Below are positions 1 through 53,066 of a stretch of 53,066 nucleotides of DNA, in pieces. Both the position numbers and the translations under genes were made by a program. Numbering within the stretch: position 1 is the first letter of the stretch; each line of letters opens with the position of its first letter. The DNA is from Thioalkalivibrio sp. XN8 (GTDB lineage Bacteria > Pseudomonadota > Gammaproteobacteria > Steroidobacterales > XN24): NCBI RefSeq assembly GCF_011058255.1, contig NZ_JAALFH010000042.1:1-53066 (forward strand). The letters run 5' to 3'. Below the pieces are notes generated by a model that was not told the origin of the DNA, made no database searches, and saw nothing but the letters and a program-made list of their open reading frames with translations.

Positions 1-3000
1 AGTCGCCACGTCCACCGCGTCGGCCGAGCCGCCGCCGGCGCCCTTGCCGCCGATCCCGACGGTGGCCGCGCCGACGCCGCCGCCGCCCGCCACGATGCTG
101 AAGCCGCCGCTGCCGCCGCCGCCGCCCACGCTCTGGGCCTGGATGCCGTGGGCCTCGGTACCGAGGGTCGCGATGGCGCCGCTGTTATCGACCTCGACCG
201 CCGCGGCATGCCCGCCGCCGCCGCCGTCACCGCCGAGCCCCAGGCTGAAGGCGCCGAGCCCGCCGCCGCTGCCGGCGATGCTGAAACCGCCGCTGCCGCC
301 GCCGCCGCCCACGCTCTGGGCGAACAGGCCGACTGCACGCAGGCCCTCGGTGGCGATGCTGCCGTCGTTGGCGACCGTCACTGCCTCGCTGGCGCCGCCG
401 GTGCCGCCCTGGCCGCCGAAAGCCAGGGCCACGCCAATGCCGTCGCTGGCCGCGCCGGCAATGCTGAAGCCGCCGCTGCCGCCACCGCCGCCCACGCTCT
501 GGGCGAAGATGCCCTGGGCATCGTCGCCGCGCGTGTGGATATCGCTGCCGCTGGTCACGGTCACGGTGTCGCTGTCGCCGCCACCACCGCCGTCGCCGCC
601 GACGCCGACCGAGAAGGAGGCGCCGAGACCGACCGACGCGGCGATGGCGAACCCGCCCCGGCCGCCGCCGCCACCCACGCTCTGGGCGTCGATGCCGCGC
701 GCCCGGTCGCCGCTGGTGGAGATTGCGCTGTCGGCGGTGTTGACGACCACCGAGCTGCCCGGCCCTCCGTCGCCGCCGGTGCCGCCGATGGCCAGGGAAC
801 CGAACAGGCCAACGGCCACGCTGTTGCCGCCGCTGCCGCCGCCGCCGCCCACGCTCTGGGCGAAGATACCGCTGGCGTCGTCACCCCGCGTGGTCAGCGC
901 GCCGGTATTATCGACCCGGACTGCGGCCGCCTGGCCGCCCGCGCCGCCTTCGCCACCGATGGAGAACCAGCCCACGGCCGAGCCGCCGCTGCCGCCGCCG
1001 CCGCCCACGCTCTGCGCGAACAGGGCCTCGGACCAGGCGCCGGTGGTCTCGATCACGCCCCGGTTCGCCACGCTCACTGTGCCGCCATCACCGCCCCCGC
1101 CGCCCTGGCCGCCGATGCCCACCAGGCCGCCGCCGCTGCCGGCATCACCACCGCCGCCCCCCACGCTCTGCGCGTACAGGCCGCGCGCGAAGTCGCCAAA
1201 GGTCACGAGGCTGCCCTCGTTGCTGGCGCTGGCCGCGCCGCCGTTGCCGCCCGACGCCCCGTCGCCGCCCACGGCAACCAGCCCGCCGGCGCTGCCGCCG
1301 GCGCCGCCGCCCCCGCCCACGCTGAGCGCCACCAGGCCGTGCGAGCCGTCGCCGTGAGTGGTGACGCTGCCGCCCGCGACCTGGGTCACCGCCACGACCC
1401 CGCCGCTGCCGGCGCTCTCGCCGTCGCCGCCGCGGGAATAGAAGAGGCTGCGGCCGGTGCCGCCGCTGCCGCCGAAGCCGCCCACGCTCTGGCCGAACAG
1501 GCCGAAGGCGTTCGCACCCCGGGTCGTGATGAGCCCGCCGCTGAGCAGGGTCACGTCGCCGCCGTCGCTGCCCTGGCCGCCGCCACCGGCCGCGCCGACC
1601 AGCCAGCCGCCGCTGCCGCCGCCGCCGGCATTGCCGCCGGCGCTCTTGGCCCAGATGCCGTGGGCCTCGTCGCCATGGGTCGTCACCGTCCAGTCGCCCT
1701 CGACCCGCACGTCGCCCGCCAGGCCGCCGAAGCCGCCGAGCGTGCCGCCGGCGAACACGCCGCCGTCGCCGCCGACGCCGCCGTCGCCGCCCTCGCTGAT
1801 GGCGAGGATGCCGCTGCCGAAGCGGCCGAAGGTCTCGATGGCGCCGGAGCCGGTGACCGTCACCGCCATGCCGGCCCCGCCGGCGCCGCCGCGCCGGCCG
1901 CCGTAGTAGAAGCCGCCCGCGCCGCCGTCGCCGCCGCGCCCGCCCTGGCTGTGGGCCAGCACGCCGACGCTGGCGTCGGCCTCGGCGTCCGCCGCCGGCT
2001 CGAAGCGCGTGATCACCTCGCCCTCGATGCGCACGTTCACGTCGCCGCCGTCGTTGCCGTGGCCGCCGGCCGTCGGCGGACGCGCGCCGAAGGTCCAGAA
2101 GCCGCCGCCATCGCGGCCGTCGGTGCCGCGCTGGCCCTGGCTGTGGGCATAGACGCCGTGCGCCGCCGCGCCCGTGGTGGCGATGGTGCCGCCGAGATGA
2201 GAGATATTGACGGTGCTGCCGGCGCCGCCCGAGACGCCCCGGGCCTGGCCGAGCAGGCCGGGAATCTCGTTGTCCGGGTCACCTTTCACGTACAGGTCGA
2301 GGTCGGGCCAGGCGACGCCCGTGGTCGCCTCCCCGAACTCCACCAGCCCGAAGGTATCGAACTCGACGAAGGTCCGGGTCACCAGCGTGCCGTCGACGTT
2401 TTCCACGCGGGCGCTGAGAAAACCGGTCTCGCCGGTGCGCAGCGGGTCCGGGCCGCCGCGGAAGCCGTCGAGGGAAACCAGCACTTTCACCGTCCGCGCC
2501 TCGCCGTCGGCCAGGTCGGCGAAATCGTCGCCGGGATCGAAGCTGAAGCTGCCGTCCAGGTTGACGGTGAAGCTGCCGGCGATCGCGCCGTACTGCACCT
2601 CGTTGGTGGGCGTCAGCGCATCCGGGTCCACCTCGTTGCCGAGCTCGACGATCTCGACGCTGCGGGCGTCGAGCGTCAGCGGCGCGTCGGCCGTGACGGC
2701 CTGCAGCTCGCCGCCGTCGGGGTCGGCGGCGCCGGTCAGCTGGAAGGTGATGCCGGCCGGGTCGAAATTCTCCAGCGCGGTGATCATCGCGTCGGGATAG
2801 CCGCTGGTGCTGCTGTAGCCGTAGATGCCGTGCGCACCGCGGCCCGCGGTGTCGATCTCGCCGTGGTTCTCGGCCGTGATCACGCCGCCCGCGACGCCGG
2901 GCGTGCCGGGCACCGGCACCCCGAGCAGGGGATCGTTCGGCGGCGCAGGCGACTGGCCGACGCTGCGCAGGTAGAGGCCGCGGCCGTTGTCGCCAGTGGT

Positions 3001-3327
3001 CGAGAGCACCACGTTCGCGCCGGGCGCGCCGGTGTAGAGCACCAGGTCGCTGCCGGCGCCGCTGGTGAAGCGGATGGCGTCGCCCGTCACCTGGATCGGG
3101 CCGGCCAGTTCGCCCACCCGGACCGGCTGCGCCACCGGCGGCGCTGCCAGCTCGATGCCGTCCGACTGGTCGCCGCGGCAGTCCAGTTCGCCGGTGTCGA
3201 CGTTGACTTCACAGGGGTCCGGCGCCGCGAACAGGCACGGCGGCAGCGCCAGGAAAGCGGCCAGCGAGACCAGGCAGGCGGGCGCGGTGAGACGGATGCG
3301 GGCTTCGAGTCTGCGGCGGCAGGACAT
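1..3327 (-). CDS. Giant secreted glycine-rich repeat protein (adhesin/autotransporter-like), N-terminal 1109 residues, partial
   Basis: Open from an ATG at 3327 to the window edge with no stop, so the C-terminus lies outside. The start has GGAGG eight bases upstream. Residues 1-35 look like a signal peptide (Arg-rich start, hydrophobic core, cleavage near LFA-AP). Around residues 250-310 is a VCBS/cadherin-like stretch (GSFTVNLDGSFSFDP). From about residue 400 glycine-rich blocks take over: AHSQG blocks first, then about nine copies of A(Q/L)SVGGGGGSGG spaced roughly 50-60 residues apart, separated by segments of the type V.NTG.I.T.G..A.GI. Such QSVGGGGGSGG blocks are typical of very large autotransporter-type or surface beta-helix proteins. 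A surface adhesin is inferred. The secretion domain is not visible, so the secretion route is open. Very strong GC3 bias produces long shadow frames on the plus strand. Confidence 0.85.
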   Translation of the reverse strand, partial: MSCRRRLEARIRLTAPACLVSLAAFLALPPCLFAAPDPCEVNVDTGELDCRGDQSDGIELAAPPVAQPVRVGELAGPIQVTGDAIRFTSGAGSDLVLYTGAPGANVVLSTTGDNGRGLYLRSVGQSPAPPNDPLLGVPVPGTPGVAGGVITAENHGEIDTAGRGAHGIYGYSSTSGYPDAMITALENFDPAGITFQLTGAADPDGGELQAVTADAPLTLDARSVEIVELGNEVDPDALTPTNEVQYGAIAGSFTVNLDGSFSFDPGDDFADLADGEARTVKVLVSLDGFRGGPDPLRTGETGFLSARVENVDGTLVTRTFVEFDTFGLVEFGEATTGVAWPDLDLYVKGDPDNEIPGLLGQARGVSGGAGSTVNISHLGGTIATTGAAAHGVYAHSQGQRGTDGRDGGGFWTFGARPPTAGGHGNDGGDVNVRIEGEVITRFEPAADAEADASVGVLAHSQGGRGGDGGAGGFYYGGRRGGAGGAGMAVTVTGSGAIETFGRFGSGILAISEGGDGGVGGDGGVFAGGTLGGFGGLAGDVRVEGDWTVTTHGDEAHGIWAKSAGGNAGGGGSGGWLVGAAGGGGQGSDGGDVTLLSGGLITTRGANAFGLFGQSVGGFGGSGGTGRSLFYSRGGDGESAGSGGVVAVTQVAGGSVTTHGDGSHGLVALSVGGGGGAGGSAGGLVAVGGDGASGGNGGAASASNEGSLVTFGDFARGLYAQSVGGGGGDAGSGGGLVGIGGQGGGGGDGGTVSVANRGVIETTGAWSEALFAQSVGGGGGSGGSAVGWFSIGGEGGAGGQAAAVRVDNTGALTTRGDDASGIFAQSVGGGGGSGGNSVAVGLFGSLAIGGTGGDGGPGSSVVVNTADSAISTSGDRARGIDAQSVGGGGGRGGFAIAASVGLGASFSVGVGGDGGGGGDSDTVTVTSGSDIHTRGDDAQGIFAQSVGGGGGSGGFSIAGAASDGIGVALAFGGQGGTGGASEAVTVANDGSIATEGLRAVGLFAQSVGGGGGSGGFSIAGSGGGLGAFSLGLGGDGGGGGHAAAVEVDNSGAIATLGTEAHGIQAQSVGGGGGSGGFSIVAGGGGVGAATVGIGGKGAGGGSADAVDVAT
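105..1655 (-). repeat. Tandem coding repeats, about 150-185 bp period, in the glycine-rich surface protein
   Basis: The plus-strand string cccacgctctgggc or a close variant recurs near 126, 308, 489, 674, 848, 1006, 1158, 1316 and 1479, with a more degenerate copy near 1630. Read on the minus strand each encodes the A(Q/L)SVGGGGGSGG block. The spacing shortens from about 182 bp to about 155 bp, so units have lost or gained codons. Confidence 0.85.
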
Positions 3328-3334
3328 GGCGGTT

Positions 3335-3365
3335 CCTCCGTTCGGAGGCCCGGGGAAACCCCGGG
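3335..3365 (-). promoter_or_regulatory. Two adjacent leader hairpins, the proximal one pairing with the Shine-Dalgarno of the surface protein
   Basis: On the minus strand, immediately before the ATG at 3327, lie CCCGGGG-TTT-CCCCGGG (7-bp stem, 3349-3365) and CCTCC-GAAC-GGAGG (5-bp stem, 3335-3348). The GGAGG arm of the second is the ribosome binding site. This could be a translational control element. That role is inferred. Confidence 0.5.
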
Positions 3366-3496
3366 TCAGGCACGCGGCCGCGCACTGCGGCGCGACGCAC
3401 CGCGTCTACCCAATAAGCTAGTTCGCCTGCGCCATTGCGTTATGACCTGCGTCAACTGCCGTGACCGGCCGCACCGCGGCCGGTTACCCTTGCGCC

Positions 3497-3988
3497 ATGC
3501 ACGACCCCATGGACAAGCGCTTCCAGCAACGCATGCTGAACATGCTCTGGTACACCGCCCTCGGCGGGCCGCTGCTGGTGGCGGTGATCATGCTGGCCAT
3601 CCCCTATGGCCCGATGGTCGAGTGGCTGCCGCGGCAGCTGTTGTGGCAGGGGTCGCTGGTGGCGCTCGCCCTGCTGCTGGCGGCCGGCCGGCCCTTCACC
3701 CGCCAGCGCATGGCGCCGGACCGGGTGGCGGCGGGCGCGAAGCCCTGGCGGGAACTGGAACACGGCGACGTCGAGGGCGAGGCCTTCGTCCGGGTGCAGT
3801 TCGCCGCCATGCGCACCGCGGCGCTGCTCGACGTCATCCCGGTGGCGGTGCTGCTGCTGGCGATCCTGCACGCCGACCCGCTGCTGGCGCTGGCCGACGG
3901 GGTGCTGGCGCTGGTGGCGGCCGCGATCGCGAAGCCGGACTTCGTCAATACCCTGCTGACGACCGAGTCACGCCTGCGGCGCGGCTGA
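3497..3988 (+). CDS. Small membrane protein of unknown function
   Basis: 163 residues from the ATG at 3497 (MHDPMDKRF). An in-frame ATG at 3461 would add 12 residues of no clear character, and 3509 is another option; none has a strong ribosome binding site. Two hydrophobic helices lie near residues 18-36 and 48-68 and a third hydrophobic stretch near 110-140, with a basic segment between (RPFTRQRM). The end, LLTTESRLRRG, is charged. I do not recognise the family. It converges with chpC, leaving a gap of two bases. The opposing minus-strand frame (3452-3871) is an His/Gln/Arg-rich shadow and less credible. Confidence 0.6.
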   Translation: MHDPMDKRFQQRMLNMLWYTALGGPLLVAVIMLAIPYGPMVEWLPRQLLWQGSLVALALLLAAGRPFTRQRMAPDRVAAGAKPWRELEHGDVEGEAFVRVQFAAMRTAALLDVIPVAVLLLAILHADPLLALADGVLALVAAAIAKPDFVNTLLTTESRLRRG

Positions 3989-3990
3989 GC

Positions 3991-4482
3991 TCACTCGCCC
4001 TGGAGCACGTTCGCGACGTCGGTCTCCAGCCGCTCGAGGTCGGGAATCGCCGGCGTCTCGTTGAGGACCCGCACGCGGCACAGTACCGGGGCATCGTCGG
4101 AGGCGCCGTTGCCCTCGCCGCTATCGGCGTCGAGCTCGATCACGTCCTTGCCGAGCCGCACCAGCTGCGGCAGTCCCTGGCACAGCAGCGCCAGCCCGCC
4201 GCGGCCGAGCTGGCCGGTCAGGCTGCGCAGGACCACCGCGCGGCTGCGGCCGCCGATCTCGGGCACCGGGTCGCCGCAGGCCGCCTCGAAGGACACCAGC
4301 GGCACCATCCGGTCGCCCCAGGCGACCTCGCCGAGCAGCCAGTCGGGCTTTTCCTCGCGCAGCCGGATGCGGCCGAGACCGATCACCTCGGCCACGCCGG
4401 CGCGCGGCACCAGCAGGCGGCGGCCGACCAGCGGCAGGAGCAGCGCGTGCAGCAGGTCCTCGGCAGCTTCTTCTTCACTCAT
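3991..4482 (-). CDS. chpC: CheW-like coupling protein of the Pil-Chp system (ChpC-like)
   Basis: 163 residues, close to the usual length of ChpC. The opening (LLHALLLPLVGRRLLVPRAGVAEV) and the motif LLGEVAWGDRMVPLVSFE are typical of a single CheW domain, which links chemoreceptors to the CheA-type kinase. It is the last gene of the Pil-Chp cluster, overlapping the end of chpA by 8 bp, so translation is probably coupled. In P. aeruginosa a methylesterase gene, chpB, lies between chpA and chpC; here it is absent. The name rests on domain and position rather than on a closely compared sequence. Confidence 0.75.
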   Translation of the reverse strand: MSEEEAAEDLLHALLLPLVGRRLLVPRAGVAEVIGLGRIRLREEKPDWLLGEVAWGDRMVPLVSFEAACGDPVPEIGGRSRAVVLRSLTGQLGRGGLALLCQGLPQLVRLGKDVIELDADSGEGNGASDDAPVLCRVRVLNETPAIPDLERLETDVANVLQGE

Positions 4483-7400
4483 CGCTGCTCTCCGCGGCTC
4501 GCTGCTCCTCGCCCGTCAGGGTGCGGATGGCGTTCAGCAGGTCGCTCTCCTGGTAGGGCTTGCCGAGGTAGTGGTCGACGCCGATCTCCATGGCCCGCGC
4601 GCGGTGCTTCTCGCCGACGCGCGAGGTGATCATGATGATCGGGATGTGGCGCAGGCGGGCATCGTTGCGCACGTGGCTGGCCACCTCGTAGCCGTCCATG
4701 CGCGGCATCTCGATGTCCAGCAGCAGGATGTCCGGGGTGTGCTCCTGCAGCAGCGCGACGGCGTCGACGCCGTCCTTCGCCGTGATCACGCGCATGCCGT
4801 TGCGCTCGAGCAGTCTTTCGGTGACGCGGCGCACGGTGATGGAGTCGTCGATCACCATGACGAAGGTGCGGTCGTCCTCCTTGGCCTTCGGCGGCGCCAC
4901 CGGCGGCGGCTCGGGGCCGCGCACGCGGGCGCGGATCAGCGCCGCCACGTCGAGAACCAGCACGATCTTGCCGTCGCCGAGCACGGTCGCGCCGGCCACG
5001 CCGCGGATGCCCGCCAGCTGCGGCCCGAGGGGCTTCACCACGATCTCGCGCGCGCCGAGCATCTCGTCGGTCAGCAGCGCGGTGGGCCGCTCGGCGGCGC
5101 GCACCAGGATGGCCGACACCGTGCCGGCCTCCGGCAGGCCCGCGGCCTCGCCGTCGACCAGCGCGGCGACGTGCTCGAAGTGGTAGTCGTGATCGCCGTA
5201 GCGGAAGGGAATGGCGTGCGGGCCGAAGTAGCGGCCCAGCTCGGCCGCCGGCACCCGCACCACGCCCTCCACCGCCGGCAGCGGCAGCGCGTACCACTCG
5301 TCCCCGGCGCGCATCACCAGCGCCTGGGTGATGGCGCGGGTGAAGGGCAGGCGGATCTCGAAGGTCATGCCCTCGCCGGAGCGGTTGCGCACGTCGAGCG
5401 AGCCGCCCAGCTGGCGCACCTCGCTGGCCACCACGTCGGTGCCGACGCCGCGGCCGGCGCCCTGGCTGAGCTGCCGGGCGGTGCTGAAGCCCGGCCGCAG
5501 GATCATCAGGCAGGCGGCCTCGCTGCTCAGCGTCTCGCTCGGCCCGACCAGGCCCAGGCCCTGGCCCTTGCGCCGGATCGCTTCCAGGTCGAGGCCGGCG
5601 CCGTCGTCGCTCACCTCCACCACCACCTCGGCGCCCTCGCGCCGCACGTCGACGGTGACACGGCCGGTCTCGGGCTTGCCGACGGCGCGCCGCCGCTCCG
5701 GCGCCTCGATGCCGTGGATGATGGCGTTGCGCAGCAGGTGCTCGATCGGCCCCAGCATGCGGTCCATGATCTGGCGGTCCAGCTCCGCGGTGCCGCCGAC
5801 CACCTGCAGCTCGGCCCGCCGGCCGAACTCGGCGGCGATCTGGCGCACCAGGCGCGACAGCCGCTGCGCATGGCGGTTGAAAGGCACCAGCCGGGTGCGC
5901 ATCAGGCCGTCCTGCAGCTCGCTGACGGCGCGTGACTGCTGCACGATCAGGTTCTCGGCCTCGCCGATGCGCTCGCTGATCAGCTGCTGGATGCTGGCCA
6001 CGTCGCTGGCGGTCTCGGCCAGGGCGCGGGACAGCTGCTGGATGGTCGAGTAGCGGTCCAGTTCCAGCGGGTCGAAGTCGCCACGCCGGTCCACGTCGCC
6101 CTGGTGGCGGTGGAGGATCTGGGTCTCGGTCTCGATCTCCATCTTGCGCAACTGGTCGCGCAGGCGGACGAACGTGGCGTTCAGCTCCTCGAGGTTGAAC
6201 TGGACCGAGCCGAGCTGCTCTTCCAGCCGGCTGCGGTAGATGCCCACCTCGCCGGCGTTGTCGAGCAGCTTCTCCAGCAGCGAGGCGTCGACGCGGGCCA
6301 GCTCCTGCCGCTGCATGGCCGCCGCCGGGGGCGCGGCGGGGACGGACGCGGCCGGCGCAGGCACGAACTGGGGTTCGGGTTCGGGCTCGGGCTCGACCAG
6401 CGGCGCGGGCTCGACGGACGGCAGCTCGGCCGGCGCGAAAGCCGCCGTGTCCTCGAGCACTTCCTCGGGCGCTTCCTCGGGCGCTTCCTCGGCCGGCAGC
6501 TCCTCCTCCGCCGGCGCCTCTGGCTCTGCCACCGCTTCCTCGGCGGGCGCTGCTTCCTCGGCGGGCGCTGCTTCCTCGGCGGGCGCCGCTTCCTCGACCG
6601 GTGCTGCTTCCTCGACCGCCCCCGGCGCCTCGAGCTGGCGCACCAGGTCCGCGGGCATCTCGGGCATGCGCCCGTCGGCGGCCGCGTCGCGCATGCCGTG
6701 CAGGGCGTCGATGCAGCGCTGCACGACCTCGACCAGTCCCGGCTCGACCTGGCGCCGGCCCTCGCGCAGGGCCTGGAACAGGTTCTCCAGCTCGTGGCTG
6801 AAATCGCCGATGGTAGTCACGCCGGCGAGCCGCGCGCTGCCCTTGATGGTATGCAGGTAGCGCTGCAGCGCGTGCAGCGGCTCCTGGTCCGAGGGCCGCG
6901 CCCGCCACGCGGCCATGGCGTCCTGGGACTCGTCCAGGATCTCGCCGGCCTCCTCGACGAAGATGCCGAGGATCTCGAAATCGAAATCGGGCTGCTCGAG
7001 GATGGTGTCCACGGCGCCGGCCTGGGCCCGCAGCTCGTAGTCCTGGTGCAGGGCCCGGATCTCTTCCGCCAGCGCCTCGTCGGGCGGCCCGGTCGGTTCG
7101 CCGGCTTCTACCGCCTGCACCACGCGGTCGATCGCCTCCACGGCGCGGCCGAGCAGCGCGATCCCTTCCGGCGGCAGCCCGACGTGGTCGTCGTAGAGCT
7201 GGCGCAGGTAGTCGTTCAGCGGCCGGGCCACCGTCACCACGGCCGCCACGTCGGCCATGTTGGCGCTGCCTGCCAGGGTATGGCAGGCGCGGTGCACGGC
7301 CTCGGTCACGGCAAACGGCGGCGTGCGCAGCGCGCAGTCCTCGATGAAGGCGCGCAGCTCCGCGAGATGCCCGCTGGCCTCGCGGGTGAAGATCTCGCGC

Positions 7401-9835
7401 AACACCGGGTCCATCTCCGGCGTGGGCTCCGGCTCGGGCTCGGGCTCGGGCTCGGGCGCCGCCTCGACCGCCGGCGCTGCGGCCCGTCCGGCGGTGAAGT
7501 CGGCCGCCTGGGCCATCAGTGCCTCGATGTCGGCGGCCGGCGCCTGGCCGCTCTCGATCTGCTCGATCAGCGCCGGGACCTGCGCCACCGCCTCGCCGAG
7601 GAACTGCGCCAGCGCGTCGCTGCGCTCGATGCGGCCCTCGATCAGGGCATTGAGCATCTGCTCGATGCTCCAGGCGAACTCGCCGATGCGCCGCGCCCCC
7701 ACCATGCGGCCGCTGCCCTTGAGGGTATGGAACGCGCGCCGCAGGGTGCCGAGGTCGTCGCGGTCGTTGGTCGCCGACCACTGGGCGTAATGCTGGCGCG
7801 ACAGCGCGTCCAGCTCCTTGGCCTCCTCGATGAACAGCTCGATGAGCTCGGTGTCCGGCTGCTCGCCGCCCTCGAACACCGCCATGCCGGCCGCTGCGGG
7901 CGCGGGCGCGGTCTCTTCCGGCGCGGCCTCCGGCTCCGCCTCGGACGCGGCGATCTCTGGCTCCGCGACCTCCGGTTCCGCTTCCTCCGGTTCCGCTTCC
8001 TCCGGCGCAGCTTCCTCCGGTGCAGCCTCCGGCTCGGGCGGGGCCTCCGGCTCGGGCGGGGCCTCCGGCTCGGGCACGGGCTCCGGCTCGGGCACGGGCT
8101 CCGGGGCCGGCGCCGCGGCGGCGGCCTCGGCCTCGGCCTCGCGCGCCTGCAGCGCCGCCAGGCACTCCTCGGCGTTGTCCAGCATGAATTCCGGCGGCGT
8201 GCGGCCGGCCCGGACGGTCTCCATGAAGTATTCGAGACTGACGATGGCATCGGCCAGGCGGTCCAGGGCGTGGCGCGACAACTCCACGCCGTCCGGCTCC
8301 AGCAGGCGCCGCACGTACCGGGTGACCTGCTCCATTACGCCGACGGCCCGCCGCTGCTCCAGCATCAGCAGCGCCGCCGTCACGCCCTGCAGCAGCCCGG
8401 GCACGGCGTCGGCCAGCTGCGGGTCGATGGGGCCGCTCAGGCGCTCGCTGACCGCGTCCCGCACCCGCGCCATGTTCACCAGGCACTCGCGCAGCAGCGC
8501 TTCCGTGACCTGGCGCATGGCGTCGGCCTGCTCGTCTTCGGCCTCCGTCCGCACGACCGGCTGCGGCTCGTCCAGCACCAGGCCGATCAGCCGCTCGTCG
8601 AGCCGGTCTTCCACCCGCAGCAGGCTGGCGGCCACGGCCAGCAGCTCGTCCTCGGTATCGGCCCGGTCCTTGTGCAGCAGGGCCTTGAGCCGCTCCGCCT
8701 CCCCCCGGACCTGCTCGCGAATCTCGCCCAGCCCGAGGACACCGAGGGTCTCGCCGATCTTGCCCAGCATGCCGCACTGGTGCTCGAGCACCTCGGTGGG
8801 GATGGTGCCGGTGCGGGCATGCAGGTCGAGCGCGTCCTTGACCTTGGCCAGGTCCTCGCGGATGGCGCCGGCGACGGTGCGCATCAGCTGCACGCTCGGC
8901 CCGCCGAGGCTGTCGCGCGCCTGGGCCACGTCCGGCTGCTCGGGCAACAGGTCGCCCAGGCTGAAGGCGTCGCGGATGGCGCTGACGCGGCTGCCCTGGG
9001 TGCCGGCGCGCGCCACGTAAAACAGCAGTGCATTGAGCAGGTCCAGCGGCGGCTCGGCGCCGATGGCTTCCTCGCCCTCGTCGATCATGCGCCGCACCTG
9101 GCGGTCGACCTGGCCGAGCAGCCGCTTCACCGAGGCGCTGGCCGGCAGGCCGCCCTGGCGCAAGGCCTCGACCACGCCGCCGAGCACCCACCACAACTGG
9201 TGCACATTCGGGTCGGTGGAGGCCCGCTCGAGCCGGGCCGCCACGTCCGCGATCACGGCCAGGCTGCTGTCGGGGCGCTCGCCGCGGATCCAGGCCAGCA
9301 GCGCCGCCTGGTAGCGGGGCCGCAGCTGGCGGCCCAGCTTCACCACGTCCTCGCCGGAAGGCTGCAGGGCGACGTCGCCGCCCGACGGCTTGCGATCGCT
9401 GGGCAGGTTCAGCAGCAGCAGGGTGTTCTCGGACAGCAGCGCGGAGCCGCGGGCGGCCCGGAGGTCGTTCAGCAGCGGCAGCAGCACCAGCGGAACGTCG
9501 CGCCCGCCGCTGACCACGCGCTCGAGATAGGGCGGCAGCTGCACCACGGCGCGCGACAGCGCGTCGAGCGCCTCCTGCGGCGGCTGGGCGGTGGTGGCGT
9601 TGCGCCGCAGGTGCTGGGCCAGCTGCTCCATTTCCTCGGCCAGCAGCGAGGCGCCGTAGACCTCGGCGATGCGCAGCGCCCCGTGGGCCTGGTGCAGCAG
9701 GTCGGCGCAGCGCTCCATGGTCTCCGCCTGGTCCGGCTTCTCGACGAACTCCTCCAGCGCCATGCGCACGTCGTTCATCGCGTTGGTGACCTCGGTGGTC
9801 ACCCAGAGCAGCTGTGGCGAGGCGTGGGCGCTCAC
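4475..9835 (-). CDS. chpA: ChpA: multi-Hpt CheA-type hybrid histidine kinase/response regulator of the type IV pilus chemosensory system
   Basis: 1786 residues, shorter than the roughly 2500 of P. aeruginosa ChpA. Order: an N-terminal helical, Hpt/FimL-like region (1-550) without a clear phosphorylatable His; a Pro/Glu/Ala linker (about 565-655); Hpt domains with AFHTLKGSG (His703), CHTLAGSA (His852) and LHTIKGSA (His995); a second acidic Ala/Pro linker (about 1050-1170); dimerisation helices; HATPase with LLRNAIIHG (about 1366) and DDGAGL (about 1408); CheW domain (about 1500-1640); and REC domain with VIDDS and LLLDIEMPRMDG (Asp1707). It would autophosphorylate and pass phosphate to PilG, PilH and its own REC domain. 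The GTG start overlaps the pilJ stop as GTGA. Confidence 0.95.
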   Translation of the reverse strand: MSAHASPQLLWVTTEVTNAMNDVRMALEEFVEKPDQAETMERCADLLHQAHGALRIAEVYGASLLAEEMEQLAQHLRRNATTAQPPQEALDALSRAVVQLPPYLERVVSGGRDVPLVLLPLLNDLRAARGSALLSENTLLLLNLPSDRKPSGGDVALQPSGEDVVKLGRQLRPRYQAALLAWIRGERPDSSLAVIADVAARLERASTDPNVHQLWWVLGGVVEALRQGGLPASASVKRLLGQVDRQVRRMIDEGEEAIGAEPPLDLLNALLFYVARAGTQGSRVSAIRDAFSLGDLLPEQPDVAQARDSLGGPSVQLMRTVAGAIREDLAKVKDALDLHARTGTIPTEVLEHQCGMLGKIGETLGVLGLGEIREQVRGEAERLKALLHKDRADTEDELLAVAASLLRVEDRLDERLIGLVLDEPQPVVRTEAEDEQADAMRQVTEALLRECLVNMARVRDAVSERLSGPIDPQLADAVPGLLQGVTAALLMLEQRRAVGVMEQVTRYVRRLLEPDGVELSRHALDRLADAIVSLEYFMETVRAGRTPPEFMLDNAEECLAALQAREAEAEAAAAAPAPEPVPEPEPVPEPEAPPEPEAPPEPEAAPEEAAPEEAEPEEAEPEVAEPEIAASEAEPEAAPEETAPAPAAAGMAVFEGGEQPDTELIELFIEEAKELDALSRQHYAQWSATNDRDDLGTLRRAFHTLKGSGRMVGARRIGEFAWSIEQMLNALIEGRIERSDALAQFLGEAVAQVPALIEQIESGQAPAADIEALMAQAADFTAGRAAAPAVEAAPEPEPEPEPEPTPEMDPVLREIFTREASGHLAELRAFIEDCALRTPPFAVTEAVHRACHTLAGSANMADVAAVVTVARPLNDYLRQLYDDHVGLPPEGIALLGRAVEAIDRVVQAVEAGEPTGPPDEALAEEIRALHQDYELRAQAGAVDTILEQPDFDFEILGIFVEEAGEILDESQDAMAAWRARPSDQEPLHALQRYLHTIKGSARLAGVTTIGDFSHELENLFQALREGRRQVEPGLVEVVQRCIDALHGMRDAAADGRMPEMPADLVRQLEAPGAVEEAAPVEEAAPAEEAAPAEEAAPAEEAVAEPEAPAEEELPAEEAPEEAPEEVLEDTAAFAPAELPSVEPAPLVEPEPEPEPQFVPAPAASVPAAPPAAAMQRQELARVDASLLEKLLDNAGEVGIYRSRLEEQLGSVQFNLEELNATFVRLRDQLRKMEIETETQILHRHQGDVDRRGDFDPLELDRYSTIQQLSRALAETASDVASIQQLISERIGEAENLIVQQSRAVSELQDGLMRTRLVPFNRHAQRLSRLVRQIAAEFGRRAELQVVGGTAELDRQIMDRMLGPIEHLLRNAIIHGIEAPERRRAVGKPETGRVTVDVRREGAEVVVEVSDDGAGLDLEAIRRKGQGLGLVGPSETLSSEAACLMILRPGFSTARQLSQGAGRGVGTDVVASEVRQLGGSLDVRNRSGEGMTFEIRLPFTRAITQALVMRAGDEWYALPLPAVEGVVRVPAAELGRYFGPHAIPFRYGDHDYHFEHVAALVDGEAAGLPEAGTVSAILVRAAERPTALLTDEMLGAREIVVKPLGPQLAGIRGVAGATVLGDGKIVLVLDVAALIRARVRGPEPPPVAPPKAKEDDRTFVMVIDDSITVRRVTERLLERNGMRVITAKDGVDAVALLQEHTPDILLLDIEMPRMDGYEVASHVRNDARLRHIPIIMITSRVGEKHRARAMEIGVDHYLGKPYQESDLLNAIRTLTGEEQRAAESSDE
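6534..6623 (-). repeat. Five 18-bp tandem coding repeats in the chpA linker
   Basis: Units of gcttcctcggcgggcgct repeat at 6534, 6552 and 6570, and slightly diverged at 6588 and 6606, encoding an Ala-Glu-Glu-Ala-Ala-Pro type hexapeptide. Shorter 12-bp units (gcttcctcgggc) lie just before, near 6460-6490, and another 18-bp series (PEPEAP-type) lies near 8030-8105. Copy number could vary without a frameshift. Confidence 0.8.
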
Positions 9836-11106
9836 TTCGGCGGCGTCTCCGGCAGCCGGAAGCCGGCCACGGAATTACGCAGCTGGGTGGCGAGGTCGGC
9901 CAGCTTGCCGATCGACTGGGAGGTCGCGCCGGTGGCGTCGGCGGTCTGCTCGCTGATCTCGCGCAGCACGTTCATGTTGCTGGTGATGTCGCCGGCCGCC
10001 GTCGCCTGGTCGCGCGCCGAGCGGGAAATGTTCTGCACCAGGGTGGCGATCTGGTTGGACACGCTCTCGATCTCGTCCAGCGCCGCGCCGGCGTTCTCCG
10101 CCAGCAGCGCGCCGCCGACCACGTCGGTCGTGCTGCGCTCCATCGAGGTCACCGCCTCGTTGGTGTCGGACTGGATGGTCTTCACCAGCACCTCGATCTG
10201 GCGGGTCGCATTGGCGGCGCGCTCGGACAGGCGCTGCACCTCGTCCGCCACCACGGCGAAGCCGCGCCCCGACTCGCCAGCCATCGAGGCCTGGATAGAG
10301 GCGTTCAGCGCCAGGATGTTGGTCTGCTCGGCAATGTCGTTGATCAGCTCGACGATGTTGCCGATCTCCTGGCTGCTCTCGCCGAGGCGCTTGATGCGCT
10401 TGGAGGTGTCCTGGATGGTCTCGCGGATGGTGTTCATCCCCTCGATGGTGCGGCGTACCGCGGCGCCGCCCTTGTGGGCCACGTCCACCGAGTGGCGCGC
10501 CACGTCGGCGGCGCGCTCGGCGTCGCCGGAGACGGCCTCGATAGAGGCGGCCATGCGGGCGATGGACTCGGTGGCGTCGCTGGCCTGGCGCAGCTGGGTG
10601 TCGCTGGCTTCCGCCATGTGGGTCGCGGTGGCCTGGGTCTGGCGCGCGGCGGCGTCCACCTTGATGGCGGTCTGGTTGATGGTCTCGACCAGTTCGCGCA
10701 GCGCCTCGATGGCGTAGTTGATGGAGTCGGCGATGGCGCCCGTGATGTCCTCGGTCACCGAGGCCTGCACCGTCAGGTCGCCGTCGGCCAGGTTGCCGAG
10801 CTCGTCCAGCAGCCGCAGGATGGCGGCCTGGTTGCGGTCGTTCTGGCGGGTCTGCTCGGCGGCGCGCCGGCGCAGCTCCTCGCCGCGGAACAGGCCGACC
10901 GTCAGCGCCAGCGACAGCAACAGCGCCCCGGTCGCCAGCCACAGCGGCCAGGCCGCCTCGTCCGCCAGTCCCGACCCGGGCGGCAGGCCGCGCCAGGTCA
11001 ACACGACCGCGGCGAGCACCACCGCGACCAGCACCAGGCCCAGTACCGGCAACAGGGCCATACCCCGTGAATGCTGTCTCATGTTTTTGTCCGTCGTGGA
11101 AACCAT
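9832..11106 (-). CDS. pilJ: PilJ: methyl-accepting chemotaxis-type receptor of the twitching system, with minimal periplasmic loop
   Basis: 424 residues against about 680 for P. aeruginosa PilJ. Transmembrane helices at about 17-38 and 52-73 enclose only some 13 periplasmic residues, so the usual PilJ ligand-binding domains are missing. A HAMP-like region (LGNLADGDLTVQ, about 100-145) precedes the signalling coiled coil with the conserved hairpin tip (INDIAEQTNILALNASIQA) and the ESGRGFAVVADEVQ segment. It signals to ChpA through PilI/ChpC. It lies between pilI and chpA; the methyltransferase gene pilK usually found next is absent. An alternative start is Met9 at 11082. Confidence 0.9.
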   Translation of the reverse strand: MVSTTDKNMRQHSRGMALLPVLGLVLVAVVLAAVVLTWRGLPPGSGLADEAAWPLWLATGALLLSLALTVGLFRGEELRRRAAEQTRQNDRNQAAILRLLDELGNLADGDLTVQASVTEDITGAIADSINYAIEALRELVETINQTAIKVDAAARQTQATATHMAEASDTQLRQASDATESIARMAASIEAVSGDAERAADVARHSVDVAHKGGAAVRRTIEGMNTIRETIQDTSKRIKRLGESSQEIGNIVELINDIAEQTNILALNASIQASMAGESGRGFAVVADEVQRLSERAANATRQIEVLVKTIQSDTNEAVTSMERSTTDVVGGALLAENAGAALDEIESVSNQIATLVQNISRSARDQATAAGDITSNMNVLREISEQTADATGATSQSIGKLADLATQLRNSVAGFRLPETPPK

Positions 11107-11118
11107 TGCCGCGGGCCC

Positions 11119-11682
11119 TCAGTCGTCGCGCGCCGCTTGCAGGAAATTCGGGCTCTCGGCCAGCGCCTGGAGGCTGAACACCGGCCAGGACTCGTCGTCC
11201 CCGCCGAAGGCGCCGGCCAGGTAGCGGCGGCAGCGCAGCTCGCCCTCCGGGCCCGGCTCGCCGCGCTCGCTCTCGGGGAAACGCCGGAAGCCGAATACTT
11301 CGTCCACCAGCAGGCCGGCCAGCAGCTCGCGATGGTTGAGCACGATGACGCGGGAATCGCGCCCGCGCCGGGTCGTGCCGCCGCCGAGGAAACTCTTCAT
11401 GTCGATCACGGTGAGCAGCTGGCCGCGCAGGCTGGCGATCCCCGCCACCCAGGGGCGCGCGCCCGGCACGCGGGCCAGGGCCGCCGGGCAGGCGACGATT
11501 TCCCGCACCTCTTCGCGGGGCGCCAGGAAGCACTCCTCGCCCAGCCGGAAACCGATCCCGACCCAGTCGCGGGACTCGGTCTCGGCGTCACTGGCCGCGG
11601 CGCTGGCGAGCGCGCGGCGCTCCATTGCGCGGAGCAGGGCCCAGGGGTCGGCGCGCAGTTCTGCCAGCGGCGCTTCAGTCAT
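11119..11682 (-). CDS. pilI: PilI: CheW-type adaptor of the twitching chemosensory system
   Basis: 187 residues with one CheW domain (about 40-180): GIGFRLGEECFLAP, VPGARPWVAGIASLRGQ and LTVIDMKSFLG are typical. It should couple PilJ to ChpA at the cell pole. The gene lies between pilH, which it overlaps by 8 bp, and pilJ, with a gap of 12 bp, as in the standard pilGHIJ order. Confidence 0.92.
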   Translation of the reverse strand: MTEAPLAELRADPWALLRAMERRALASAAASDAETESRDWVGIGFRLGEECFLAPREEVREIVACPAALARVPGARPWVAGIASLRGQLLTVIDMKSFLGGGTTRRGRDSRVIVLNHRELLAGLLVDEVFGFRRFPESERGEPGPEGELRCRRYLAGAFGGDDESWPVFSLQALAESPNFLQAARDD

Positions 11683-12070
11683 TGGCCCCCGCTTCGCCCG
11701 CCGCAGTCTGCTCCAGCACGGCGCGCACCTTCGCCACCAGCTGGGCCTCCGACACGGGCTTCACCAGGTAGTCCCGGGCGCCCTGGCGCAGGCCCCAGAT
11801 CCGGTCGGTCTCCAGCCCCTTGGTGGTCACCATCACCACCGGGATACTGGCCGTGTCGGGCGCGCGGGCCAGCTCGCGGGTGGCCTGGAAGCCGTTCATG
11901 CCCGGCATCACCACGTCCATCAGGATGAGGTCGGGACTCAGGATCCGGGCCTTGTCAATCCCCTCGCGACCATCGGCCGCGGCGGCGATATCGAAACCGT
12001 GCTTCTTGAGGTAGCCGCCGAGAACGTGCACCTCGGTCGGGGAATCATCCACGATCAGAACCAGGGCCAT
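11675..12070 (-). CDS. pilH: PilH: single-domain response regulator
   Basis: 131 residues, a stand-alone CheY-like receiver. The acidic pair is VDDS at 7-10, the phosphoacceptor is Asp52 (LILMDVVMPGMNG), and the conserved Thr and Lys appear in MVTTKG and LVKPVSE. In P. aeruginosa PilH opposes PilG and is linked to PilT-dependent retraction. It has a strong ribosome binding site (GGAGGAG) before its ATG and overlaps pilI. Confidence 0.93.
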   Translation of the reverse strand: MALVLIVDDSPTEVHVLGGYLKKHGFDIAAAADGREGIDKARILSPDLILMDVVMPGMNGFQATRELARAPDTASIPVVMVTTKGLETDRIWGLRQGARDYLVKPVSEAQLVAKVRAVLEQTAAGEAGAND

Positions 12071-12095
12071 GTCGCTCCTCCGCCTGGCGCGGCGC

Positions 12096-12491
12096 TCAGG
12101 ACTTGACGTGCGCGCCGATAGCGGACAGCAGCTCGTCGCGCGTGAAGGGCTTGGTGAGGTACTGCTCGGACCCGACGATCCGCCCGCGGGCGCGGTCGAA
12201 CAGCCCGTCCTTGCTCGACAGCATGATCACCGGCGTCGACCGGAACACCTTGTTGTGCTTGATCAGGGCGCAGGTCTGGTAGCCGTCCAGCCGGGGCATC
12301 ATGATGTCGACGAAAATGATGTCCGGGTGATGGTCGGCCACCTTCGACAGGGCGTCGAAGCCGTCGACGGCCGTGTAGACCTCGCAACCCTCCTTGGTCA
12401 ACAGCGTCTCGGCGGTCCGGCGGATGGTCTTGCTGTCGTCCACCACCAGCACCTTGAGCCCGTTGAGGCTGCGCGACTCGTCTGCGTCCAC
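12096..12491 (-). CDS. pilG: PilG: CheY-like response regulator of twitching motility
   Basis: Receiver domain with LKVLVVDDSKTIRR, phosphoacceptor in IIFVDIMMPRLDGYQT, MLSSKDGLFD and YLTKPF, all very close to known PilG. PilG links ChpA to pilus extension and cAMP signalling. Start choice: the longest frame begins at ATG 12527 but has no ribosome binding site. A GTG at 12491 follows GGAGG (12498-12502) by six bases and gives a short N-terminus like that of known PilG. I therefore prefer 12491, with 12527 as the alternative (143 residues). Confidence 0.9.
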   Translation of the reverse strand: MDADESRSLNGLKVLVVDDSKTIRRTAETLLTKEGCEVYTAVDGFDALSKVADHHPDIIFVDIMMPRLDGYQTCALIKHNKVFRSTPVIMLSSKDGLFDRARGRIVGSEQYLTKPFTRDELLSAIGAHVKS

Positions 12492-12554
12492 CACGTACCT
12501 CCGCTTGAAGTTCCCGATTTTTAACATATTGAGCGTGGACCCGCCATGCGGCCT

Positions 12555-13052
12555 TCAGACTTCGCGCTGGCTCCAGGCGAGCAGCATCGAAGGCAGCATG
12601 CCGGCCAGCAGCAGCACGCCCCAGAACAGCGCATGCAACTGGTCGGCGCCAGGCTGCCACCCCACCCGGGTCGCGTCGGCGGCCAGGTACATCGCGAGAG
12701 TCGCGAGCGCCACCAGGCCGCTGAGGGCACGGTAGGCGTAGAGGTAATGCTCGTTGCGCACCGAGCGGATCCGCTCGTCCACGAACTCGTCGGGCAGGTC
12801 GGCCATGCCGCGCACCACCTGGCGCAGCAGCCACCAGGCCCCGCCCGCGAGCGCCAGCGCCGGCAGGAAGAGCAGGTTGTTGCCGTACCAGGCGGCCGCC
12901 ACGGTCAGGGCGATCGCCAGGGCGGCCGCGACCACCAGCAGGCGGCGCCGGCGGGCGGCGCGCCAGCCGTCGAAGCGCGTGTCGTTGAGCATGGCGGCGG
13001 CGTCGCGCGCCATGGCAGTTTCGCGCGGGTCGCGCGGGTCAGGCTTGGTCAT
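12555..13052 (-). CDS. Multipass membrane protein paired with an XRE regulator
   Basis: 165 residues with four predicted transmembrane helices (about 39-55, 60-77, 108-125, 140-158) and a basic N-terminal segment (RAARRRRL). Its start overlaps the stop of the upstream XRE regulator by four bases (ATGA), so the two are translationally coupled. Small HTH regulators followed by membrane proteins of this kind are common in bacteria, and their function is mostly unknown. The gene is upstream of pilG on the same strand but belongs to its own transcription unit by promoter evidence. Confidence 0.75.
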   Translation of the reverse strand: MTKPDPRDPRETAMARDAAAMLNDTRFDGWRAARRRRLLVVAAALAIALTVAAAWYGNNLLFLPALALAGGAWWLLRQVVRGMADLPDEFVDERIRSVRNEHYLYAYRALSGLVALATLAMYLAADATRVGWQPGADQLHALFWGVLLLAGMLPSMLLAWSQREV

Positions 13053-13324
13053 CGTGTGTCTCCGGGTTGCCGGTAGAGGGATTCGCTCATCGGCGCGAAC
13101 GGCTGGAGGGAAAAAACCGCTTCGACCGGCAGCTCGAAGAACTGCGCGATGCGCAGCGCGAGAGCCAAGGTCGGGCTGTATTCCTGCCGCTCGAGGTAAC
13201 CGATGGTCTGGTAGTGCACGCCGATGGCGTCGGCGAGTTCCTGGCGGCTCAGCTGCCGCTCGGCCCGCAACACCGCCAGTCGGTTGTGCACTTGCTCGGC
13301 TGTGGTCTTGGGTAGTCGTCCCAT
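13049..13324 (-). CDS. Short XRE-family (helix-turn-helix) transcriptional regulator
   Basis: 91 residues. An HTH_3 domain covers about 13-68: RLAVLRAERQLSRQELADAI, then VHYQTIGYLERQEYSPTLAL, with recognition helix around HYQTIGYLE. This is the YozG/Cro-like subfamily, which usually regulates its own operon. The upstream region has a consensus sigma-70 promoter overlapped by ATAGTA inverted repeats, which fits autorepression. It is coupled to the following membrane-protein gene. Confidence 0.88.
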   Translation of the reverse strand: MGRLPKTTAEQVHNRLAVLRAERQLSRQELADAIGVHYQTIGYLERQEYSPTLALALRIAQFFELPVEAVFSLQPFAPMSESLYRQPGDTR

Positions 13325-13374
13325 CGCGTGCTCACTGTGTCCAGAAACCAGGTGTCGGATAAGAGGCCGGACGA

Positions 13375-13403
13375 TTTATAGTATTTTTACTATCATCTGT
13401 CAA
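13375..13403 (-). promoter_or_regulatory. Sigma-70 promoter of the XRE/membrane protein operon
   Basis: On the minus strand TTGACA (13403-13398) is followed after exactly 17 bases by TATAAA (13380-13375). This is the best sigma-70 match in the window and sits in an AT-rich island. Transcription would start about 13368, some 45 bases before the regulator ATG. Confidence 0.85.
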
Positions 13404-13408
13404 TAGTA
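13378..13408. promoter_or_regulatory. Putative operator: ATAGTA inverted repeat plus a third half-site
   Basis: ATAGTA (13378-13383), four bases, TACTAT (13388-13393) form a perfect inverted repeat across the -10 and spacer of the promoter. A further ATAGTA lies at 13403-13408 next to the -35. The probable ligand is the adjacent XRE protein, by inference from position. Confidence 0.65.
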
Positions 13409-13466
13409 TGCTCTTGTTCGTTTAAGCCCGCGTCCGCCACCGCCGCGCCGCGACCCGCCGCCCCTT

Positions 13467-13474
13467 GCTATAGT
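13467..13474 (+). promoter_or_regulatory. Extended -10 promoter element before gshB
   Basis: TGCTATAGT fits an extended -10 (TG-N-TATAGT, hexamer 13469-13474). There is no good -35. It lies 26 bases before the gshB start and would head the long plus-strand operon. Confidence 0.45.
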
Positions 13475-13500
13475 TGCGCCGCACCCATGGAGCCCGGCCG

Positions 13501-14478
13501 ATGAGTAACGCCCCGATCCGCCTTGGCGTGGTCATGGACCCGATCGAGCACATCAAGCCCGCCAAGGACACCACCCTGGCCATGCTGCTGGAGGCCCAGC
13601 GGCGCGGCTATGCGCTGGAGTACATGACCCAGGGCGACCTGTGGGTGCTGGAGGGCCGGCTCGGGGCCCGCATGCGCGCGCTCGAGGTGCGCGACGACCC
13701 GGAGTGCTGGTACGCGCTGGGCGAGGTGCGCGAGGCCGACCCGGGCGAGCTGGACGTGATCCTGATGCGCAAGGATCCGCCCTTCGACATGGAGTACATC
13801 TACACCACTTTCCTCTTGGAGCGCGCCGAGGAGCACGGCGTGCTGGTGGTCAACAAGCCGGCCGCGCTGCGCGACGTCAGCGAGAAGGCCTACACCATGT
13901 GGTTTCCGGAGTTTACGCCGCCGACCATGGTGGCCCGCTCGATGGCCGACATGCGGCGCTTCGTCGAGCGCTACGGGGCGGCGGTGGTCAAGCCGCTGGA
14001 CGGCATGGGCGGGCGCTCGATCTTCGTGCTGCGGCCGGGCGACGCCAACACCGGCGTGATCCTCGAGACCCTGACGGCGCACAACACGCGCTTCGCCATG
14101 ATCCAGCAGTACATCCCCGAGATCGTCGCGGGCGGCGACCGGCGCATCCTGCTGGTCGACGGCGAGCCCTTCGAGCATGTGCTGGCGCGGATCCCGGCGG
14201 CGGGCGAGAACCGGGGCAACCTGGCAGCCGGCGCCCGCGGCGAGGGCCGCGACCTGACGCCCCGGGAGCGGGAGATCTGCGCCGCCGTCGGGCCGGTGCT
14301 GCGCGACAAGGGCATCCTGTTCGCCGGGCTGGACGTGATCGGCGACAAGCTCACCGAGGTCAACGTCACCAGCCCCACGGGCGTGCGCGAACTGGACAAG
14401 CTCTACGGCGCGAACATCCTGGCCGGCCTGTTCGACGCCATCGAGCGGCGCCTGGCCGGGCGTCGCGCCGGCGCATGA
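13501..14478 (+). CDS. gshB: Glutathione synthetase
   Basis: 325 residues, the normal length. It joins gamma-glutamylcysteine and glycine with ATP. The N-terminal domain starts RLGVVMDPIEHIKPAKDTT; the ATP-grasp part contains VVKPLDGMGGRSIFVL, the conserved RRILLVDGEP, and DVIGDKLTEVNVTSPTG with the metal-binding Glu/Asn. I use the ATG at 13501, preceded by GGAG; a frame upstream to 13474 exists without support. gshB next to pilG is the classic pseudomonad arrangement. It is the first gene of a long operon and overlaps apbE by ATGA. Confidence 0.96.
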   Translation: MSNAPIRLGVVMDPIEHIKPAKDTTLAMLLEAQRRGYALEYMTQGDLWVLEGRLGARMRALEVRDDPECWYALGEVREADPGELDVILMRKDPPFDMEYIYTTFLLERAEEHGVLVVNKPAALRDVSEKAYTMWFPEFTPPTMVARSMADMRRFVERYGAAVVKPLDGMGGRSIFVLRPGDANTGVILETLTAHNTRFAMIQQYIPEIVAGGDRRILLVDGEPFEHVLARIPAAGENRGNLAAGARGEGRDLTPREREICAAVGPVLRDKGILFAGLDVIGDKLTEVNVTSPTGVRELDKLYGANILAGLFDAIERRLAGRRAGA

Positions 14479-15461
14479 TGCGCGCCTGGCTCCTGCCGGC
14501 GATCCTGCTGCTGGCGGCCTGCGGGCCGGGGCCGGAGGAAGCCGAGACCCGCCACCGTTTCATGGCCATGGGCACCCTGGTCGACGTCACGCTCTACGGC
14601 GTGCCGGCGGCCGAGGCCGAAGCTGCGGCGCGCGAAGTCGAGACGCTGTTCCACGCGCTGCACCGCGAGTGGCAGCCATACGGGGACGGGGCGCTGGGAC
14701 AGCTCAACCACGCCCTGGGGACTGTCCCGGGGACAGTCCCCACTGACCTGGCGACGCTAATCGCCGAGGCCGAACGGCTGGCAGAGGCCACCGGGGGGCT
14801 GTTCGACCCGCGCCTCGGCGCGCTGGTCAAGCTGTGGGGCTTCGGCTCGGACGAGACCATGCCCGCCGCGCCGCCGCCCCCGGAAGCCATCGCGGCCTGG
14901 CTGGCGACCCGGCCGGTGGAGTACGACCTCGGCGGCTTCGCCAAGGGCGTGGCGGTGGACCGCGCCATCGAGCTGCTGCAGGCGCGCGGCATCGAGCACG
15001 CCATCGTCAACGCCGGCGGCGACCTGCGGGCCATCGGGCGCAAGGGCGAGCGGCGCTGGCGCATCGGCATTCGCGCCCCGCGCGACGCCGGCAAGGTCAT
15101 GGCCGCCCTCGAGGCCGGGGACGACGAGTCCGTGTTCACCTCCGGCGACTACGAACGCTGGTTCGAGTTCGAGGGCCGGCGCTACCACCACATCCTCGAC
15201 CCGCGCACCGGCTACCCGACCGAGGGCCTGGCCTCGGTGACCGTGCTGCACACCGACGCCGCCCTGGCCGACGCCGCCGCCACCGCGCTGGCGGTGGCCG
15301 GGCCGGCGGACTGGCCCGCCACGGCGGCCGCGCTGGGCCTCGAGGCGGTGATGGTGGTGCATGACGACGGCCGCATCGAGCTGACCCCCGCGATGCAACC
15401 GCGGGTGTGGTTCACCAGCGAGGACTACGGCCGCCAGGCCAGGGTCCGGTCCCTGCCGTGA
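14475..15461 (+). CDS. apbE: FAD:protein FMN transferase (ApbE), lipoprotein
   Basis: 328 residues. It begins with a lipoprotein signal (LLPAILLLAACGPG, lipidated Cys at about 16). The family moves FMN from FAD onto Thr of periplasmic or membrane flavoproteins. Typical motifs are MAMGTLVDVTLYG, VEYDLGGFAKGVAVD, NAGGDLRAIG and HHILDPRTGYP. Between HAL and DLATL an insert, GTVPGTVPT, is encoded by a palindromic element at 14716-14742, in frame and in a variable surface region, so the enzyme is probably still active. No obvious flavinylation substrate (RnfG, NqrC or FMN-binding domain) is adjacent. The ATG overlaps the gshB stop. Confidence 0.93.
   Translation: MMRAWLLPAILLLAACGPGPEEAETRHRFMAMGTLVDVTLYGVPAAEAEAAAREVETLFHALHREWQPYGDGALGQLNHALGTVPGTVPTDLATLIAEAERLAEATGGLFDPRLGALVKLWGFGSDETMPAAPPPPEAIAAWLATRPVEYDLGGFAKGVAVDRAIELLQARGIEHAIVNAGGDLRAIGRKGERRWRIGIRAPRDAGKVMAALEAGDDESVFTSGDYERWFEFEGRRYHHILDPRTGYPTEGLASVTVLHTDAALADAAATALAVAGPADWPATAAALGLEAVMVVHDDGRIELTPAMQPRVWFTSEDYGRQARVRSLP
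14716..14742. repeat. Palindromic element, core form, inside apbE
   Basis: 27 bp made of GGGGACTGTCCC followed by GGGGACAGTCCCC with flanking T and A, nearly a perfect palindrome. It encodes LGTVPGTVP in apbE. It shares its core with copies at 27600, 31528 and 44822. Confidence 0.85.
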
Positions 15462-15826
15462 AGCTGTTCCGCGCCGGCGACCTGGTGGTGCTCGCCGCGG
15501 CGGCGGCGCTGGTCGGGGCGTCGTGGGCGGCGCTCTGGTCCGGCGGCGGCCCGGCGGAGTTCGCCGTCGTGACCGCGCCCGCCGCGGCGGCGCAGACGCT
15601 GCCGCTGGACGCCGACACCGTCACCGAGGTCGCGGGGCGGCTCGGCCCGAGCACGCTGGAGGTGCGCGACGGCCGGGTGCGCTTCACCGACTCGCCCTGC
15701 GTCGGCCGGCTGTGCGTGCACAGCGGCTGGCTCGACCGCAGCGGGCAGGTCGCCGCCTGCCTGCCGAACGGCGTGGTGGTCGAGGTCGGCGGGGGCCGGC
15801 GCGAGTTCGATGCCGTCAGCCACTGA
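15458..15826 (+). CDS. NusG domain II-containing membrane-anchored protein
   Basis: 122 residues from a GTG at 15458 that overlaps the apbE stop (GTGA). An N-terminal helix (LVVLAAAAALVGASWAAL) is followed by an extracytoplasmic NusG_II-type domain with the signature SPCVGRLCVHSGW and later AACLPNGVVVEV, including three conserved cysteines. In many bacteria this family lies beside Gx-type permeases and redox or flavin genes, as here. Its function is not established. The cysteines suggest a redox or disulfide role, which is my inference. Confidence 0.82.
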   Translation: MKLFRAGDLVVLAAAAALVGASWAALWSGGGPAEFAVVTAPAAAAQTLPLDADTVTEVAGRLGPSTLEVRDGRVRFTDSPCVGRLCVHSGWLDRSGQVAACLPNGVVVEVGGGRREFDAVSH

Positions 15827-16352
15827 GCGCGTCGCGCCGACCGGGGCCGGCCGCGACCGGCTGATCGCCGGCTTCGCCGCGCTGGCCATTGCCATCCACG
15901 TGCTGGAAGCGGCGCTGCCCAGCCCCCTGCCCGGGGTGAAGCCCGGCCTGGCCAACGTCATCACCGTCGTCGTCCTGCTGCGCTGGGGCTGGGGCATCGC
16001 GGCCTGGGTCGCGGGGCTGCGGGTGCTGGCCGGCAGCCTGCTGGTCGGCACGTTCCTGAGCCCCACCTTCATCCTCAGCGCCGGCGGCGCGATCGCCGCG
16101 CTGGCCGCGCTGTGGCTGGCGCAGCGGCTGTTCGGCCGCTGGCTGGGCGCCCCGGGCTACAGCGTCTGCGCCGCGCTGGCGCACATGGGCGCCCAGGTGC
16201 TGCTGGCCTGGCAGCTGTTCATCCCGCATCCCGCGCTGCTCAAGCTGGCGCCGTTTTTGCTGACCGCGGCGCTGGTGTTCGGTATCGTGAGCGGCGTGAT
16301 CGCCGCGATCGTGTTGCAAAAACTCGCCGGGCCGGAGCCGGCGCGACCATGA
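15810..16352 (+). CDS. Gx transporter family integral membrane protein
   Basis: 180 residues with five or six transmembrane helices. The motif PLPGVKPGLANVITV near residues 37-51 is typical of the Gx transporter/heptaprenyl diphosphate synthase component I-like family (COG4769). The family is often adjacent to NusG_II proteins and ApbE. The transported substrate is unknown and the old synthase name is probably misleading. It overlaps the preceding gene by 17 bp and the next by ATGA. Confidence 0.85.
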   Translation: MPSATERVAPTGAGRDRLIAGFAALAIAIHVLEAALPSPLPGVKPGLANVITVVVLLRWGWGIAAWVAGLRVLAGSLLVGTFLSPTFILSAGGAIAALAALWLAQRLFGRWLGAPGYSVCAALAHMGAQVLLAWQLFIPHPALLKLAPFLLTAALVFGIVSGVIAAIVLQKLAGPEPARP

Positions 16353-17158
16353 GTCCCGCCACGCCGCAGTGGCTGGCCGGCGAGCGCCTCAGCTGGGCGC
16401 TCTTCCTGGCCGCCGCCGTCCACGGGCTGGTGATCCTCGGCGTCGGCTTCTCGCAGCCGGAGCGCGCCGGCCCCGAGGAAGTCCCGACGCTGGAGGTCAC
16501 GCTGCTGGAATCGCCGGTGCCGGACGAGCTGGAGCCGGACGACGCCCGGTATCTCGCCCAGGAGAACCAGCAGGGCGAAGGCAACACCGCCGAGTCCCTG
16601 CGGCCGGAGTTCCACGAGCAACCGCCGGCGCCCGAGGCCGTGCCCGCCGAGCCGCTGGCGCCGCCCGACCCGGCCGACGCCGTGGTGCAGTCCTGGGCCG
16701 GCCCGCTCACCGTCGCGATCGCGCCGCCCGCCGCCGAGGCCGCGCCGCAGCCCGTGCCGCCGCAGCCCGAGGGCGGGCCGACGCGCATCAGCGACGCCAA
16801 CCCGCGGGAGTTCTTCGTCTCCATCGACACCCGGGCCAGCCTCTTCGCCGAGTACCTGGCCGGCTGGAAGGCGCGCATGGAACGGCTGGGGACGGTGAAC
16901 TTCCCGGCAGTGGCGCGGCAGCGCCACCAGCGCAACCCGGTGCTGGAAGTGGCGCTCAACGCCGACGGCACCATCGCCGAGGCGCGGGTGACCCATTCCT
17001 CCGGGGTGGGCGCGCTGGACCAGGCGGCGCTCGACCTGGTGCGGCTGGCCAGCCCCTTCGATCCCTTCCCGCCCGAAGTGCGGGCCCAGTACGACACCCT
17101 GCGCTTCGCCTACGAGTGGCGGTTCATCGACGGGCGCGGCGATATACTAGGCCCATGA
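16349..17158 (+). CDS. tonB: TonB energy transducer
   Basis: 269 residues: short cytoplasmic start, one transmembrane helix (LSWALFLAAAVHGLVILGVGF, about 15-35), a Pro/Glu/Ala-rich periplasmic span (60-150), and a C-terminal TonB domain (about 170-269; NPVLEVALNADGTIAEARV, HSSGVGALDQAALDLVRLA). It transmits proton-motive force to outer-membrane receptors. In P. aeruginosa the TonB encoded between gshB and yqgE (TonB3) is needed for normal twitching and pilus assembly, so a role with the neighbouring pil genes is likely. It overlaps the flanking genes by ATGA at both ends. Confidence 0.9.
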   Translation: MSPATPQWLAGERLSWALFLAAAVHGLVILGVGFSQPERAGPEEVPTLEVTLLESPVPDELEPDDARYLAQENQQGEGNTAESLRPEFHEQPPAPEAVPAEPLAPPDPADAVVQSWAGPLTVAIAPPAAEAAPQPVPPQPEGGPTRISDANPREFFVSIDTRASLFAEYLAGWKARMERLGTVNFPAVARQRHQRNPVLEVALNADGTIAEARVTHSSGVGALDQAALDLVRLASPFDPFPPEVRAQYDTLRFAYEWRFIDGRGDILGP

Positions 17159-17721
17159 CCGAGGGCCAGTACCTGACCGGGCAGTTCCTGATCGCCATGC
17201 CGGCCATGGACGATCCGAACTTCGATCGCACCGTCACCTACGTCTGCGAGCACAACGACGACGGCGCGCTGGGGATCGTCATCAACCGCCCGATCGGCAT
17301 GGCGCTGGGCGAGATCTTCGCCCAGCTGGACCTGCAGGCCGAGGACGACGCGCTGGTGGTGCAGCCCGTGCTCGAGGGCGGGCCCGTGCAGCCGGAGCGC
17401 GGCTTCGTCATCCACGACGACGGCCAGACCGAGTTCGGCGCCACCCTGGAAGTGCCGGACGGCCTGTGCGTGACCACCTCGCGCGACATCCTGGCCGCCA
17501 TGGCCGCCGGCAAGGGCCCGCCGCGCGCCATCGTGGCGCTCGGCTACGCCGGCTGGGGCGCCGGCCAGCTGGAAGCGGAGATGGCGGCGAATTCCTGGCT
17601 GACCGTGCCGGCCGATCCCGCCATCATTTTCTCCGTCCCCTTCGAGCGGCGCTGGGAAGCCGCCGCCGAACTCATCGGCATCGACATCACCGCGCTGTCC
17701 TCCGAGGCGGGCCACGGCTGA
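17155..17721 (+). CDS. yqgE: YqgE/AlgH family protein (UPF0301)
   Basis: 188 residues. The start (YLTGQFLIAMPAMDDPNFDRTV) and GALGIVINRP, LEGGPVQPERGFVIH, and ALGYAGWGAGQLEAE are hallmarks of this family. Its biochemical function is not settled. It is nearly always encoded next to ruvX/yqgF, as here. It overlaps tonB by ATGA and ends two bases before ruvX. Confidence 0.95.
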   Translation: MTEGQYLTGQFLIAMPAMDDPNFDRTVTYVCEHNDDGALGIVINRPIGMALGEIFAQLDLQAEDDALVVQPVLEGGPVQPERGFVIHDDGQTEFGATLEVPDGLCVTTSRDILAAMAAGKGPPRAIVALGYAGWGAGQLEAEMAANSWLTVPADPAIIFSVPFERRWEAAAELIGIDITALSSEAGHG

Positions 17722-17723
17722 GC

Positions 17724-18161
17724 ATGGCCGCGGCCGCCAACACCCTGCTGGCCTTCGATTACGGTCGGCGCCGCATCGGCGTGGCCGTGGGCAACACCCT
17801 CACCGGCCGGGCGCGGGCGCTGGCGACCGTGGCGGCCACCGACGCCGGCCCGGACTGGGACCGGATCGCCGCGCTGCTGGGTGAGTGGAAACCCGGACGG
17901 CTGGTGGTCGGCGTCCCGTATAATGGCGGCGGCTTCGGCGCGGACGATATCGCGACGGAGGCGCAGCGCTTCGCGCGGCAGCTGCACGGCCGCTTCGACC
18001 TGCCGGTGGACACGGTGGACGAGCAGCTCAGCTCCGCCGAGGCCTATGCGGGCTTGAAGGCGGAGCGCCGCGCCGGCCAGCGCGGCCGCATCGCCAAACA
18101 GGACATCGACAGTGCCGCGGCGGCGGTGATCCTGCAGCACTGGCTCGACCATCACAGCTGA
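17724..18161 (+). CDS. ruvX: Holliday junction resolvase-like RuvX (YqgF)
   Basis: 145 residues with an RNase H-like fold. Motifs are LLAFDYGRRRIGVAVGN (first catalytic Asp), LVVGVPYN, VDTVDEQLSSAEA and the C-terminal DIDSAAAAVILQ with the last catalytic Asp. Members act in 16S rRNA 5' processing (E. coli) and junction resolution (Mycobacterium). It sits between yqgE and pyrB in the operon; the pyrR gene found here in pseudomonads is absent. Confidence 0.94.
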   Translation: MAAAANTLLAFDYGRRRIGVAVGNTLTGRARALATVAATDAGPDWDRIAALLGEWKPGRLVVGVPYNGGGFGADDIATEAQRFARQLHGRFDLPVDTVDEQLSSAEAYAGLKAERRAGQRGRIAKQDIDSAAAAVILQHWLDHHS

Positions 18162-18169
18162 GGGACCCC

Positions 18170-19123
18170 ATGGCATCCCAGTTCGACGCGCACGGCCGGC
18201 TCCGGCACCTGGTCACCCTCAAGGACATGCCGCGGACCCAGCTGGCCGCGCTGCTGGACCGGGCGGAGTCCTTCCTCACGCCCATGGGGGCGCAGCCGGC
18301 CCGCTCGGACGCCCTCGCCGGCCGCACCATCGCCAACCTGTTCTTCGAGCCCAGCACCCGCACCCGGGCCTCCTTCGAGCTGGCCGCGCAGCGCCTCGGC
18401 GCCGAGGTGCTGAGCCTGGACGTGAGCACCTCCTCGCGCGCCAAGGGCGAGAGCCTGCTCGACACCATCTACACCCTGCAGGCGATGCAGATCGACATTT
18501 TCGTCATCCGCGACGCCCAGTCGGGCGTCCCGGCCTTTATCTGCGAGCACGTCGCGCCGCACGTGGCGGTGCTCAACGCCGGCGAGTCGCATCTCAACCA
18601 CCCGACCCAGGGCCTGCTGGACGTGCTCACCATGCGCCGCCACCTCGGCGACCTGTCCGACAAGGTGGTGACCATCCTGGGCGACATCCAGCATTCGCGC
18701 GTGGCGCGCTCGGCCCACCATGCGCTGGGCACGCTGGGCGTCGGGGAGCTCCGGCTGGTCGCGCCGCCGGCGCTCAGGCCCGACCCGGCCGAGTTCCCGG
18801 GCGCCGTGATGCTGGACGACACCGACGCCGGGGTCCGGGGCGCCGACGTGGTGATGTGCCTGCGCATCCAGCGCGAGCGCATGGAGCAGACCCGGGCGCC
18901 CGACGGCAGCGACTTCCACCGCGAGTTCGGGCTGACGCCGGAGCGCCTGGCGCTGGCGCAGCCGCACGCCATCGTGATGCACCCGGGACCGATGAACCGC
19001 GAAGTGGAGATCGCCGGCAGCGTGGCCGACTCGCCGCAGTCGGTGATCACCGAGCAGGTCACCAACGGCGTGGCGGTGCGCATGGCCGTGATGCAGACCG
19101 TGATGGAGACGCTCCATGACTGA
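18170..19123 (+). CDS. pyrB: Aspartate carbamoyltransferase catalytic subunit
   Basis: 317 residues. Carbamoyl-phosphate site FFEPSTRTRASFELAA (Ser, Arg and Thr of STRTR), the SSRAKGES loop, HLNHPTQ and VMHPGPMNREVE identify PyrB, the committed step of pyrimidine synthesis. No pyrI or dihydroorotase-like pyrC' gene follows, unlike Pseudomonas pyrB-pyrC'. The next gene, which it overlaps by 8 bp, is a PyrK-like subunit, also pyrimidine-related. Confidence 0.97.
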   Translation: MASQFDAHGRLRHLVTLKDMPRTQLAALLDRAESFLTPMGAQPARSDALAGRTIANLFFEPSTRTRASFELAAQRLGAEVLSLDVSTSSRAKGESLLDTIYTLQAMQIDIFVIRDAQSGVPAFICEHVAPHVAVLNAGESHLNHPTQGLLDVLTMRRHLGDLSDKVVTILGDIQHSRVARSAHHALGTLGVGELRLVAPPALRPDPAEFPGAVMLDDTDAGVRGADVVMCLRIQRERMEQTRAPDGSDFHREFGLTPERLALAQPHAIVMHPGPMNREVEIAGSVADSPQSVITEQVTNGVAVRMAVMQTVMETLHD

Positions 19124-20018
19124 AGCCGCCGCCAAGGATCGCCCGCACCGCGGCACGATTTTCGTCGAGGACGCCGAGGTGCTCGACGTCGAGGCCTGGC
19201 CCGCCGAGCAGTTCATCATGCGGCTGGTGGCGCCGCAGTGCGCCGCCCACGCGCGGGCCGGCAGCTTCGCCCACGTCACCTGCGATCCCGCGCTGCCCAT
19301 GCGCCGGCCGCTGTCGCTGATGCGCGCCGATCCCGGCTCGGGCGTGATCGAGTTCCTGTTCAAGATCGTCGGCGACGGCCTGCGGCTGCTGGCGCAGCGC
19401 CGCCCGGGCGAGACGGTCAGCGTCATGGGCCCGATCGGCCGGCCGTTCACGCCGACGCCGGGGCGCCGCCGGCCGCTGCTGGTGGGCGGCGGCGTCGGCA
19501 TCCCGCCGATGGTGTTCCTGGCCGAGGCGCTGGGCCCGGCGGCGCGCGACGGGCTGGTGCTGATGGGCTCGGAAGTGCCGTTCCCCTTCGACCCGGCGGA
19601 CTCCCGGCTCGACGTGGCGCACCTGCCGCAGGGCGTGGTGGCCGCGATGCCGCTGATGGAGAACCTCGGCGTGCCGAGCCGTCTGGCCTCGCTCGGCGGC
19701 TTTCCCGGCTGCTACCCGGGCTACGTCACCGAGCTCGGCCGCGAATGGCTGCGGGGCCTGGATGCGGGCGCCCTGCAGGAAGTGGAGATCTTCGCCTGCG
19801 GCCCGACCCCGATGCTCAAGGCCGCCGCCGCGCTGGCGCGCGACTTCGGCCTGCCCTGCCAGGTCTCGCTGGAGGAATACATGGCCTGCGCCGTGGGCGG
19901 CTGCGCCGGCTGCGTGGTGCAGGTCAACACGCCCGCGGGCCCGGCGATGAAGCGCGTCTGCGTGGACGGGCCGGTGTTCGAGGCGGCGGCGGTGGACTGG
20001 GGAGCGATGCAGCACTGA
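19116..20018 (+). CDS. pyrK: Dihydroorotate dehydrogenase electron-transfer subunit-like protein (PyrK family)
   Basis: 300 residues. It has a ferredoxin-reductase-like FAD domain (MRRPLSLMRADP for flavin binding, about 60-75), a nucleotide-binding domain (PLLVGGGVGIPPMVFLAE; FACGPTPMLKA), and a C-terminal [2Fe-2S] site with Cys258, Cys263, Cys266 and Cys282 (MACAVGGCAGC and RVCVDGPVF). In the classical system it passes electrons from PyrD-B to NAD. No pyrD is present in this window, while most gammaproteobacteria use a quinone-dependent PyrD. The true partner is uncertain. It is coupled to pyrB and followed by a DUF6498-like gene (TGATG). Confidence 0.88.
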   Translation: MTEAAAKDRPHRGTIFVEDAEVLDVEAWPAEQFIMRLVAPQCAAHARAGSFAHVTCDPALPMRRPLSLMRADPGSGVIEFLFKIVGDGLRLLAQRRPGETVSVMGPIGRPFTPTPGRRRPLLVGGGVGIPPMVFLAEALGPAARDGLVLMGSEVPFPFDPADSRLDVAHLPQGVVAAMPLMENLGVPSRLASLGGFPGCYPGYVTELGREWLRGLDAGALQEVEIFACGPTPMLKAAAALARDFGLPCQVSLEEYMACAVGGCAGCVVQVNTPAGPAMKRVCVDGPVFEAAAVDWGAMQH

Positions 20019-20695
20019 TGCCGGTCCAGGCGGCGCTGGTACTAGCCAATCTCGTGCCGCTCGCCGGCGTGCTGTTCTTTGGCTGGGACGCGCTGGCGCT
20101 GCTGCTGCTCTACTGGCTCGAGAACCTGGTGATCGGCGCCTACACGCTGCTCAGGATGGTGCGCGCCGAGGGCTTCAAGGGGCTCGGCGCGGGCGCCTTC
20201 TTCGTCTTCCATTACGGCTTCTTCTGCGCCATCCATGGCGTGTTCGTGCTGACCATCGCGTCGCTCGGCGCCGCCGCCAACCCCGCCGACGAGGTATTCC
20301 CGGACGACGCGATCTTCCCGCTGCTGCCCTTCCTGCTGCTTGCCAACCTGCTCGACTGGATCGGGCGCGAGATGCCGGCACTGCTGTTCCTGCCGCTGCT
20401 TGGCTTCGTCGTCAGCCACGGCCTGTCCTTCGTCGAGCACGTGATCGTCGGCGGCGAGGACCAGGGCCGCAGCGCCCAGAAGATCATGGGCGATCCCTAC
20501 CGGCGCATCGCCGTAATGCACGTCGCCATCCTGGCCGGCGGCGGCATGATCATCGCCCTGGGCGGCGGCTCGGCGGCGCCGATGCTGGTAGCGATGGTGG
20601 CGCTGAAGACCTGGCTCGACCTGGCCCAGCACCGCAAGGAACACCGCCGCCGCGCCCGCGAAGCCAGCCGCGAGGCCGACCGCGAGGCCGCCTGA
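20018..20695 (+). CDS. DUF6498-like integral membrane protein
   Basis: 225 residues with about six transmembrane helices. Conserved-looking features are LLLLYWLENLVIGAYTLLRM near the start, FFVFHYGFFCAIHGVFVL in the middle with paired His, and HGLSFVEHVIVGG before the last helices; the tail is charged and helical (HRRRAREASREADREA). These match my memory of DUF6498; no function is known. It is the last gene of the gshB operon, overlapping pyrK by one base. Confidence 0.72.
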   Translation: MPVQAALVLANLVPLAGVLFFGWDALALLLLYWLENLVIGAYTLLRMVRAEGFKGLGAGAFFVFHYGFFCAIHGVFVLTIASLGAAANPADEVFPDDAIFPLLPFLLLANLLDWIGREMPALLFLPLLGFVVSHGLSFVEHVIVGGEDQGRSAQKIMGDPYRRIAVMHVAILAGGGMIIALGGGSAAPMLVAMVALKTWLDLAQHRKEHRRRAREASREADREAA

Positions 20696-20712
20696 GCGCC
20701 CCCGCCGGCCGC

Positions 20713-20731
20713 TCAGCTTCCGTTCAGCTTC
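20713..20731 (+). promoter_or_regulatory. TCAGCTTC direct repeat at 11-bp spacing
   Basis: TCAGCTTC occurs at 20713-20720 and again at 20724-20731, exactly one helical turn apart, in the 92-bp gap before the lipoprotein gene. OmpR-type regulators bind such 11-bp spaced direct repeats. Function is inferred only from geometry. Confidence 0.35.
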
Positions 20732-20787
20732 GCTCCCGCAGACTCGGGTCCCGTGGGCATTGCCCCTGGCTGACGCGGGAGACCGAC

Positions 20788-21507
20788 ATGACTGCACGCC
20801 TGAGAATCGCCGCCCTGCTGCTGGCGGCCCTGGTGCTGGCCGGCTGCACCGAAGAGACCGAGGTCATCGTCATCGACTGCCCCGGTCCCGACCTCGGCTT
20901 CGACGGCCGCTGGTTCGGCGCCATGGAAGACGACACCGGCGCCCTGTTCACCCTGGAATGGCAGGTGTGCGGCGACCGGATCACGCGCGAGTACGTCAAC
21001 GGCTTCGCCTCGAGCGTGTCCGGCCAGCTCTGGCAGACGGGCGCGGGCGCCTGGGAAGGCCGGCTCAGCGACGGCACCTGGTTCCGGCTGCTGGCCGACC
21101 CGGCGCGCCGCCATCTCGTGATGGTGAACGATTTCTTCGAGTTCGCCGTGCTCGAGCGCGGGGCGACCGAACTGCCCGGCTGGTTCTTCAATGACCTGGA
21201 CGGCCAGTGGAGCGGCCGCGAGGCGTACGGCGACTGGGGCCCCGGCCTGGTGCAGGCGTCCTGGGCGGTGTGCGGCGAGGCCCGCTGCGACACCGTGGCG
21301 GCCGACGGCTACGCCGCCACGCTGTACTTCGACGTGCTCGAGACCGACTTCGGGATGTACCGCGGCGAGTTCGCGGACTCGCTGGGCCAGGAAGGCATCG
21401 CCGGCGCGCTGATGAGCCCGGACCTGCTGTTCCTCGGCGCCTACACCTGCCCCTTCGGCTACGCGGGGCCGGAGGACTGCACCTTCAGCGGGCTGGGCTA
21501 CGACTGA
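20788..21507 (+). CDS. Lipoprotein with an internally duplicated domain, unknown function
   Basis: 239 residues. The signal peptide ends in a lipobox (LVLAGC, Cys22). The mature part has two related halves: one begins LGFDGRWFGAMEDDTG, with a later VCGDRITREY, and the second begins NDLDGQWSGREAYGDWG, with a later WAVCGEARCDTV. Each appears to be a small beta-rich domain starting with D-G-x-W-x-G. I do not recognise the family. The ribosome binding site (GGGAGACC) is acceptable. It is followed by 25 bases and then the convergent outer-membrane barrel gene. Confidence 0.8.
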   Translation: MTARLRIAALLLAALVLAGCTEETEVIVIDCPGPDLGFDGRWFGAMEDDTGALFTLEWQVCGDRITREYVNGFASSVSGQLWQTGAGAWEGRLSDGTWFRLLADPARRHLVMVNDFFEFAVLERGATELPGWFFNDLDGQWSGREAYGDWGPGLVQASWAVCGEARCDTVAADGYAATLYFDVLETDFGMYRGEFADSLGQEGIAGALMSPDLLFLGAYTCPFGYAGPEDCTFSGLGYD

Positions 21508-21532
21508 GGCAGCCCGCCGGGCGAGCCGGCAG

Positions 21533-22342
21533 CTAGAAGGTGGTCGCCAGCGACAGGCCGGCGCCCCAGTCGGGCGCGCTGTCGCTGAGTCCCGCCCGCA
21601 GGCTCAGGCTGGTCCGCCATGGACCTGCGCGCCAGGAATAGAAGCCGGTCAGCTCCAGCGGGTCGTCATTGGCAAAATATGCCGCCTGGCGATACTCGAG
21701 GAACACGCCGGCCCGATTTGCTGCGGTCACCCGGAACAAGCCGCCCGCCGCCGCCACGATGCCGTCGTCCAGCTCGAACCCGGCCGGATCGCCGCGCACC
21801 GTGTAGCCCAGCGAGGCCAGCCCGGTCCAGCGGTCGAAGAACGCCAGGTAGTCGGCCCGCAAGGTGATGTCGGTCTCGCCGCTGCCCAGTCCCTGGTCCT
21901 CGTCCGCCGTGCCCAGCTTGACCTCGCCGGCCAGGTCGAGCGCTGCGGCGCCGTCGGCCGCCTGCCAGACGTCGCGCAGCGTCACCGCCGCCGTGACGTC
22001 GCCGATCCCGCTTTCCGTCCGGCGGGGCCCGTCCCCGATGACCGGGCCGCCCGGGCCGTCGATGACGGTGCCCGCGGGCGCATCCACGCTCAGCCAGGGC
22101 ACCGTGAGCTGCAGCGAAACCCGCCCCAGCCGAACCCAGCCCGAAAAGCGGGTATACCACTCCTCCACCCGCTCCTCGCCGCCGTATTCGCCGGAAACGA
22201 ACTCGGTGCCGACCGCGATGCCGGCCTCGCGGTCGCCCGCCGCCCCGGCCGAAGCCGGGACGACGAGCGCCAGGAGGACACCCGTAGCGGCGGGCAGCCA
22301 ACCTGCTTCACGCCCTCCGCGGGGGCTGCACCGGGTGTTCAC
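21533..22342 (-). CDS. Outer-membrane beta-barrel protein, transporter/porin-like
   Basis: 269 residues from a GTG start, with a signal peptide (LLALVVPASAGA, cleavage near 33). The mature chain alternates in amphipathic strands (VSLQLTVPWLSVD, DITLRADYLAFFD, TGLASLGYTVRGD, RAGVFLEYRQAAYF) and ends in Phe (GLSLATTF), a typical barrel C-terminus. It resembles small transporter-like barrels of the phenol meta-pathway type. The gene follows the Gln/Asp/Arg-rich secreted protein by five bases, so the two form an operon under the operator at 22921. Confidence 0.78.
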   Translation of the reverse strand: MNTRCSPRGGREAGWLPAATGVLLALVVPASAGAAGDREAGIAVGTEFVSGEYGGEERVEEWYTRFSGWVRLGRVSLQLTVPWLSVDAPAGTVIDGPGGPVIGDGPRRTESGIGDVTAAVTLRDVWQAADGAAALDLAGEVKLGTADEDQGLGSGETDITLRADYLAFFDRWTGLASLGYTVRGDPAGFELDDGIVAAAGGLFRVTAANRAGVFLEYRQAAYFANDDPLELTGFYSWRAGPWRTSLSLRAGLSDSAPDWGAGLSLATTF

Positions 22343-22347
22343 GGGGC

Positions 22348-22848
22348 TTACTGGCCGGTGCCGCCGGGCGGCACGGGCTCCTCGACCTCGACACCGCGTT
22401 CACGGGCCCGCAGCTGCATCTCTTCGCGGTGACGCGCCCGGATCTGCTCACGCTCCTGCTCGGAGCCGGCGGTCCGGATCTGCTCGCGATAGCGGTTGCG
22501 CTCCTGCTCGGTCATGAGTTCGCCGCCGTAGATGGCCTTGCCCATGCCGTCCATCATGTGCTCGCGATCACGGTCCTGGTCGCGGTCCTGGTCCTGGTCA
22601 CGGTCCTGCTGCTGCAGCTGGTCCTTGTCCTGGTCCTGCTGCTGCAGGCGGTCCTGGTCGCGCTGCTGCACCTGCTCGCCTTTCATCATCTGCTCGCGCG
22701 ACTGCATGCGCTCCATCTGCCGTTCCTGGGTCGACTGGCCGGTCCGGGCGGGCTCGCCCTTGCCCTGGCCCTGCTGGGCCAGCACCGGAAGGGCATAGGC
22801 CGCCAGCACGCCGGCCAGCAACGCCGTCATCAGTCTGTTGAGTTTCAT
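22348..22848 (-). CDS. Secreted Gln/Asp/Arg-rich low-complexity protein
   Basis: 166 residues from ATG 22848, with GGAGGACGGGTA upstream; an ATG 18 bases earlier lacks support. A signal peptide (LLAGVLAAYALPVLAQ) is followed by a highly charged, Gln-rich helical region with repeats of QQQDQDKDQ and DRDQDRDQDR around residues 65-95 and Met-rich segments (ERMQSREQMMKGEQ; REHMMDGMGK). The end is E/R helical and then Pro/Gly-rich. Function unknown; the Met/His content might suit metal binding, which is speculative. First gene of a two-gene operon with the barrel protein. Confidence 0.75.
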   Translation of the reverse strand: MKLNRLMTALLAGVLAAYALPVLAQQGQGKGEPARTGQSTQERQMERMQSREQMMKGEQVQQRDQDRLQQQDQDKDQLQQQDRDQDQDRDQDRDREHMMDGMGKAIYGGELMTEQERNRYREQIRTAGSEQEREQIRARHREEMQLRARERGVEVEEPVPPGGTGQ

Positions 22849-22920
22849 TACCCGTCCTCCATGCAAAGGGCCGGAACTCCGGCCTCAACCCAATGCTGGC
22901 GGTGAAGGCGGCGCCGCGAT

Positions 22921-22938
22921 ATGGGGTGAAGACCCCAC
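22921..22938. promoter_or_regulatory. Putative response-regulator binding site (copy 2)
   Basis: ATGGGGTG-AA-GACCCCAC, an inverted repeat with a two-base centre, lying between the response regulator stop (22955) and the Gln/Asp/Arg-rich gene (start 22848). It matches the perfect copy at 25029 in 14 of 16 arm positions. The 7-2-7 style geometry is that of NarL-family sites. Confidence 0.6.
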
Positions 22939-22954
22939 CCGGGCAGCATGCAGC

Positions 22955-23605
22955 TCAGGGCTCGAGCAGCCCCTCGCGGATGGCAAAGCGGGCCAGTTCG
23001 ACGCGATCGTGGATGTCCAGCTTGTCCATCAGGTGGGTGCAGTGCTGCTCCACCGTCTTTGGGCTGATCGCCATGACCTGGGCTATTTCCTTGTGGCTCA
23101 GGCCGCCGGCGAGATAGCGAAGCGCCTCGAGTTCCCTGGGGCTCAGCTGGTCGAGACGTCCCGCGGCCTGGCCGCCCCCAGGCGCCGCGGCCGGCCGCAT
23201 GCGCTCCCGCACCGCCGGCGAGAAGACGGCCCGGCCGCGGCCCGCCAGCCGCAGCGCGTTGACGATGGTGTCCAGGTGCTCGTGTTTCAGCAGGTAGCCG
23301 GCCGCGCCGGCCTCCAGGACCTGGTCGAGGTAGCGGTCGCGCAGGTGGCCGCTGAGGAACACGATCCGGGTCCCCGGGCTTTGTTCGCCCAACTGCCGGG
23401 CCGCCGCAAAGGGCGAGAGCCCGGGCATGTCGATGTCCAGCACCAGGAGGCGGGCGTCGTGCTCGCGTGCAGCCGCCAGTGCCTCGCCGGCGTCCGCAAC
23501 CTCGGCCACCACCTGGAAGTCGAGCTCCTGCTCCAGCCGCAGCGCCAGCATCTCGCGCAGCACGGCATGGTCGTCGGCCAGCACGACGGTGATGCGCTCG
23601 TTCAT
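22955..23605 (-). CDS. NarL/FixJ-family response regulator
   Basis: 216 residues. The receiver domain (1-120) has LADDH at 9-13, phosphoacceptor Asp57 (LLVLDIDMPGLSP) and LLKHE with the conserved Lys. The LuxR-type HTH lies at about 150-212: LSPRELEALRYLAGGLSHKE, then AISPKTVEQHCTHLMDKL. It overlaps the upstream sensor kinase gene by ATGA, so they form one two-component system. Its probable targets are the two matching inverted repeats that flank the pair. Confidence 0.93.
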   Translation of the reverse strand: MNERITVVLADDHAVLREMLALRLEQELDFQVVAEVADAGEALAAAREHDARLLVLDIDMPGLSPFAAARQLGEQSPGTRIVFLSGHLRDRYLDQVLEAGAAGYLLKHEHLDTIVNALRLAGRGRAVFSPAVRERMRPAAAPGGGQAAGRLDQLSPRELEALRYLAGGLSHKEIAQVMAISPKTVEQHCTHLMDKLDIHDRVELARFAIREGLLEP

Positions 23606-25008
23606 GCCTGTATCCGGGGCAACAGGATGCGCACCCGCGTGCCGCCGCCAGGGTTGGAAGTGATCTCCAGCCGACCGCCGTGGCCGCGCGCGAAGCGCTC
23701 GACCGAGCCCAGGCCCAGCCCGGTGCCCTTGCCCGGCGCCTTGGTCGTGAACAGCGGCGTGCCGGCGCGCTGCAGGGTCGCCGCGTCCATGCCGGGGCCA
23801 GTGTCGATCACGGACAGGCAGGCGTAGCCGTCGGCGCCGGGGCCGCAGCCTGGCGGGAGCCCGGAATCACAGCGCACGAAACGCAGCACGCCGCCCTCGG
23901 GCATGGCGTCGCGGGCGTTGAGGGCGAGGTTGACCAGCGCCTGCCGCAGCTGGCTGGCATCGGCCTCCACCCAGACCTCGCCCTCGACCTGGTCGTCGAA
24001 ATCCAGCCTGAGGTTGGCGGGCATGAGCGGCTCCAGCCAGTCCCGCATTTCGCGCAGCAGCGCACCCAGCTCGACCGGCCGGCGACCCGGCTCTTCCCCG
24101 CGGAGAAACAACAGCAGGTTGTCGGTCAGCTCCTCGCCCTGGCGGATCGCTTGTTCGAGTCCCGCCAGGGCACGCTCGCGCTGGGCCTCTTGGCGGGCCA
24201 TCCCGGCGTAGCCGGCCAGCGCGGCCAGCACGTTGTCGAAATCGTGCGCAATGGTGCCGGACAGCTGGCCCAGCAGCTTCATTTTCTCGGTCTCGCGCAG
24301 CTCGTCCTCGGCCTGGCGGCGGGCCTCGATTTCCGCGCGCAGCAACGCCTTCTCCTGGTCCAGCCGCCGCACGAGCAGCAGCCAGGCGGCGATCGCCAGG
24401 GCGAACAGGACGAGAGCGCCGAACAGGGAGGCGACCTCGTTGCGCGTGAGGCCGGCCTCCCGCGACAGCAGCAGGGCGTGATGGCGGGCGTCGAAGGTAT
24501 TGATAGCCCGGCGCAGCGCGGCCAGCCGGGCCGTGTATTCCTCGCCGGTGATGAGCTCGAAGGCCGCGCGCTCGCGCCCATCCTCCTGGAGCGCCAGGGC
24601 ACGCGCCTCGATGAGGCTGAGTTCTTCGAGGGCGCCGAGGGCCTCGGCCAGCGTCTCGTCGCCCGGGGCCTCGGCCGCCGCCAGGTCGACCACCAGCCCA
24701 CGCAGGCGTTGCTCGGAGTCGGCATGGCGAGCCAGCCAGCCCGCGTCGCCGGTGGCGATGGCCAGCTGGGCCGTGCGCTGGATCTCGGCTTCCAGGTCCC
24801 ACAGCGCTTCCTTGATGGCGGCGGCCTCGGCATGGGACGCCTGGAGCTCGCGCAGGACGATAGCCGCCGAGATAGCGTGCCAGGCCAGCCACCCGACCAT
24901 GGCCACGGCCGCGACCATGGCGGCCACCCGCCACGTCCGCGTCCCCAGGTTCCAAGCTCCTTGCTCGGCCACCCGGGACGATCCGCTGTCCCGGCGCAAC
25001 ACTGGCAC
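23602..25008 (-). CDS. Membrane-bound sensor histidine kinase
   Basis: 468 residues from a GTG start. Transmembrane helices at about 27-50 and 192-213 enclose a periplasmic all-helical sensor domain of about 140 residues, resembling CHASE3/4HB types. Then comes a coiled linker (RAEIEARRQAEDELRETEKM), HisKA with GTIAHDFDNVLAALAGYAGM (His255), N box LVNLALNARDAMPEGG, and G boxes DTGPGMD and GKGTGLGLG. It would phosphorylate the co-encoded NarL-type regulator. The sensed signal is unknown. Confidence 0.92.
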   Translation of the reverse strand: MPVLRRDSGSSRVAEQGAWNLGTRTWRVAAMVAAVAMVGWLAWHAISAAIVLRELQASHAEAAAIKEALWDLEAEIQRTAQLAIATGDAGWLARHADSEQRLRGLVVDLAAAEAPGDETLAEALGALEELSLIEARALALQEDGRERAAFELITGEEYTARLAALRRAINTFDARHHALLLSREAGLTRNEVASLFGALVLFALAIAAWLLLVRRLDQEKALLRAEIEARRQAEDELRETEKMKLLGQLSGTIAHDFDNVLAALAGYAGMARQEAQRERALAGLEQAIRQGEELTDNLLLFLRGEEPGRRPVELGALLREMRDWLEPLMPANLRLDFDDQVEGEVWVEADASQLRQALVNLALNARDAMPEGGVLRFVRCDSGLPPGCGPGADGYACLSVIDTGPGMDAATLQRAGTPLFTTKAPGKGTGLGLGSVERFARGHGGRLEITSNPGGGTRVRILLPRIQA

Positions 25009-25028
25009 CGCCTGAGTCTAGCACCGGG

Positions 25029-25046
25029 ATGGGGTGTTCACCCCAT
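25029..25046. promoter_or_regulatory. Putative response-regulator binding site (copy 1, perfect inverted repeat)
   Basis: ATGGGGTG-TT-CACCCCAT, perfect arms of 8 bp around two bases, in the 116-bp divergent gap between the sensor kinase (GTG at 25008) and the glycine-rich secreted protein (ATG at 25125). A TATACA hexamer at 25071-25076 would place the site about 45 bases upstream of a transcription start, suitable for activation of the plus-strand gene. Confidence 0.65.
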
Positions 25047-25124
25047 GGCGACCCCGGTCGTGGAGACCCATATACAGGAGGCAGGGCGAAGCTCGCCCTG
25101 GGCGGAACACGGAGGTAAGCAGTC

Positions 25125-26426
25125 ATGTTGGGGGCAAGAAAAATCCTGTTGGTACTGGTGGCCGGACTGGCCGCCTCGCTGGCGCTCGCCGGCCCTGGTG
25201 GCGGTGGCGGCGGTAAAGGCGGTGGCGGCGGCGGCGGCCCGGGCGGCGGCGGTGGCGGCGACGGCAGCGGCAAGCCCGGCGCCACGGTCGACGACTTCTA
25301 CGGCGACATGGCGTTGGTCGATCGCGACGTCGACGGCGTGCCGATCCTGGCCTGGGGTCTCGGGCCGAAGGACAAGTACATGTGGGTGCGCGCGCCGATC
25401 GTCTTCCCGGACAAGCTGGGCACGACGGAGTGCCCGCTGACGGCGGAGGAACTGGATTTGCTCGCGGCAGATCCATCCTCGGACTACGTGATCCTCGGCA
25501 CCGGCTCGGTCTACGCCGAGCTCGGCATCGACGCCTATCGCATCCCCCTGGTCGACGGCGAGGTCCCCGAGAGCTCCGCGGGCTGCGTCACCGAGGCCGA
25601 CTTCGGCCGCCTGAGCGCGGTCCGGTCGCCGCCCAAGGTGCTGGACGCCGCGCTGCTCGAACTGGTGACCACGCTGAGCACCGAAGCCGCAGTCGTCGGC
25701 CTGGACGAGGCCGGTCGGGTGATGGTGACGTACGAGGAAGACGACTTGACGGTGGTGAAAACCATCGATGCGCCACGCGAGAACCTCGCGGGCTTCGAGC
25801 GCCTGCTGGAGACGGCCGGGCTCTCGCATCCCGAAGTGAACGGGGGCGCCGGGGTGGAAGACCTGCTGCCGGAGCGGCCGGATCGCTCGGGTGACGTGGC
25901 GCTCAGGCGCCTCGACCGCGCCGCGGCGATGTTCGGGGCGGCGGCCGACAAGTTCCATCCCATGGGACTGGACGAACTGATGTACGTGGTCGCCTTGATG
26001 GAGATCGGCGACGACATGACCGCCGAGGCGAAGGGCATCTTCGGCGAGCCGAACATCGGCCAGGAAGAGGGCAAGACGCCGTTCCTCTACTTCGACTTCT
26101 CGACTTTCAGCTACGACCGCGCGGCCACCTATGCCGGCGACGTGTGCTACCTGAAGGTGATGAACGTCAGCGGGACCGATCCCGCCGTCGTGACGGCCGA
26201 AGTGGTCAGCGAGCCGATCCTGCAGGTGGTCTTCCCGGCACTGCCGGAAGGCGCGGCATACCCAGCGGGCGGCTTTTTCGCAGGCGCCGGCGATGGCTAC
26301 AGCTACACGGGCTTCATCGGCAGTAACGCCTGGGGCTTCTCCCGGGCAGTGGACGACGCGCGCGCGGTGATCAACTGGGTGCACGAGAATCCGATGCCGG
26401 TCGAACTGCTTGAGTATTGCCCGTAG
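25125..26426 (+). CDS. Secreted protein with glycine-rich N-terminus, unknown function
   Basis: 433 residues with a good ribosome binding site (ACGGAGGT). The signal peptide (ILLVLVAGLAASLALA) is followed at once by a poly-glycine stretch with single Lys, Pro and Asp residues (about 23-50), then a globular domain of about 380 residues. It contains DFYGDMALVDRDVDGVPIL, Cys residues in TECPLT, SAGCVT, GDVCYL and the terminal EYCP, and aromatic/acidic loops (FLYFDFSTFSYD). I do not recognise the fold. It faces the two-component system across the operator at 25029, so it is a likely regulon member. The hairpin AGGGCGA-AGC-TCGCCCT (25083-25099) lies in its leader. Confidence 0.75.
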   Translation: MLGARKILLVLVAGLAASLALAGPGGGGGGKGGGGGGGPGGGGGGDGSGKPGATVDDFYGDMALVDRDVDGVPILAWGLGPKDKYMWVRAPIVFPDKLGTTECPLTAEELDLLAADPSSDYVILGTGSVYAELGIDAYRIPLVDGEVPESSAGCVTEADFGRLSAVRSPPKVLDAALLELVTTLSTEAAVVGLDEAGRVMVTYEEDDLTVVKTIDAPRENLAGFERLLETAGLSHPEVNGGAGVEDLLPERPDRSGDVALRRLDRAAAMFGAAADKFHPMGLDELMYVVALMEIGDDMTAEAKGIFGEPNIGQEEGKTPFLYFDFSTFSYDRAATYAGDVCYLKVMNVSGTDPAVVTAEVVSEPILQVVFPALPEGAAYPAGGFFAGAGDGYSYTGFIGSNAWGFSRAVDDARAVINWVHENPMPVELLEYCP

Positions 26427-26441
26427 CGGGAACTGATATCC

Positions 26442-26498
26442 CCCCGGGGGCAAGCCCCGGGGCAACGAAGAAGGCGGCTCGCCTCACGGCGGGCCGCC
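26442..26498 (+). promoter_or_regulatory. Tandem strong hairpins in the leader of the His-rich secreted protein
   Basis: CCCCGGGG-GCAAG-CCCCGGGG (26442-26462) is followed by a second hairpin with an 11-bp stem and TCAC loop (26473-26498; outer arms GGCGGC and GCCGCC). The first may end transcription of the upstream gene despite lacking a T tract. The second lies 22 bases before the next start codon. Confidence 0.45.
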
Positions 26499-26520
26499 GA
26501 CGGCAACAGGGGGGCAAACG

Positions 26521-27198
26521 ATGAACAGCTTACTCAGGACTTGCGCGATGCTGCTGGCCTGCGCGGCGGCGGCGACGCTCGCGGCGCCGGCCTACGGCCA
26601 GGTGGTGCGCGAAGCCGATGTCCGCTCGCTGGCCGGCGTGCTGGATCCGGTGGCGAACACGGCGGATGACTTCATCTTCGCCAGCAGCGGCCGCGAAGTG
26701 CTGTTCGCCGACCTGGACAGCGAGATCTTCCAGGTGCAGGGACGGCGCGGCGGCGACCATGGCGATGAGCACGAGACCGCCATCGCCGCCAGCAGCTCGG
26801 GCGGCTCCAGCCACGAGGACGGCAGCAGCCACGAGGAAGGCGACGGTTGCGGCGGGGCCGGCGGCCCGGGCGGCCTCTGCCTGCAGGTGATCGACGCTGC
26901 CGGCACCATCATCTGCTGGGCGGACCGGCCGCTGCGGCCGGGCTGGCAGCGCGACCCCGCGCTGGCATGCCCGTTGCCGGACTACGGCAGCCGGCGGCCC
27001 GAGCAGTACACCTTGCGCGTCAGCCTGAAGACCGGCGGTTGCGGGCCGGGCGGCAGCGGCGGCCACGACCACGAGGTCGGGCTGGCGACGGCCAGTGCCC
27101 CGACCGGCGGCGACGCGACGCCCTACGTGCTGAACTGGAGCCTGCGGCGGATCGCCCGGGACGGCCGGCTGGCCAACCAGGCGGTGCGCCAGGACTAG
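26521..27198 (+). CDS. Secreted protein with His/Glu-rich segments, unknown function
   Basis: 225 residues. Signal peptide (LLACAAAATLAAPAYG). The middle is low-complexity with His, Asp and Glu (GGDHGDEHET; SSHEDGSSHEEGDG at about 95-108) and Gly/Cys (CGGAGGPGGLC), and a later GGHDHEVG. Between them are beta-rich segments (LCLQVIDAAGTIICWAD; QYTLRVSLKTGGCG). Metal binding through the His/Glu clusters is plausible but unproven. It ends convergently with the Fur-family gene, the two stop codons sharing CTAG. It follows the Gly-rich secreted gene by 94 bp containing strong hairpins. Confidence 0.72.
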   Translation: MNSLLRTCAMLLACAAAATLAAPAYGQVVREADVRSLAGVLDPVANTADDFIFASSGREVLFADLDSEIFQVQGRRGGDHGDEHETAIAASSSGGSSHEDGSSHEEGDGCGGAGGPGGLCLQVIDAAGTIICWADRPLRPGWQRDPALACPLPDYGSRRPEQYTLRVSLKTGGCGPGGSGGHDHEVGLATASAPTGGDATPYVLNWSLRRIARDGRLANQAVRQD

Positions 27199-27848
27199 GG
27201 CTCGTTGCCCGGGCCCCGCACGCGGAACACCAGCTGGACGCCCTCGAGGCGGACGCCCGCAGGCAGCTCGGGGACGCCGCTGATCCAGGCCTGTTCGGGG
27301 CTCAGGTCCGACAGTTCGCCGGTGTCGACGTTGTAGACATGCGGGTGGGGCGTGGTCACGGTGTCGTAGAAGACCACGCCCCCGCCGAGTTCGAGCACCT
27401 GCAAGAGGTCCCACTCGGCGAATTCCTTCAGGGTGCGGTTGACGGTGTTCCAGGTGTACTTGCGGCCGGTGCGGGCGAGCTCGGCGATCACCTCCTCGGT
27501 GGTGACGTGGCGCGGCTGGCCCAGCAGCAGGCCCGCGACGGCCCGCCGCACCGGGGTCGGGCGCAGGCCGTGCTCCCGCAGTTTCGGGTCCCAGTCCTTG
27601 GGACCGGTCCTGGGGACAGTCCCCAGGACCGGCCCTGCCTCCTTCTCGAGGTCATGGGCGAGCAGGAACAGCCGCCAGGCGCTGGACTTGGGACAGGGGT
27701 AGCGGCCGGTGTCGAGGCCGAGACGCTGGCAAAGCCGGCAGGCGACGTCGCCGGTCCAGTGCCGGCACAGGCCGGAGGGATGCGCCAGGCGCAGCTCGGC
27801 ATCGCCGCCGCTGCGCTGGACTTCGAGTTGCCACTGGTTGGAAGGCAT
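27195..27848 (-). CDS. Fur-superfamily regulator, Irr-like, with Cys-rich N-terminal extension
   Basis: 217 residues, much longer than the usual 140-150. Residues about 89-190 are a Fur domain: REHGLRPTPVRRAVAGLLL, TTEEVIAELARTGRKYTWNT and VNRTLKEFAEWDLLQVLEL. The metal/heme-binding region reads TPHPHVYNVDTGELSDL, as in Irr, and lacks the CxxC zinc site of Fur. The N-terminal 70 residues hold Cys28, Cys37, Cys40 and Cys52 and are unfamiliar. Residues 72-83 (GPVLGTVPRTGP) joining the two parts are encoded by a palindromic element (27600-27635). The gene has its own promoter carrying a Fur-box-like sequence, so iron control is likely. Confidence 0.82.
   Translation of the reverse strand: MPSNQWQLEVQRSGGDAELRLAHPSGLCRHWTGDVACRLCQRLGLDTGRYPCPKSSAWRLFLLAHDLEKEAGPVLGTVPRTGPKDWDPKLREHGLRPTPVRRAVAGLLLGQPRHVTTEEVIAELARTGRKYTWNTVNRTLKEFAEWDLLQVLELGGGVVFYDTVTTPHPHVYNVDTGELSDLSPEQAWISGVPELPAGVRLEGVQLVFRVRGPGNEP
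27600..27635. repeat. Palindromic element, middle-length form, inside the Fur-family gene
   Basis: 36 bp: GGGACCGGTCCT, then GGGGACAGTCCCC, then AGGACCGGCCC. It is an inverted repeat with one mismatch. It lacks one of the two inner units present in the yggS copy. It encodes GPVLGTVPRTGP on the minus strand. Confidence 0.85.
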
Positions 27849-27878
27849 GGAGGACTCCGGGCTCAGGCTTGCCCGCAG

Positions 27879-27906
27879 TCTATATGCGAATGATTCCTAT
27901 TTGCAA
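27879..27906 (-). promoter_or_regulatory. Promoter with Fur-box-like operator for the Irr-like gene
   Basis: On the minus strand TTGCAA (27906-27901), 16 bases, then TATAGA (27884-27879). The spacer lies inside GCAAATAGGAATCATTCGCA (27904-27885), which is very close to gammaproteobacterial Fur boxes of the GATAATnATTATC type. Binding would block the promoter. Confidence 0.65.
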
Positions 27907-27914
27907 GCAGGCAA

Positions 27915-29024
27915 TCAGCCGAAGTTGATCCGGGCCTCCAGGTCGACCGCGGAATCGGCGTAGGCCAGGGCGCGCTCGAGGTCGATGACGCCTTCCTTGT
28001 AGAGCTTGTACAGCGACATGTCGAAGCTCTGCATGTCGCCCTGGGAAGTCTCGCGCAGCGCCTGCTTGATGCCCCCGATGTCGCCCTGGAGCATCAGGTC
28101 GGCGATATGCGGCGTGTTCAGCAGCACCTCGACCGCCGCGACGCGCTTGCCGCCCTTCCCGATCACCAGCCGCTGGGCGATCACCGCGGAGAGGTAGTGC
28201 GACAGGTCCATCAGCACCTGCCGATGCTGGGCCTGGGGAAACATGTTGATGATGCGGTCGAGCGTCTCGGAGGCGTTGTTGGCGTGCAGCGTGGCGATGC
28301 ACAGGTGGCCGGTGCCCGCCAGCGTGATGGCCGTCGCCATGGTCTCCTCGTCGCGGATCTCGCCGATCAGCACCACGTCCGGCGCGCAGCGCATCGCGCT
28401 CTTGAGCGCCCGGGCGTAGGACAGCGTGTCCAGGCCGAGCTCGCGCTGGTTGACGATGGAGCGCTTGTTCGAGTGGAGGAACTCGATCGGGTCCTCGATG
28501 GTGATGATGTGGTCGCTGGCCGACTCGTTGCGATGATTGATCATCGCCGCCAGCGTGGTGGACTTGCCCGAGCCGGTCGCGCCCACCATCAGGATCAGGC
28601 CGCGCTTCTTCAGCGACAGGTCGGCGAGCACCCGCGGCAGCCCGAGGTCCTCGAGCCGCGGCATCTCCAGCGTGATGTAGCGCAGCACCATGGCGTAATT
28701 GCCGCGCTGCTTGAAGACGTTGGCGCGGAAGCGGCCGAGGCCGTGCTCCGAGATGGCGAAATCGATCTCCATCTCGCGCGCCACGTGGCGCTTCTGCTCC
28801 TCGTCCATCACCGAGAGCGCGATCTGGTTCACCAGGTCGACCGTGAGGATTTCCTTCCCCACCGGCATGATCTGGCCCTCGATCTTGATCTTGATCGGCG
28901 CATGGGGCGTGAAAAAGAGGTCGGACGCCCCCTTGTCCGCCATCAGCTTCAGGTATGGCTTGAGGTTGAACACCGACGGCCGCGGGGGCGCCGTGATGTC
29001 CCCCGTTTCAGAGGTCCTTGCCAT
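27915..29024 (-). CDS. PilT/PilU-family ATPase (third paralogue)
   Basis: 369 residues. N-terminal PAS-like domain (KPYLKLMADKGASDLFFTPH), Walker A GATGSGKST at 148-156, Asp box IITIEDPIEFLH, Walker B VVLIGEIRDEETM, His box GHLCIATLHANN. The C-terminus has the retraction-ATPase elements. It is closer to PilU (GHLCIATLHANNASE) than to PilT and lacks the PilT signature AIRNLIREGK, having HIADLMLQGDIGG. The start overlaps pilU by 17 bp, so it belongs to a pilT-pilU-pilX operon. It probably modulates pilus retraction as an accessory ATPase. Confidence 0.9.
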   Translation of the reverse strand: MARTSETGDITAPPRPSVFNLKPYLKLMADKGASDLFFTPHAPIKIKIEGQIMPVGKEILTVDLVNQIALSVMDEEQKRHVAREMEIDFAISEHGLGRFRANVFKQRGNYAMVLRYITLEMPRLEDLGLPRVLADLSLKKRGLILMVGATGSGKSTTLAAMINHRNESASDHIITIEDPIEFLHSNKRSIVNQRELGLDTLSYARALKSAMRCAPDVVLIGEIRDEETMATAITLAGTGHLCIATLHANNASETLDRIINMFPQAQHRQVLMDLSHYLSAVIAQRLVIGKGGKRVAAVEVLLNTPHIADLMLQGDIGGIKQALRETSQGDMQSFDMSLYKLYKEGVIDLERALAYADSAVDLEARINFG

Positions 29025-30177
29025 AGTGCTGCGTCTTCTGGTCTTCGGCCAGGCGGAGGCTTTCGGAACCCTCGTCGTGCGCCTTGAAGTCCCGCTTGCT
29101 CTCGAGCTTGATGCGCAGGCGCAGCTCGTTGCGGGAATCGGCGTTGCGCAGGGCGTCTTCGTAGGAAATCTTGCCGTCCTCGAACAGGTCGAACAGGGCC
29201 TGGTCGAAGGTCTTCATGCCCAGGCGGGTGGAGCGCGCCATCACTTCCTTGATGCCCGTGACCTCGCCCTTGAAGATGAGGTCCGAGATCAGGGGCGAGG
29301 CCAGCATGATCTCCATCGCCGCGATCCGGCCGGAGCCGCTGGAGCGCGGCAGCAGGCGCTGGGCGATGATGCCCTTGATGTTCAGCGACATGTCCATCAG
29401 CAGCTGGTCGCGCTTCTCCTCGGGGAAGAAGTTGATCACGCGGTCCAGGGCCTGGTTGGCGCTGTTGGCATGGAGCGTGGCCAGGCAGAGGTGGCCCGTC
29501 TCGGCGAACTGGATCCCGTACTCCATGGTGTCGCGGTCACGGATCTCGCCGATCAGGATCACGTTCGGCGCCTGGCGCAGGGTGTTCTTCAGCGCCACGT
29601 GCCAGGAGTCGGTATCGATGCCGACCTCGCGCTGGGTGACGATGCAGTTGCGGTGGGTGTGCACGTACTCCACCGGGTCCTCGATGGTGACGATGTGGCC
29701 CTTGGAGTTCTCGTTGCGGTAGCCGACCATGGCCGCCAGCGTGGTGGACTTGCCGCTGCCGGTGCCGCCGACCACCAGCACCAGGCCGCGCTGGGTCATC
29801 GCCACGTCCTTCAGGATGGGCGGCAGCTCCAGCTCCTCGATGGTCGGGATGGTGGTGTTGATGGTGCGCAGCACCGCGCCGGCCATGTTCTGCTGGATGA
29901 AGGCGCTGACGCGGAAGCGGCCGATGCGCGGCGGCGCGATGGCGAAGTTGCACTCCTTGGTGGCGTCGAACTCGCGCGTCTGCTTGTCGTTCATGATCGA
30001 GCGGACCAGCGCGGCGCTCTGCTGCGGCGTCAGCGGCTGGTCGGTCACCGGCTTCACCCGGCCGTCGACCTTCATGGCCGGCGGGAAGCCGGCGGTGAGG
30101 AACAGGTCCGAGCCGTTGACCTGCACCAGCTTGCGCAGCAGCTCGTGGATGAAGCGGATAGCCTGGTCGCGTTCCAT
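29008..30177 (-). CDS. pilU: PilU: accessory type IV pilus retraction ATPase
   Basis: 389 residues from ATG 30177, which shares a base with the pilT stop; a longer frame to 30258 runs through pilT and is unlikely. Walker A GGTGSGKST (137-145), Asp box IVTIEDPVEYVH, Walker B VILIGEIRDRDTM, His box GHLCLATLHANSANQALD. The long charged C-tail and overall pattern (RFRVSAFIQQNM; LKNTLRQAPNVI) match PilU of P. aeruginosa. PilU works with PilT in forceful retraction. Confidence 0.94.
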   Translation of the reverse strand: MERDQAIRFIHELLRKLVQVNGSDLFLTAGFPPAMKVDGRVKPVTDQPLTPQQSAALVRSIMNDKQTREFDATKECNFAIAPPRIGRFRVSAFIQQNMAGAVLRTINTTIPTIEELELPPILKDVAMTQRGLVLVVGGTGSGKSTTLAAMVGYRNENSKGHIVTIEDPVEYVHTHRNCIVTQREVGIDTDSWHVALKNTLRQAPNVILIGEIRDRDTMEYGIQFAETGHLCLATLHANSANQALDRVINFFPEEKRDQLLMDMSLNIKGIIAQRLLPRSSGSGRIAAMEIMLASPLISDLIFKGEVTGIKEVMARSTRLGMKTFDQALFDLFEDGKISYEDALRNADSRNELRLRIKLESKRDFKAHDEGSESLRLAEDQKTQHYGKDL

Positions 30178-31217
30178 CAGAAGGCGTCCTTGTTCTGGGC
30201 CTTGTAACGGGCCTCTTCGCGGCTGACGAGGCCCTTGCGCAGCAGCTCGGTCAGGCACTGGTCGAGCGTCTGCATGCCGATCGCCTGGCCGGTCTGGATG
30301 GCGGAGTACATCTGCGCGATCTTGCCCTCGCGGATGAGGTTCCGGATCGCCGCGCTGCCGATCATGATCTCGTGCGCCGCGATGCGCCCGCCGCCGATCT
30401 TCTTCAGCAGCGTCTGGCTGATGACGGCGCGCAGCGACTCCGACAGCATCGAGCGCACCATCTCCTTCTCGCCCGCCGGGAAGACGTCGACCACGCGGTC
30501 GATGGTCTTGGCGGCGGAGCTGGTGTGCAGGGTGCCGAAGACCAGGTGGCCGGTCTCGGCCGCCGTCAGCGCCAGGCGGATGGTCTCCAGGTCGCGCATC
30601 TCGCCGACCAGGATCACGTCCGGGTCTTCGCGCAGGGCCGAGCGCAGGGCCTCGGCGAAGCCCAGCGTGTCGCGATGCACCTCGCGCTGGTTGATCAGCG
30701 ATTTCTTGCTCTCGTGCACGAACTCGATCGGGTCCTCGATGGTGAGGATGTGATCGGGACGGTTGTTGTTGACGTGGTCGATCATCGCCGCCAGCGTGGT
30801 GGACTTGCCCGAGCCGGTGGGCCCGGTCACCAGCACGATGCCGCGCGGGTACATGGCGATGTCCTTGAAGATCTTCGGCGCCGCGAGGTCGTCGAGCGTC
30901 ATGATCTTCGAGGGAATGGTGCGGAAGGCGGCGCCCGCGCCCCGGTGCTGGTTGAAGGCGTTGACGCGGAAGCGGGCGAGGTCGGGAATCTCGAACGAGA
31001 AGTCGGTCTCGAAGAACTCTTCGTAGTCCTTCCGCTGCTTGTCGTTCATGATGTCGTAGACCATGCTGTGCACTTCCTTGTGCGTCAGCGGCGGCATGTT
31101 GATGCGCTTGACGTCGCCGTCGATACGGATCAACGGCGGCACCCCGGCAGACAGGTGCAGGTCCGAAGCCCCATTCTTGACGGAGAAACGGAGCAGTTGC
31201 TCGATGTCTACAGCCAT
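30177..31217 (-). CDS. pilT: PilT: type IV pilus retraction ATPase
   Basis: 346 residues, the standard length. Walker A GPTGSGKST (132-140), Asp box ILTIEDPIEFVH, Walker B VILVGEMRDLETI, His box TGHLVFGTLHTSSA, and the PilT-specific AIRNLIREGK near the C-terminus. It is the hexameric motor that depolymerises pilin at the inner-membrane base. First gene of the pilT-pilU-third-paralogue operon, divergent from yggS. A TATACT -10-like hexamer lies at 31286-31281 on the minus strand. Confidence 0.97.
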   Translation of the reverse strand: MAVDIEQLLRFSVKNGASDLHLSAGVPPLIRIDGDVKRINMPPLTHKEVHSMVYDIMNDKQRKDYEEFFETDFSFEIPDLARFRVNAFNQHRGAGAAFRTIPSKIMTLDDLAAPKIFKDIAMYPRGIVLVTGPTGSGKSTTLAAMIDHVNNNRPDHILTIEDPIEFVHESKKSLINQREVHRDTLGFAEALRSALREDPDVILVGEMRDLETIRLALTAAETGHLVFGTLHTSSAAKTIDRVVDVFPAGEKEMVRSMLSESLRAVISQTLLKKIGGGRIAAHEIMIGSAAIRNLIREGKIAQMYSAIQTGQAIGMQTLDQCLTELLRKGLVSREEARYKAQNKDAF

Positions 31218-31307
31218 CGCTAATCCCTTGTTTTACCGCCCGGTCCGACCGCCGAACGCGCCGCGCCGAGGGTCGCCCGCAGTATACATAACCTGTTGCC
31301 CGGCAAC

Positions 31308-32051
31308 ATGACGGACGTCTCAGAACGGCCGGTTGCGGCGCGGCTGGGGGCGGTGCGCGAGCGCATTGCGGCGGCGGCCCGCGCGGCCGGCCGGGACCCG
31401 GCGGAAATCCGGCTGGTCGGGGTCAGCAAGCGCCAGCCGGTGGCCGCTATCCGGGCCGCGATCGACGCGGGCCTGGCGGACCTGGGGGAAAACTTCGTCC
31501 AGGAAGCCGTCGCCAAGATGGATGCGCTGGGACCGGTCCTGGGGACTGTCCCGGGGACAGTCCCCAGGACCGGTCCCAAATGGCATTTCATCGGCGCGCT
31601 CCAGTCCAACAAGACCGCCGTGGCGGCGGCCCGGTTCGATTGGGTCCAGAGCGTGGACCGGCTGAAGCTGGCCGAGCGGCTGTCGCGCCAGCGCCCGGCC
31701 GAGCTGCCGCCCCTGAATGTCTGCCTGCAGGTGCACATCGGGGCCGAGGCCAGCAAGGCGGGCGTGCCCGTGGCCGAGGCGGCCGCGCTGGCGCACCAGG
31801 TGGCCGGGCTGCCGCAACTCCGGCTGCGCGGCCTGATGGCGGTGCCGCCCCCGGAGACCGACCCGGCCCGCCAGCGCGCCTGGTGCCGGCAGCTGGCGGA
31901 GCTCTTTCGCGCACTGCAGCATGACGGCCTGGCCCTCGACACCCTGTCGATGGGCATGTCGGACGACCTCGAGGCCGCCATCGCCGAGGGGGCCACGATG
32001 GTCCGCATCGGCACCGCGGTCTTCGGCCCGCGCCCGGCCGGCCCGATTTGA
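31308..32051 (+). CDS. yggS: YggS/PLPBP family pyridoxal phosphate homeostasis protein
   Basis: 247 residues from ATG 31308; a Met four codons upstream (31296) is the alternative. PLP-binding Lys in LVGVSKRQP, then GENFVQEA, WHFIGALQSNK, LRLRGLMAVPPPE, LSMGMSDDLEAAIAEG and VRIGTAVFG, all diagnostic. The protein buffers PLP and affects amino acid metabolism. Between MDAL and KWHFIG it carries GPVLGTVPGTVPRTGP, encoded by a 51-bp palindromic element, in the loop before the WHFIG strand. It heads the yggS-proC-yggT cluster found next to pilT in many gammaproteobacteria. Confidence 0.95.
   Translation: MTDVSERPVAARLGAVRERIAAAARAAGRDPAEIRLVGVSKRQPVAAIRAAIDAGLADLGENFVQEAVAKMDALGPVLGTVPGTVPRTGPKWHFIGALQSNKTAVAAARFDWVQSVDRLKLAERLSRQRPAELPPLNVCLQVHIGAEASKAGVPVAEAAALAHQVAGLPQLRLRGLMAVPPPETDPARQRAWCRQLAELFRALQHDGLALDTLSMGMSDDLEAAIAEGATMVRIGTAVFGPRPAGPI
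31528..31578. repeat. Palindromic element, longest form, inside yggS
   Basis: 51 bp built of TGGGACCGGTCCT, GGGGACTGTCCC, GGGGACAGTCCCC and AGGACCGGTCCCA, an almost perfect nested palindrome. Its length is a multiple of three, and all six frames are free of stop codons. Confidence 0.88.
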
Positions 32052-32083
32052 GGCCGCCGGCCACTCCGCTATCCTGTCACCCC

Positions 32084-32923
32084 ATGGAAGCCACGCGCAT
32101 CAGTTTCATCGGCGGCGGCAACATGGCGCGCAGCCTCGTCGGCGGCCTGCTGGCCGACGGCGCCCCGGCGGGCACCCTGCAGGTCGCCGAGCCCGACCCC
32201 GCGCGCCGCGCCGCGCTGCAGGCGGACTTCGGCGTGGCGGTCGGCGACGACAACGTGGCGGCCGCAGCCGCGGCCGAGGTGGTGGTGCTGGCGGTGAAAC
32301 CCCAGGTCGCGCCGGAAGTGGCGCGGGAGATCGCGACCGCGGTGGCCGATCACCGCGCGCTGGTCATCTCCATCGCCGCCGGGATCCGCAGCAGCGACCT
32401 GGAACGCTGGCTCGGCGCGGGCGCCGCGGTGGTCCGGGCCATGCCGAACACGCCGGCCCTGCTCGGTTGCGGCGCCACGGCGCTGTACGCCGGCGGCGCC
32501 GTCAGCGACCCCCAGCGGGAGCTGGCGGAAGCCATCCTGCGCGCCGTCGGCTCGGTCAGCTGGGTGGCGCAGGAAGACCAGATGGATGCCGTCACGGCGC
32601 TCTCCGGCAGCGGCCCCGCCTACTTCTTCCTCCTCATCGAGGCCCTGGCCGACGCGGCGGCGGACCTCGGGCTGCCCCAGGACCTCGCCCGGCTGCTGGC
32701 CGTGGAGACCGCGCTGGGCGCGGCGCGCATGGCGCTGGAAAGCGAAGAGCCGATCGATGCCTTGCGCCGCCGGGTGACCTCGCCGGGCGGCACCACCGAG
32801 GCCGCCCTGCACGCCTTCGAAGCCGGCGGCTTCAGGGAACTCGTGGCCACCGCGCTGCGCCGGGCCGAGGCCCGCTCGCGCGAGCTGGCCGATCGCTTCG
32901 GACAGGAACAAAGAGAGTCATAA
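32084..32923 (+). CDS. proC: Pyrroline-5-carboxylate reductase
   Basis: 279 residues from ATG 32084 (the frame extends to 32048 but MEATRISFIGGGNMA is the natural start). N-terminal Rossmann motif ISFIGGGNMARSLVGGL; VLAVKPQV; RAMPNTPALLGCGATAL; and the C-terminal AVTALSGSGPAYFFLLIEAL and RRRVTSPGGTTEAAL. It catalyses the last step of proline synthesis with NAD(P)H. It follows yggS by 32 bases and precedes yggT by six. Confidence 0.97.
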   Translation: MEATRISFIGGGNMARSLVGGLLADGAPAGTLQVAEPDPARRAALQADFGVAVGDDNVAAAAAAEVVVLAVKPQVAPEVAREIATAVADHRALVISIAAGIRSSDLERWLGAGAAVVRAMPNTPALLGCGATALYAGGAVSDPQRELAEAILRAVGSVSWVAQEDQMDAVTALSGSGPAYFFLLIEALADAAADLGLPQDLARLLAVETALGAARMALESEEPIDALRRRVTSPGGTTEAALHAFEAGGFRELVATALRRAEARSRELADRFGQEQRES

Positions 32924-32929
32924 ACCCCG

Positions 32930-33478
32930 ATGGACGCGGCACTGTTTTTCGTCTTCAAGACCCTGCTCAACCTCTACCTGCTCACCTACCTGCTGCGGTT
33001 CCTGCTGCAGTGGTCGCGCGCGGATTTTCACAACCCCCTGTCGCAGTTCATCCTGCGGGTCACCGACCCGCTGGTCCGCCCGCTGCGCCGCGTGGTGCCG
33101 ACGTGGCGCGGGCTCGACCTGGCCTCGCTGGTGGCGCTGCTCCTGCTCCAGCTGGTCGCCACGGCGCTGTTGATGTTCATCGCCACCGACGGCATCAGCG
33201 GCAGCGGCATGCTGTTCTATTACGCGGTGCTCCGCATCCTGCTGAGCCTCCTCTATCTCTACTTCGTGGTGATCCTCGCCCACGTCGTGATCAGCTGGGT
33301 GAGCCCGGGCCACTGGAATCCCCTGATCAGCGTCCTGCACAGCCTGGCCGACCCGGTGCTGCGACCGGTGCGTCGCGTAGTACCGCCCATCGGCGGGCTC
33401 GACCTGTCGCCGCTGTTCGTGCTGATCGGTCTCCAGGCGCTGATGATCGTCTTGCGCGTGCCCGGCTACCTGGCCTGA
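32930..33478 (+). CDS. yggT: YggT family membrane protein
   Basis: 182 residues with two YGGT repeats, each a pair of transmembrane helices plus an amphipathic segment: LLTYLLRFLLQWSRADFHNP with VTDPLVRPLRRVVP, and later VVISWVSPGHWNP with LADPVLRPVRRVVPPIGGLDLSP. The family is linked to osmotic tolerance and cell envelope processes; its mechanism is unclear. It lies directly after proC, as usual. Confidence 0.94.
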   Translation: MDAALFFVFKTLLNLYLLTYLLRFLLQWSRADFHNPLSQFILRVTDPLVRPLRRVVPTWRGLDLASLVALLLLQLVATALLMFIATDGISGSGMLFYYAVLRILLSLLYLYFVVILAHVVISWVSPGHWNPLISVLHSLADPVLRPVRRVVPPIGGLDLSPLFVLIGLQALMIVLRVPGYLA

Positions 33479-33615
33479 AACCTAGTAAATATCCTTACGA
33501 AATCGTCTCCGCGAAATGCGCCGAGCGGCAAACTTTGAGCTATAGTTATCCCGCTAATGCACAGGAGGCTTCAGCGCTCGCTCGCCTCACTCCAGGAACC
33601 TCAAGGGAGAACTTC

Positions 33616-33945
33616 ATGGCCGCAAAGAAAAAGGCAGCCCCGGCAGCCAAGAAGCCGCCGACCAAGGCTGAGATCATTACCCAGATTTCCGAGAAGACGG
33701 GTCAGACGAAGAAAGACGTCGGCGCCGTGTTCGACGAGCTCAACGTCATCATCAAGAAGTCGCTGCGGTCCGCCGGCGAATTCTCCATGCCCGGCCTGAT
33801 GAAGGTCCGCGTGGTGAAGAAGCCCGCCACCAAGTCGCGCCTGGGCAAGAACCCCTTCACCGGCGAAGAGATCATGATCAAGGCCAAGCCGGCCCGGAAG
33901 GCCGTCAAGGTCACCGCGCTCAAGGGCCTCAAGGATATGATCTGA
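33616..33945 (+). CDS. HU-family DNA-binding protein with Lys/Ala-rich N-terminal tail
   Basis: 109 residues, longer than the standard 90. It begins with MAAKKKAAPAAKKPPTKAE, a histone-tail-like basic stretch, then the HU/IHF fold: IITQISEKTGQTKKDVGAVF, FSMPGLMKVRVVKKPATKSR and GKNPFTGEEIMIKAKPARKA, where the GKNPxTGEEI-type signature is diagnostic. It should bind and bend DNA non-specifically. The ribosome binding site is AAGGGAGA. A TATAGT hexamer at 33541 may be its -10 element. A terminator follows the gene. Confidence 0.92.
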   Translation: MAAKKKAAPAAKKPPTKAEIITQISEKTGQTKKDVGAVFDELNVIIKKSLRSAGEFSMPGLMKVRVVKKPATKSRLGKNPFTGEEIMIKAKPARKAVKVTALKGLKDMI

Positions 33946-33960
33946 GCCCTGCGGGGCTGC

Positions 33961-33990
33961 GGGCCCGGGCAGTGCCGGGCCCTGCTTATT
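33961..33990 (+). terminator. Terminator-like hairpin after the HU gene
   Basis: GGGCCCGG-GCAGTG-CCGGGCCC (33961-33982) followed by TGCTTATT. Strong 8-bp GC stem with a modest T-rich tail, 15 bases after the HU stop codon. Confidence 0.6.
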
Positions 33991-34456
33991 CCGGGGCGTC
34001 CGTACTGCGCAGTACGGACGCCCTTATCGTTGCGTACTCCGCCCGGCGCAGGTGCAGCAGGTCCGCCAGCTTGGACAGCAGGTGCTGCTCGTGCGAGTCG
34101 AAGCGGCCGTCGCTGGCCGCCACCTCGGCCACCATGCGGACCACCTCGCGCCGCTCCTCCGGCGCCAGGGTATCGTTCAGCACCCGGGTGAACTCGTAGA
34201 GCGAGACCGTGTGCTCGAGCCGGCGGTCGGCCTGCGCCAGCAGCGACTCGGCCGCCTCCCGCTCCAGCGCGAAATGCTCGGCCAGCACCAAGCCCGCGGC
34301 GTTCCGCTCCTCTTCGGTCTCGCCGCGGTCGGCCCGCGCCATCTCCAGCAGCAGGGCCGCGGTGGCCAGCCGCAGGTCGTGCCCGGGCGGCCCGTCCGTC
34401 TCGCCCGGCGCCCCGCCCAGCGCGTCGTGCAGCAATGCCTTCAGTCGCTCGATCAT
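33986..34456 (-). CDS. TerB-family tellurite resistance/acidic metal-binding-type protein
   Basis: 156 residues, mostly helical and acidic. The TerB-like core is DLRLATAALLLEMARADRGE (about 27-46), EEERNAAGLVLAEHFAL, and the second half VAEVAASDGRFDSHEQHLLS, where acidic residues line up as in COG4103/TerB. It may bind divalent metals. Its last nine residues (VLRSTDAPE) are encoded by a perfect 30-bp palindrome, suggesting the original C-terminus was altered. It overlaps the upstream hydrolase gene by four bases. Confidence 0.85.
   Translation of the reverse strand: MIERLKALLHDALGGAPGETDGPPGHDLRLATAALLLEMARADRGETEEERNAAGLVLAEHFALEREAAESLLAQADRRLEHTVSLYEFTRVLNDTLAPEERREVVRMVAEVAASDGRFDSHEQHLLSKLADLLHLRRAEYATIRASVLRSTDAPE
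33994..34023. repeat. Perfect 30-bp palindrome at the 3' end of the terB-like gene
   Basis: GGGCGTCCGTACTGC joined directly to its reverse complement GCAGTACGGACGCCC, without loop. It lies in the convergent gap between the HU terminator and the TerB-like coding end. It may serve as a terminator for the minus-strand unit or be a REP-like element; its sequence differs from the GGGGACTGTCCC family. Confidence 0.8.
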
Positions 34457-35139
34457 GCCTCGCTTCCTCGTGCCGTGCGCTGCAGGAAATCCTGCACCGC
34501 GGCCTGCAGTTCATTCAGCCGGCCATGGAAGAAATGGCTGGTCTCCGGCAGCAGCACCAGCTCCGGCGGCTGTGGGCGGGCCTCGACCCACGCCTGTACC
34601 GCCTGCCAGTCCACCAGCTCGTCGGCCTGGCCCTGCACCACCAGCCAGGGCAGCCGCGGCGCCGGGCCCTCCCCGAGGGGAAAGCGCTGCACCGGCGGCG
34701 CCACGGTCACCAGCGCGGCGGGCGCGGCCGCGGCGGCCGCCTGCAGCGCCACGTAGCTGCCGAAGGAAAAGCCGGCCAGCCACAGCGGCCGGTCCGGCCA
34801 CCGCCGGCGCGCCCACTCGATCACCGCCAGCACATCCTCGGTCTCGCCGCGGCCCTCGTCCCAGCCGCCGGCGCTGGCGCCGACGCCGCGGAAGTTGAAG
34901 CGCACCGACGGCGCCCCGAGCCGGTTGGCCGCCCGCGCGACCGTGTGCACCACCTTGTTGCGCATGGTGCCCTGGTAGAGCGGGTGAGGATGACAGACCA
35001 CCGCCAGCGCGGGGGGTTCCCCGCCGCCCTCCTCGGCCGGGTCCTCGACAATCGCTTCCAGCGGGCCGGCCGGCCCCGGAATCACGACGTTTTGCGGCCG
35101 TGGCGGGCGCCACGGCTGGTCACGGTACAATGCGGTCAT
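34453..35139 (-). CDS. Alpha/beta hydrolase (COG2945-type)
   Basis: 228 residues from ATG 35139 (MTALYRDQPW); the frame reaches 35214 but that part lies inside rocD. Features are VVCHPHPLYQGTMRNKVVHT, RFNFRGVGASAGGWDEGRGE, the nucleophile elbow GFSFGSYVAL and the C-terminal TSHFFHGRLNEL with the catalytic His. Members are serine hydrolases of unassigned substrate. It is divergent from rocD and overlaps the TerB-like gene downstream. Confidence 0.88.
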   Translation of the reverse strand: MTALYRDQPWRPPRPQNVVIPGPAGPLEAIVEDPAEEGGGEPPALAVVCHPHPLYQGTMRNKVVHTVARAANRLGAPSVRFNFRGVGASAGGWDEGRGETEDVLAVIEWARRRWPDRPLWLAGFSFGSYVALQAAAAAAPAALVTVAPPVQRFPLGEGPAPRLPWLVVQGQADELVDWQAVQAWVEARPQPPELVLLPETSHFFHGRLNELQAAVQDFLQRTARGSEA

Positions 35140-35170
35140 GTCCCATAGGATGCCCGAAGGCGAGGACCCC

Positions 35171-36370
35171 ATGCACCCGCTGATCGAGCTGGAGTCGCGC
35201 CATTGCGCGCACAATTACCACCCGCTGCCCGTGGTGCTGGTGCGCGGCGAAGGCCACTACGTGTGGGACGACCAGGGCAATCGCTACCTGGACATGATGA
35301 GCGCCTACTCGGCCGTCAGCCACGGCCACGCCCATCCGCGCATCGTCAATGCCCTGGTCGAGCAGGCCCGCTCGCTCAACATCGTCTCGCGCGCCTTCCA
35401 CAGCAACCGGCTCGGCGCCTTCCTGGAGCGCATCTGCCGCCTCACCGGCCAGGACATGGCGCTGCCGATGAACACCGGCGCCGAGGCGGTGGAGACGGCG
35501 CTCAAGGCCGCGCGCAAGTGGGCCTGGCAGGTCAAGGGCGTCCCCGACGGGAAGCAGGAAATCATCGCCTGCGAGGGCAACTTCCACGGTCGCACCATCG
35601 CCATCTGCGGGCTGTCCACCGAGCGCCAGTACCGGGAGGGCTTCGGCCCCTTCCCGCCCGGCCTCAAGACGGTGCCCTACGGCGACGCGGCCGCGCTCGA
35701 GGCCGCGATCACGCCGCGCACCGCCGCCTTCCTGGTGGAGCCGATCCAGGGCGAAGGCGGCATCGTCATCCCGCCGGACGGCTACCTCGCGGCCTGCGCC
35801 GAGATCTGCCGCCGCCACAACGTGATGCTGATCGCCGACGAAGTCCAGACCGGGCTCGGCCGGACCGGCAAGCTGCTCGCCTGCGAGCACGAGGGCGTGC
35901 AGCCGGACGGGCTGGTGCTGGGGAAGGCCCTGGGCGGCGGCGTGCTGCCGGTTTCCATGTTCCTCGCCCGGCGCGAGCTGATGGAAGTGTTCCGTCCCGG
36001 CGACCACGGCAGCACCTTCGGCGGCAACCCGCTGGCGGCCGCGGTCGGGCTCGAGGCCCTGCAGGTGCTCGAGGACGAGAACCTGGTCGAGGAGAGCGCG
36101 TCCAAGGGCGCCTGGCTGCTGGAGGAACTCCGCGGCATCGACAGCCCCCTGGTACGCGAGGTGCGCGGCCGCGGGCTGTTCATCGGCATCGAGATCGACC
36201 CCAAGCGGTCCACCGCGCGCGCCGTGGTCGAGCGGCTGATGGCGCGCGGCCTGCTGAGCAAGGAAACCCACGAGACGGTGGTCCGGCTGGCGCCGCCCCT
36301 GGCAATCCCGATGGCATTGCTGGCCTGGGCGGTCGAGGAGCTGCGCCTCGTCCTGACTGAAGGAGATTGA
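35171..36370 (+). CDS. rocD: Ornithine aminotransferase
   Basis: 399 residues from ATG 35171 (MHPLIELES), preceded by GGCGAGG; ATGs at 35138 and 35150 would add 11 or 7 residues but overlap the divergent hydrolase start. A TACAAT hexamer at 35126-35131 would start transcription near 35138, supporting 35171. Diagnostic motifs are HNYHPLPVVLVRGEGHYVWD, LDMMSAYSAVSHGH, MNTGAEAVETALKAARKW, EPIQGEGGIVIP, ADEVQTGLGRTG and the PLP lysine in LGKALGGGVLPVS. It interconverts ornithine and glutamate semialdehyde, linking with ProC encoded nearby. Confidence 0.95.
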   Translation: MHPLIELESRHCAHNYHPLPVVLVRGEGHYVWDDQGNRYLDMMSAYSAVSHGHAHPRIVNALVEQARSLNIVSRAFHSNRLGAFLERICRLTGQDMALPMNTGAEAVETALKAARKWAWQVKGVPDGKQEIIACEGNFHGRTIAICGLSTERQYREGFGPFPPGLKTVPYGDAAALEAAITPRTAAFLVEPIQGEGGIVIPPDGYLAACAEICRRHNVMLIADEVQTGLGRTGKLLACEHEGVQPDGLVLGKALGGGVLPVSMFLARRELMEVFRPGDHGSTFGGNPLAAAVGLEALQVLEDENLVEESASKGAWLLEELRGIDSPLVREVRGRGLFIGIEIDPKRSTARAVVERLMARGLLSKETHETVVRLAPPLAIPMALLAWAVEELRLVLTEGD

Positions 36371-36374
36371 AGCG

Positions 36375-37007
36375 ATGAAACTGATCGTCGAAGGCATCGA
36401 GGACGGCAAGGCCATCCCGGAGAAGTTCGCCTTCGGGGTGCAGGACCCGGACAACCACGTGCGGCTGGGCCGGAACCTGAACCCCGGCATCCGCTGGGCG
36501 GACCTGCCCGACGGCACGAAGACCCTCGTGCTGGTCTGCGTCGACGACGACGTGCCGACGAAGCCGGACGACGTCAACCAGGAAGGACGGACCGTGCCGG
36601 CCTCGCTGCCGCGCGGCAAGTTCTATCACTGGGTGATGGTGGATTTGCCGCCCAAGCCCGGCAGCATCGCCGAGGGCAGCTGCAGCAACGGCGTGGTCGC
36701 GCGGGGCAAGGGCTCGCCGCTGGGGCCGAAGGGCTCGCGCCAGGGCCGCAACGACTATACGGCCTGGTTCGAGGGCGACGAGGAAATGGGCGGCGTGTAC
36801 CTCGGCTATGACGGCCCCTGCCCGCCGTGGAACGACGAGATCCCGCACCACTACCACTTCGTGCTGTACGCCACCGACCTCGAGCGCTGCCCGGTGGAGG
36901 GCGCCTTCAGCCCCGACGAGGTGGAGACGGCGCTGATCGGCCACGTGCTGGCCAGCGCGAAGGTGACCGGGCTCTACTCGCTCAACCCGGACGTGCCGGC
37001 GGCCTGA
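36375..37007 (+). CDS. YbhB/YbcL-type phosphatidylethanolamine-binding protein homologue
   Basis: 210 residues. PEBP fold motifs are LNPGIRWADLPDGTKTLVLV, the DD.D region (VCVDDDVPTKPDD), FYHWVMVDLPP, YDGPCPPWNDEIPHHYHFVL and LYATDLERCPVEG. Bacterial members bind anionic ligands; their physiology is poorly known. It starts four bases after rocD with AAGGAG as ribosome binding site, so the two are co-transcribed. The end converges with the TonB-like gene. Confidence 0.9.
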   Translation: MKLIVEGIEDGKAIPEKFAFGVQDPDNHVRLGRNLNPGIRWADLPDGTKTLVLVCVDDDVPTKPDDVNQEGRTVPASLPRGKFYHWVMVDLPPKPGSIAEGSCSNGVVARGKGSPLGPKGSRQGRNDYTAWFEGDEEMGGVYLGYDGPCPPWNDEIPHHYHFVLYATDLERCPVEGAFSPDEVETALIGHVLASAKVTGLYSLNPDVPAA

Positions 37008-37008
37008 C

Positions 37009-37470
37009 TCAGGGCTGCGGCGGCACTTCGTCCGGGCTGACCCGGAACGGCACCACTTCGACGTAGCTGCCGCCGCCCTCGCGCGGCGGGTAGCGGCGCT
37101 GCTCCACCTGGCGCAGCGCCCGGGCCTCGTAGACCCCGGCCGGCAGCGCGTTCACCACCTCGGCGCGGACGACGCGCCCCTCGGCATCGGTCTCGACCTC
37201 GAGCTGGACGAAACCCGAAACCTGGCGCGCGGGAATTTCCAGCGGCTCGACGGTCGGCGGCGGGGGCGGCGTCGGGTCGGGGCGCTCGCGGCTCAGCAGC
37301 GCGCCCAGGTCGACCCGGTCGGTCCGCGACAGCAGCTCGACCGGGTGCGTCTCGAGCTCGTCCTCGGGCTGGTCCAGCAGCCCGAAGCCCCACAGCACGC
37401 CGACCATCAGCGCCAGCACCACCATGGTGGCGGCGCCGGCGAAGCCCAAAAACTGCAGCGGCCGGTTCAC
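37009..37470 (-). CDS. Short TonB-like protein
   Basis: 153 residues: one transmembrane helix ([17 protein letters not shown], about 16-32), a proline tract ([13 protein letters not shown]) and a TonB C-terminal-like domain ([36 protein letters not shown]). It resembles small TonB proteins but is shorter than usual, with a proline spacer too short to span much periplasm. No ExbB/ExbD or receptor gene is adjacent. It overlaps the amidohydrolase stop by four bases. Confidence 0.78.
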
Positions 37471-38786
37471 GATCCGGCCGGGCTCCAGGCGTCGTTGCGA
37501 TACACCATGCCTTCCTTCATCACGAAGCGCACCTCGCTCATGGCGCCGATATCGGTGAGCGGGTCGCCCTCCACGGCGATGATGTCGGCCAGCTTGCCCG
37601 CCTCGATGGTGCCGAGCCGGTCCTCGATGCCGAGGAACTTCGCCGCCACCGAGGTCGCCGACTGGATGGCCTCCATCGGCGGCATGCCGGCCTCGACCAT
37701 GAAGCCGAACTCGCGCGCGTTGGTGCCGTGCGGGCCCACGCCGCAGTCGGTGCCGAAGACGATGTTCACGCCCTCCCGGTAGGCCTTGGCGAAGGTGTCC
37801 TGGATCTGCGGCCCGATCGCCGCCGCCTTCGGCCGCACGACGTCAGGGAGGTAACCGGGCTCCTCCGCCTTTTCCGCCACGAACTTGCCGGCGTGGATGG
37901 TCGGCACGTACCAGGTGCCGTGCTTCTTCATCAGCCGGATCACCTCGTCGTCCATCAAGGTGCCGTGCTCGATGGAGTACACGCCGGCCTCGACGGCGCG
38001 CTTCATGCCCTCGGCGCCGTGCGCGTGCGCGGCGACGCGCAAACCGTAGTCGCGTGCGGTGTCGACGATGGCCTCGAGCTCGTCCTCCTTGAACTGGGGG
38101 TTGAGGCCGTTCTTCGCCAGGCTCATCACCCCGCCGGTGGCGGTGATCTTGATCAGGTCGGCGCCGTCCTTGTAGCGCTGGCGCACGGCCTTGCGCGCGT
38201 CGGCCACGCCGTTGATCACCCCTTCCCGCGGTCCCGGGTCGCCGGCGATGTGCTCGGCCCAGCCGTTGGTCGGGTCGGCATGCCCGCCGGTGGTGGCGAT
38301 GGACTTGCCGGAGGTGAAGATGCGCGGGCCGACCACCTTGCCGCCTGCGATGGCGTCGCGCAGGGCGATGGAGACGTTGTAGCGGTCGCCGAGGTCGCGG
38401 ATGGTGGTGAACCCGGCCTCCAGCGTCCGGCGCGCATAGACCGTGGACTGGAGCGTGACTTCCGGCGCGTCCTGGGTAAAGCGCTCGATGTAGGAGTTGC
38501 GGCTGTTCTCGCTGGAGACATGGGTGTGCATGTCCATCAGCCCCGGCAGCACGGTGGCGTCCGACAGGTCGATGACCCGGTCGCCCGGCCCGGGTGCGCG
38601 ATGACCCGCTTCCACGGCCACGATGCGCTCGCCTTCGACCACGATGGTGGACGGCCCCGCCGCCTGGTCGGCGCGGCCGTCGATCAGCCGGCCGGCGTGG
38701 ATCAGGGTGGCGGCGTCAGCCGCGCCCGACGACAGGAGGATGACCGCCGCGGCGAGCGCCGCGACGCTGCGCTGGCCGAGCGCCAT
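37467..38786 (-). CDS. Secreted metal-dependent amidohydrolase (imidazolonepropionase/prolidase-like)
   Basis: 439 residues with a signal peptide ([16 protein letters not shown]). Metal ligands appear as MDMHTHV (His87, His89), LIKITATGG (Lys213, probably carbamylated), AAHAHG (His254, His256), SIEHGT (His274) and FGTDCG (Asp347). This set matches the amidohydrolase superfamily members annotated Xaa-Pro dipeptidase or imidazolonepropionase-like. It probably hydrolyses peptides or cyclic amides in the periplasm. The start shares a base with the stop of the FKBP gene upstream, indicating co-expression. Confidence 0.92.
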
Positions 38787-39232
38787 TACTCGATCCCCAG
38801 CAGCTCGACGTCGAACACCAGCGTGGCGTTCGGCGGGATCACGCCGCCGGCGCCGCGGCTGCCGTAGCCGAGGTCCGGGGGGATGATCAGCGTGCGCTTC
38901 TGGCCGACCTGCATGCCGGCCACGCCCTCGTCCCAGCCGCGGATCACGCGGCCCGCCCCGAGCGGGAAACGGAAGGGCTGGCCGCGGTCGACCGAGCTGT
39001 CGAACTTGGCGCCCTTGCGGTCTTCGGCCGCCGGGTCGAACAGCCAGCCGGTGTAATGCACCACGGCGGTGCTGCCGGCGGCGATCGCCGGGCCCTCGCC
39101 CGCGGCCAGCTCGATGATCACGAGCTCGGCGGGCGCTTCGGCCGGCATCTGGGCGGGGCCTTCGGCCCCGGGACCGCACCCCGTCAGCGCGGGGGCGAGA
39201 AAAGTCGCAGTCAGCATGGCAAATCGGCGCAT
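38786..39232 (-). CDS. FKBP-type peptidyl-prolyl cis-trans isomerase, lipoprotein
   Basis: 148 residues. The lipobox is ALTGC (Cys19). The FKBP domain spans about 35-148: [74 protein letters not shown] and [11 protein letters not shown], a complete active-site set. It would assist folding of envelope proteins. First gene of a three-gene minus-strand unit with the amidohydrolase and the TonB-like gene. Confidence 0.93.
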
Positions 39233-39306
39233 GGGTGCTCCTGCAGCGGCATTCGATCAAGGAAAGCCGGCACCTTAGTGCAGGGAGCTCGTCCCGCGCA
39301 AGCGCG

Positions 39307-40128
39307 CTACAGCCAGTCGATGCTCTCGACGACCACGCGCATGAAGTCGTAGCGGTCGTCGGTGCCGATGCCCCAGGCGAACACCAGCTCGCTCGGCACC
39401 GTGAGGTCGCCGAAGCGGGCATCGGCCTCGACCACCATGCCGTAGGACGCCAGCGAGGAGCGCCCGTCCGGCCCGACCCGGCGGCGCAGGAGGCTGACCT
39501 CCAGCAGACGGCCGTCGTCGCGGATCGCCACGGTCATGGGCGTGGCATGGCCCGGGATGGTCACCACAGCCCGCTGGTTGTCGCCACGGCTCCAGCGGGC
39601 GCCGCGCTGCGGCGTGAGCGCCGCCGGCAGCCAGGCCAGGTCCACCAGCAGGCGCCCGGCCGCCGAGCGGGCCAGCTCCGGCCCGTTGCGCTCCACGGCC
39701 GGCACCCAGTCGGCCAGGGCATAGGCCGCGCCGGCCTCGTCGACCAGGAGCCATTCGGCGCCCTCCAGCATCATGCGCCCGACCACCCCGATCCGGGATT
39801 CCCAGACGAAACCCCGCTCGGCATTGACCCGCTCGCGGGCCTCGAAGGGCACCCAGTCGTCGGGGCCGACCCGCAGGGTCCCGCGCAGCCGGATATCCGC
39901 CGAGCGCGGCAGCGGGGCGCCCGGCACGAGCGCGTGGCGCAGGTATTTCTCGGCCGGGAACGGCAGCGCGTCCAGGGTGTCGGCCAGGAAGCAATCGTCC
40001 CCGGAGTTGGTCTGCAGCAGCACGTCGTGAATCCGGCGCCGGCGGGCCCCGCGCAGGCGGCGGGCGCGCGCCAGCCAGCCGACCAGGGCCAGCAGCGGCA
40101 GCAGCAGCAACAGGCTCAGGGCCGGCAC
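39307..40128 (-). CDS. DUF6544-like protein
   Basis: 273 residues. An N-terminal membrane helix ([17 protein letters not shown]) and basic segment ([12 protein letters not shown]) precede a beta-rich domain with [72 protein letters not shown] and [20 protein letters not shown]. These resemble the family I know as DUF6544/DUF6920, of unknown function. The position between the FKBP unit and the small-protein pair gives no functional hint. Confidence 0.75.
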
Positions 40129-40161
40129 GACAGTCTCGCGCCGGCGCCGGGTGCCGCGACC

Positions 40162-40338
40162 CTAGCCGGGCCGGGCCTCCGCGCTGTTGTCGGACTCATG
40201 CGCGTCTCCCTCCGGCGCCGGGCCGGCCGGCTCGACCGCGCGCCTGGCAGCCGCGCGCGCGCGGGCCACCCAGGACCAGGCATCGAGTGTGGACGGGCCG
40301 CACGCCTCGCCGGCGCGCTGCACAGCGTCTTCCGTCAT
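40162..40338 (-). CDS. Small protein of unknown function (58 residues)
   Basis: Starts at ATG 40338 with a strong ribosome binding site (GGAGGGCGACGCG). Its centre, WSWVARARAAARRAV, is Ala/Arg-rich and possibly helical, and the end is acidic (EGDAHESDNSAEARPG). It follows the next small gene by 32 bases on the same strand. No family recognised. Confidence 0.5.
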   Translation of the reverse strand: MTEDAVQRAGEACGPSTLDAWSWVARARAAARRAVEPAGPAPEGDAHESDNSAEARPG

Positions 40339-40370
40339 CGCGTCGCCCTCCGGGGGCGGCTGGCGGCGGC

Positions 40371-40568
40371 TCACGATTCGGCGTCCCAGGCGGCCTTCAC
40401 GCGGGCCGCCCACGCCTTGTAGCCGCGCAGGGTGTAAATGGAATCTTCCTCCAGCACGGGCGGGCGGCGACCGAGCGGCGCGAGCCGGGCAGCCACTCCG
40501 GGCATGCCCGCAGCAGCCACCGGCAGCCGGTTCTTCGGCCCCTGGCGCTTGCGCGTTGATCCCGCCAT
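40371..40568 (-). CDS. Small basic protein of unknown function (65 residues)
   Basis: ATG 40568 (MAGSTRKRQGPKNR); ATGs at 40586 and 40601 are alternatives. The N-terminal half is basic, and the C-terminal half (RGYKAWAARVKAAWDAES) looks like a short amphipathic helix somewhat similar to the segment in the following small protein. Two CRP-type sites lie upstream at 50-bp spacing, arguing that this is a regulated, real gene. Confidence 0.55.
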   Translation of the reverse strand: MAGSTRKRQGPKNRLPVAAAGMPGVAARLAPLGRRPPVLEEDSIYTLRGYKAWAARVKAAWDAES

Positions 40569-40627
40569 GGAAGCAGCCTTGTGCATGGAACAGGGCGCCA
40601 TTCTGGCGACGGGCCCGCGCGCGCCAC

Positions 40628-40643
40628 CGTGACGGGGGTCACA
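40628..40643. promoter_or_regulatory. CRP-type binding site, proximal
   Basis: CGTGA-N6-TCACA, nine of ten positions of the TGTGA-N6-TCACA consensus. A CAGAAT -10-like hexamer (40605-40600, minus strand) would place it about 41-42 bases before a transcription start, the class II position. Confidence 0.6.
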
Positions 40644-40677
40644 CCCGGGTGCCGATGCACAACTTCGACCGCGGTAG

Positions 40678-40693
40678 TGTGAAGGGCGTCACG
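40678..40693. promoter_or_regulatory. CRP-type binding site, distal
   Basis: TGTGA-N6-TCACG, nine of ten consensus positions, centred exactly 50 bp upstream of the proximal site, near -91/-92 relative to the same inferred start. Confidence 0.6.
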
Positions 40694-40705
40694 CGCAGGC
40701 GGGGA

Positions 40706-42070
40706 TCAGGTCACGAGGCGGTAACAGGGGTGGTATTCCACGCCCGGCAGGCGCATGCGCTGCTGGGTCACGAAGGCCTCGAGGAGCCGGTCCAGCTGCT
40801 GCATCACCTGCCGCTCGCCGCGGAGCTCGAAGGGGCCGTGGGCCTCGATGCGGCGGATGCCGTCGTCCTTGACGTTGCCGGCGACTATGCCGGAGAAGGC
40901 GCGCCGCAGGTTGGCGGCCAGCAGGTGCGGCGGCTGCGCGCCGCCCAGGTCGAGGGCGGCCATGGCCTCGTGCGTCGGCTCGAAGGGCTGCTGGAACTCG
41001 TGCTCGATCCGCAGGCGCCAGTTGAAGTACCACGCGTCGCCCTGGTCGCGCCGGAAATTGCGCACCTCCCGCAACCCCTCGCGCATGAGCCGCGCGACCT
41101 TCTCCGGGTCGCCCAGCACGACCTGGTAGCGCTGCGCCGCGGCCGCGCCCAGCGTGCCGCGCAGGAAGGCGTCGACCTGCTCGAAATAGGGCGCCGCCTC
41201 CGCCGGGCCGGTCAGCACGACCGGGAAGGGCAGGTCGCCGTTGGCCGGGTTGAGCAGCACGCCGAGCACGAAGAACAGCTCCTCGGTCGTGCCGACGCCG
41301 CCCGGGAACACCACGATGCCGTGGCCGAAGCGGACGAAAGCCTCGAGCCGCTTCTCGATGTCCGGCATGATGACCAGCTCGTTGACCAGCGGGTTCGGCG
41401 GCTCGGCGGCGATGATCCCCGGCTCCGAGATGCCGATGTAGCGTCCGTCCTTGATGCGCTGCTTGCCGTGCGCCACGGCCGCGCCCTTCATCGGCCCCTT
41501 CATGGCGCCGGGCCCGCAGCCGGTGCAGACGTTGAGCCCGCGCAGGCCGAGGTGGTAACCGACGGCCTTCGAGTAGTCGTATTCCTCGCGGTCGATGGAA
41601 TGCCCGCCCCAGCACACCACCACGTCGGGCTCCACGCGGGTGTGCAGCACGCGCGCGTTGCGCAGCAGCTGGAACACCATGTCGGTGATCCGGGCCGGCG
41701 CGTCGGCCTCGGCGCGCTGCTCCATCTCGGTGCTGTAGTAGATGACGTCGCGCAGCACCGCGAACAGGTGCTCGCGGATGCCGCGGATCAGCTCGCCGTC
41801 GACGAAGGCCTGGGCCGGGGCGTTGACCAGGCGCAGGCGGATGCCGCGCTCCACCTGCAGCAGCTCGATGTCGAAATCGGCGAAGTGCTCGTAGACGGCG
41901 CGGGCGTCGTCGAAGTCGCTGCCGGTGTTGAGCACCGCCAGGGCGCAGCGCCGGAAGCGCTCCCGGACCTCGCCCGCGCCGATGTCGCGCAGCTTCGCGA
42001 CCTCGAGCTGGGACAGGAGGTCCATGCTGCCGAGCGGGTAGACGGTGACACTGTCGGGAAGCTTGTCCAA
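40706..42070 (-). CDS. ppnN: Pyrimidine/purine nucleotide 5'-monophosphate nucleosidase PpnN (YgdH)
   Basis: 454 residues, the usual length. An N-terminal DUF4478-like domain is followed by the LOG-type Rossmann core with VVCWGGHSI, LNVCTGCGPGAMKGPMKGA, the catalytic-region FPGGVGTTEELFFVLGVL, and a C-terminal DUF3412-like domain (FSGIVAGNVKDDGIRRIEAHGPFELRG). PpnN splits nucleoside monophosphates to base and ribose 5-phosphate and is stimulated by (p)ppGpp in E. coli. It follows the L,D-transpeptidase gene by 13 bases. Confidence 0.95.
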   Translation of the reverse strand: MDKLPDSVTVYPLGSMDLLSQLEVAKLRDIGAGEVRERFRRCALAVLNTGSDFDDARAVYEHFADFDIELLQVERGIRLRLVNAPAQAFVDGELIRGIREHLFAVLRDVIYYSTEMEQRAEADAPARITDMVFQLLRNARVLHTRVEPDVVVCWGGHSIDREEYDYSKAVGYHLGLRGLNVCTGCGPGAMKGPMKGAAVAHGKQRIKDGRYIGISEPGIIAAEPPNPLVNELVIMPDIEKRLEAFVRFGHGIVVFPGGVGTTEELFFVLGVLLNPANGDLPFPVVLTGPAEAAPYFEQVDAFLRGTLGAAAAQRYQVVLGDPEKVARLMREGLREVRNFRRDQGDAWYFNWRLRIEHEFQQPFEPTHEAMAALDLGGAQPPHLLAANLRRAFSGIVAGNVKDDGIRRIEAHGPFELRGERQVMQQLDRLLEAFVTQQRMRLPGVEYHPCYRLVT

Positions 42071-42083
42071 GGCGGGATCCGGT

Positions 42084-42608
42084 TCAGGGCAGGATGGTGA
42101 TGGGCGTGCCGTCCTCGACCGACAGCCAGATGTCGATCATCGCGGCGTTGCTCACCGCGATGCAGCCGTCGGTCCAGTCGGCCTGCAGGTACTGGCGCGA
42201 GGGATGCTCGGGCTCGTTCGGCAGGCCGTGGATCATGATGTTGTTGCCCGGGCTCACGCCGCGCGCCCGGGCCCGCTCCGCGTCCGTGGCGTTCGGATAA
42301 GAGACCCGCAGGGCGAGAAAAAAGGCGCTGTTCGGGTTGCGTCCCTCGATCAGGTAGCGGCCCTCGGGCGTGCGCTGGTCCCCCTCCTGCGCCTTGTGGC
42401 CCTCGGGGCTGCCGCCGAGGGCGATGGGGAAGCTGCGCAGCACCTCGCCGCCGCGCCGCAGTTCGAGGCGGCGCTCCGCCTTGAACACCACCAGCTCGTC
42501 CGCCATCGGGTAGGCCTCGGCCACGCCGCCCTGGGCCCGGTCGGCCCGGACGGGGTTGGCGGCGAGCAGCACCGGCAGCAGGACCAGCAGGCAGCACCAT
42601 GCCTTCAT
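42084..42608 (-). CDS. L,D-transpeptidase family protein (YkuD domain)
   Basis: 174 residues from ATG 42608 with GGAGGAAACGCC upstream. Signal peptide (CCLLVLLPVLLAANPVRA). The YkuD domain begins VVFKAERRLELRRGGEVLR and ends with IMIHGLPNEP and the active-site DWTDGCIAVSN, whose Cys and the upstream His are catalytic. Such enzymes make 3-3 cross-links in peptidoglycan or attach proteins to it; ErfK-type proteins with this short architecture also cleave such links. Likely co-transcribed with ppnN. Confidence 0.93.
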   Translation of the reverse strand: MKAWCCLLVLLPVLLAANPVRADRAQGGVAEAYPMADELVVFKAERRLELRRGGEVLRSFPIALGGSPEGHKAQEGDQRTPEGRYLIEGRNPNSAFFLALRVSYPNATDAERARARGVSPGNNIMIHGLPNEPEHPSRQYLQADWTDGCIAVSNAAMIDIWLSVEDGTPITILP

Positions 42609-42652
42609 GGCGTTTCCTCCGGGAGGTGTCCGGCCGGCATTGTAACGGACGC

Positions 42653-44188
42653 TCACAGCCCGAGCAGCGCCGGGCCCTGGCGGAAGGCGATGCGGTCCGG
42701 CAGCCCGGCCGCCGCCAGGCGCTCGAGATCCGCGGCCAGCTCCGGCCGCAGGGTCGCCCCGTAAGCCAGCAACTCGCCCGCGCCGTCCCGGTCCCCGCTG
42801 CCCTGCAGGGTCAGCAGCTCGGCGGCCAGGGCCGCCAGGGCCGCGGGCATCGCCGCCGCGTCGATCCGGTAGCGGCCGGTCGCCGGGTCGCGCCGGATCG
42901 CGCCCCGGTCGCGACAGTGGTTGAAGACCAGCAGCCGCGCCCGGCCGGCCGGCGAGCCGGGATCGAGCTGCAGCGTGCGGAGGCTGCCGGCGAGGAAGCT
43001 GGCGTAATGCTCGAGCGGGGTCGTGTCCGGCAGCTCGCCGCGCGCGTGCAGCCGCTCGGCCAGCCACAGCGACAGCACGATCGCCTTGGCCTCCTCGATG
43101 GCCTCGGCGTGGATCCCCAGGGCCACGGCCACCGGCTCCCCGGTGCTGACGGTCCGGCTCAGCCCGAGCGCATGGGCCATTTCCCGCAGCATCAGGTTGA
43201 GGAAGAAGGGCTCGAAGCGGACTGCATCCAGCTGCGCGGGATCCAGCAGCAGCGCGGCGGCCGGCTCGACCAGGGTCTCGAACCGCGCCCGCATGACGTT
43301 GCGCAGCTGCAGCTGGCGCGGCCCCCGTTCCAGCCGCACGCGCCCGTCGCGCACCGAGTCCGGCCGCCCCGCCGCGGGCGGCATGCCGTAGCCGCCGTGG
43401 TACAGCAGGTCGTAGACCGCGAGCTTGGCGTCCACCTGCGGCACCTCGTCCCGGAAGGCCGCCGACACCGGCAGCTCGTGCTGGAGCTCGGGCAGGAAGA
43501 CCTTGAAGCGCGCCACGCGGGCGCCCCAGGCCCAGTCGCGCAGCAGGACGTAGGCGCCGAACCCGGCCTTGAGGCCGAAGTCGCGGTCCGCATCGGCGCC
43601 GAGCGGGCCGATGAGCAGGTCCACGTCGCTGTTGCGCACGGCCTGCCAGGCGGCGTCGGCGCGGGGATAGTCCCCCACGATCAGGGCGCGGGCACGCAGG
43701 GCCAGGTAGTGCTTGAGTGTCTCGTCCGCGGTGATCTCGGCGGCTTCGGCCAGCAGCCGCGCCACGGTGCCCAGCTCATGCGGCCAGGCCTCGTGGTAAG
43801 GCACGGCCACCAGCCCGCCGTCGGGACCGCGCCGCACGGCATGGTGGGGATCGCGCGCCTTCGGCTGGGCCCCGGGATCGGCCCAGGCCTCGAACTCGGC
43901 GCGCCCCATGTCGGCAGGATAGAAGCCGCCGGGCGCCAGCTGGCGCTGGTACAGCTCGTCGATCGCCCGGGCCGACTCGATCAGCAGCCCGATCACCCGC
44001 GCCTGGCGCAGCGAGATGCCCGAGAGGTCGGCGACCAGGTCCGCTTCGGCGGTGGCGGTGGCGGTGGCGGTGGCGGTGGCGGTGGCGGTGGCGGTGGCGG
44101 CCGGCGCCGTCGCGGCGGGCCCCCCCGGCACCAGGCAGCAGGCCAGTAGCAGGCCGCAGTGGCGCGCGCGCCGGACGCGTGGCGTCAC
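42653..44188 (-). CDS. Dipeptidyl-peptidase III (M49)-like protein with altered zinc motif
   Basis: 511 residues from a GTG at 44188 that overlaps the upstream stop (GTGA), with GAGGAAGA as ribosome binding site. After a signal peptide comes an Ala-Thr dipeptide run coded by a hexanucleotide repeat. The remainder (SGISLRQARVIGLLIESARA, then GFYPADMGRAEFEAW) resembles bacterial periplasmic members called dipeptidyl-peptidase 3 family. The expected HExxH appears as Arg335-Glu-Met-Ala-His339 (LREMAHALG), followed by EEAKA at 365-369. Loss of the first His suggests weak or no zinc binding. The family assignment is from memory of sequence style and is moderately secure. Confidence 0.7.
   Translation of the reverse strand: MTPRVRRARHCGLLLACCLVPGGPAATAPAATATATATATATATATAEADLVADLSGISLRQARVIGLLIESARAIDELYQRQLAPGGFYPADMGRAEFEAWADPGAQPKARDPHHAVRRGPDGGLVAVPYHEAWPHELGTVARLLAEAAEITADETLKHYLALRARALIVGDYPRADAAWQAVRNSDVDLLIGPLGADADRDFGLKAGFGAYVLLRDWAWGARVARFKVFLPELQHELPVSAAFRDEVPQVDAKLAVYDLLYHGGYGMPPAAGRPDSVRDGRVRLERGPRQLQLRNVMRARFETLVEPAAALLLDPAQLDAVRFEPFFLNLMLREMAHALGLSRTVSTGEPVAVALGIHAEAIEEAKAIVLSLWLAERLHARGELPDTTPLEHYASFLAGSLRTLQLDPGSPAGRARLLVFNHCRDRGAIRRDPATGRYRIDAAAMPAALAALAAELLTLQGSGDRDGAGELLAYGATLRPELAADLERLAAAGLPDRIAFRQGPALLGL
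44048..44100. repeat. Hexanucleotide tandem repeat (ggcggt), nearly nine copies
   Basis: Uninterrupted ggcggt units; on the minus strand GCCACC codes Ala-Thr repeats just after the signal peptide of the M49-like protein. The six-base unit keeps the frame when copy number changes. Confidence 0.9.
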
Positions 44189-44679
44189 TCTTCCTCCAGG
44201 CGCACGAGGCGACCGCCGGCGTCGTAGAACCACGCCGGGTCCCCCAGCAGGTCGAACTCGAACGACAGCGCCTCGGCGGGCACCGCATGGAGCAGCCGCT
44301 CGCCAGCGAGATAGAGCAGGAACACCTGCCCCCGCTCGAGCGGCAGCTCGCAGTCCACCCACACGCCGGCCAGCACCAGCCGCTGTGGGCGCTCGGCCTG
44401 CCAGCCCTCGATGACCTCGAAGACATAGCTGGCGGTGTCGCCCGCCGGCGCCGTGCCCGGCGCCAGCTGCAGGTCGATGCGCGAGACGAGTCGCGCACTC
44501 ACCACGGCATCGGCGTCGCGCAGCAGCGCGCCCGCCGCCATCGCGTCGTAGGTATAGCCCTGCAGGATGGGCGGCCGCGGCGGCGCCGGGTTGCAGGCGG
44601 CGGCGGCCTGCCAGCCGAGCAGCAGGAACAGCGCGAAGAGCGGGAAGCGAAGGCGGGCGGGATGGCGGGGCTGCGGCAT
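44185..44679 (-). CDS. Secreted protein of unknown function
   Basis: 164 residues. Signal peptide (LFALFLLLGWQAAA, cleavage before ACNPAPP). The mature part is a compact domain with two cysteines (ACNPAPP and VDCELP), beta-rich segments (DADAVVSARLVSRIDLQL, SYVFEVIEGWQAERPQRLVL, GQVFLLYLAGERLL) and an acidic end (RLVRLEEE). The pattern recalls small netrin/TIMP-like or YtoQ-like secreted domains, but I cannot assign it. It is translationally coupled to the M49-like gene downstream. Confidence 0.72.
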   Translation of the reverse strand: MPQPRHPARLRFPLFALFLLLGWQAAAACNPAPPRPPILQGYTYDAMAAGALLRDADAVVSARLVSRIDLQLAPGTAPAGDTASYVFEVIEGWQAERPQRLVLAGVWVDCELPLERGQVFLLYLAGERLLHAVPAEALSFEFDLLGDPAWFYDAGGRLVRLEEE

Positions 44680-44821
44680 GGCGGGAGTTTACCGCGGCCC
44701 GCGGCAGCTTCACACGAGCGACTGAGAGTCACATTGAACTCGCGCCCGGGCGCGGCGTCCTGGTCAGCCGGGGAGCCGCCTGGGCTGCGACAACGAACCG
44801 GCCGGCCGGCGTCCGCGCTGG

Positions 44822-44848
44822 TGGGGACAGTCCCGGGGACAGTCCCCG
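44822..44848. repeat. Palindromic element, core form, just after nrdJb
   Basis: Two copies of GGGGACAGTCCC in direct order, ending CCGG, directly after the nrdJb stop codon. Here the first unit has A in place of T at its centre, so the copy is a direct rather than an inverted pair. The surrounding 44700-44820 stretch holds no other recognisable feature. Confidence 0.8.
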
Positions 44849-44849
44849 G

Positions 44850-45551
44850 CTAGCCGCACTTCGAGTCGCCGCAGTTCAGGCAGGTCATGCAGCCGTCCAT
44901 CATGACGACGGCCGTGGTGTTGCACTTCGCGCAGAGTTGCGCCCCCTCCGGGAAGGCGTTCTCGGCGAAGGCGTCCTGTTGCGCGCCGCGGGCCTCGAAC
45001 TCGGCGCGCTTCTGCTCGATCAGCGCGCGCTGGTGCTCGTCCAGCCCCGGCGCCGGCATCATGCCGATGCTGACGAGGTGCTTCTCCACCACCTCGCCCA
45101 GCTCGGCGATCAGCGAGGGCATGTACTTGCCGCCCGGCTTCCAGTAGCCGCCGCGGGGGTCGAACACCGCCTTCAGCTCCTCCACCAGGAAGGTCACGTC
45201 GCCGCCCTTGCGGAACACCGCGGACATGATCCGCGTCAGCGCCACGATCCACTGGTAATGGTCGAGGTTCTTGGAATTGATGAAGATCTCGAAAGGACGC
45301 CGGCTCTCGTGCTCGGTGCCGTAGTTGAGCACGATGTCGTTGATGGTCACGTACATGGCGTGCTCGGCCACCGGCGGCTTGATCTTGTAGGTGGCGCCGA
45401 TGAGCATCTCCGGGCGCTCGAGCTTCTCGTGCATCCGGATGACCTTGCCTTCGGTCCCCTCCTCCACGCGCGGCTTCGGCGCCGCCGGCTTCTCTTCCGG
45501 CTTGGCGACGTGGTATCCGACGATCTTCTTGCCAATCTTCATTGCGGCCAT
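44850..45551 (-). CDS. nrdJb: Class II ribonucleotide reductase, small C-terminal component (NrdJb/TSCPD protein)
   Basis: 233 residues. It contains a TSCPD-type domain (AEHAMYVTINDIVLNYGTEH, RPFEIFINSKNLDHYQWIVA, LTRIMSAVFRKGGDVTFLVE) and a C-terminal zinc-ribbon with CAKC and CMTCLNCGDSKCG, whose last cysteines probably re-reduce the active site. It matches the Pseudomonas arrangement in which the B12-dependent reductase is split into NrdJa and NrdJb. It follows nrdJa by 63 bases. The cysteine tail ends at the stop codon beside a palindromic element. Confidence 0.93.
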   Translation of the reverse strand: MAAMKIGKKIVGYHVAKPEEKPAAPKPRVEEGTEGKVIRMHEKLERPEMLIGATYKIKPPVAEHAMYVTINDIVLNYGTEHESRRPFEIFINSKNLDHYQWIVALTRIMSAVFRKGGDVTFLVEELKAVFDPRGGYWKPGGKYMPSLIAELGEVVEKHLVSIGMMPAPGLDEHQRALIEQKRAEFEARGAQQDAFAENAFPEGAQLCAKCNTTAVVMMDGCMTCLNCGDSKCG

Positions 45552-45614
45552 GAGCGGTAATCCTGTGTCTGGGGGGGTGGCGGCGGGGGTTCCGGGGCGC
45601 GACGGGCGCGCGGC

Positions 45615-47771
45615 TCAGAACTTGCCGTAATAGCCTTCCTTGAGGGCGTCGAACAGGTTCGCGGCAGTGTGCATCTCGCCGTCGTACTCGACTTCCTCGT
45701 CGCCTTTCAATTCGACCGTGCTGCCGTCCTCGAGTTCGAACACGTAGGTGGTGTTCTTCAGGTCCTGCTCTTTCACCAGCACGCCCTGGAAAGCGGCCGG
45801 ATTGAAGCGGAAGGTGGTGCAGCCCTTCAGGCCCTGCTCGTGGGCGTAGGTGTAGATGTCCTTGAAGTCCTCGTAGGGATAGTCCGTCGGCACGTTGGCC
45901 GTCTTCGAGATCGAGGAATCCACCCACATCTGCGCCGCAGCCTGGATGTCCACGTGCTGGCGCGGCGTGATGTCGTCGGCGGTGACGAAATAGTCCGGCA
46001 GCTGCTCCTGCGGGTCGTCCGAGGTCGGCATGGCGCGCTCGTTGACGAGGGCGCGGTAGGCCAGCAGCTCGAAGGAGAACACGTCCACCTTTTCCTTGCT
46101 CTTGCGGCCCTCGCGGATCACGTTGCGGAAGTAGTGGTGCGCGAAGGAGGGCTCGATGCCGTTGGAAGCGTTGTTGGCCAGCGACAGCGAGATGGTGCCG
46201 GTCGGCGCGATCGAGCTGTGGTGGGTGAAGCGCGCGCCGACCTCGGCCAGCTCGTCCACCAGCTCGGGGCTGGCGTCGGCCACCCGTTGCATGTAGCGGC
46301 TGTAGCGGGCATGCAGGATCCGGCCCTTGATGCGCGAGCCCACGCGCCAGCCGTCCGCCCGCATCTCGGGGCGCTTGCGCAGCATCTCCTCGGTGACGGT
46401 GAACTCCTCTTCCATGATCGGCGCCGGGCCCTTCTCGCGGGCCAGCTCCAGCGCCGTTTCCCAGCCGGCCAGCGCCAGCTCGCGCGATACGTCCTGGGTG
46501 AACGCCACCGCGGCCTTGTCGCCGTACTTCATGCGCAGCATGGTGATGGTCGAGCCCAGGCCCAGGAAGCCCATGCCGTGGCGGCGCTTGCGGAAGATCT
46601 CGTCGCGCTGCGGGCCCAGCGGCAGGCCGTTGACCTCCACGACGTTGTCCAGCATGCGGGTGAAGACCTGCACCACCTCGCGGAAACGCTCCCAGTCGAA
46701 GCGCGCCTCGGGGGTGAAGGGATCGACCACGAAGCGGGTCAGGTTGACCGAGCCCAGCAGGCACGAGCCGTAGGGCGGCAGCGGCTGCTCGCCGCAGGGG
46801 TTGGTCGCGCGGATGTTCTCGCAAAACCAGTTGTTGTTCATCTCGTTGACCCGGTCGATCAGCACGAAGCCGGGCTCGGCGAAATCGTAGGTCGACGTCA
46901 TGATGACGTCCCACATGCGGCGGGCCGGCACCGTCTTGTAGACCTTGCAGGCCACCAGGCCGGCGTCGTTGCGCACGTAGTCGCCGTCGGTCGGCCACTC
47001 GCGCCAGACCACCGTCTCCTCGTCGTCGAGGTCGAGCGCCTCGTCCTTCAGCTCCTTGAGGCTGATCGGGAAGGCCAGGCGCCACTGCTCGTCGGCAGCC
47101 ACCGCCTGCATGAACTCGTCGGTGATCAGCAGCGACAGGTTGAACTGGCGCAGCCGGCCGTTCTCGCGCTTGGCGCGCACGAACTCCATCGCGTCCGGGT
47201 GGCCGACGTCGAAGGTGCCCATCTGCGCGCCCCGGCGGCCGCCGGCCGAGGACACGGTGAAGCACATCTTGTCGTAGATATCCATGAACGACAGCGGGCC
47301 CGAGGTGTAGGCGCCGGCGCCGGTGACATAGGCGCCGCGGGGCCGCAGCGTGGAGAACTCGTAGCCGATGCCGCAGCCCGCCTTCAGGGTCAGGCCGGCC
47401 TCGTGCACCTTGTCGAGGATGTCGTCCATCGAGTCGCGGATGGTGCCGGACACGGTGCAGTTGATGGTCGAGGTGGCGGGCTTGTGCGCCTGGGCGCCGG
47501 CGTTGGAGACGATGCGCCCGGCGGGGATGGCGCCGTTCTGCAGCGCCCAGGTGAAGCGCTCGTACCAGTGCTGCCGGCGGTCTTCCGGCTCCACGTCCGC
47601 GAGCGCCCGCGCGATCCGGCGATAGGTGTCGTCCATCGTCTGGTCGAGCACCGTCCCGTCCTTGGCGACGAGGCGATACTTCTTCTCCCAAATATCCAGG
47701 GATGCAGCCTGGAACGGGATGTCGTTGACGGACTCCACCGGAATCACCTGTTCTTGAAGCGCGGTTTTCAT
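45615..47771 (-). CDS. nrdJa: Adenosylcobalamin-dependent ribonucleoside-diphosphate reductase, large component
   Basis: 718 residues from ATG 47771 (MKTALQEQVIPVES); the frame extends to 47858 but crosses the NrdR box and promoter. Class II motifs are STINCTVSGTI, AGCGIGYEFSTLRPRGAYV, the active-site NPCGEQPLPPYGSCLLGSVN, GFLGLGSTITMLRMKYGD and the phosphate-binding IAPTGTISLSLANNASNG. It makes deoxyribonucleotides independently of oxygen using coenzyme B12. Two NrdR boxes upstream indicate control by NrdR. Confidence 0.96.
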   Translation of the reverse strand: MKTALQEQVIPVESVNDIPFQAASLDIWEKKYRLVAKDGTVLDQTMDDTYRRIARALADVEPEDRRQHWYERFTWALQNGAIPAGRIVSNAGAQAHKPATSTINCTVSGTIRDSMDDILDKVHEAGLTLKAGCGIGYEFSTLRPRGAYVTGAGAYTSGPLSFMDIYDKMCFTVSSAGGRRGAQMGTFDVGHPDAMEFVRAKRENGRLRQFNLSLLITDEFMQAVAADEQWRLAFPISLKELKDEALDLDDEETVVWREWPTDGDYVRNDAGLVACKVYKTVPARRMWDVIMTSTYDFAEPGFVLIDRVNEMNNNWFCENIRATNPCGEQPLPPYGSCLLGSVNLTRFVVDPFTPEARFDWERFREVVQVFTRMLDNVVEVNGLPLGPQRDEIFRKRRHGMGFLGLGSTITMLRMKYGDKAAVAFTQDVSRELALAGWETALELAREKGPAPIMEEEFTVTEEMLRKRPEMRADGWRVGSRIKGRILHARYSRYMQRVADASPELVDELAEVGARFTHHSSIAPTGTISLSLANNASNGIEPSFAHHYFRNVIREGRKSKEKVDVFSFELLAYRALVNERAMPTSDDPQEQLPDYFVTADDITPRQHVDIQAAAQMWVDSSISKTANVPTDYPYEDFKDIYTYAHEQGLKGCTTFRFNPAAFQGVLVKEQDLKNTTYVFELEDGSTVELKGDEEVEYDGEMHTAANLFDALKEGYYGKF

Positions 47772-47852
47772 TATGCCTTGAACCCCCCCGGGCGATGCTT
47801 GCCTTGGTATTTGCCTTCCCTGCGGGCCGCCTGTGGCGGCGACGACGGCTAA

Positions 47853-47868
47853 ACACAAGATGTTGTGT
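47853..47868. promoter_or_regulatory. NrdR box, proximal
   Basis: ACACAAGATGTTGTGT, a 16-bp inverted repeat fitting NrdR boxes. It lies 82-97 bp upstream of the nrdJa start and just downstream of the inferred transcription start, where repressor would block initiation or escape. Confidence 0.8.
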
Positions 47869-47880
47869 TACGGGAGCGTT

Positions 47881-47909
47881 AAGTTAAGGGCCTGAGGGGG
47901 TGCTGTCAA
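47881..47909 (-). promoter_or_regulatory. Probable promoter of nrdJab
   Basis: TTGACA (47909-47904) and TAACTT (47886-47881) on the minus strand, 17 bases apart. The -35 is perfect, the -10 poor. Start would be near 47874. Confidence 0.6.
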
Positions 47910-48032
47910 GCACTTTGCGGTAAATCGCCATGACGTTATGTTTTATTAAAAAACAGTTAGTTACAGATCTTTTATAGAAATCATCTATGGTTTTCGGGCG
48001 GATCATGGAAAAAAAGCTGATGCTGCACCGCG

Positions 48033-48048
48033 ACACTAGATGTTGTGT
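48033..48048. promoter_or_regulatory. NrdR box, distal
   Basis: ACACTAGATGTTGTGT, sharing 15 of 16 bases with the proximal box but 180 bp away. The AT-rich stretch between (47930-47990) carries no gene. It lies upstream of nrdJ and also upstream of hsp20 on the other side. Confidence 0.75.
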
Positions 48049-48091
48049 CTCGGCGGGGCGCCAAAACGGCCCGGAATGGCGCTTCCGGGGC

Positions 48092-48118
48092 CTTGAAAAA
48101 CGGCGCCGAGCCCCTATT
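48092..48118 (+). promoter_or_regulatory. Sigma-32 heat-shock promoter of hsp20
   Basis: CTTGAAA (48092-48098), 12 bases, CCCCTATT (48111-48118), very close to the CTTGAAA/CCCCATNT consensus. It lies 48 bases before the hsp20 start. Confidence 0.8.
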
Positions 48119-48165
48119 TCACGGGCCATGAGCCAATCCAACCGATCCCTCAAAGGAGGTCAACC

Positions 48166-48606
48166 ATGAGCCTCATTCGTTACCAGCCCTGGGGCCTGAT
48201 GCGGTCCCTGCACGAAGACATCGACCGCCTGTTCGAGCAGCGCCTCGGCCTCGACGAGACCAGCGCCAGCGTCGCCAACTGGACGCCGCCGGTGGACATC
48301 CGCGAGGAAGAGAACCGCTTCCTCCTGCACGCCGATATCCCGGGCGTGAAACCGGAGGATATCGAGGTCACGATGGAGAACGGCGTGCTGACCATCAGCG
48401 GGTCGCGCGAGGAGACCCGGGGTGACGAGGAGAACGGCTACCGCCGCGTGGAACGCATCGCCGGCCGCTTCTTCCGTCGCTTCACCCTCCCCGACACCGC
48501 CGATGCCGAAGGCATCACCGCCGCCAGCACCAACGGCGTGCTCGAGGTCGTGATCCCGAAGCACGAGCGGGTGATGCCGCGCCGGATCAGCGTCAAGGTG
48601 AACTGA
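48166..48606 (+). CDS. Hsp20/alpha-crystallin small heat-shock protein
   Basis: 146 residues with an ideal ribosome binding site (AAAGGAGGT). The alpha-crystallin domain covers about 38-140: WTPPVDIREEENRFLLHADI, PGVKPEDIEVTMENGVLTIS, RRVERIAGRFFRRFTLPD and TNGVLEVVIPKHE. The C-terminal RRISVKVN supplies an I/V-x-V anchor motif. It is a holdase chaperone forming oligomers that keep unfolding proteins soluble. A sigma-32-type promoter precedes it, and a DegP/DegQ protease follows on the same strand. Confidence 0.94.
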   Translation: MSLIRYQPWGLMRSLHEDIDRLFEQRLGLDETSASVANWTPPVDIREEENRFLLHADIPGVKPEDIEVTMENGVLTISGSREETRGDEENGYRRVERIAGRFFRRFTLPDTADAEGITAASTNGVLEVVIPKHERVMPRRISVKVN

Positions 48607-48641
48607 CGGCGCCGGCGCCGGTCGAATCCCCCCCGAAGCGA

Positions 48642-48670
48642 GCCGCTGCGACCCTTTTGGTCGCAGCGGC
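48642..48670 (+). terminator. Strong hairpin between hsp20 and degQ
   Basis: 12-bp stem (arms GCCGCTGCGACC and its complement at 48659-48670) with a CTTTT loop, 36 bases after the hsp20 stop. No T tract follows, so it may be a weak terminator, an mRNA processing site or an attenuator. A TATATT hexamer at 48686 could be a -10 for degQ. Confidence 0.45.
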
Positions 48671-48722
48671 ATCGTCTATCCTGACTATATTTACCGGACT
48701 ACCACCTGGAGGGACCCCTCCC

Positions 48723-50090
48723 ATGATTTCACGCTCACTCGCCATCCTGGCGGCGCTGGCGACCCTGACGGCCGCAATGCCCGCAACTGCCCAGCTCCCC
48801 GCCGTGGTCGACGGCACCCCATTGCCGTCGCTGGCCCCGGTGGTCGAGCGCACGTCGCCGGCCGTGGTCAACATCGCCACCCGCGGCAGCGTGGAACTGC
48901 GCGGCAACAACCCCTTCATGGACGACCCGTTCTTCCGCCGCTTCTTCGACATGCCGGACCAGCCGCGCCGCCGCCAGACACAGAGCGCCGGTTCCGGCGT
49001 GATCGTGGACGCGAAGGAAGGCCTGGTGCTGACCAACGCCCACGTGGTCGACGGGGCCGACGAGATCGACGTCACGCTGCAGGACGACCGCAACTACAAG
49101 GCCGAGATCATCGGCACCGACCCGGCGTCGGACATCGCGCTGCTGCGCATCGAGGCCGACAACCTGACCGAAATCCGGATGGCGGACTCCGCCGCGGCCC
49201 AGGTCGGCGATTTCGTCCTCGCCATCGGCAACCCCTTCGGCCTCGGCCACACCGTGACCTCGGGCATCATCAGCGCCCTCGGCCGCTCCGGCATCAACCC
49301 GGAAGGCTACGAGGACTTCATCCAGACCGATGCCTCGATCAACCCGGGCAATTCCGGCGGCGCGCTGGTCAACCTGCGCGGCGAGCTGGTGGGCGTCAAC
49401 TCCGCGATCATTTCCCGCGGCGGCGGCAACATCGGGATCGGTTTCGCCATTCCGAGCAACATGGCGCGCAGCGTCATGGACCAGCTGCTCGAGTTCGGCG
49501 AGGTGCGGCGCGGGCTGCTGGGCGTGAACATCTACACCATCACGCCGGACATCGCCGAGGCCTACGGCATCAAGGACAACAAGGGCGCGCTGGTGTCCCA
49601 GGTGCTGCCCGGCTCCGCCGCCGAGCAGGCCGGCGTCGAGGCCGGCGACATCATCCGCAAGGTCGACGGCGAGGCGGTGGCCGACGCCAACGCGCTGCGC
49701 AACGCCATCGGGCTCAAGCGCAGCGGCGACACCGTGACGCTGGAGATCGTCCGCGACGGGCGCGAGCGGACCCTCCGCGCCAAGCTCGGCGAGCAGGCGG
49801 TCAGCGCGCAGCTGGCCGCCGAGGACCTGCACCCGGGCCTGCAGGGCGCCGAACTGGAGACGCTCGACGAGAGCTCGCCGGACTACGAGGGCCAGGCCGG
49901 CGTGCTGGTGACCAACGTGATGCCGGGCAGCCCCGCCGCCCAGCGCGGCCTGCGGCCGGGCGACCTGATCACCGGCGTGAACCGGCAGAAAGTCGACAGC
50001 CTGGCCGACCTGCAGCAGTACGCCGACAGCGGCTCGCTGCTGCTCAACATCCGGCGCGGCAACGCCAACCTGATCCTGCCGATCCGCTAA
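48723..50090 (+). CDS. degQ: DegP/DegQ (MucD-like) periplasmic serine endoprotease
   Basis: 455 residues with a signal peptide (LAILAALATLTAAMPATAQ). Trypsin-like domain with His107 (TNAHVVDG), Asp137 (SDIALL) and Ser211 (NPGNSGGALV), then two PDZ domains (about 255-345, GLLGVNIYTITPDIAEAYGI; about 365-455, GVLVTNVMPGSPAAQRGL). The LA loop is short, as in DegQ/MucD. It degrades or refolds damaged envelope proteins. The ATG at 48723 follows GGAGGG. It sits behind hsp20, making a small stress cluster. Confidence 0.94.
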   Translation: MISRSLAILAALATLTAAMPATAQLPAVVDGTPLPSLAPVVERTSPAVVNIATRGSVELRGNNPFMDDPFFRRFFDMPDQPRRRQTQSAGSGVIVDAKEGLVLTNAHVVDGADEIDVTLQDDRNYKAEIIGTDPASDIALLRIEADNLTEIRMADSAAAQVGDFVLAIGNPFGLGHTVTSGIISALGRSGINPEGYEDFIQTDASINPGNSGGALVNLRGELVGVNSAIISRGGGNIGIGFAIPSNMARSVMDQLLEFGEVRRGLLGVNIYTITPDIAEAYGIKDNKGALVSQVLPGSAAEQAGVEAGDIIRKVDGEAVADANALRNAIGLKRSGDTVTLEIVRDGRERTLRAKLGEQAVSAQLAAEDLHPGLQGAELETLDESSPDYEGQAGVLVTNVMPGSPAAQRGLRPGDLITGVNRQKVDSLADLQQYADSGSLLLNIRRGNANLILPIR

Positions 50091-50099
50091 CGGCCGGCG

Positions 50100-50909
50100 C
50101 TAGCCGCGCAGCATGTCGGCGGCGACGACGACCAGCAGCACGGCGAACAGGATCCGCAGCTGGCGCACCGGCAACCGGTGCGCCAGCTGCGCCCCCAGGG
50201 GAGCCGTCAGGATCGCCGCCACCGCGATGCCGAGGACAGCCGGCCAGAACAGGTAGCCGGTCGAGAAGGCCGGCGTCCCGGCGCCCTGGCCCGCCAGCGC
50301 ATAGCCCACCGCGCCGGACAGCGCCACGGGCAGCGTGCAGGCGGCGGCCGTGCCCACGGCCTGGTGCAGCGGCACGCCATGCCAGGCGAGATACGGCACC
50401 GTCATGATGCCGCCCCCGATGCCCGCCAGCGCCGAGACGGCGCCGATCCCGGTGCCCGCCGCCAGGTTCCGCCCCGGTCCCGGCAGGCCGGCGCCGCCGG
50501 CGGCCTGCACCCGCGGCGCAAGCGCCAGCTGGGCCGCCATCAGCAGCACGAAGGCGCCGAACCACAACTCGAGCGCCCGCGTGGCGAGCGCGTCGGCCAG
50601 CGCCGCGCCGAGCAGGCCGCCGACCACGATGCCCGGCGCCAGGCCGAGCACCACCGGCCACAGGACGGCGCGGTAGCCGTGGTGCGCCCGCACCGAGGAC
50701 AGGGCCGTAAAGACGATCACCGCCAGCGAGCTGCCGATCGCGACGTGCATGCGGATCGCGGGGTCCACCGCCACCAGGCCCGCCACGAAGGCGGCGTTGA
50801 GCGCCGGCACGATCACCAGCCCCCCGCCGATGCCGAAGAGCCCGGCCAGCAGGCCGGAGACGGCGCCGATGGCCGGGAACAGCAGCAACATGACCAGCGG
50901 CGTCGGCAT
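50100..50909 (-). CDS. TSUP family (TauE/SafE) sulfite/sulfonate-type exporter
   Basis: 269 residues and about eight transmembrane helices in two repeats. Motifs typical of the family are GLLAGLFGIGGGLVIVPAL at the N-terminus and, in the second half, GIGAVSALAGIGGGIMTVPY with LHQAVGTAAACTLPVALSG. Members move sulfite, sulfonates, sulfoacetate or other organic acids, and the substrate here is unknown. Start ATG 50909. It converges on degQ with nine bases between and is divergent from slt. Confidence 0.93.
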   Translation of the reverse strand: MPTPLVMLLLFPAIGAVSGLLAGLFGIGGGLVIVPALNAAFVAGLVAVDPAIRMHVAIGSSLAVIVFTALSSVRAHHGYRAVLWPVVLGLAPGIVVGGLLGAALADALATRALELWFGAFVLLMAAQLALAPRVQAAGGAGLPGPGRNLAAGTGIGAVSALAGIGGGIMTVPYLAWHGVPLHQAVGTAAACTLPVALSGAVGYALAGQGAGTPAFSTGYLFWPAVLGIAVAAILTAPLGAQLAHRLPVRQLRILFAVLLVVVAADMLRG

Positions 50910-50920
50910 CCGCGCTCCGG

Positions 50921-50948
50921 TTGTGAACGGCAGTGGCGGGAGCATAAT
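50921..50948 (+). promoter_or_regulatory. Sigma-70 promoter for slt
   Basis: TTGTGA (50921-50926), 16 bases, CATAAT (50943-50948). It lies 50 bases upstream of the slt start in the 90-bp divergent gap. Confidence 0.6.
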
Positions 50949-50999
50949 GGTTCGCCACCAGCCCTGCGAGGCTGCCGCCGTGCCATGGAGGCCGACCAC

Positions 51000-52952
51000 A
51001 TGCCGCTGCGCCCACTGTTGATCTTCCTCGTGCTGCTCGCCGCGGGCCAGCCGGCCGGCGCGGCGCTGGACGCGGAGGCGCGGCTCGAAGCCCAGCGCGA
51101 AGTGTTCCGCCGCGCCCTGCCGCTGGCCGAAGCCGGCCGCTGGGGCGAAGTCGAGCCGCTGCTGGGGGATCTCCAGGGCTATGTACTGCTGCCCGACCTG
51201 CGGGCGGCCTGGCTGCGCACCCGGCTCGGCCGGATCGACGACGCCGAGGTCGGCGCCTTCCTCGCGGCGCACGAGGGGCTCGGCTTCGCGCCCGGCCTGC
51301 GCCGCCAGTGGGCCCGCTCCCTCGCCAGCCGCCAGCGCTGGGCCGAATACCTCGCCCTGTACGAGGCCCACTTCGCCCGCGCGGACGACACCGTGCTGGC
51401 GTGCCATGCCTTCAGCGCGCGCCTGGCGCTGGGACGCCTCGACGGGCTGGCCGCCGCCGTGCGGCAGCGCTGGCTGGCCCCGGCCAGCCAGCCCGAGGCC
51501 TGCGACCCGGCCTTCGCCTGGCTGCAGCGCGAGGGCGGCATCGACCCGGCCACCCGCCGCGCCCGCGTCCAGCTCGCGCTCGAGGCGGGAGAGTTCCGCC
51601 TGGCCCGCTGGCTGGCCCGGCCCCTGGGCGACAGCGAGCTGGCGGCCATCGCCCGCCGGCAGGAGATGCACGAGGATCCGCTCGGCCGGCTGGTCCGCCC
51701 GGCAAGCTGGCACGACACGCCGGAAGGGCGCGAGCTGCTGCACTACGGGTTCCGGCGTCTCGCCGCCACCCACCCGGAGATCGCCGCCGGGCGCTGGCCG
51801 TATTTCCGCGATCGCTTCAGCTTCAGCACCGCCGCCCGCGCCGAGATCGAGCAGCGCATCGCGCTGATCCACGCCTGGCGGCACCTGCCCGGCGCCGCCG
51901 GGCTCCTCGACGCGCTGCCGGCGGCGGCACAGGACGAGGACACCCGCGCCTGGCGCGCGCGCATCGCGCTGCGCGCGCAGGACTGGGCCGCGCTCGAGCG
52001 CGCCCTCGACGCCATGCCCGCAGCCGAGGCGCAGGAACCGACCTGGCGCTACTGGCGCGCGCGCCTGCTCGAGAGCACCGGCCGCAGCGACGAGGCGCGG
52101 GCCGTGTACGCCACCCTGTCCGGCGAGCGCGGCTACTACAGCTTCCTCGCCGCCGACCACCTCAATGCCCCCTACGCCTGGCAGGACGCCCCGACTGCGC
52201 CGCGCGACGACGTGCTGGCCGCGCTGGCGCAGCGTCCCGACGTGCGGCGCAGCCGCGAGCTGTTCCTGGTCGGGCTGGAATCCTACGGCCGCGGCGAGTG
52301 GCAGGACGTGCTCACGCAACTGGACCCGGCCGCGCGCGCCCAGGCCGGCATCCTCGCCAGCCGCTGGGGCTGGCATTCCCGCGCCATCACCGCGGCCACC
52401 GTGGCCGGCGCCAACGACGACCTCGGGCTGCGCTTCCCCCTCGCCTGGCAACCCGCCTTCGAGCAGTACAGCGGCCAGGCCGGCATCGATACCGCCTGGG
52501 CCCTCGGCGTGGCCCGCAGCGAGAGCCTGTTCATTCCCGACGCGCGCTCCGTCGCCGGTGCCCTCGGGCTGATGCAGCTGATGCCGGCCACCGGCCGCCA
52601 GCTGGCGCGCGAGGCCGGCCTGCCCTGGGGCGGCGCCGCCATGCTGGTGGACCCGGAAACCAACATCGCCCTCGGCATCACCTACCTCGCACAGATGCTG
52701 GGCCGTTTCGGCGATCACCGCGTGCTCGCCACGGCCGCCTACAACGCCGGCCCCACGCGCGTCGACCGCTGGCTGCCGGAACAGGGCGCGCTGCCGGCCG
52801 ACGCCTGGGTCGACTCGATGCCTTACCGCGAGACCCGCAACTACGTGCAGCGGGTGCTGGCCAGCGAGGCGGTGTTCCGCTGGCGGCTCTCGGGCGAGAC
52901 GGCCCGCCTGACCGATGCGATGCCGCCGGTGCCGGCACGCGCGGTGCCCTGA
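51000..52952 (+). CDS. slt: Soluble lytic murein transglycosylase (Slt70-like)
   Basis: 650 residues, as for E. coli Slt70. The start at 51000 has GGAGG eight bases upstream; an ATG at 50985 is possible. Signal peptide (LLIFLVLLAAGQPAGA). A large helical superhelix (about 25-470) ends in a linker domain, and the lysozyme-like domain follows: GVARSESLFIPDARS with catalytic Glu508, AGALGLMQLMPATGRQLA, NIALGITYLAQMLGRF and TAAYNAGPTRVDRWLP. It cleaves peptidoglycan with formation of 1,6-anhydromuropeptides. Confidence 0.96.
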   Translation: MPLRPLLIFLVLLAAGQPAGAALDAEARLEAQREVFRRALPLAEAGRWGEVEPLLGDLQGYVLLPDLRAAWLRTRLGRIDDAEVGAFLAAHEGLGFAPGLRRQWARSLASRQRWAEYLALYEAHFARADDTVLACHAFSARLALGRLDGLAAAVRQRWLAPASQPEACDPAFAWLQREGGIDPATRRARVQLALEAGEFRLARWLARPLGDSELAAIARRQEMHEDPLGRLVRPASWHDTPEGRELLHYGFRRLAATHPEIAAGRWPYFRDRFSFSTAARAEIEQRIALIHAWRHLPGAAGLLDALPAAAQDEDTRAWRARIALRAQDWAALERALDAMPAAEAQEPTWRYWRARLLESTGRSDEARAVYATLSGERGYYSFLAADHLNAPYAWQDAPTAPRDDVLAALAQRPDVRRSRELFLVGLESYGRGEWQDVLTQLDPAARAQAGILASRWGWHSRAITAATVAGANDDLGLRFPLAWQPAFEQYSGQAGIDTAWALGVARSESLFIPDARSVAGALGLMQLMPATGRQLAREAGLPWGGAAMLVDPETNIALGITYLAQMLGRFGDHRVLATAAYNAGPTRVDRWLPEQGALPADAWVDSMPYRETRNYVQRVLASEAVFRWRLSGETARLTDAMPPVPARAVP

Positions 52953-52965
52953 CCGCTTGCCCGAT

Positions 52966-53018
52966 CCCTGTAAGACCTGACCGCGGGGCCGGCCCCTGCA
53001 AGACCTGACCGCGGGGCC
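52966..53018 (+). repeat. Two 28-bp-spaced direct repeats (CCCTG(T/C)AAGACCTGACC...)
   Basis: AAGACCTGACCGCGGGGCCG at 52972-52991 and again at 53000-53019, each preceded by CCCTGT or CCCTGC. They directly follow slt. Similar AAGACCTGACC strings are, from memory, frequent dispersed repeats in some proteobacterial genomes. Confidence 0.75.
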
Positions 53019-53034
53019 GCGCCATGCATGGCGC
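53019..53034. repeat. 16-bp perfect palindrome after the direct repeats
   Basis: GCGCCATGCATGGCGC, adjacent to the second direct repeat and before the window end. May end transcription of slt or belong to a larger mobile repeat. No gene is visible in the last 110 bases. Confidence 0.5.
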
Positions 53035-53066
53035 CCTTCGCTTGGAAGTCTGATGCCGCTCAGCGC

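Follow-up and report, generated by a model that had tools for sequence, protein, structure and literature searches.

Palindromes flanking a NarL/FixJ-type two-component system in Thioalkalivibrio sp. XN8 are probable operators of a small exported-protein regulon

This study provides evidence that two palindromes beside a two-component system of Thioalkalivibrio sp. XN8 are probably, as judged from the DNA sequence, the operators of the adjacent NarL/FixJ-type regulator, and that they mark a small regulon of exported proteins. This was the central claim of a preliminary description of the 53,066-nucleotide stretch analysed here (the window), and it is supported by the rarity of the sites, their conservation in congeners and their co-occurrence with the regulator. 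We consider it likely that the reading holds as a whole, namely that the palindromes are operators of this regulator, that its phosphorylated dimer activates three exported-protein operons, and that the kinase operon has a promoter of its own. The features concerned are listed in Table 1.

Table 1. Predicted operators, promoter elements and genes of the putative regulon (window positions unless a genome or locus is named).
Feature	Position	Strand	Remarks
Predicted operator 1, Gln-rich/barrel operon	22921..22938	-	ATGGGGTG-AA-GACCCCAC; imperfect 8-2-8 palindrome
Predicted operator 2, kinase/Gly-rich divergent region	25029..25046	+	ATGGGGTG-TT-CACCCCAT; perfect 8-2-8 inverted repeat
Weak -10-like CAGCAT	22893..22898	-	22 bp past operator 1; not strict TANNNT
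-10-like CATATA	25069..25074	+	22 bp past operator 2; not strict TANNNT
Conserved -10-like TAGACT, kinase side	25015..25020	-	extended TGC-TAGACT here and in L017
Barrel-like exported protein (outer membrane), second gene behind operator 1	21533..22342	-	
Exported Gln/Asp/Arg-rich protein, first gene behind operator 1	22348..22848	-	ATG at 22848
NarL/FixJ-type response regulator (receiver and LuxR HTH)	22955..23605	-	Pfam Response_reg 5.7e-21, GerE 1.2e-18
Membrane histidine kinase	23602..25008	-	HATPase_c 4.8e-19; HisKA 5.8e-5, under Pfam's cut-off
Exported Gly-rich protein, target of operator 2	25125..26426	+	
Third target, second Gly-rich exported protein	G000:C33:592424-593464		
ATRGGGYRNNYRCCCYAT places before exported-protein genes	25029; two third-target; Gln-rich G005 and G006; L110 (G006); L119 (G003); L121 (G002)		eight places

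The two palindromes were described as having the same arms, which was slightly too strong: the left arms are identical, and the right arm of operator 1 differs from that of operator 2 at two positions, so that two of its eight pairs are broken. The distances of about 73 and 79 bp to the start codons stand, the gap measuring 72 bases from operator 1 to the ATG at 22848 and 78 from operator 2 to the ATG at 25125. When the window was scanned with ATGGGGTGNNNACCCCA at up to two mismatches, all four rows came from these two sites, and shuffled controls gave a mean of 0.25 rows, with none of 100 shuffles reaching four. In the whole genome (3,112,415 bases on 67 contigs), zero-mismatch rows were confined to operators 1 and 2, and 11 rows were found with up to two mismatches against 3 for the reversed control pattern. 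Chance palindromes are very unlikely, given the four window rows against 0.25 in shuffled sequence and the absence of any other zero-mismatch place in the genome.

The arrangement is conserved in two congeners (L017 in genome G006 and L018 in G005; the window's own genome is G000). All five genes are kept in both, where the Gln-rich/barrel pair runs the other way round from that in the window, and the Gln-rich, barrel, Gly-rich and kinase proteins are 50-68% identical to their congener counterparts (Gln-rich 57% and 50%, barrel-like 51% in each, Gly-rich 68% and 58%). Each congener carries one site before the Gln-rich gene, with 2 mismatches, and one between the kinase and the Gly-rich gene, with 3 mismatches in L017 and 4 in L018; the last is weak when taken alone, since scattered matches occur in other loci at a threshold of 4. 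The distance from site to start codon is conserved at the Gln-rich gene (72 bases here and 71 in each congener) and variable at the Gly-rich gene (78, 170 and 173). These data bear on the possibility that the palindromes arose by chance or form a hairpin or terminator in the RNA. In favour of this, either repeat taken singly is short, and the genome is rich in GC, but the sites are rare in the genome and were kept in place through the inversion, and a scan of 22780-25200 listed no terminator-like site at either palindrome; we therefore regard this explanation as barely credible.

The genome-wide search proposed in the preliminary description, which had asked whether the motif is common at random positions, came out in favour of the regulon. 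In the window's own genome, ATRGGGYNNNNRCCCYAT with at most one mismatch is found at three sites only, each before an exported-protein gene, and two of the three lie in divergent regions with a kinase or a NUDIX gene opposite. A search for ATGGGGTGNNCACCCCAT with up to three mismatches led to the sites G000:C33:593610 and G006:C25:48152, each of which precedes an orthologous Gly-rich exported protein (66% identical); the NUDIX gene stands on the other side of the G000 site. At E 1e-5 this third target was absent from the remaining five genomes of the family, nothing usable for its family was present in Pfam or NCBIfam, and the family is rare, being detected in 3 of 369 class genomes, own included, at E 1e-8. 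Thus, the regulon is very probably one operon larger than the window shows, with three exported-protein operons in the genome by sequence prediction. At two mismatches, ATRGGGYNNNNRCCCYAT gave 36 forward sites and 55 with the reversed control, which is no excess, and no wider regulon is claimed for this reason. The third-target leader also contains a second conserved inverted repeat, AGGGGT-GGATTTT-ACCCCT, just downstream of the operator in both species (L111 and L104), which perhaps forms an RNA hairpin.

Within the family, the regulator is present in six of seven genomes, own included, and at E 1e-40 these six were the only ones to carry it among 196 genomes sampled from the order. With up to one mismatch, ATRGGGYRNNYRCCCYAT occurs at 12 places across the seven family genomes, and eight of these precede exported-protein genes (Table 1). 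The L119 site precedes a gene for a CCP/MauG di-haem peroxidase (Pfam 9.9e-57), and the L121 site a short open frame whose start looks, by eye, similar to that of the L119 gene. Perfect sites at L117 (G001) and L118 (G002) have no -10 hexamer at the right offset, the one-mismatch sites L120 and L122 fall inside long ORFs, and no recognisable operator was present in front of the regulator operons of G001-G003. At zero mismatches, ATRGGGYRNNYRCCCYAT was found in 10 of 192 order genomes, comprising all six that carry the regulator and 4 of the 186 that lack it; as the pattern was drawn from G000, G005 and G006, the fair comparison is three of three against 4 of 186.

The perfect match in those four genomes without the regulator speaks for the alternative that the palindromes are operators of a different transcription factor, lying beside the two-component system by coincidence or through co-transfer. 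We consider this highly unlikely, as the presence of the site tracks the regulator within the family and palindromes with the same core occur before orthologous regulator operons in other phyla. The latter evidence was obtained from a scan of named genomes, covering the best 80 of 308 matching loci, in which many of the top regulator relatives were Phycisphaerae, up to 53% identical. In 78 distant loci, 14 palindromes of the form GGG-N6-CCC with at least four of five flanking pairs were found, and five of the 14 lie within 240 bp before kinase/regulator genes, where 0.32 were expected (P 2e-5); about four of the five are independent, because L061 and L064 carry one site in related records, and four of the five were known before the test. 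Some of the distant sites were likewise already known when the family-wide core was drawn up. Other cores and spacings in the distant loci gave P of at least 0.1, except N8 (3 upstream, P 0.0006), which the L061 and L064 sites also match owing to a fourth G. General palindromes with 9-bp arms and a 2-bp centre were not enriched before the distant kinase/regulator genes (7 against 5.3 expected).

Two of the distant loci resemble the window in their neighbours as well. The locus L052, from a Chromatiales MAG, has a palindrome resembling the operator, flanked by the kinase on one side and, on the other, by a divergently oriented gene homologous to the third target (97% hhalign probability, E 2.5e-11 in that one comparison); TACTTT is found 23 bp from the palindrome on the target side. 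In L081, from an Acidimicrobiia MAG, a Gln/Asp/Arg-rich exported protein precedes the kinase and regulator, and a divergent third-target homologue is present; no palindrome with at least eight of nine pairs was found in the stretch scanned. Outside the genus, a composition filter flagged L052 and L081 only, the distant loci being mostly without such neighbours.

Concerning the regulator, both features of the NarL/FixJ type were found, namely a receiver with the phospho-acceptor Asp and conserved Lys, and a C-terminal LuxR/GerE helix-turn-helix; D12, D57 and K107 are invariant across 12 aligned relatives. No NCBIfam cut-off was reached among the best 25 of 105 rows, which were headed by MctR, NarL and GacA-type models. 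The score against the NCBIfam equivalog for NarL itself, the nitrate regulator, was 120.1 bits, far below the cut-off of 250. The kinase and regulator genes overlap, and alignment with the congeners makes the GTG at 24972 the more likely start of the kinase. In L019-L021, from three related genomes of other genera, the kinase carries a receiver domain at its C-terminus (Pfam E 3e-8 to 2e-11); the corresponding part is present yet unrecognised in the congeners and gone in the window, whose kinase appears from the sequence to have lost this domain.

The preliminary description held that the targets have no known function, and in agreement with this, no usable Pfam family was obtained for the Gln-rich, barrel-like and Gly-rich proteins. 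Export was judged by eye from their N-terminal leaders. The Gln-rich protein has a hydrophobic leader, again by eye, and a conserved C-terminal block. The barrel-like protein, so called from the appearance of its sequence and not from a structure model, had no Pfam or PDB sequence match and nothing usable in NCBIfam, and relatives of it were found in 25 of the 274 class genomes. Several of the relatives L143-L161, among the matches listed, adjoin small secreted low-complexity proteins, and some adjoin other regulators, which suggests a wider pairing of the barrel with low-complexity proteins. NCBIfam likewise yielded no usable family for the Gly-rich protein; its structure model (mean pLDDT 36.4, pTM 0.25) was set aside as too poor for a fold search, and in a PDB profile search the best 60 of 65 rows align around the Gly-rich stretch.

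Two further observations were made elsewhere in the window. A REP-like palindrome, TGGGGACnGTCCCC, is present at 14716-14742, 27611-27625, 31540-31566 and 44822-44848, doubled at three of the four, with 11 rows against 0.18 expected; at the first three positions it lies in frame within long ORFs and encodes GTVP-like peptides. A FUR/Irr-like regulator is encoded at 27195-27848 (-), in which about 90 residues precede the FUR domain as an N-terminal extension.

The mechanism by which the predicted operators work was approached through their spacing to -10 hexamers. In the target direction, such a hexamer tends to start 21-24 bp beyond the site, although both hexamers of the window are weak. In the Gly-rich group, CATATA of the window and CATACA and CATAGA of the congeners all stand at offset 22, despite start-codon distances of 78, 170 and 173. 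Averaged over 11 sites of the family, with orthologues counted, the -10 score is highest at offset 22, a peak that none of 2000 shuffles or rotations reached. An earlier test with strict TANNNT (7 of 14 groups at offsets 21-23, 0 of 5000 shuffles) was rejected as too favourable, since L038 had been picked for that hexamer and the offset had been settled on after inspection of the data and then fixed. With L038 left out, and the best offset of all taken in either direction, six of 13 groups fall at 21-23, which 5 of 3000 shuffles reached. The distant groups by themselves gave four of six, which 19 of 3000 shuffles equalled, and the family groups by themselves gave two of seven, which is not above chance (2638 of 3000). 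When each target contributes one site and offsets are read towards the target, the score test has its peak at 22-24, which 2 of 3000 shuffles equalled; the peak moves to 26-28 when second representatives are used (2 of 3000). For the six distant sites the peak is at 21-23 (55 of 3000), and it is the same for the first representatives together with the distant sites (0 of 3000). If transcription starts 7 bp after the -10 hexamer, the site would be centred near -43.5, an activator position; our confidence in this placement is moderate.

The kinase side behaves differently. The preliminary description had operator 2 facing both the kinase and the Gly-rich gene, and the promoter spacing fits this towards the Gly-rich gene; the kinase has its own conserved -10, and TAGACT stands 8, 15 and 10 bp from the operator in the three species, indicating that the kinase promoter is not locked to it.

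The same regulator might instead act as a repressor, with the bound protein blocking RNA polymerase until the signal arrives. The 25029 site lies over the -35 region of the kinase promoter, NarL itself is able to repress according to the accessible part of PMC4549865, and the spacing evidence that favours activation is moderate. We nevertheless find repression unlikely: the variable kinase-side spacing argues against it, as does a scan of 22780-25200, which turned up no consensus -35/-10 promoter, and the target-side spacing is like the NarL activator positions, which cover -40 to -49 at napF and -38 to -47 at yeaR in the accessible part of the same source.

Activation from a site near -43 is therefore, as read from the spacing, the best candidate mechanism, held less firmly than the operator claim. 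The membrane kinase would phosphorylate the regulator, a dimer of which would sit on the 8-2-8 palindrome, whose centre would lie about 43 bp ahead of the transcription start. Beside a -35 element that is poor or missing, the bound dimer would recruit RNA polymerase and switch on the Gly-rich (25125), the Gln/Asp/Arg-rich and barrel (22848-21533) and the G000:C33:592424-593464 operons. The kinase/regulator operon would use its own promoter, and as the 25029 site covers the -35 region of that promoter, the regulator may at most damp this operon in its own organism. Whereas the conservation and rarity of the sites, their co-occurrence with the regulator and, moderately, the -10 spacing are read from the sequence, we infer the binding, its dependence on phosphorylation and activation rather than repression.

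Among known systems, the NarX-NarL/NarP regulon of E. coli likewise has a regulator with a receiver and a LuxR-type HTH, and inverted repeats with a 2-bp centre. The proposed NarL-operator geometry thus holds for the centre, which the 7-2-7 NarL operators and the 8-2-8 sites here have in common, and not for the order of the G and C runs, which is reversed (GGGGT..ACCCC here, TACCCCT..AGGGGTA in NarL sites); the TACYYMT heptamers reading inward in NarL 7-2-7 sites are absent from the palindromes here. The kinase, of HisKA type and hybrid in relatives, and the three exported-protein operons are also unlike NarX-NarL. An engineered NarL 7-2-7 site is TACCCCTAAAGGGGTA in the accessible part of PMC4549865, and single-site NarL promoters of E. 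coli lie near -42 to -45 at napF, yeaR and an ogt derivative (-44.5) in the accessible parts of PMC4549865 and PMC7419079.

StyS-StyR is likewise a two-component system; its activator site near -40 resembles the position proposed here, and it differs from the present system in having catabolic genes as targets. TodS-TodT is related to StyS-StyR. DevR/DosR belongs to the NarL subfamily, as the regulator here does, but has several cooperative sites per promoter and comes from another organism and regulon. In the DevR/DosR box, G runs stand before C runs, as here. The accessible part of PMC2442086 reports that StyR activates through a high-affinity main site about 40 bp upstream of the start, and that of PMC3029386 that the start-proximal DevR/DosR site often overlaps the -35. 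Among the titles listed from the open-access literature, none described a system such as the present one, and 'GNNLSFP' and two variants matched no paper there.

The preliminary label of an envelope-response module is reasonable, its sole basis being that the targets are exported; any envelope role is likewise one that we infer. A bolder reading is that a cross-phyla two-component module (Gammaproteobacteria, Acidimicrobiia), with regulator relatives in Planctomycetota, governs low-complexity proteins that are exported (Gly-tailed 'GNNLSFP' proteins, Gln/Asp/Arg-rich proteins and the barrel) together with secreted di-haem peroxidases, which would cross-link or oxidatively modify them into a protective extracellular layer. 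This is hinted at by the operator before the CCP/MauG gene of G003, the similar frame in G002 and the gene order of L180, and we regard it as a long shot. In L180 (G230, 6207-10857), a Gly-tailed exported protein of the 'GNNLSFP' type precedes one protein without assigned function, behind which comes a CCP/MauG peroxidase; the contig also carries a multicopper oxidase.

Our findings offer a regulator, an operator and a set of targets that can be put to the test for exported families that have no Pfam or NCBIfam model, and the search pattern allows the regulon to be sought in other genomes. They further point to a regulator and operator that would be retained while the genes under their control change between genera.
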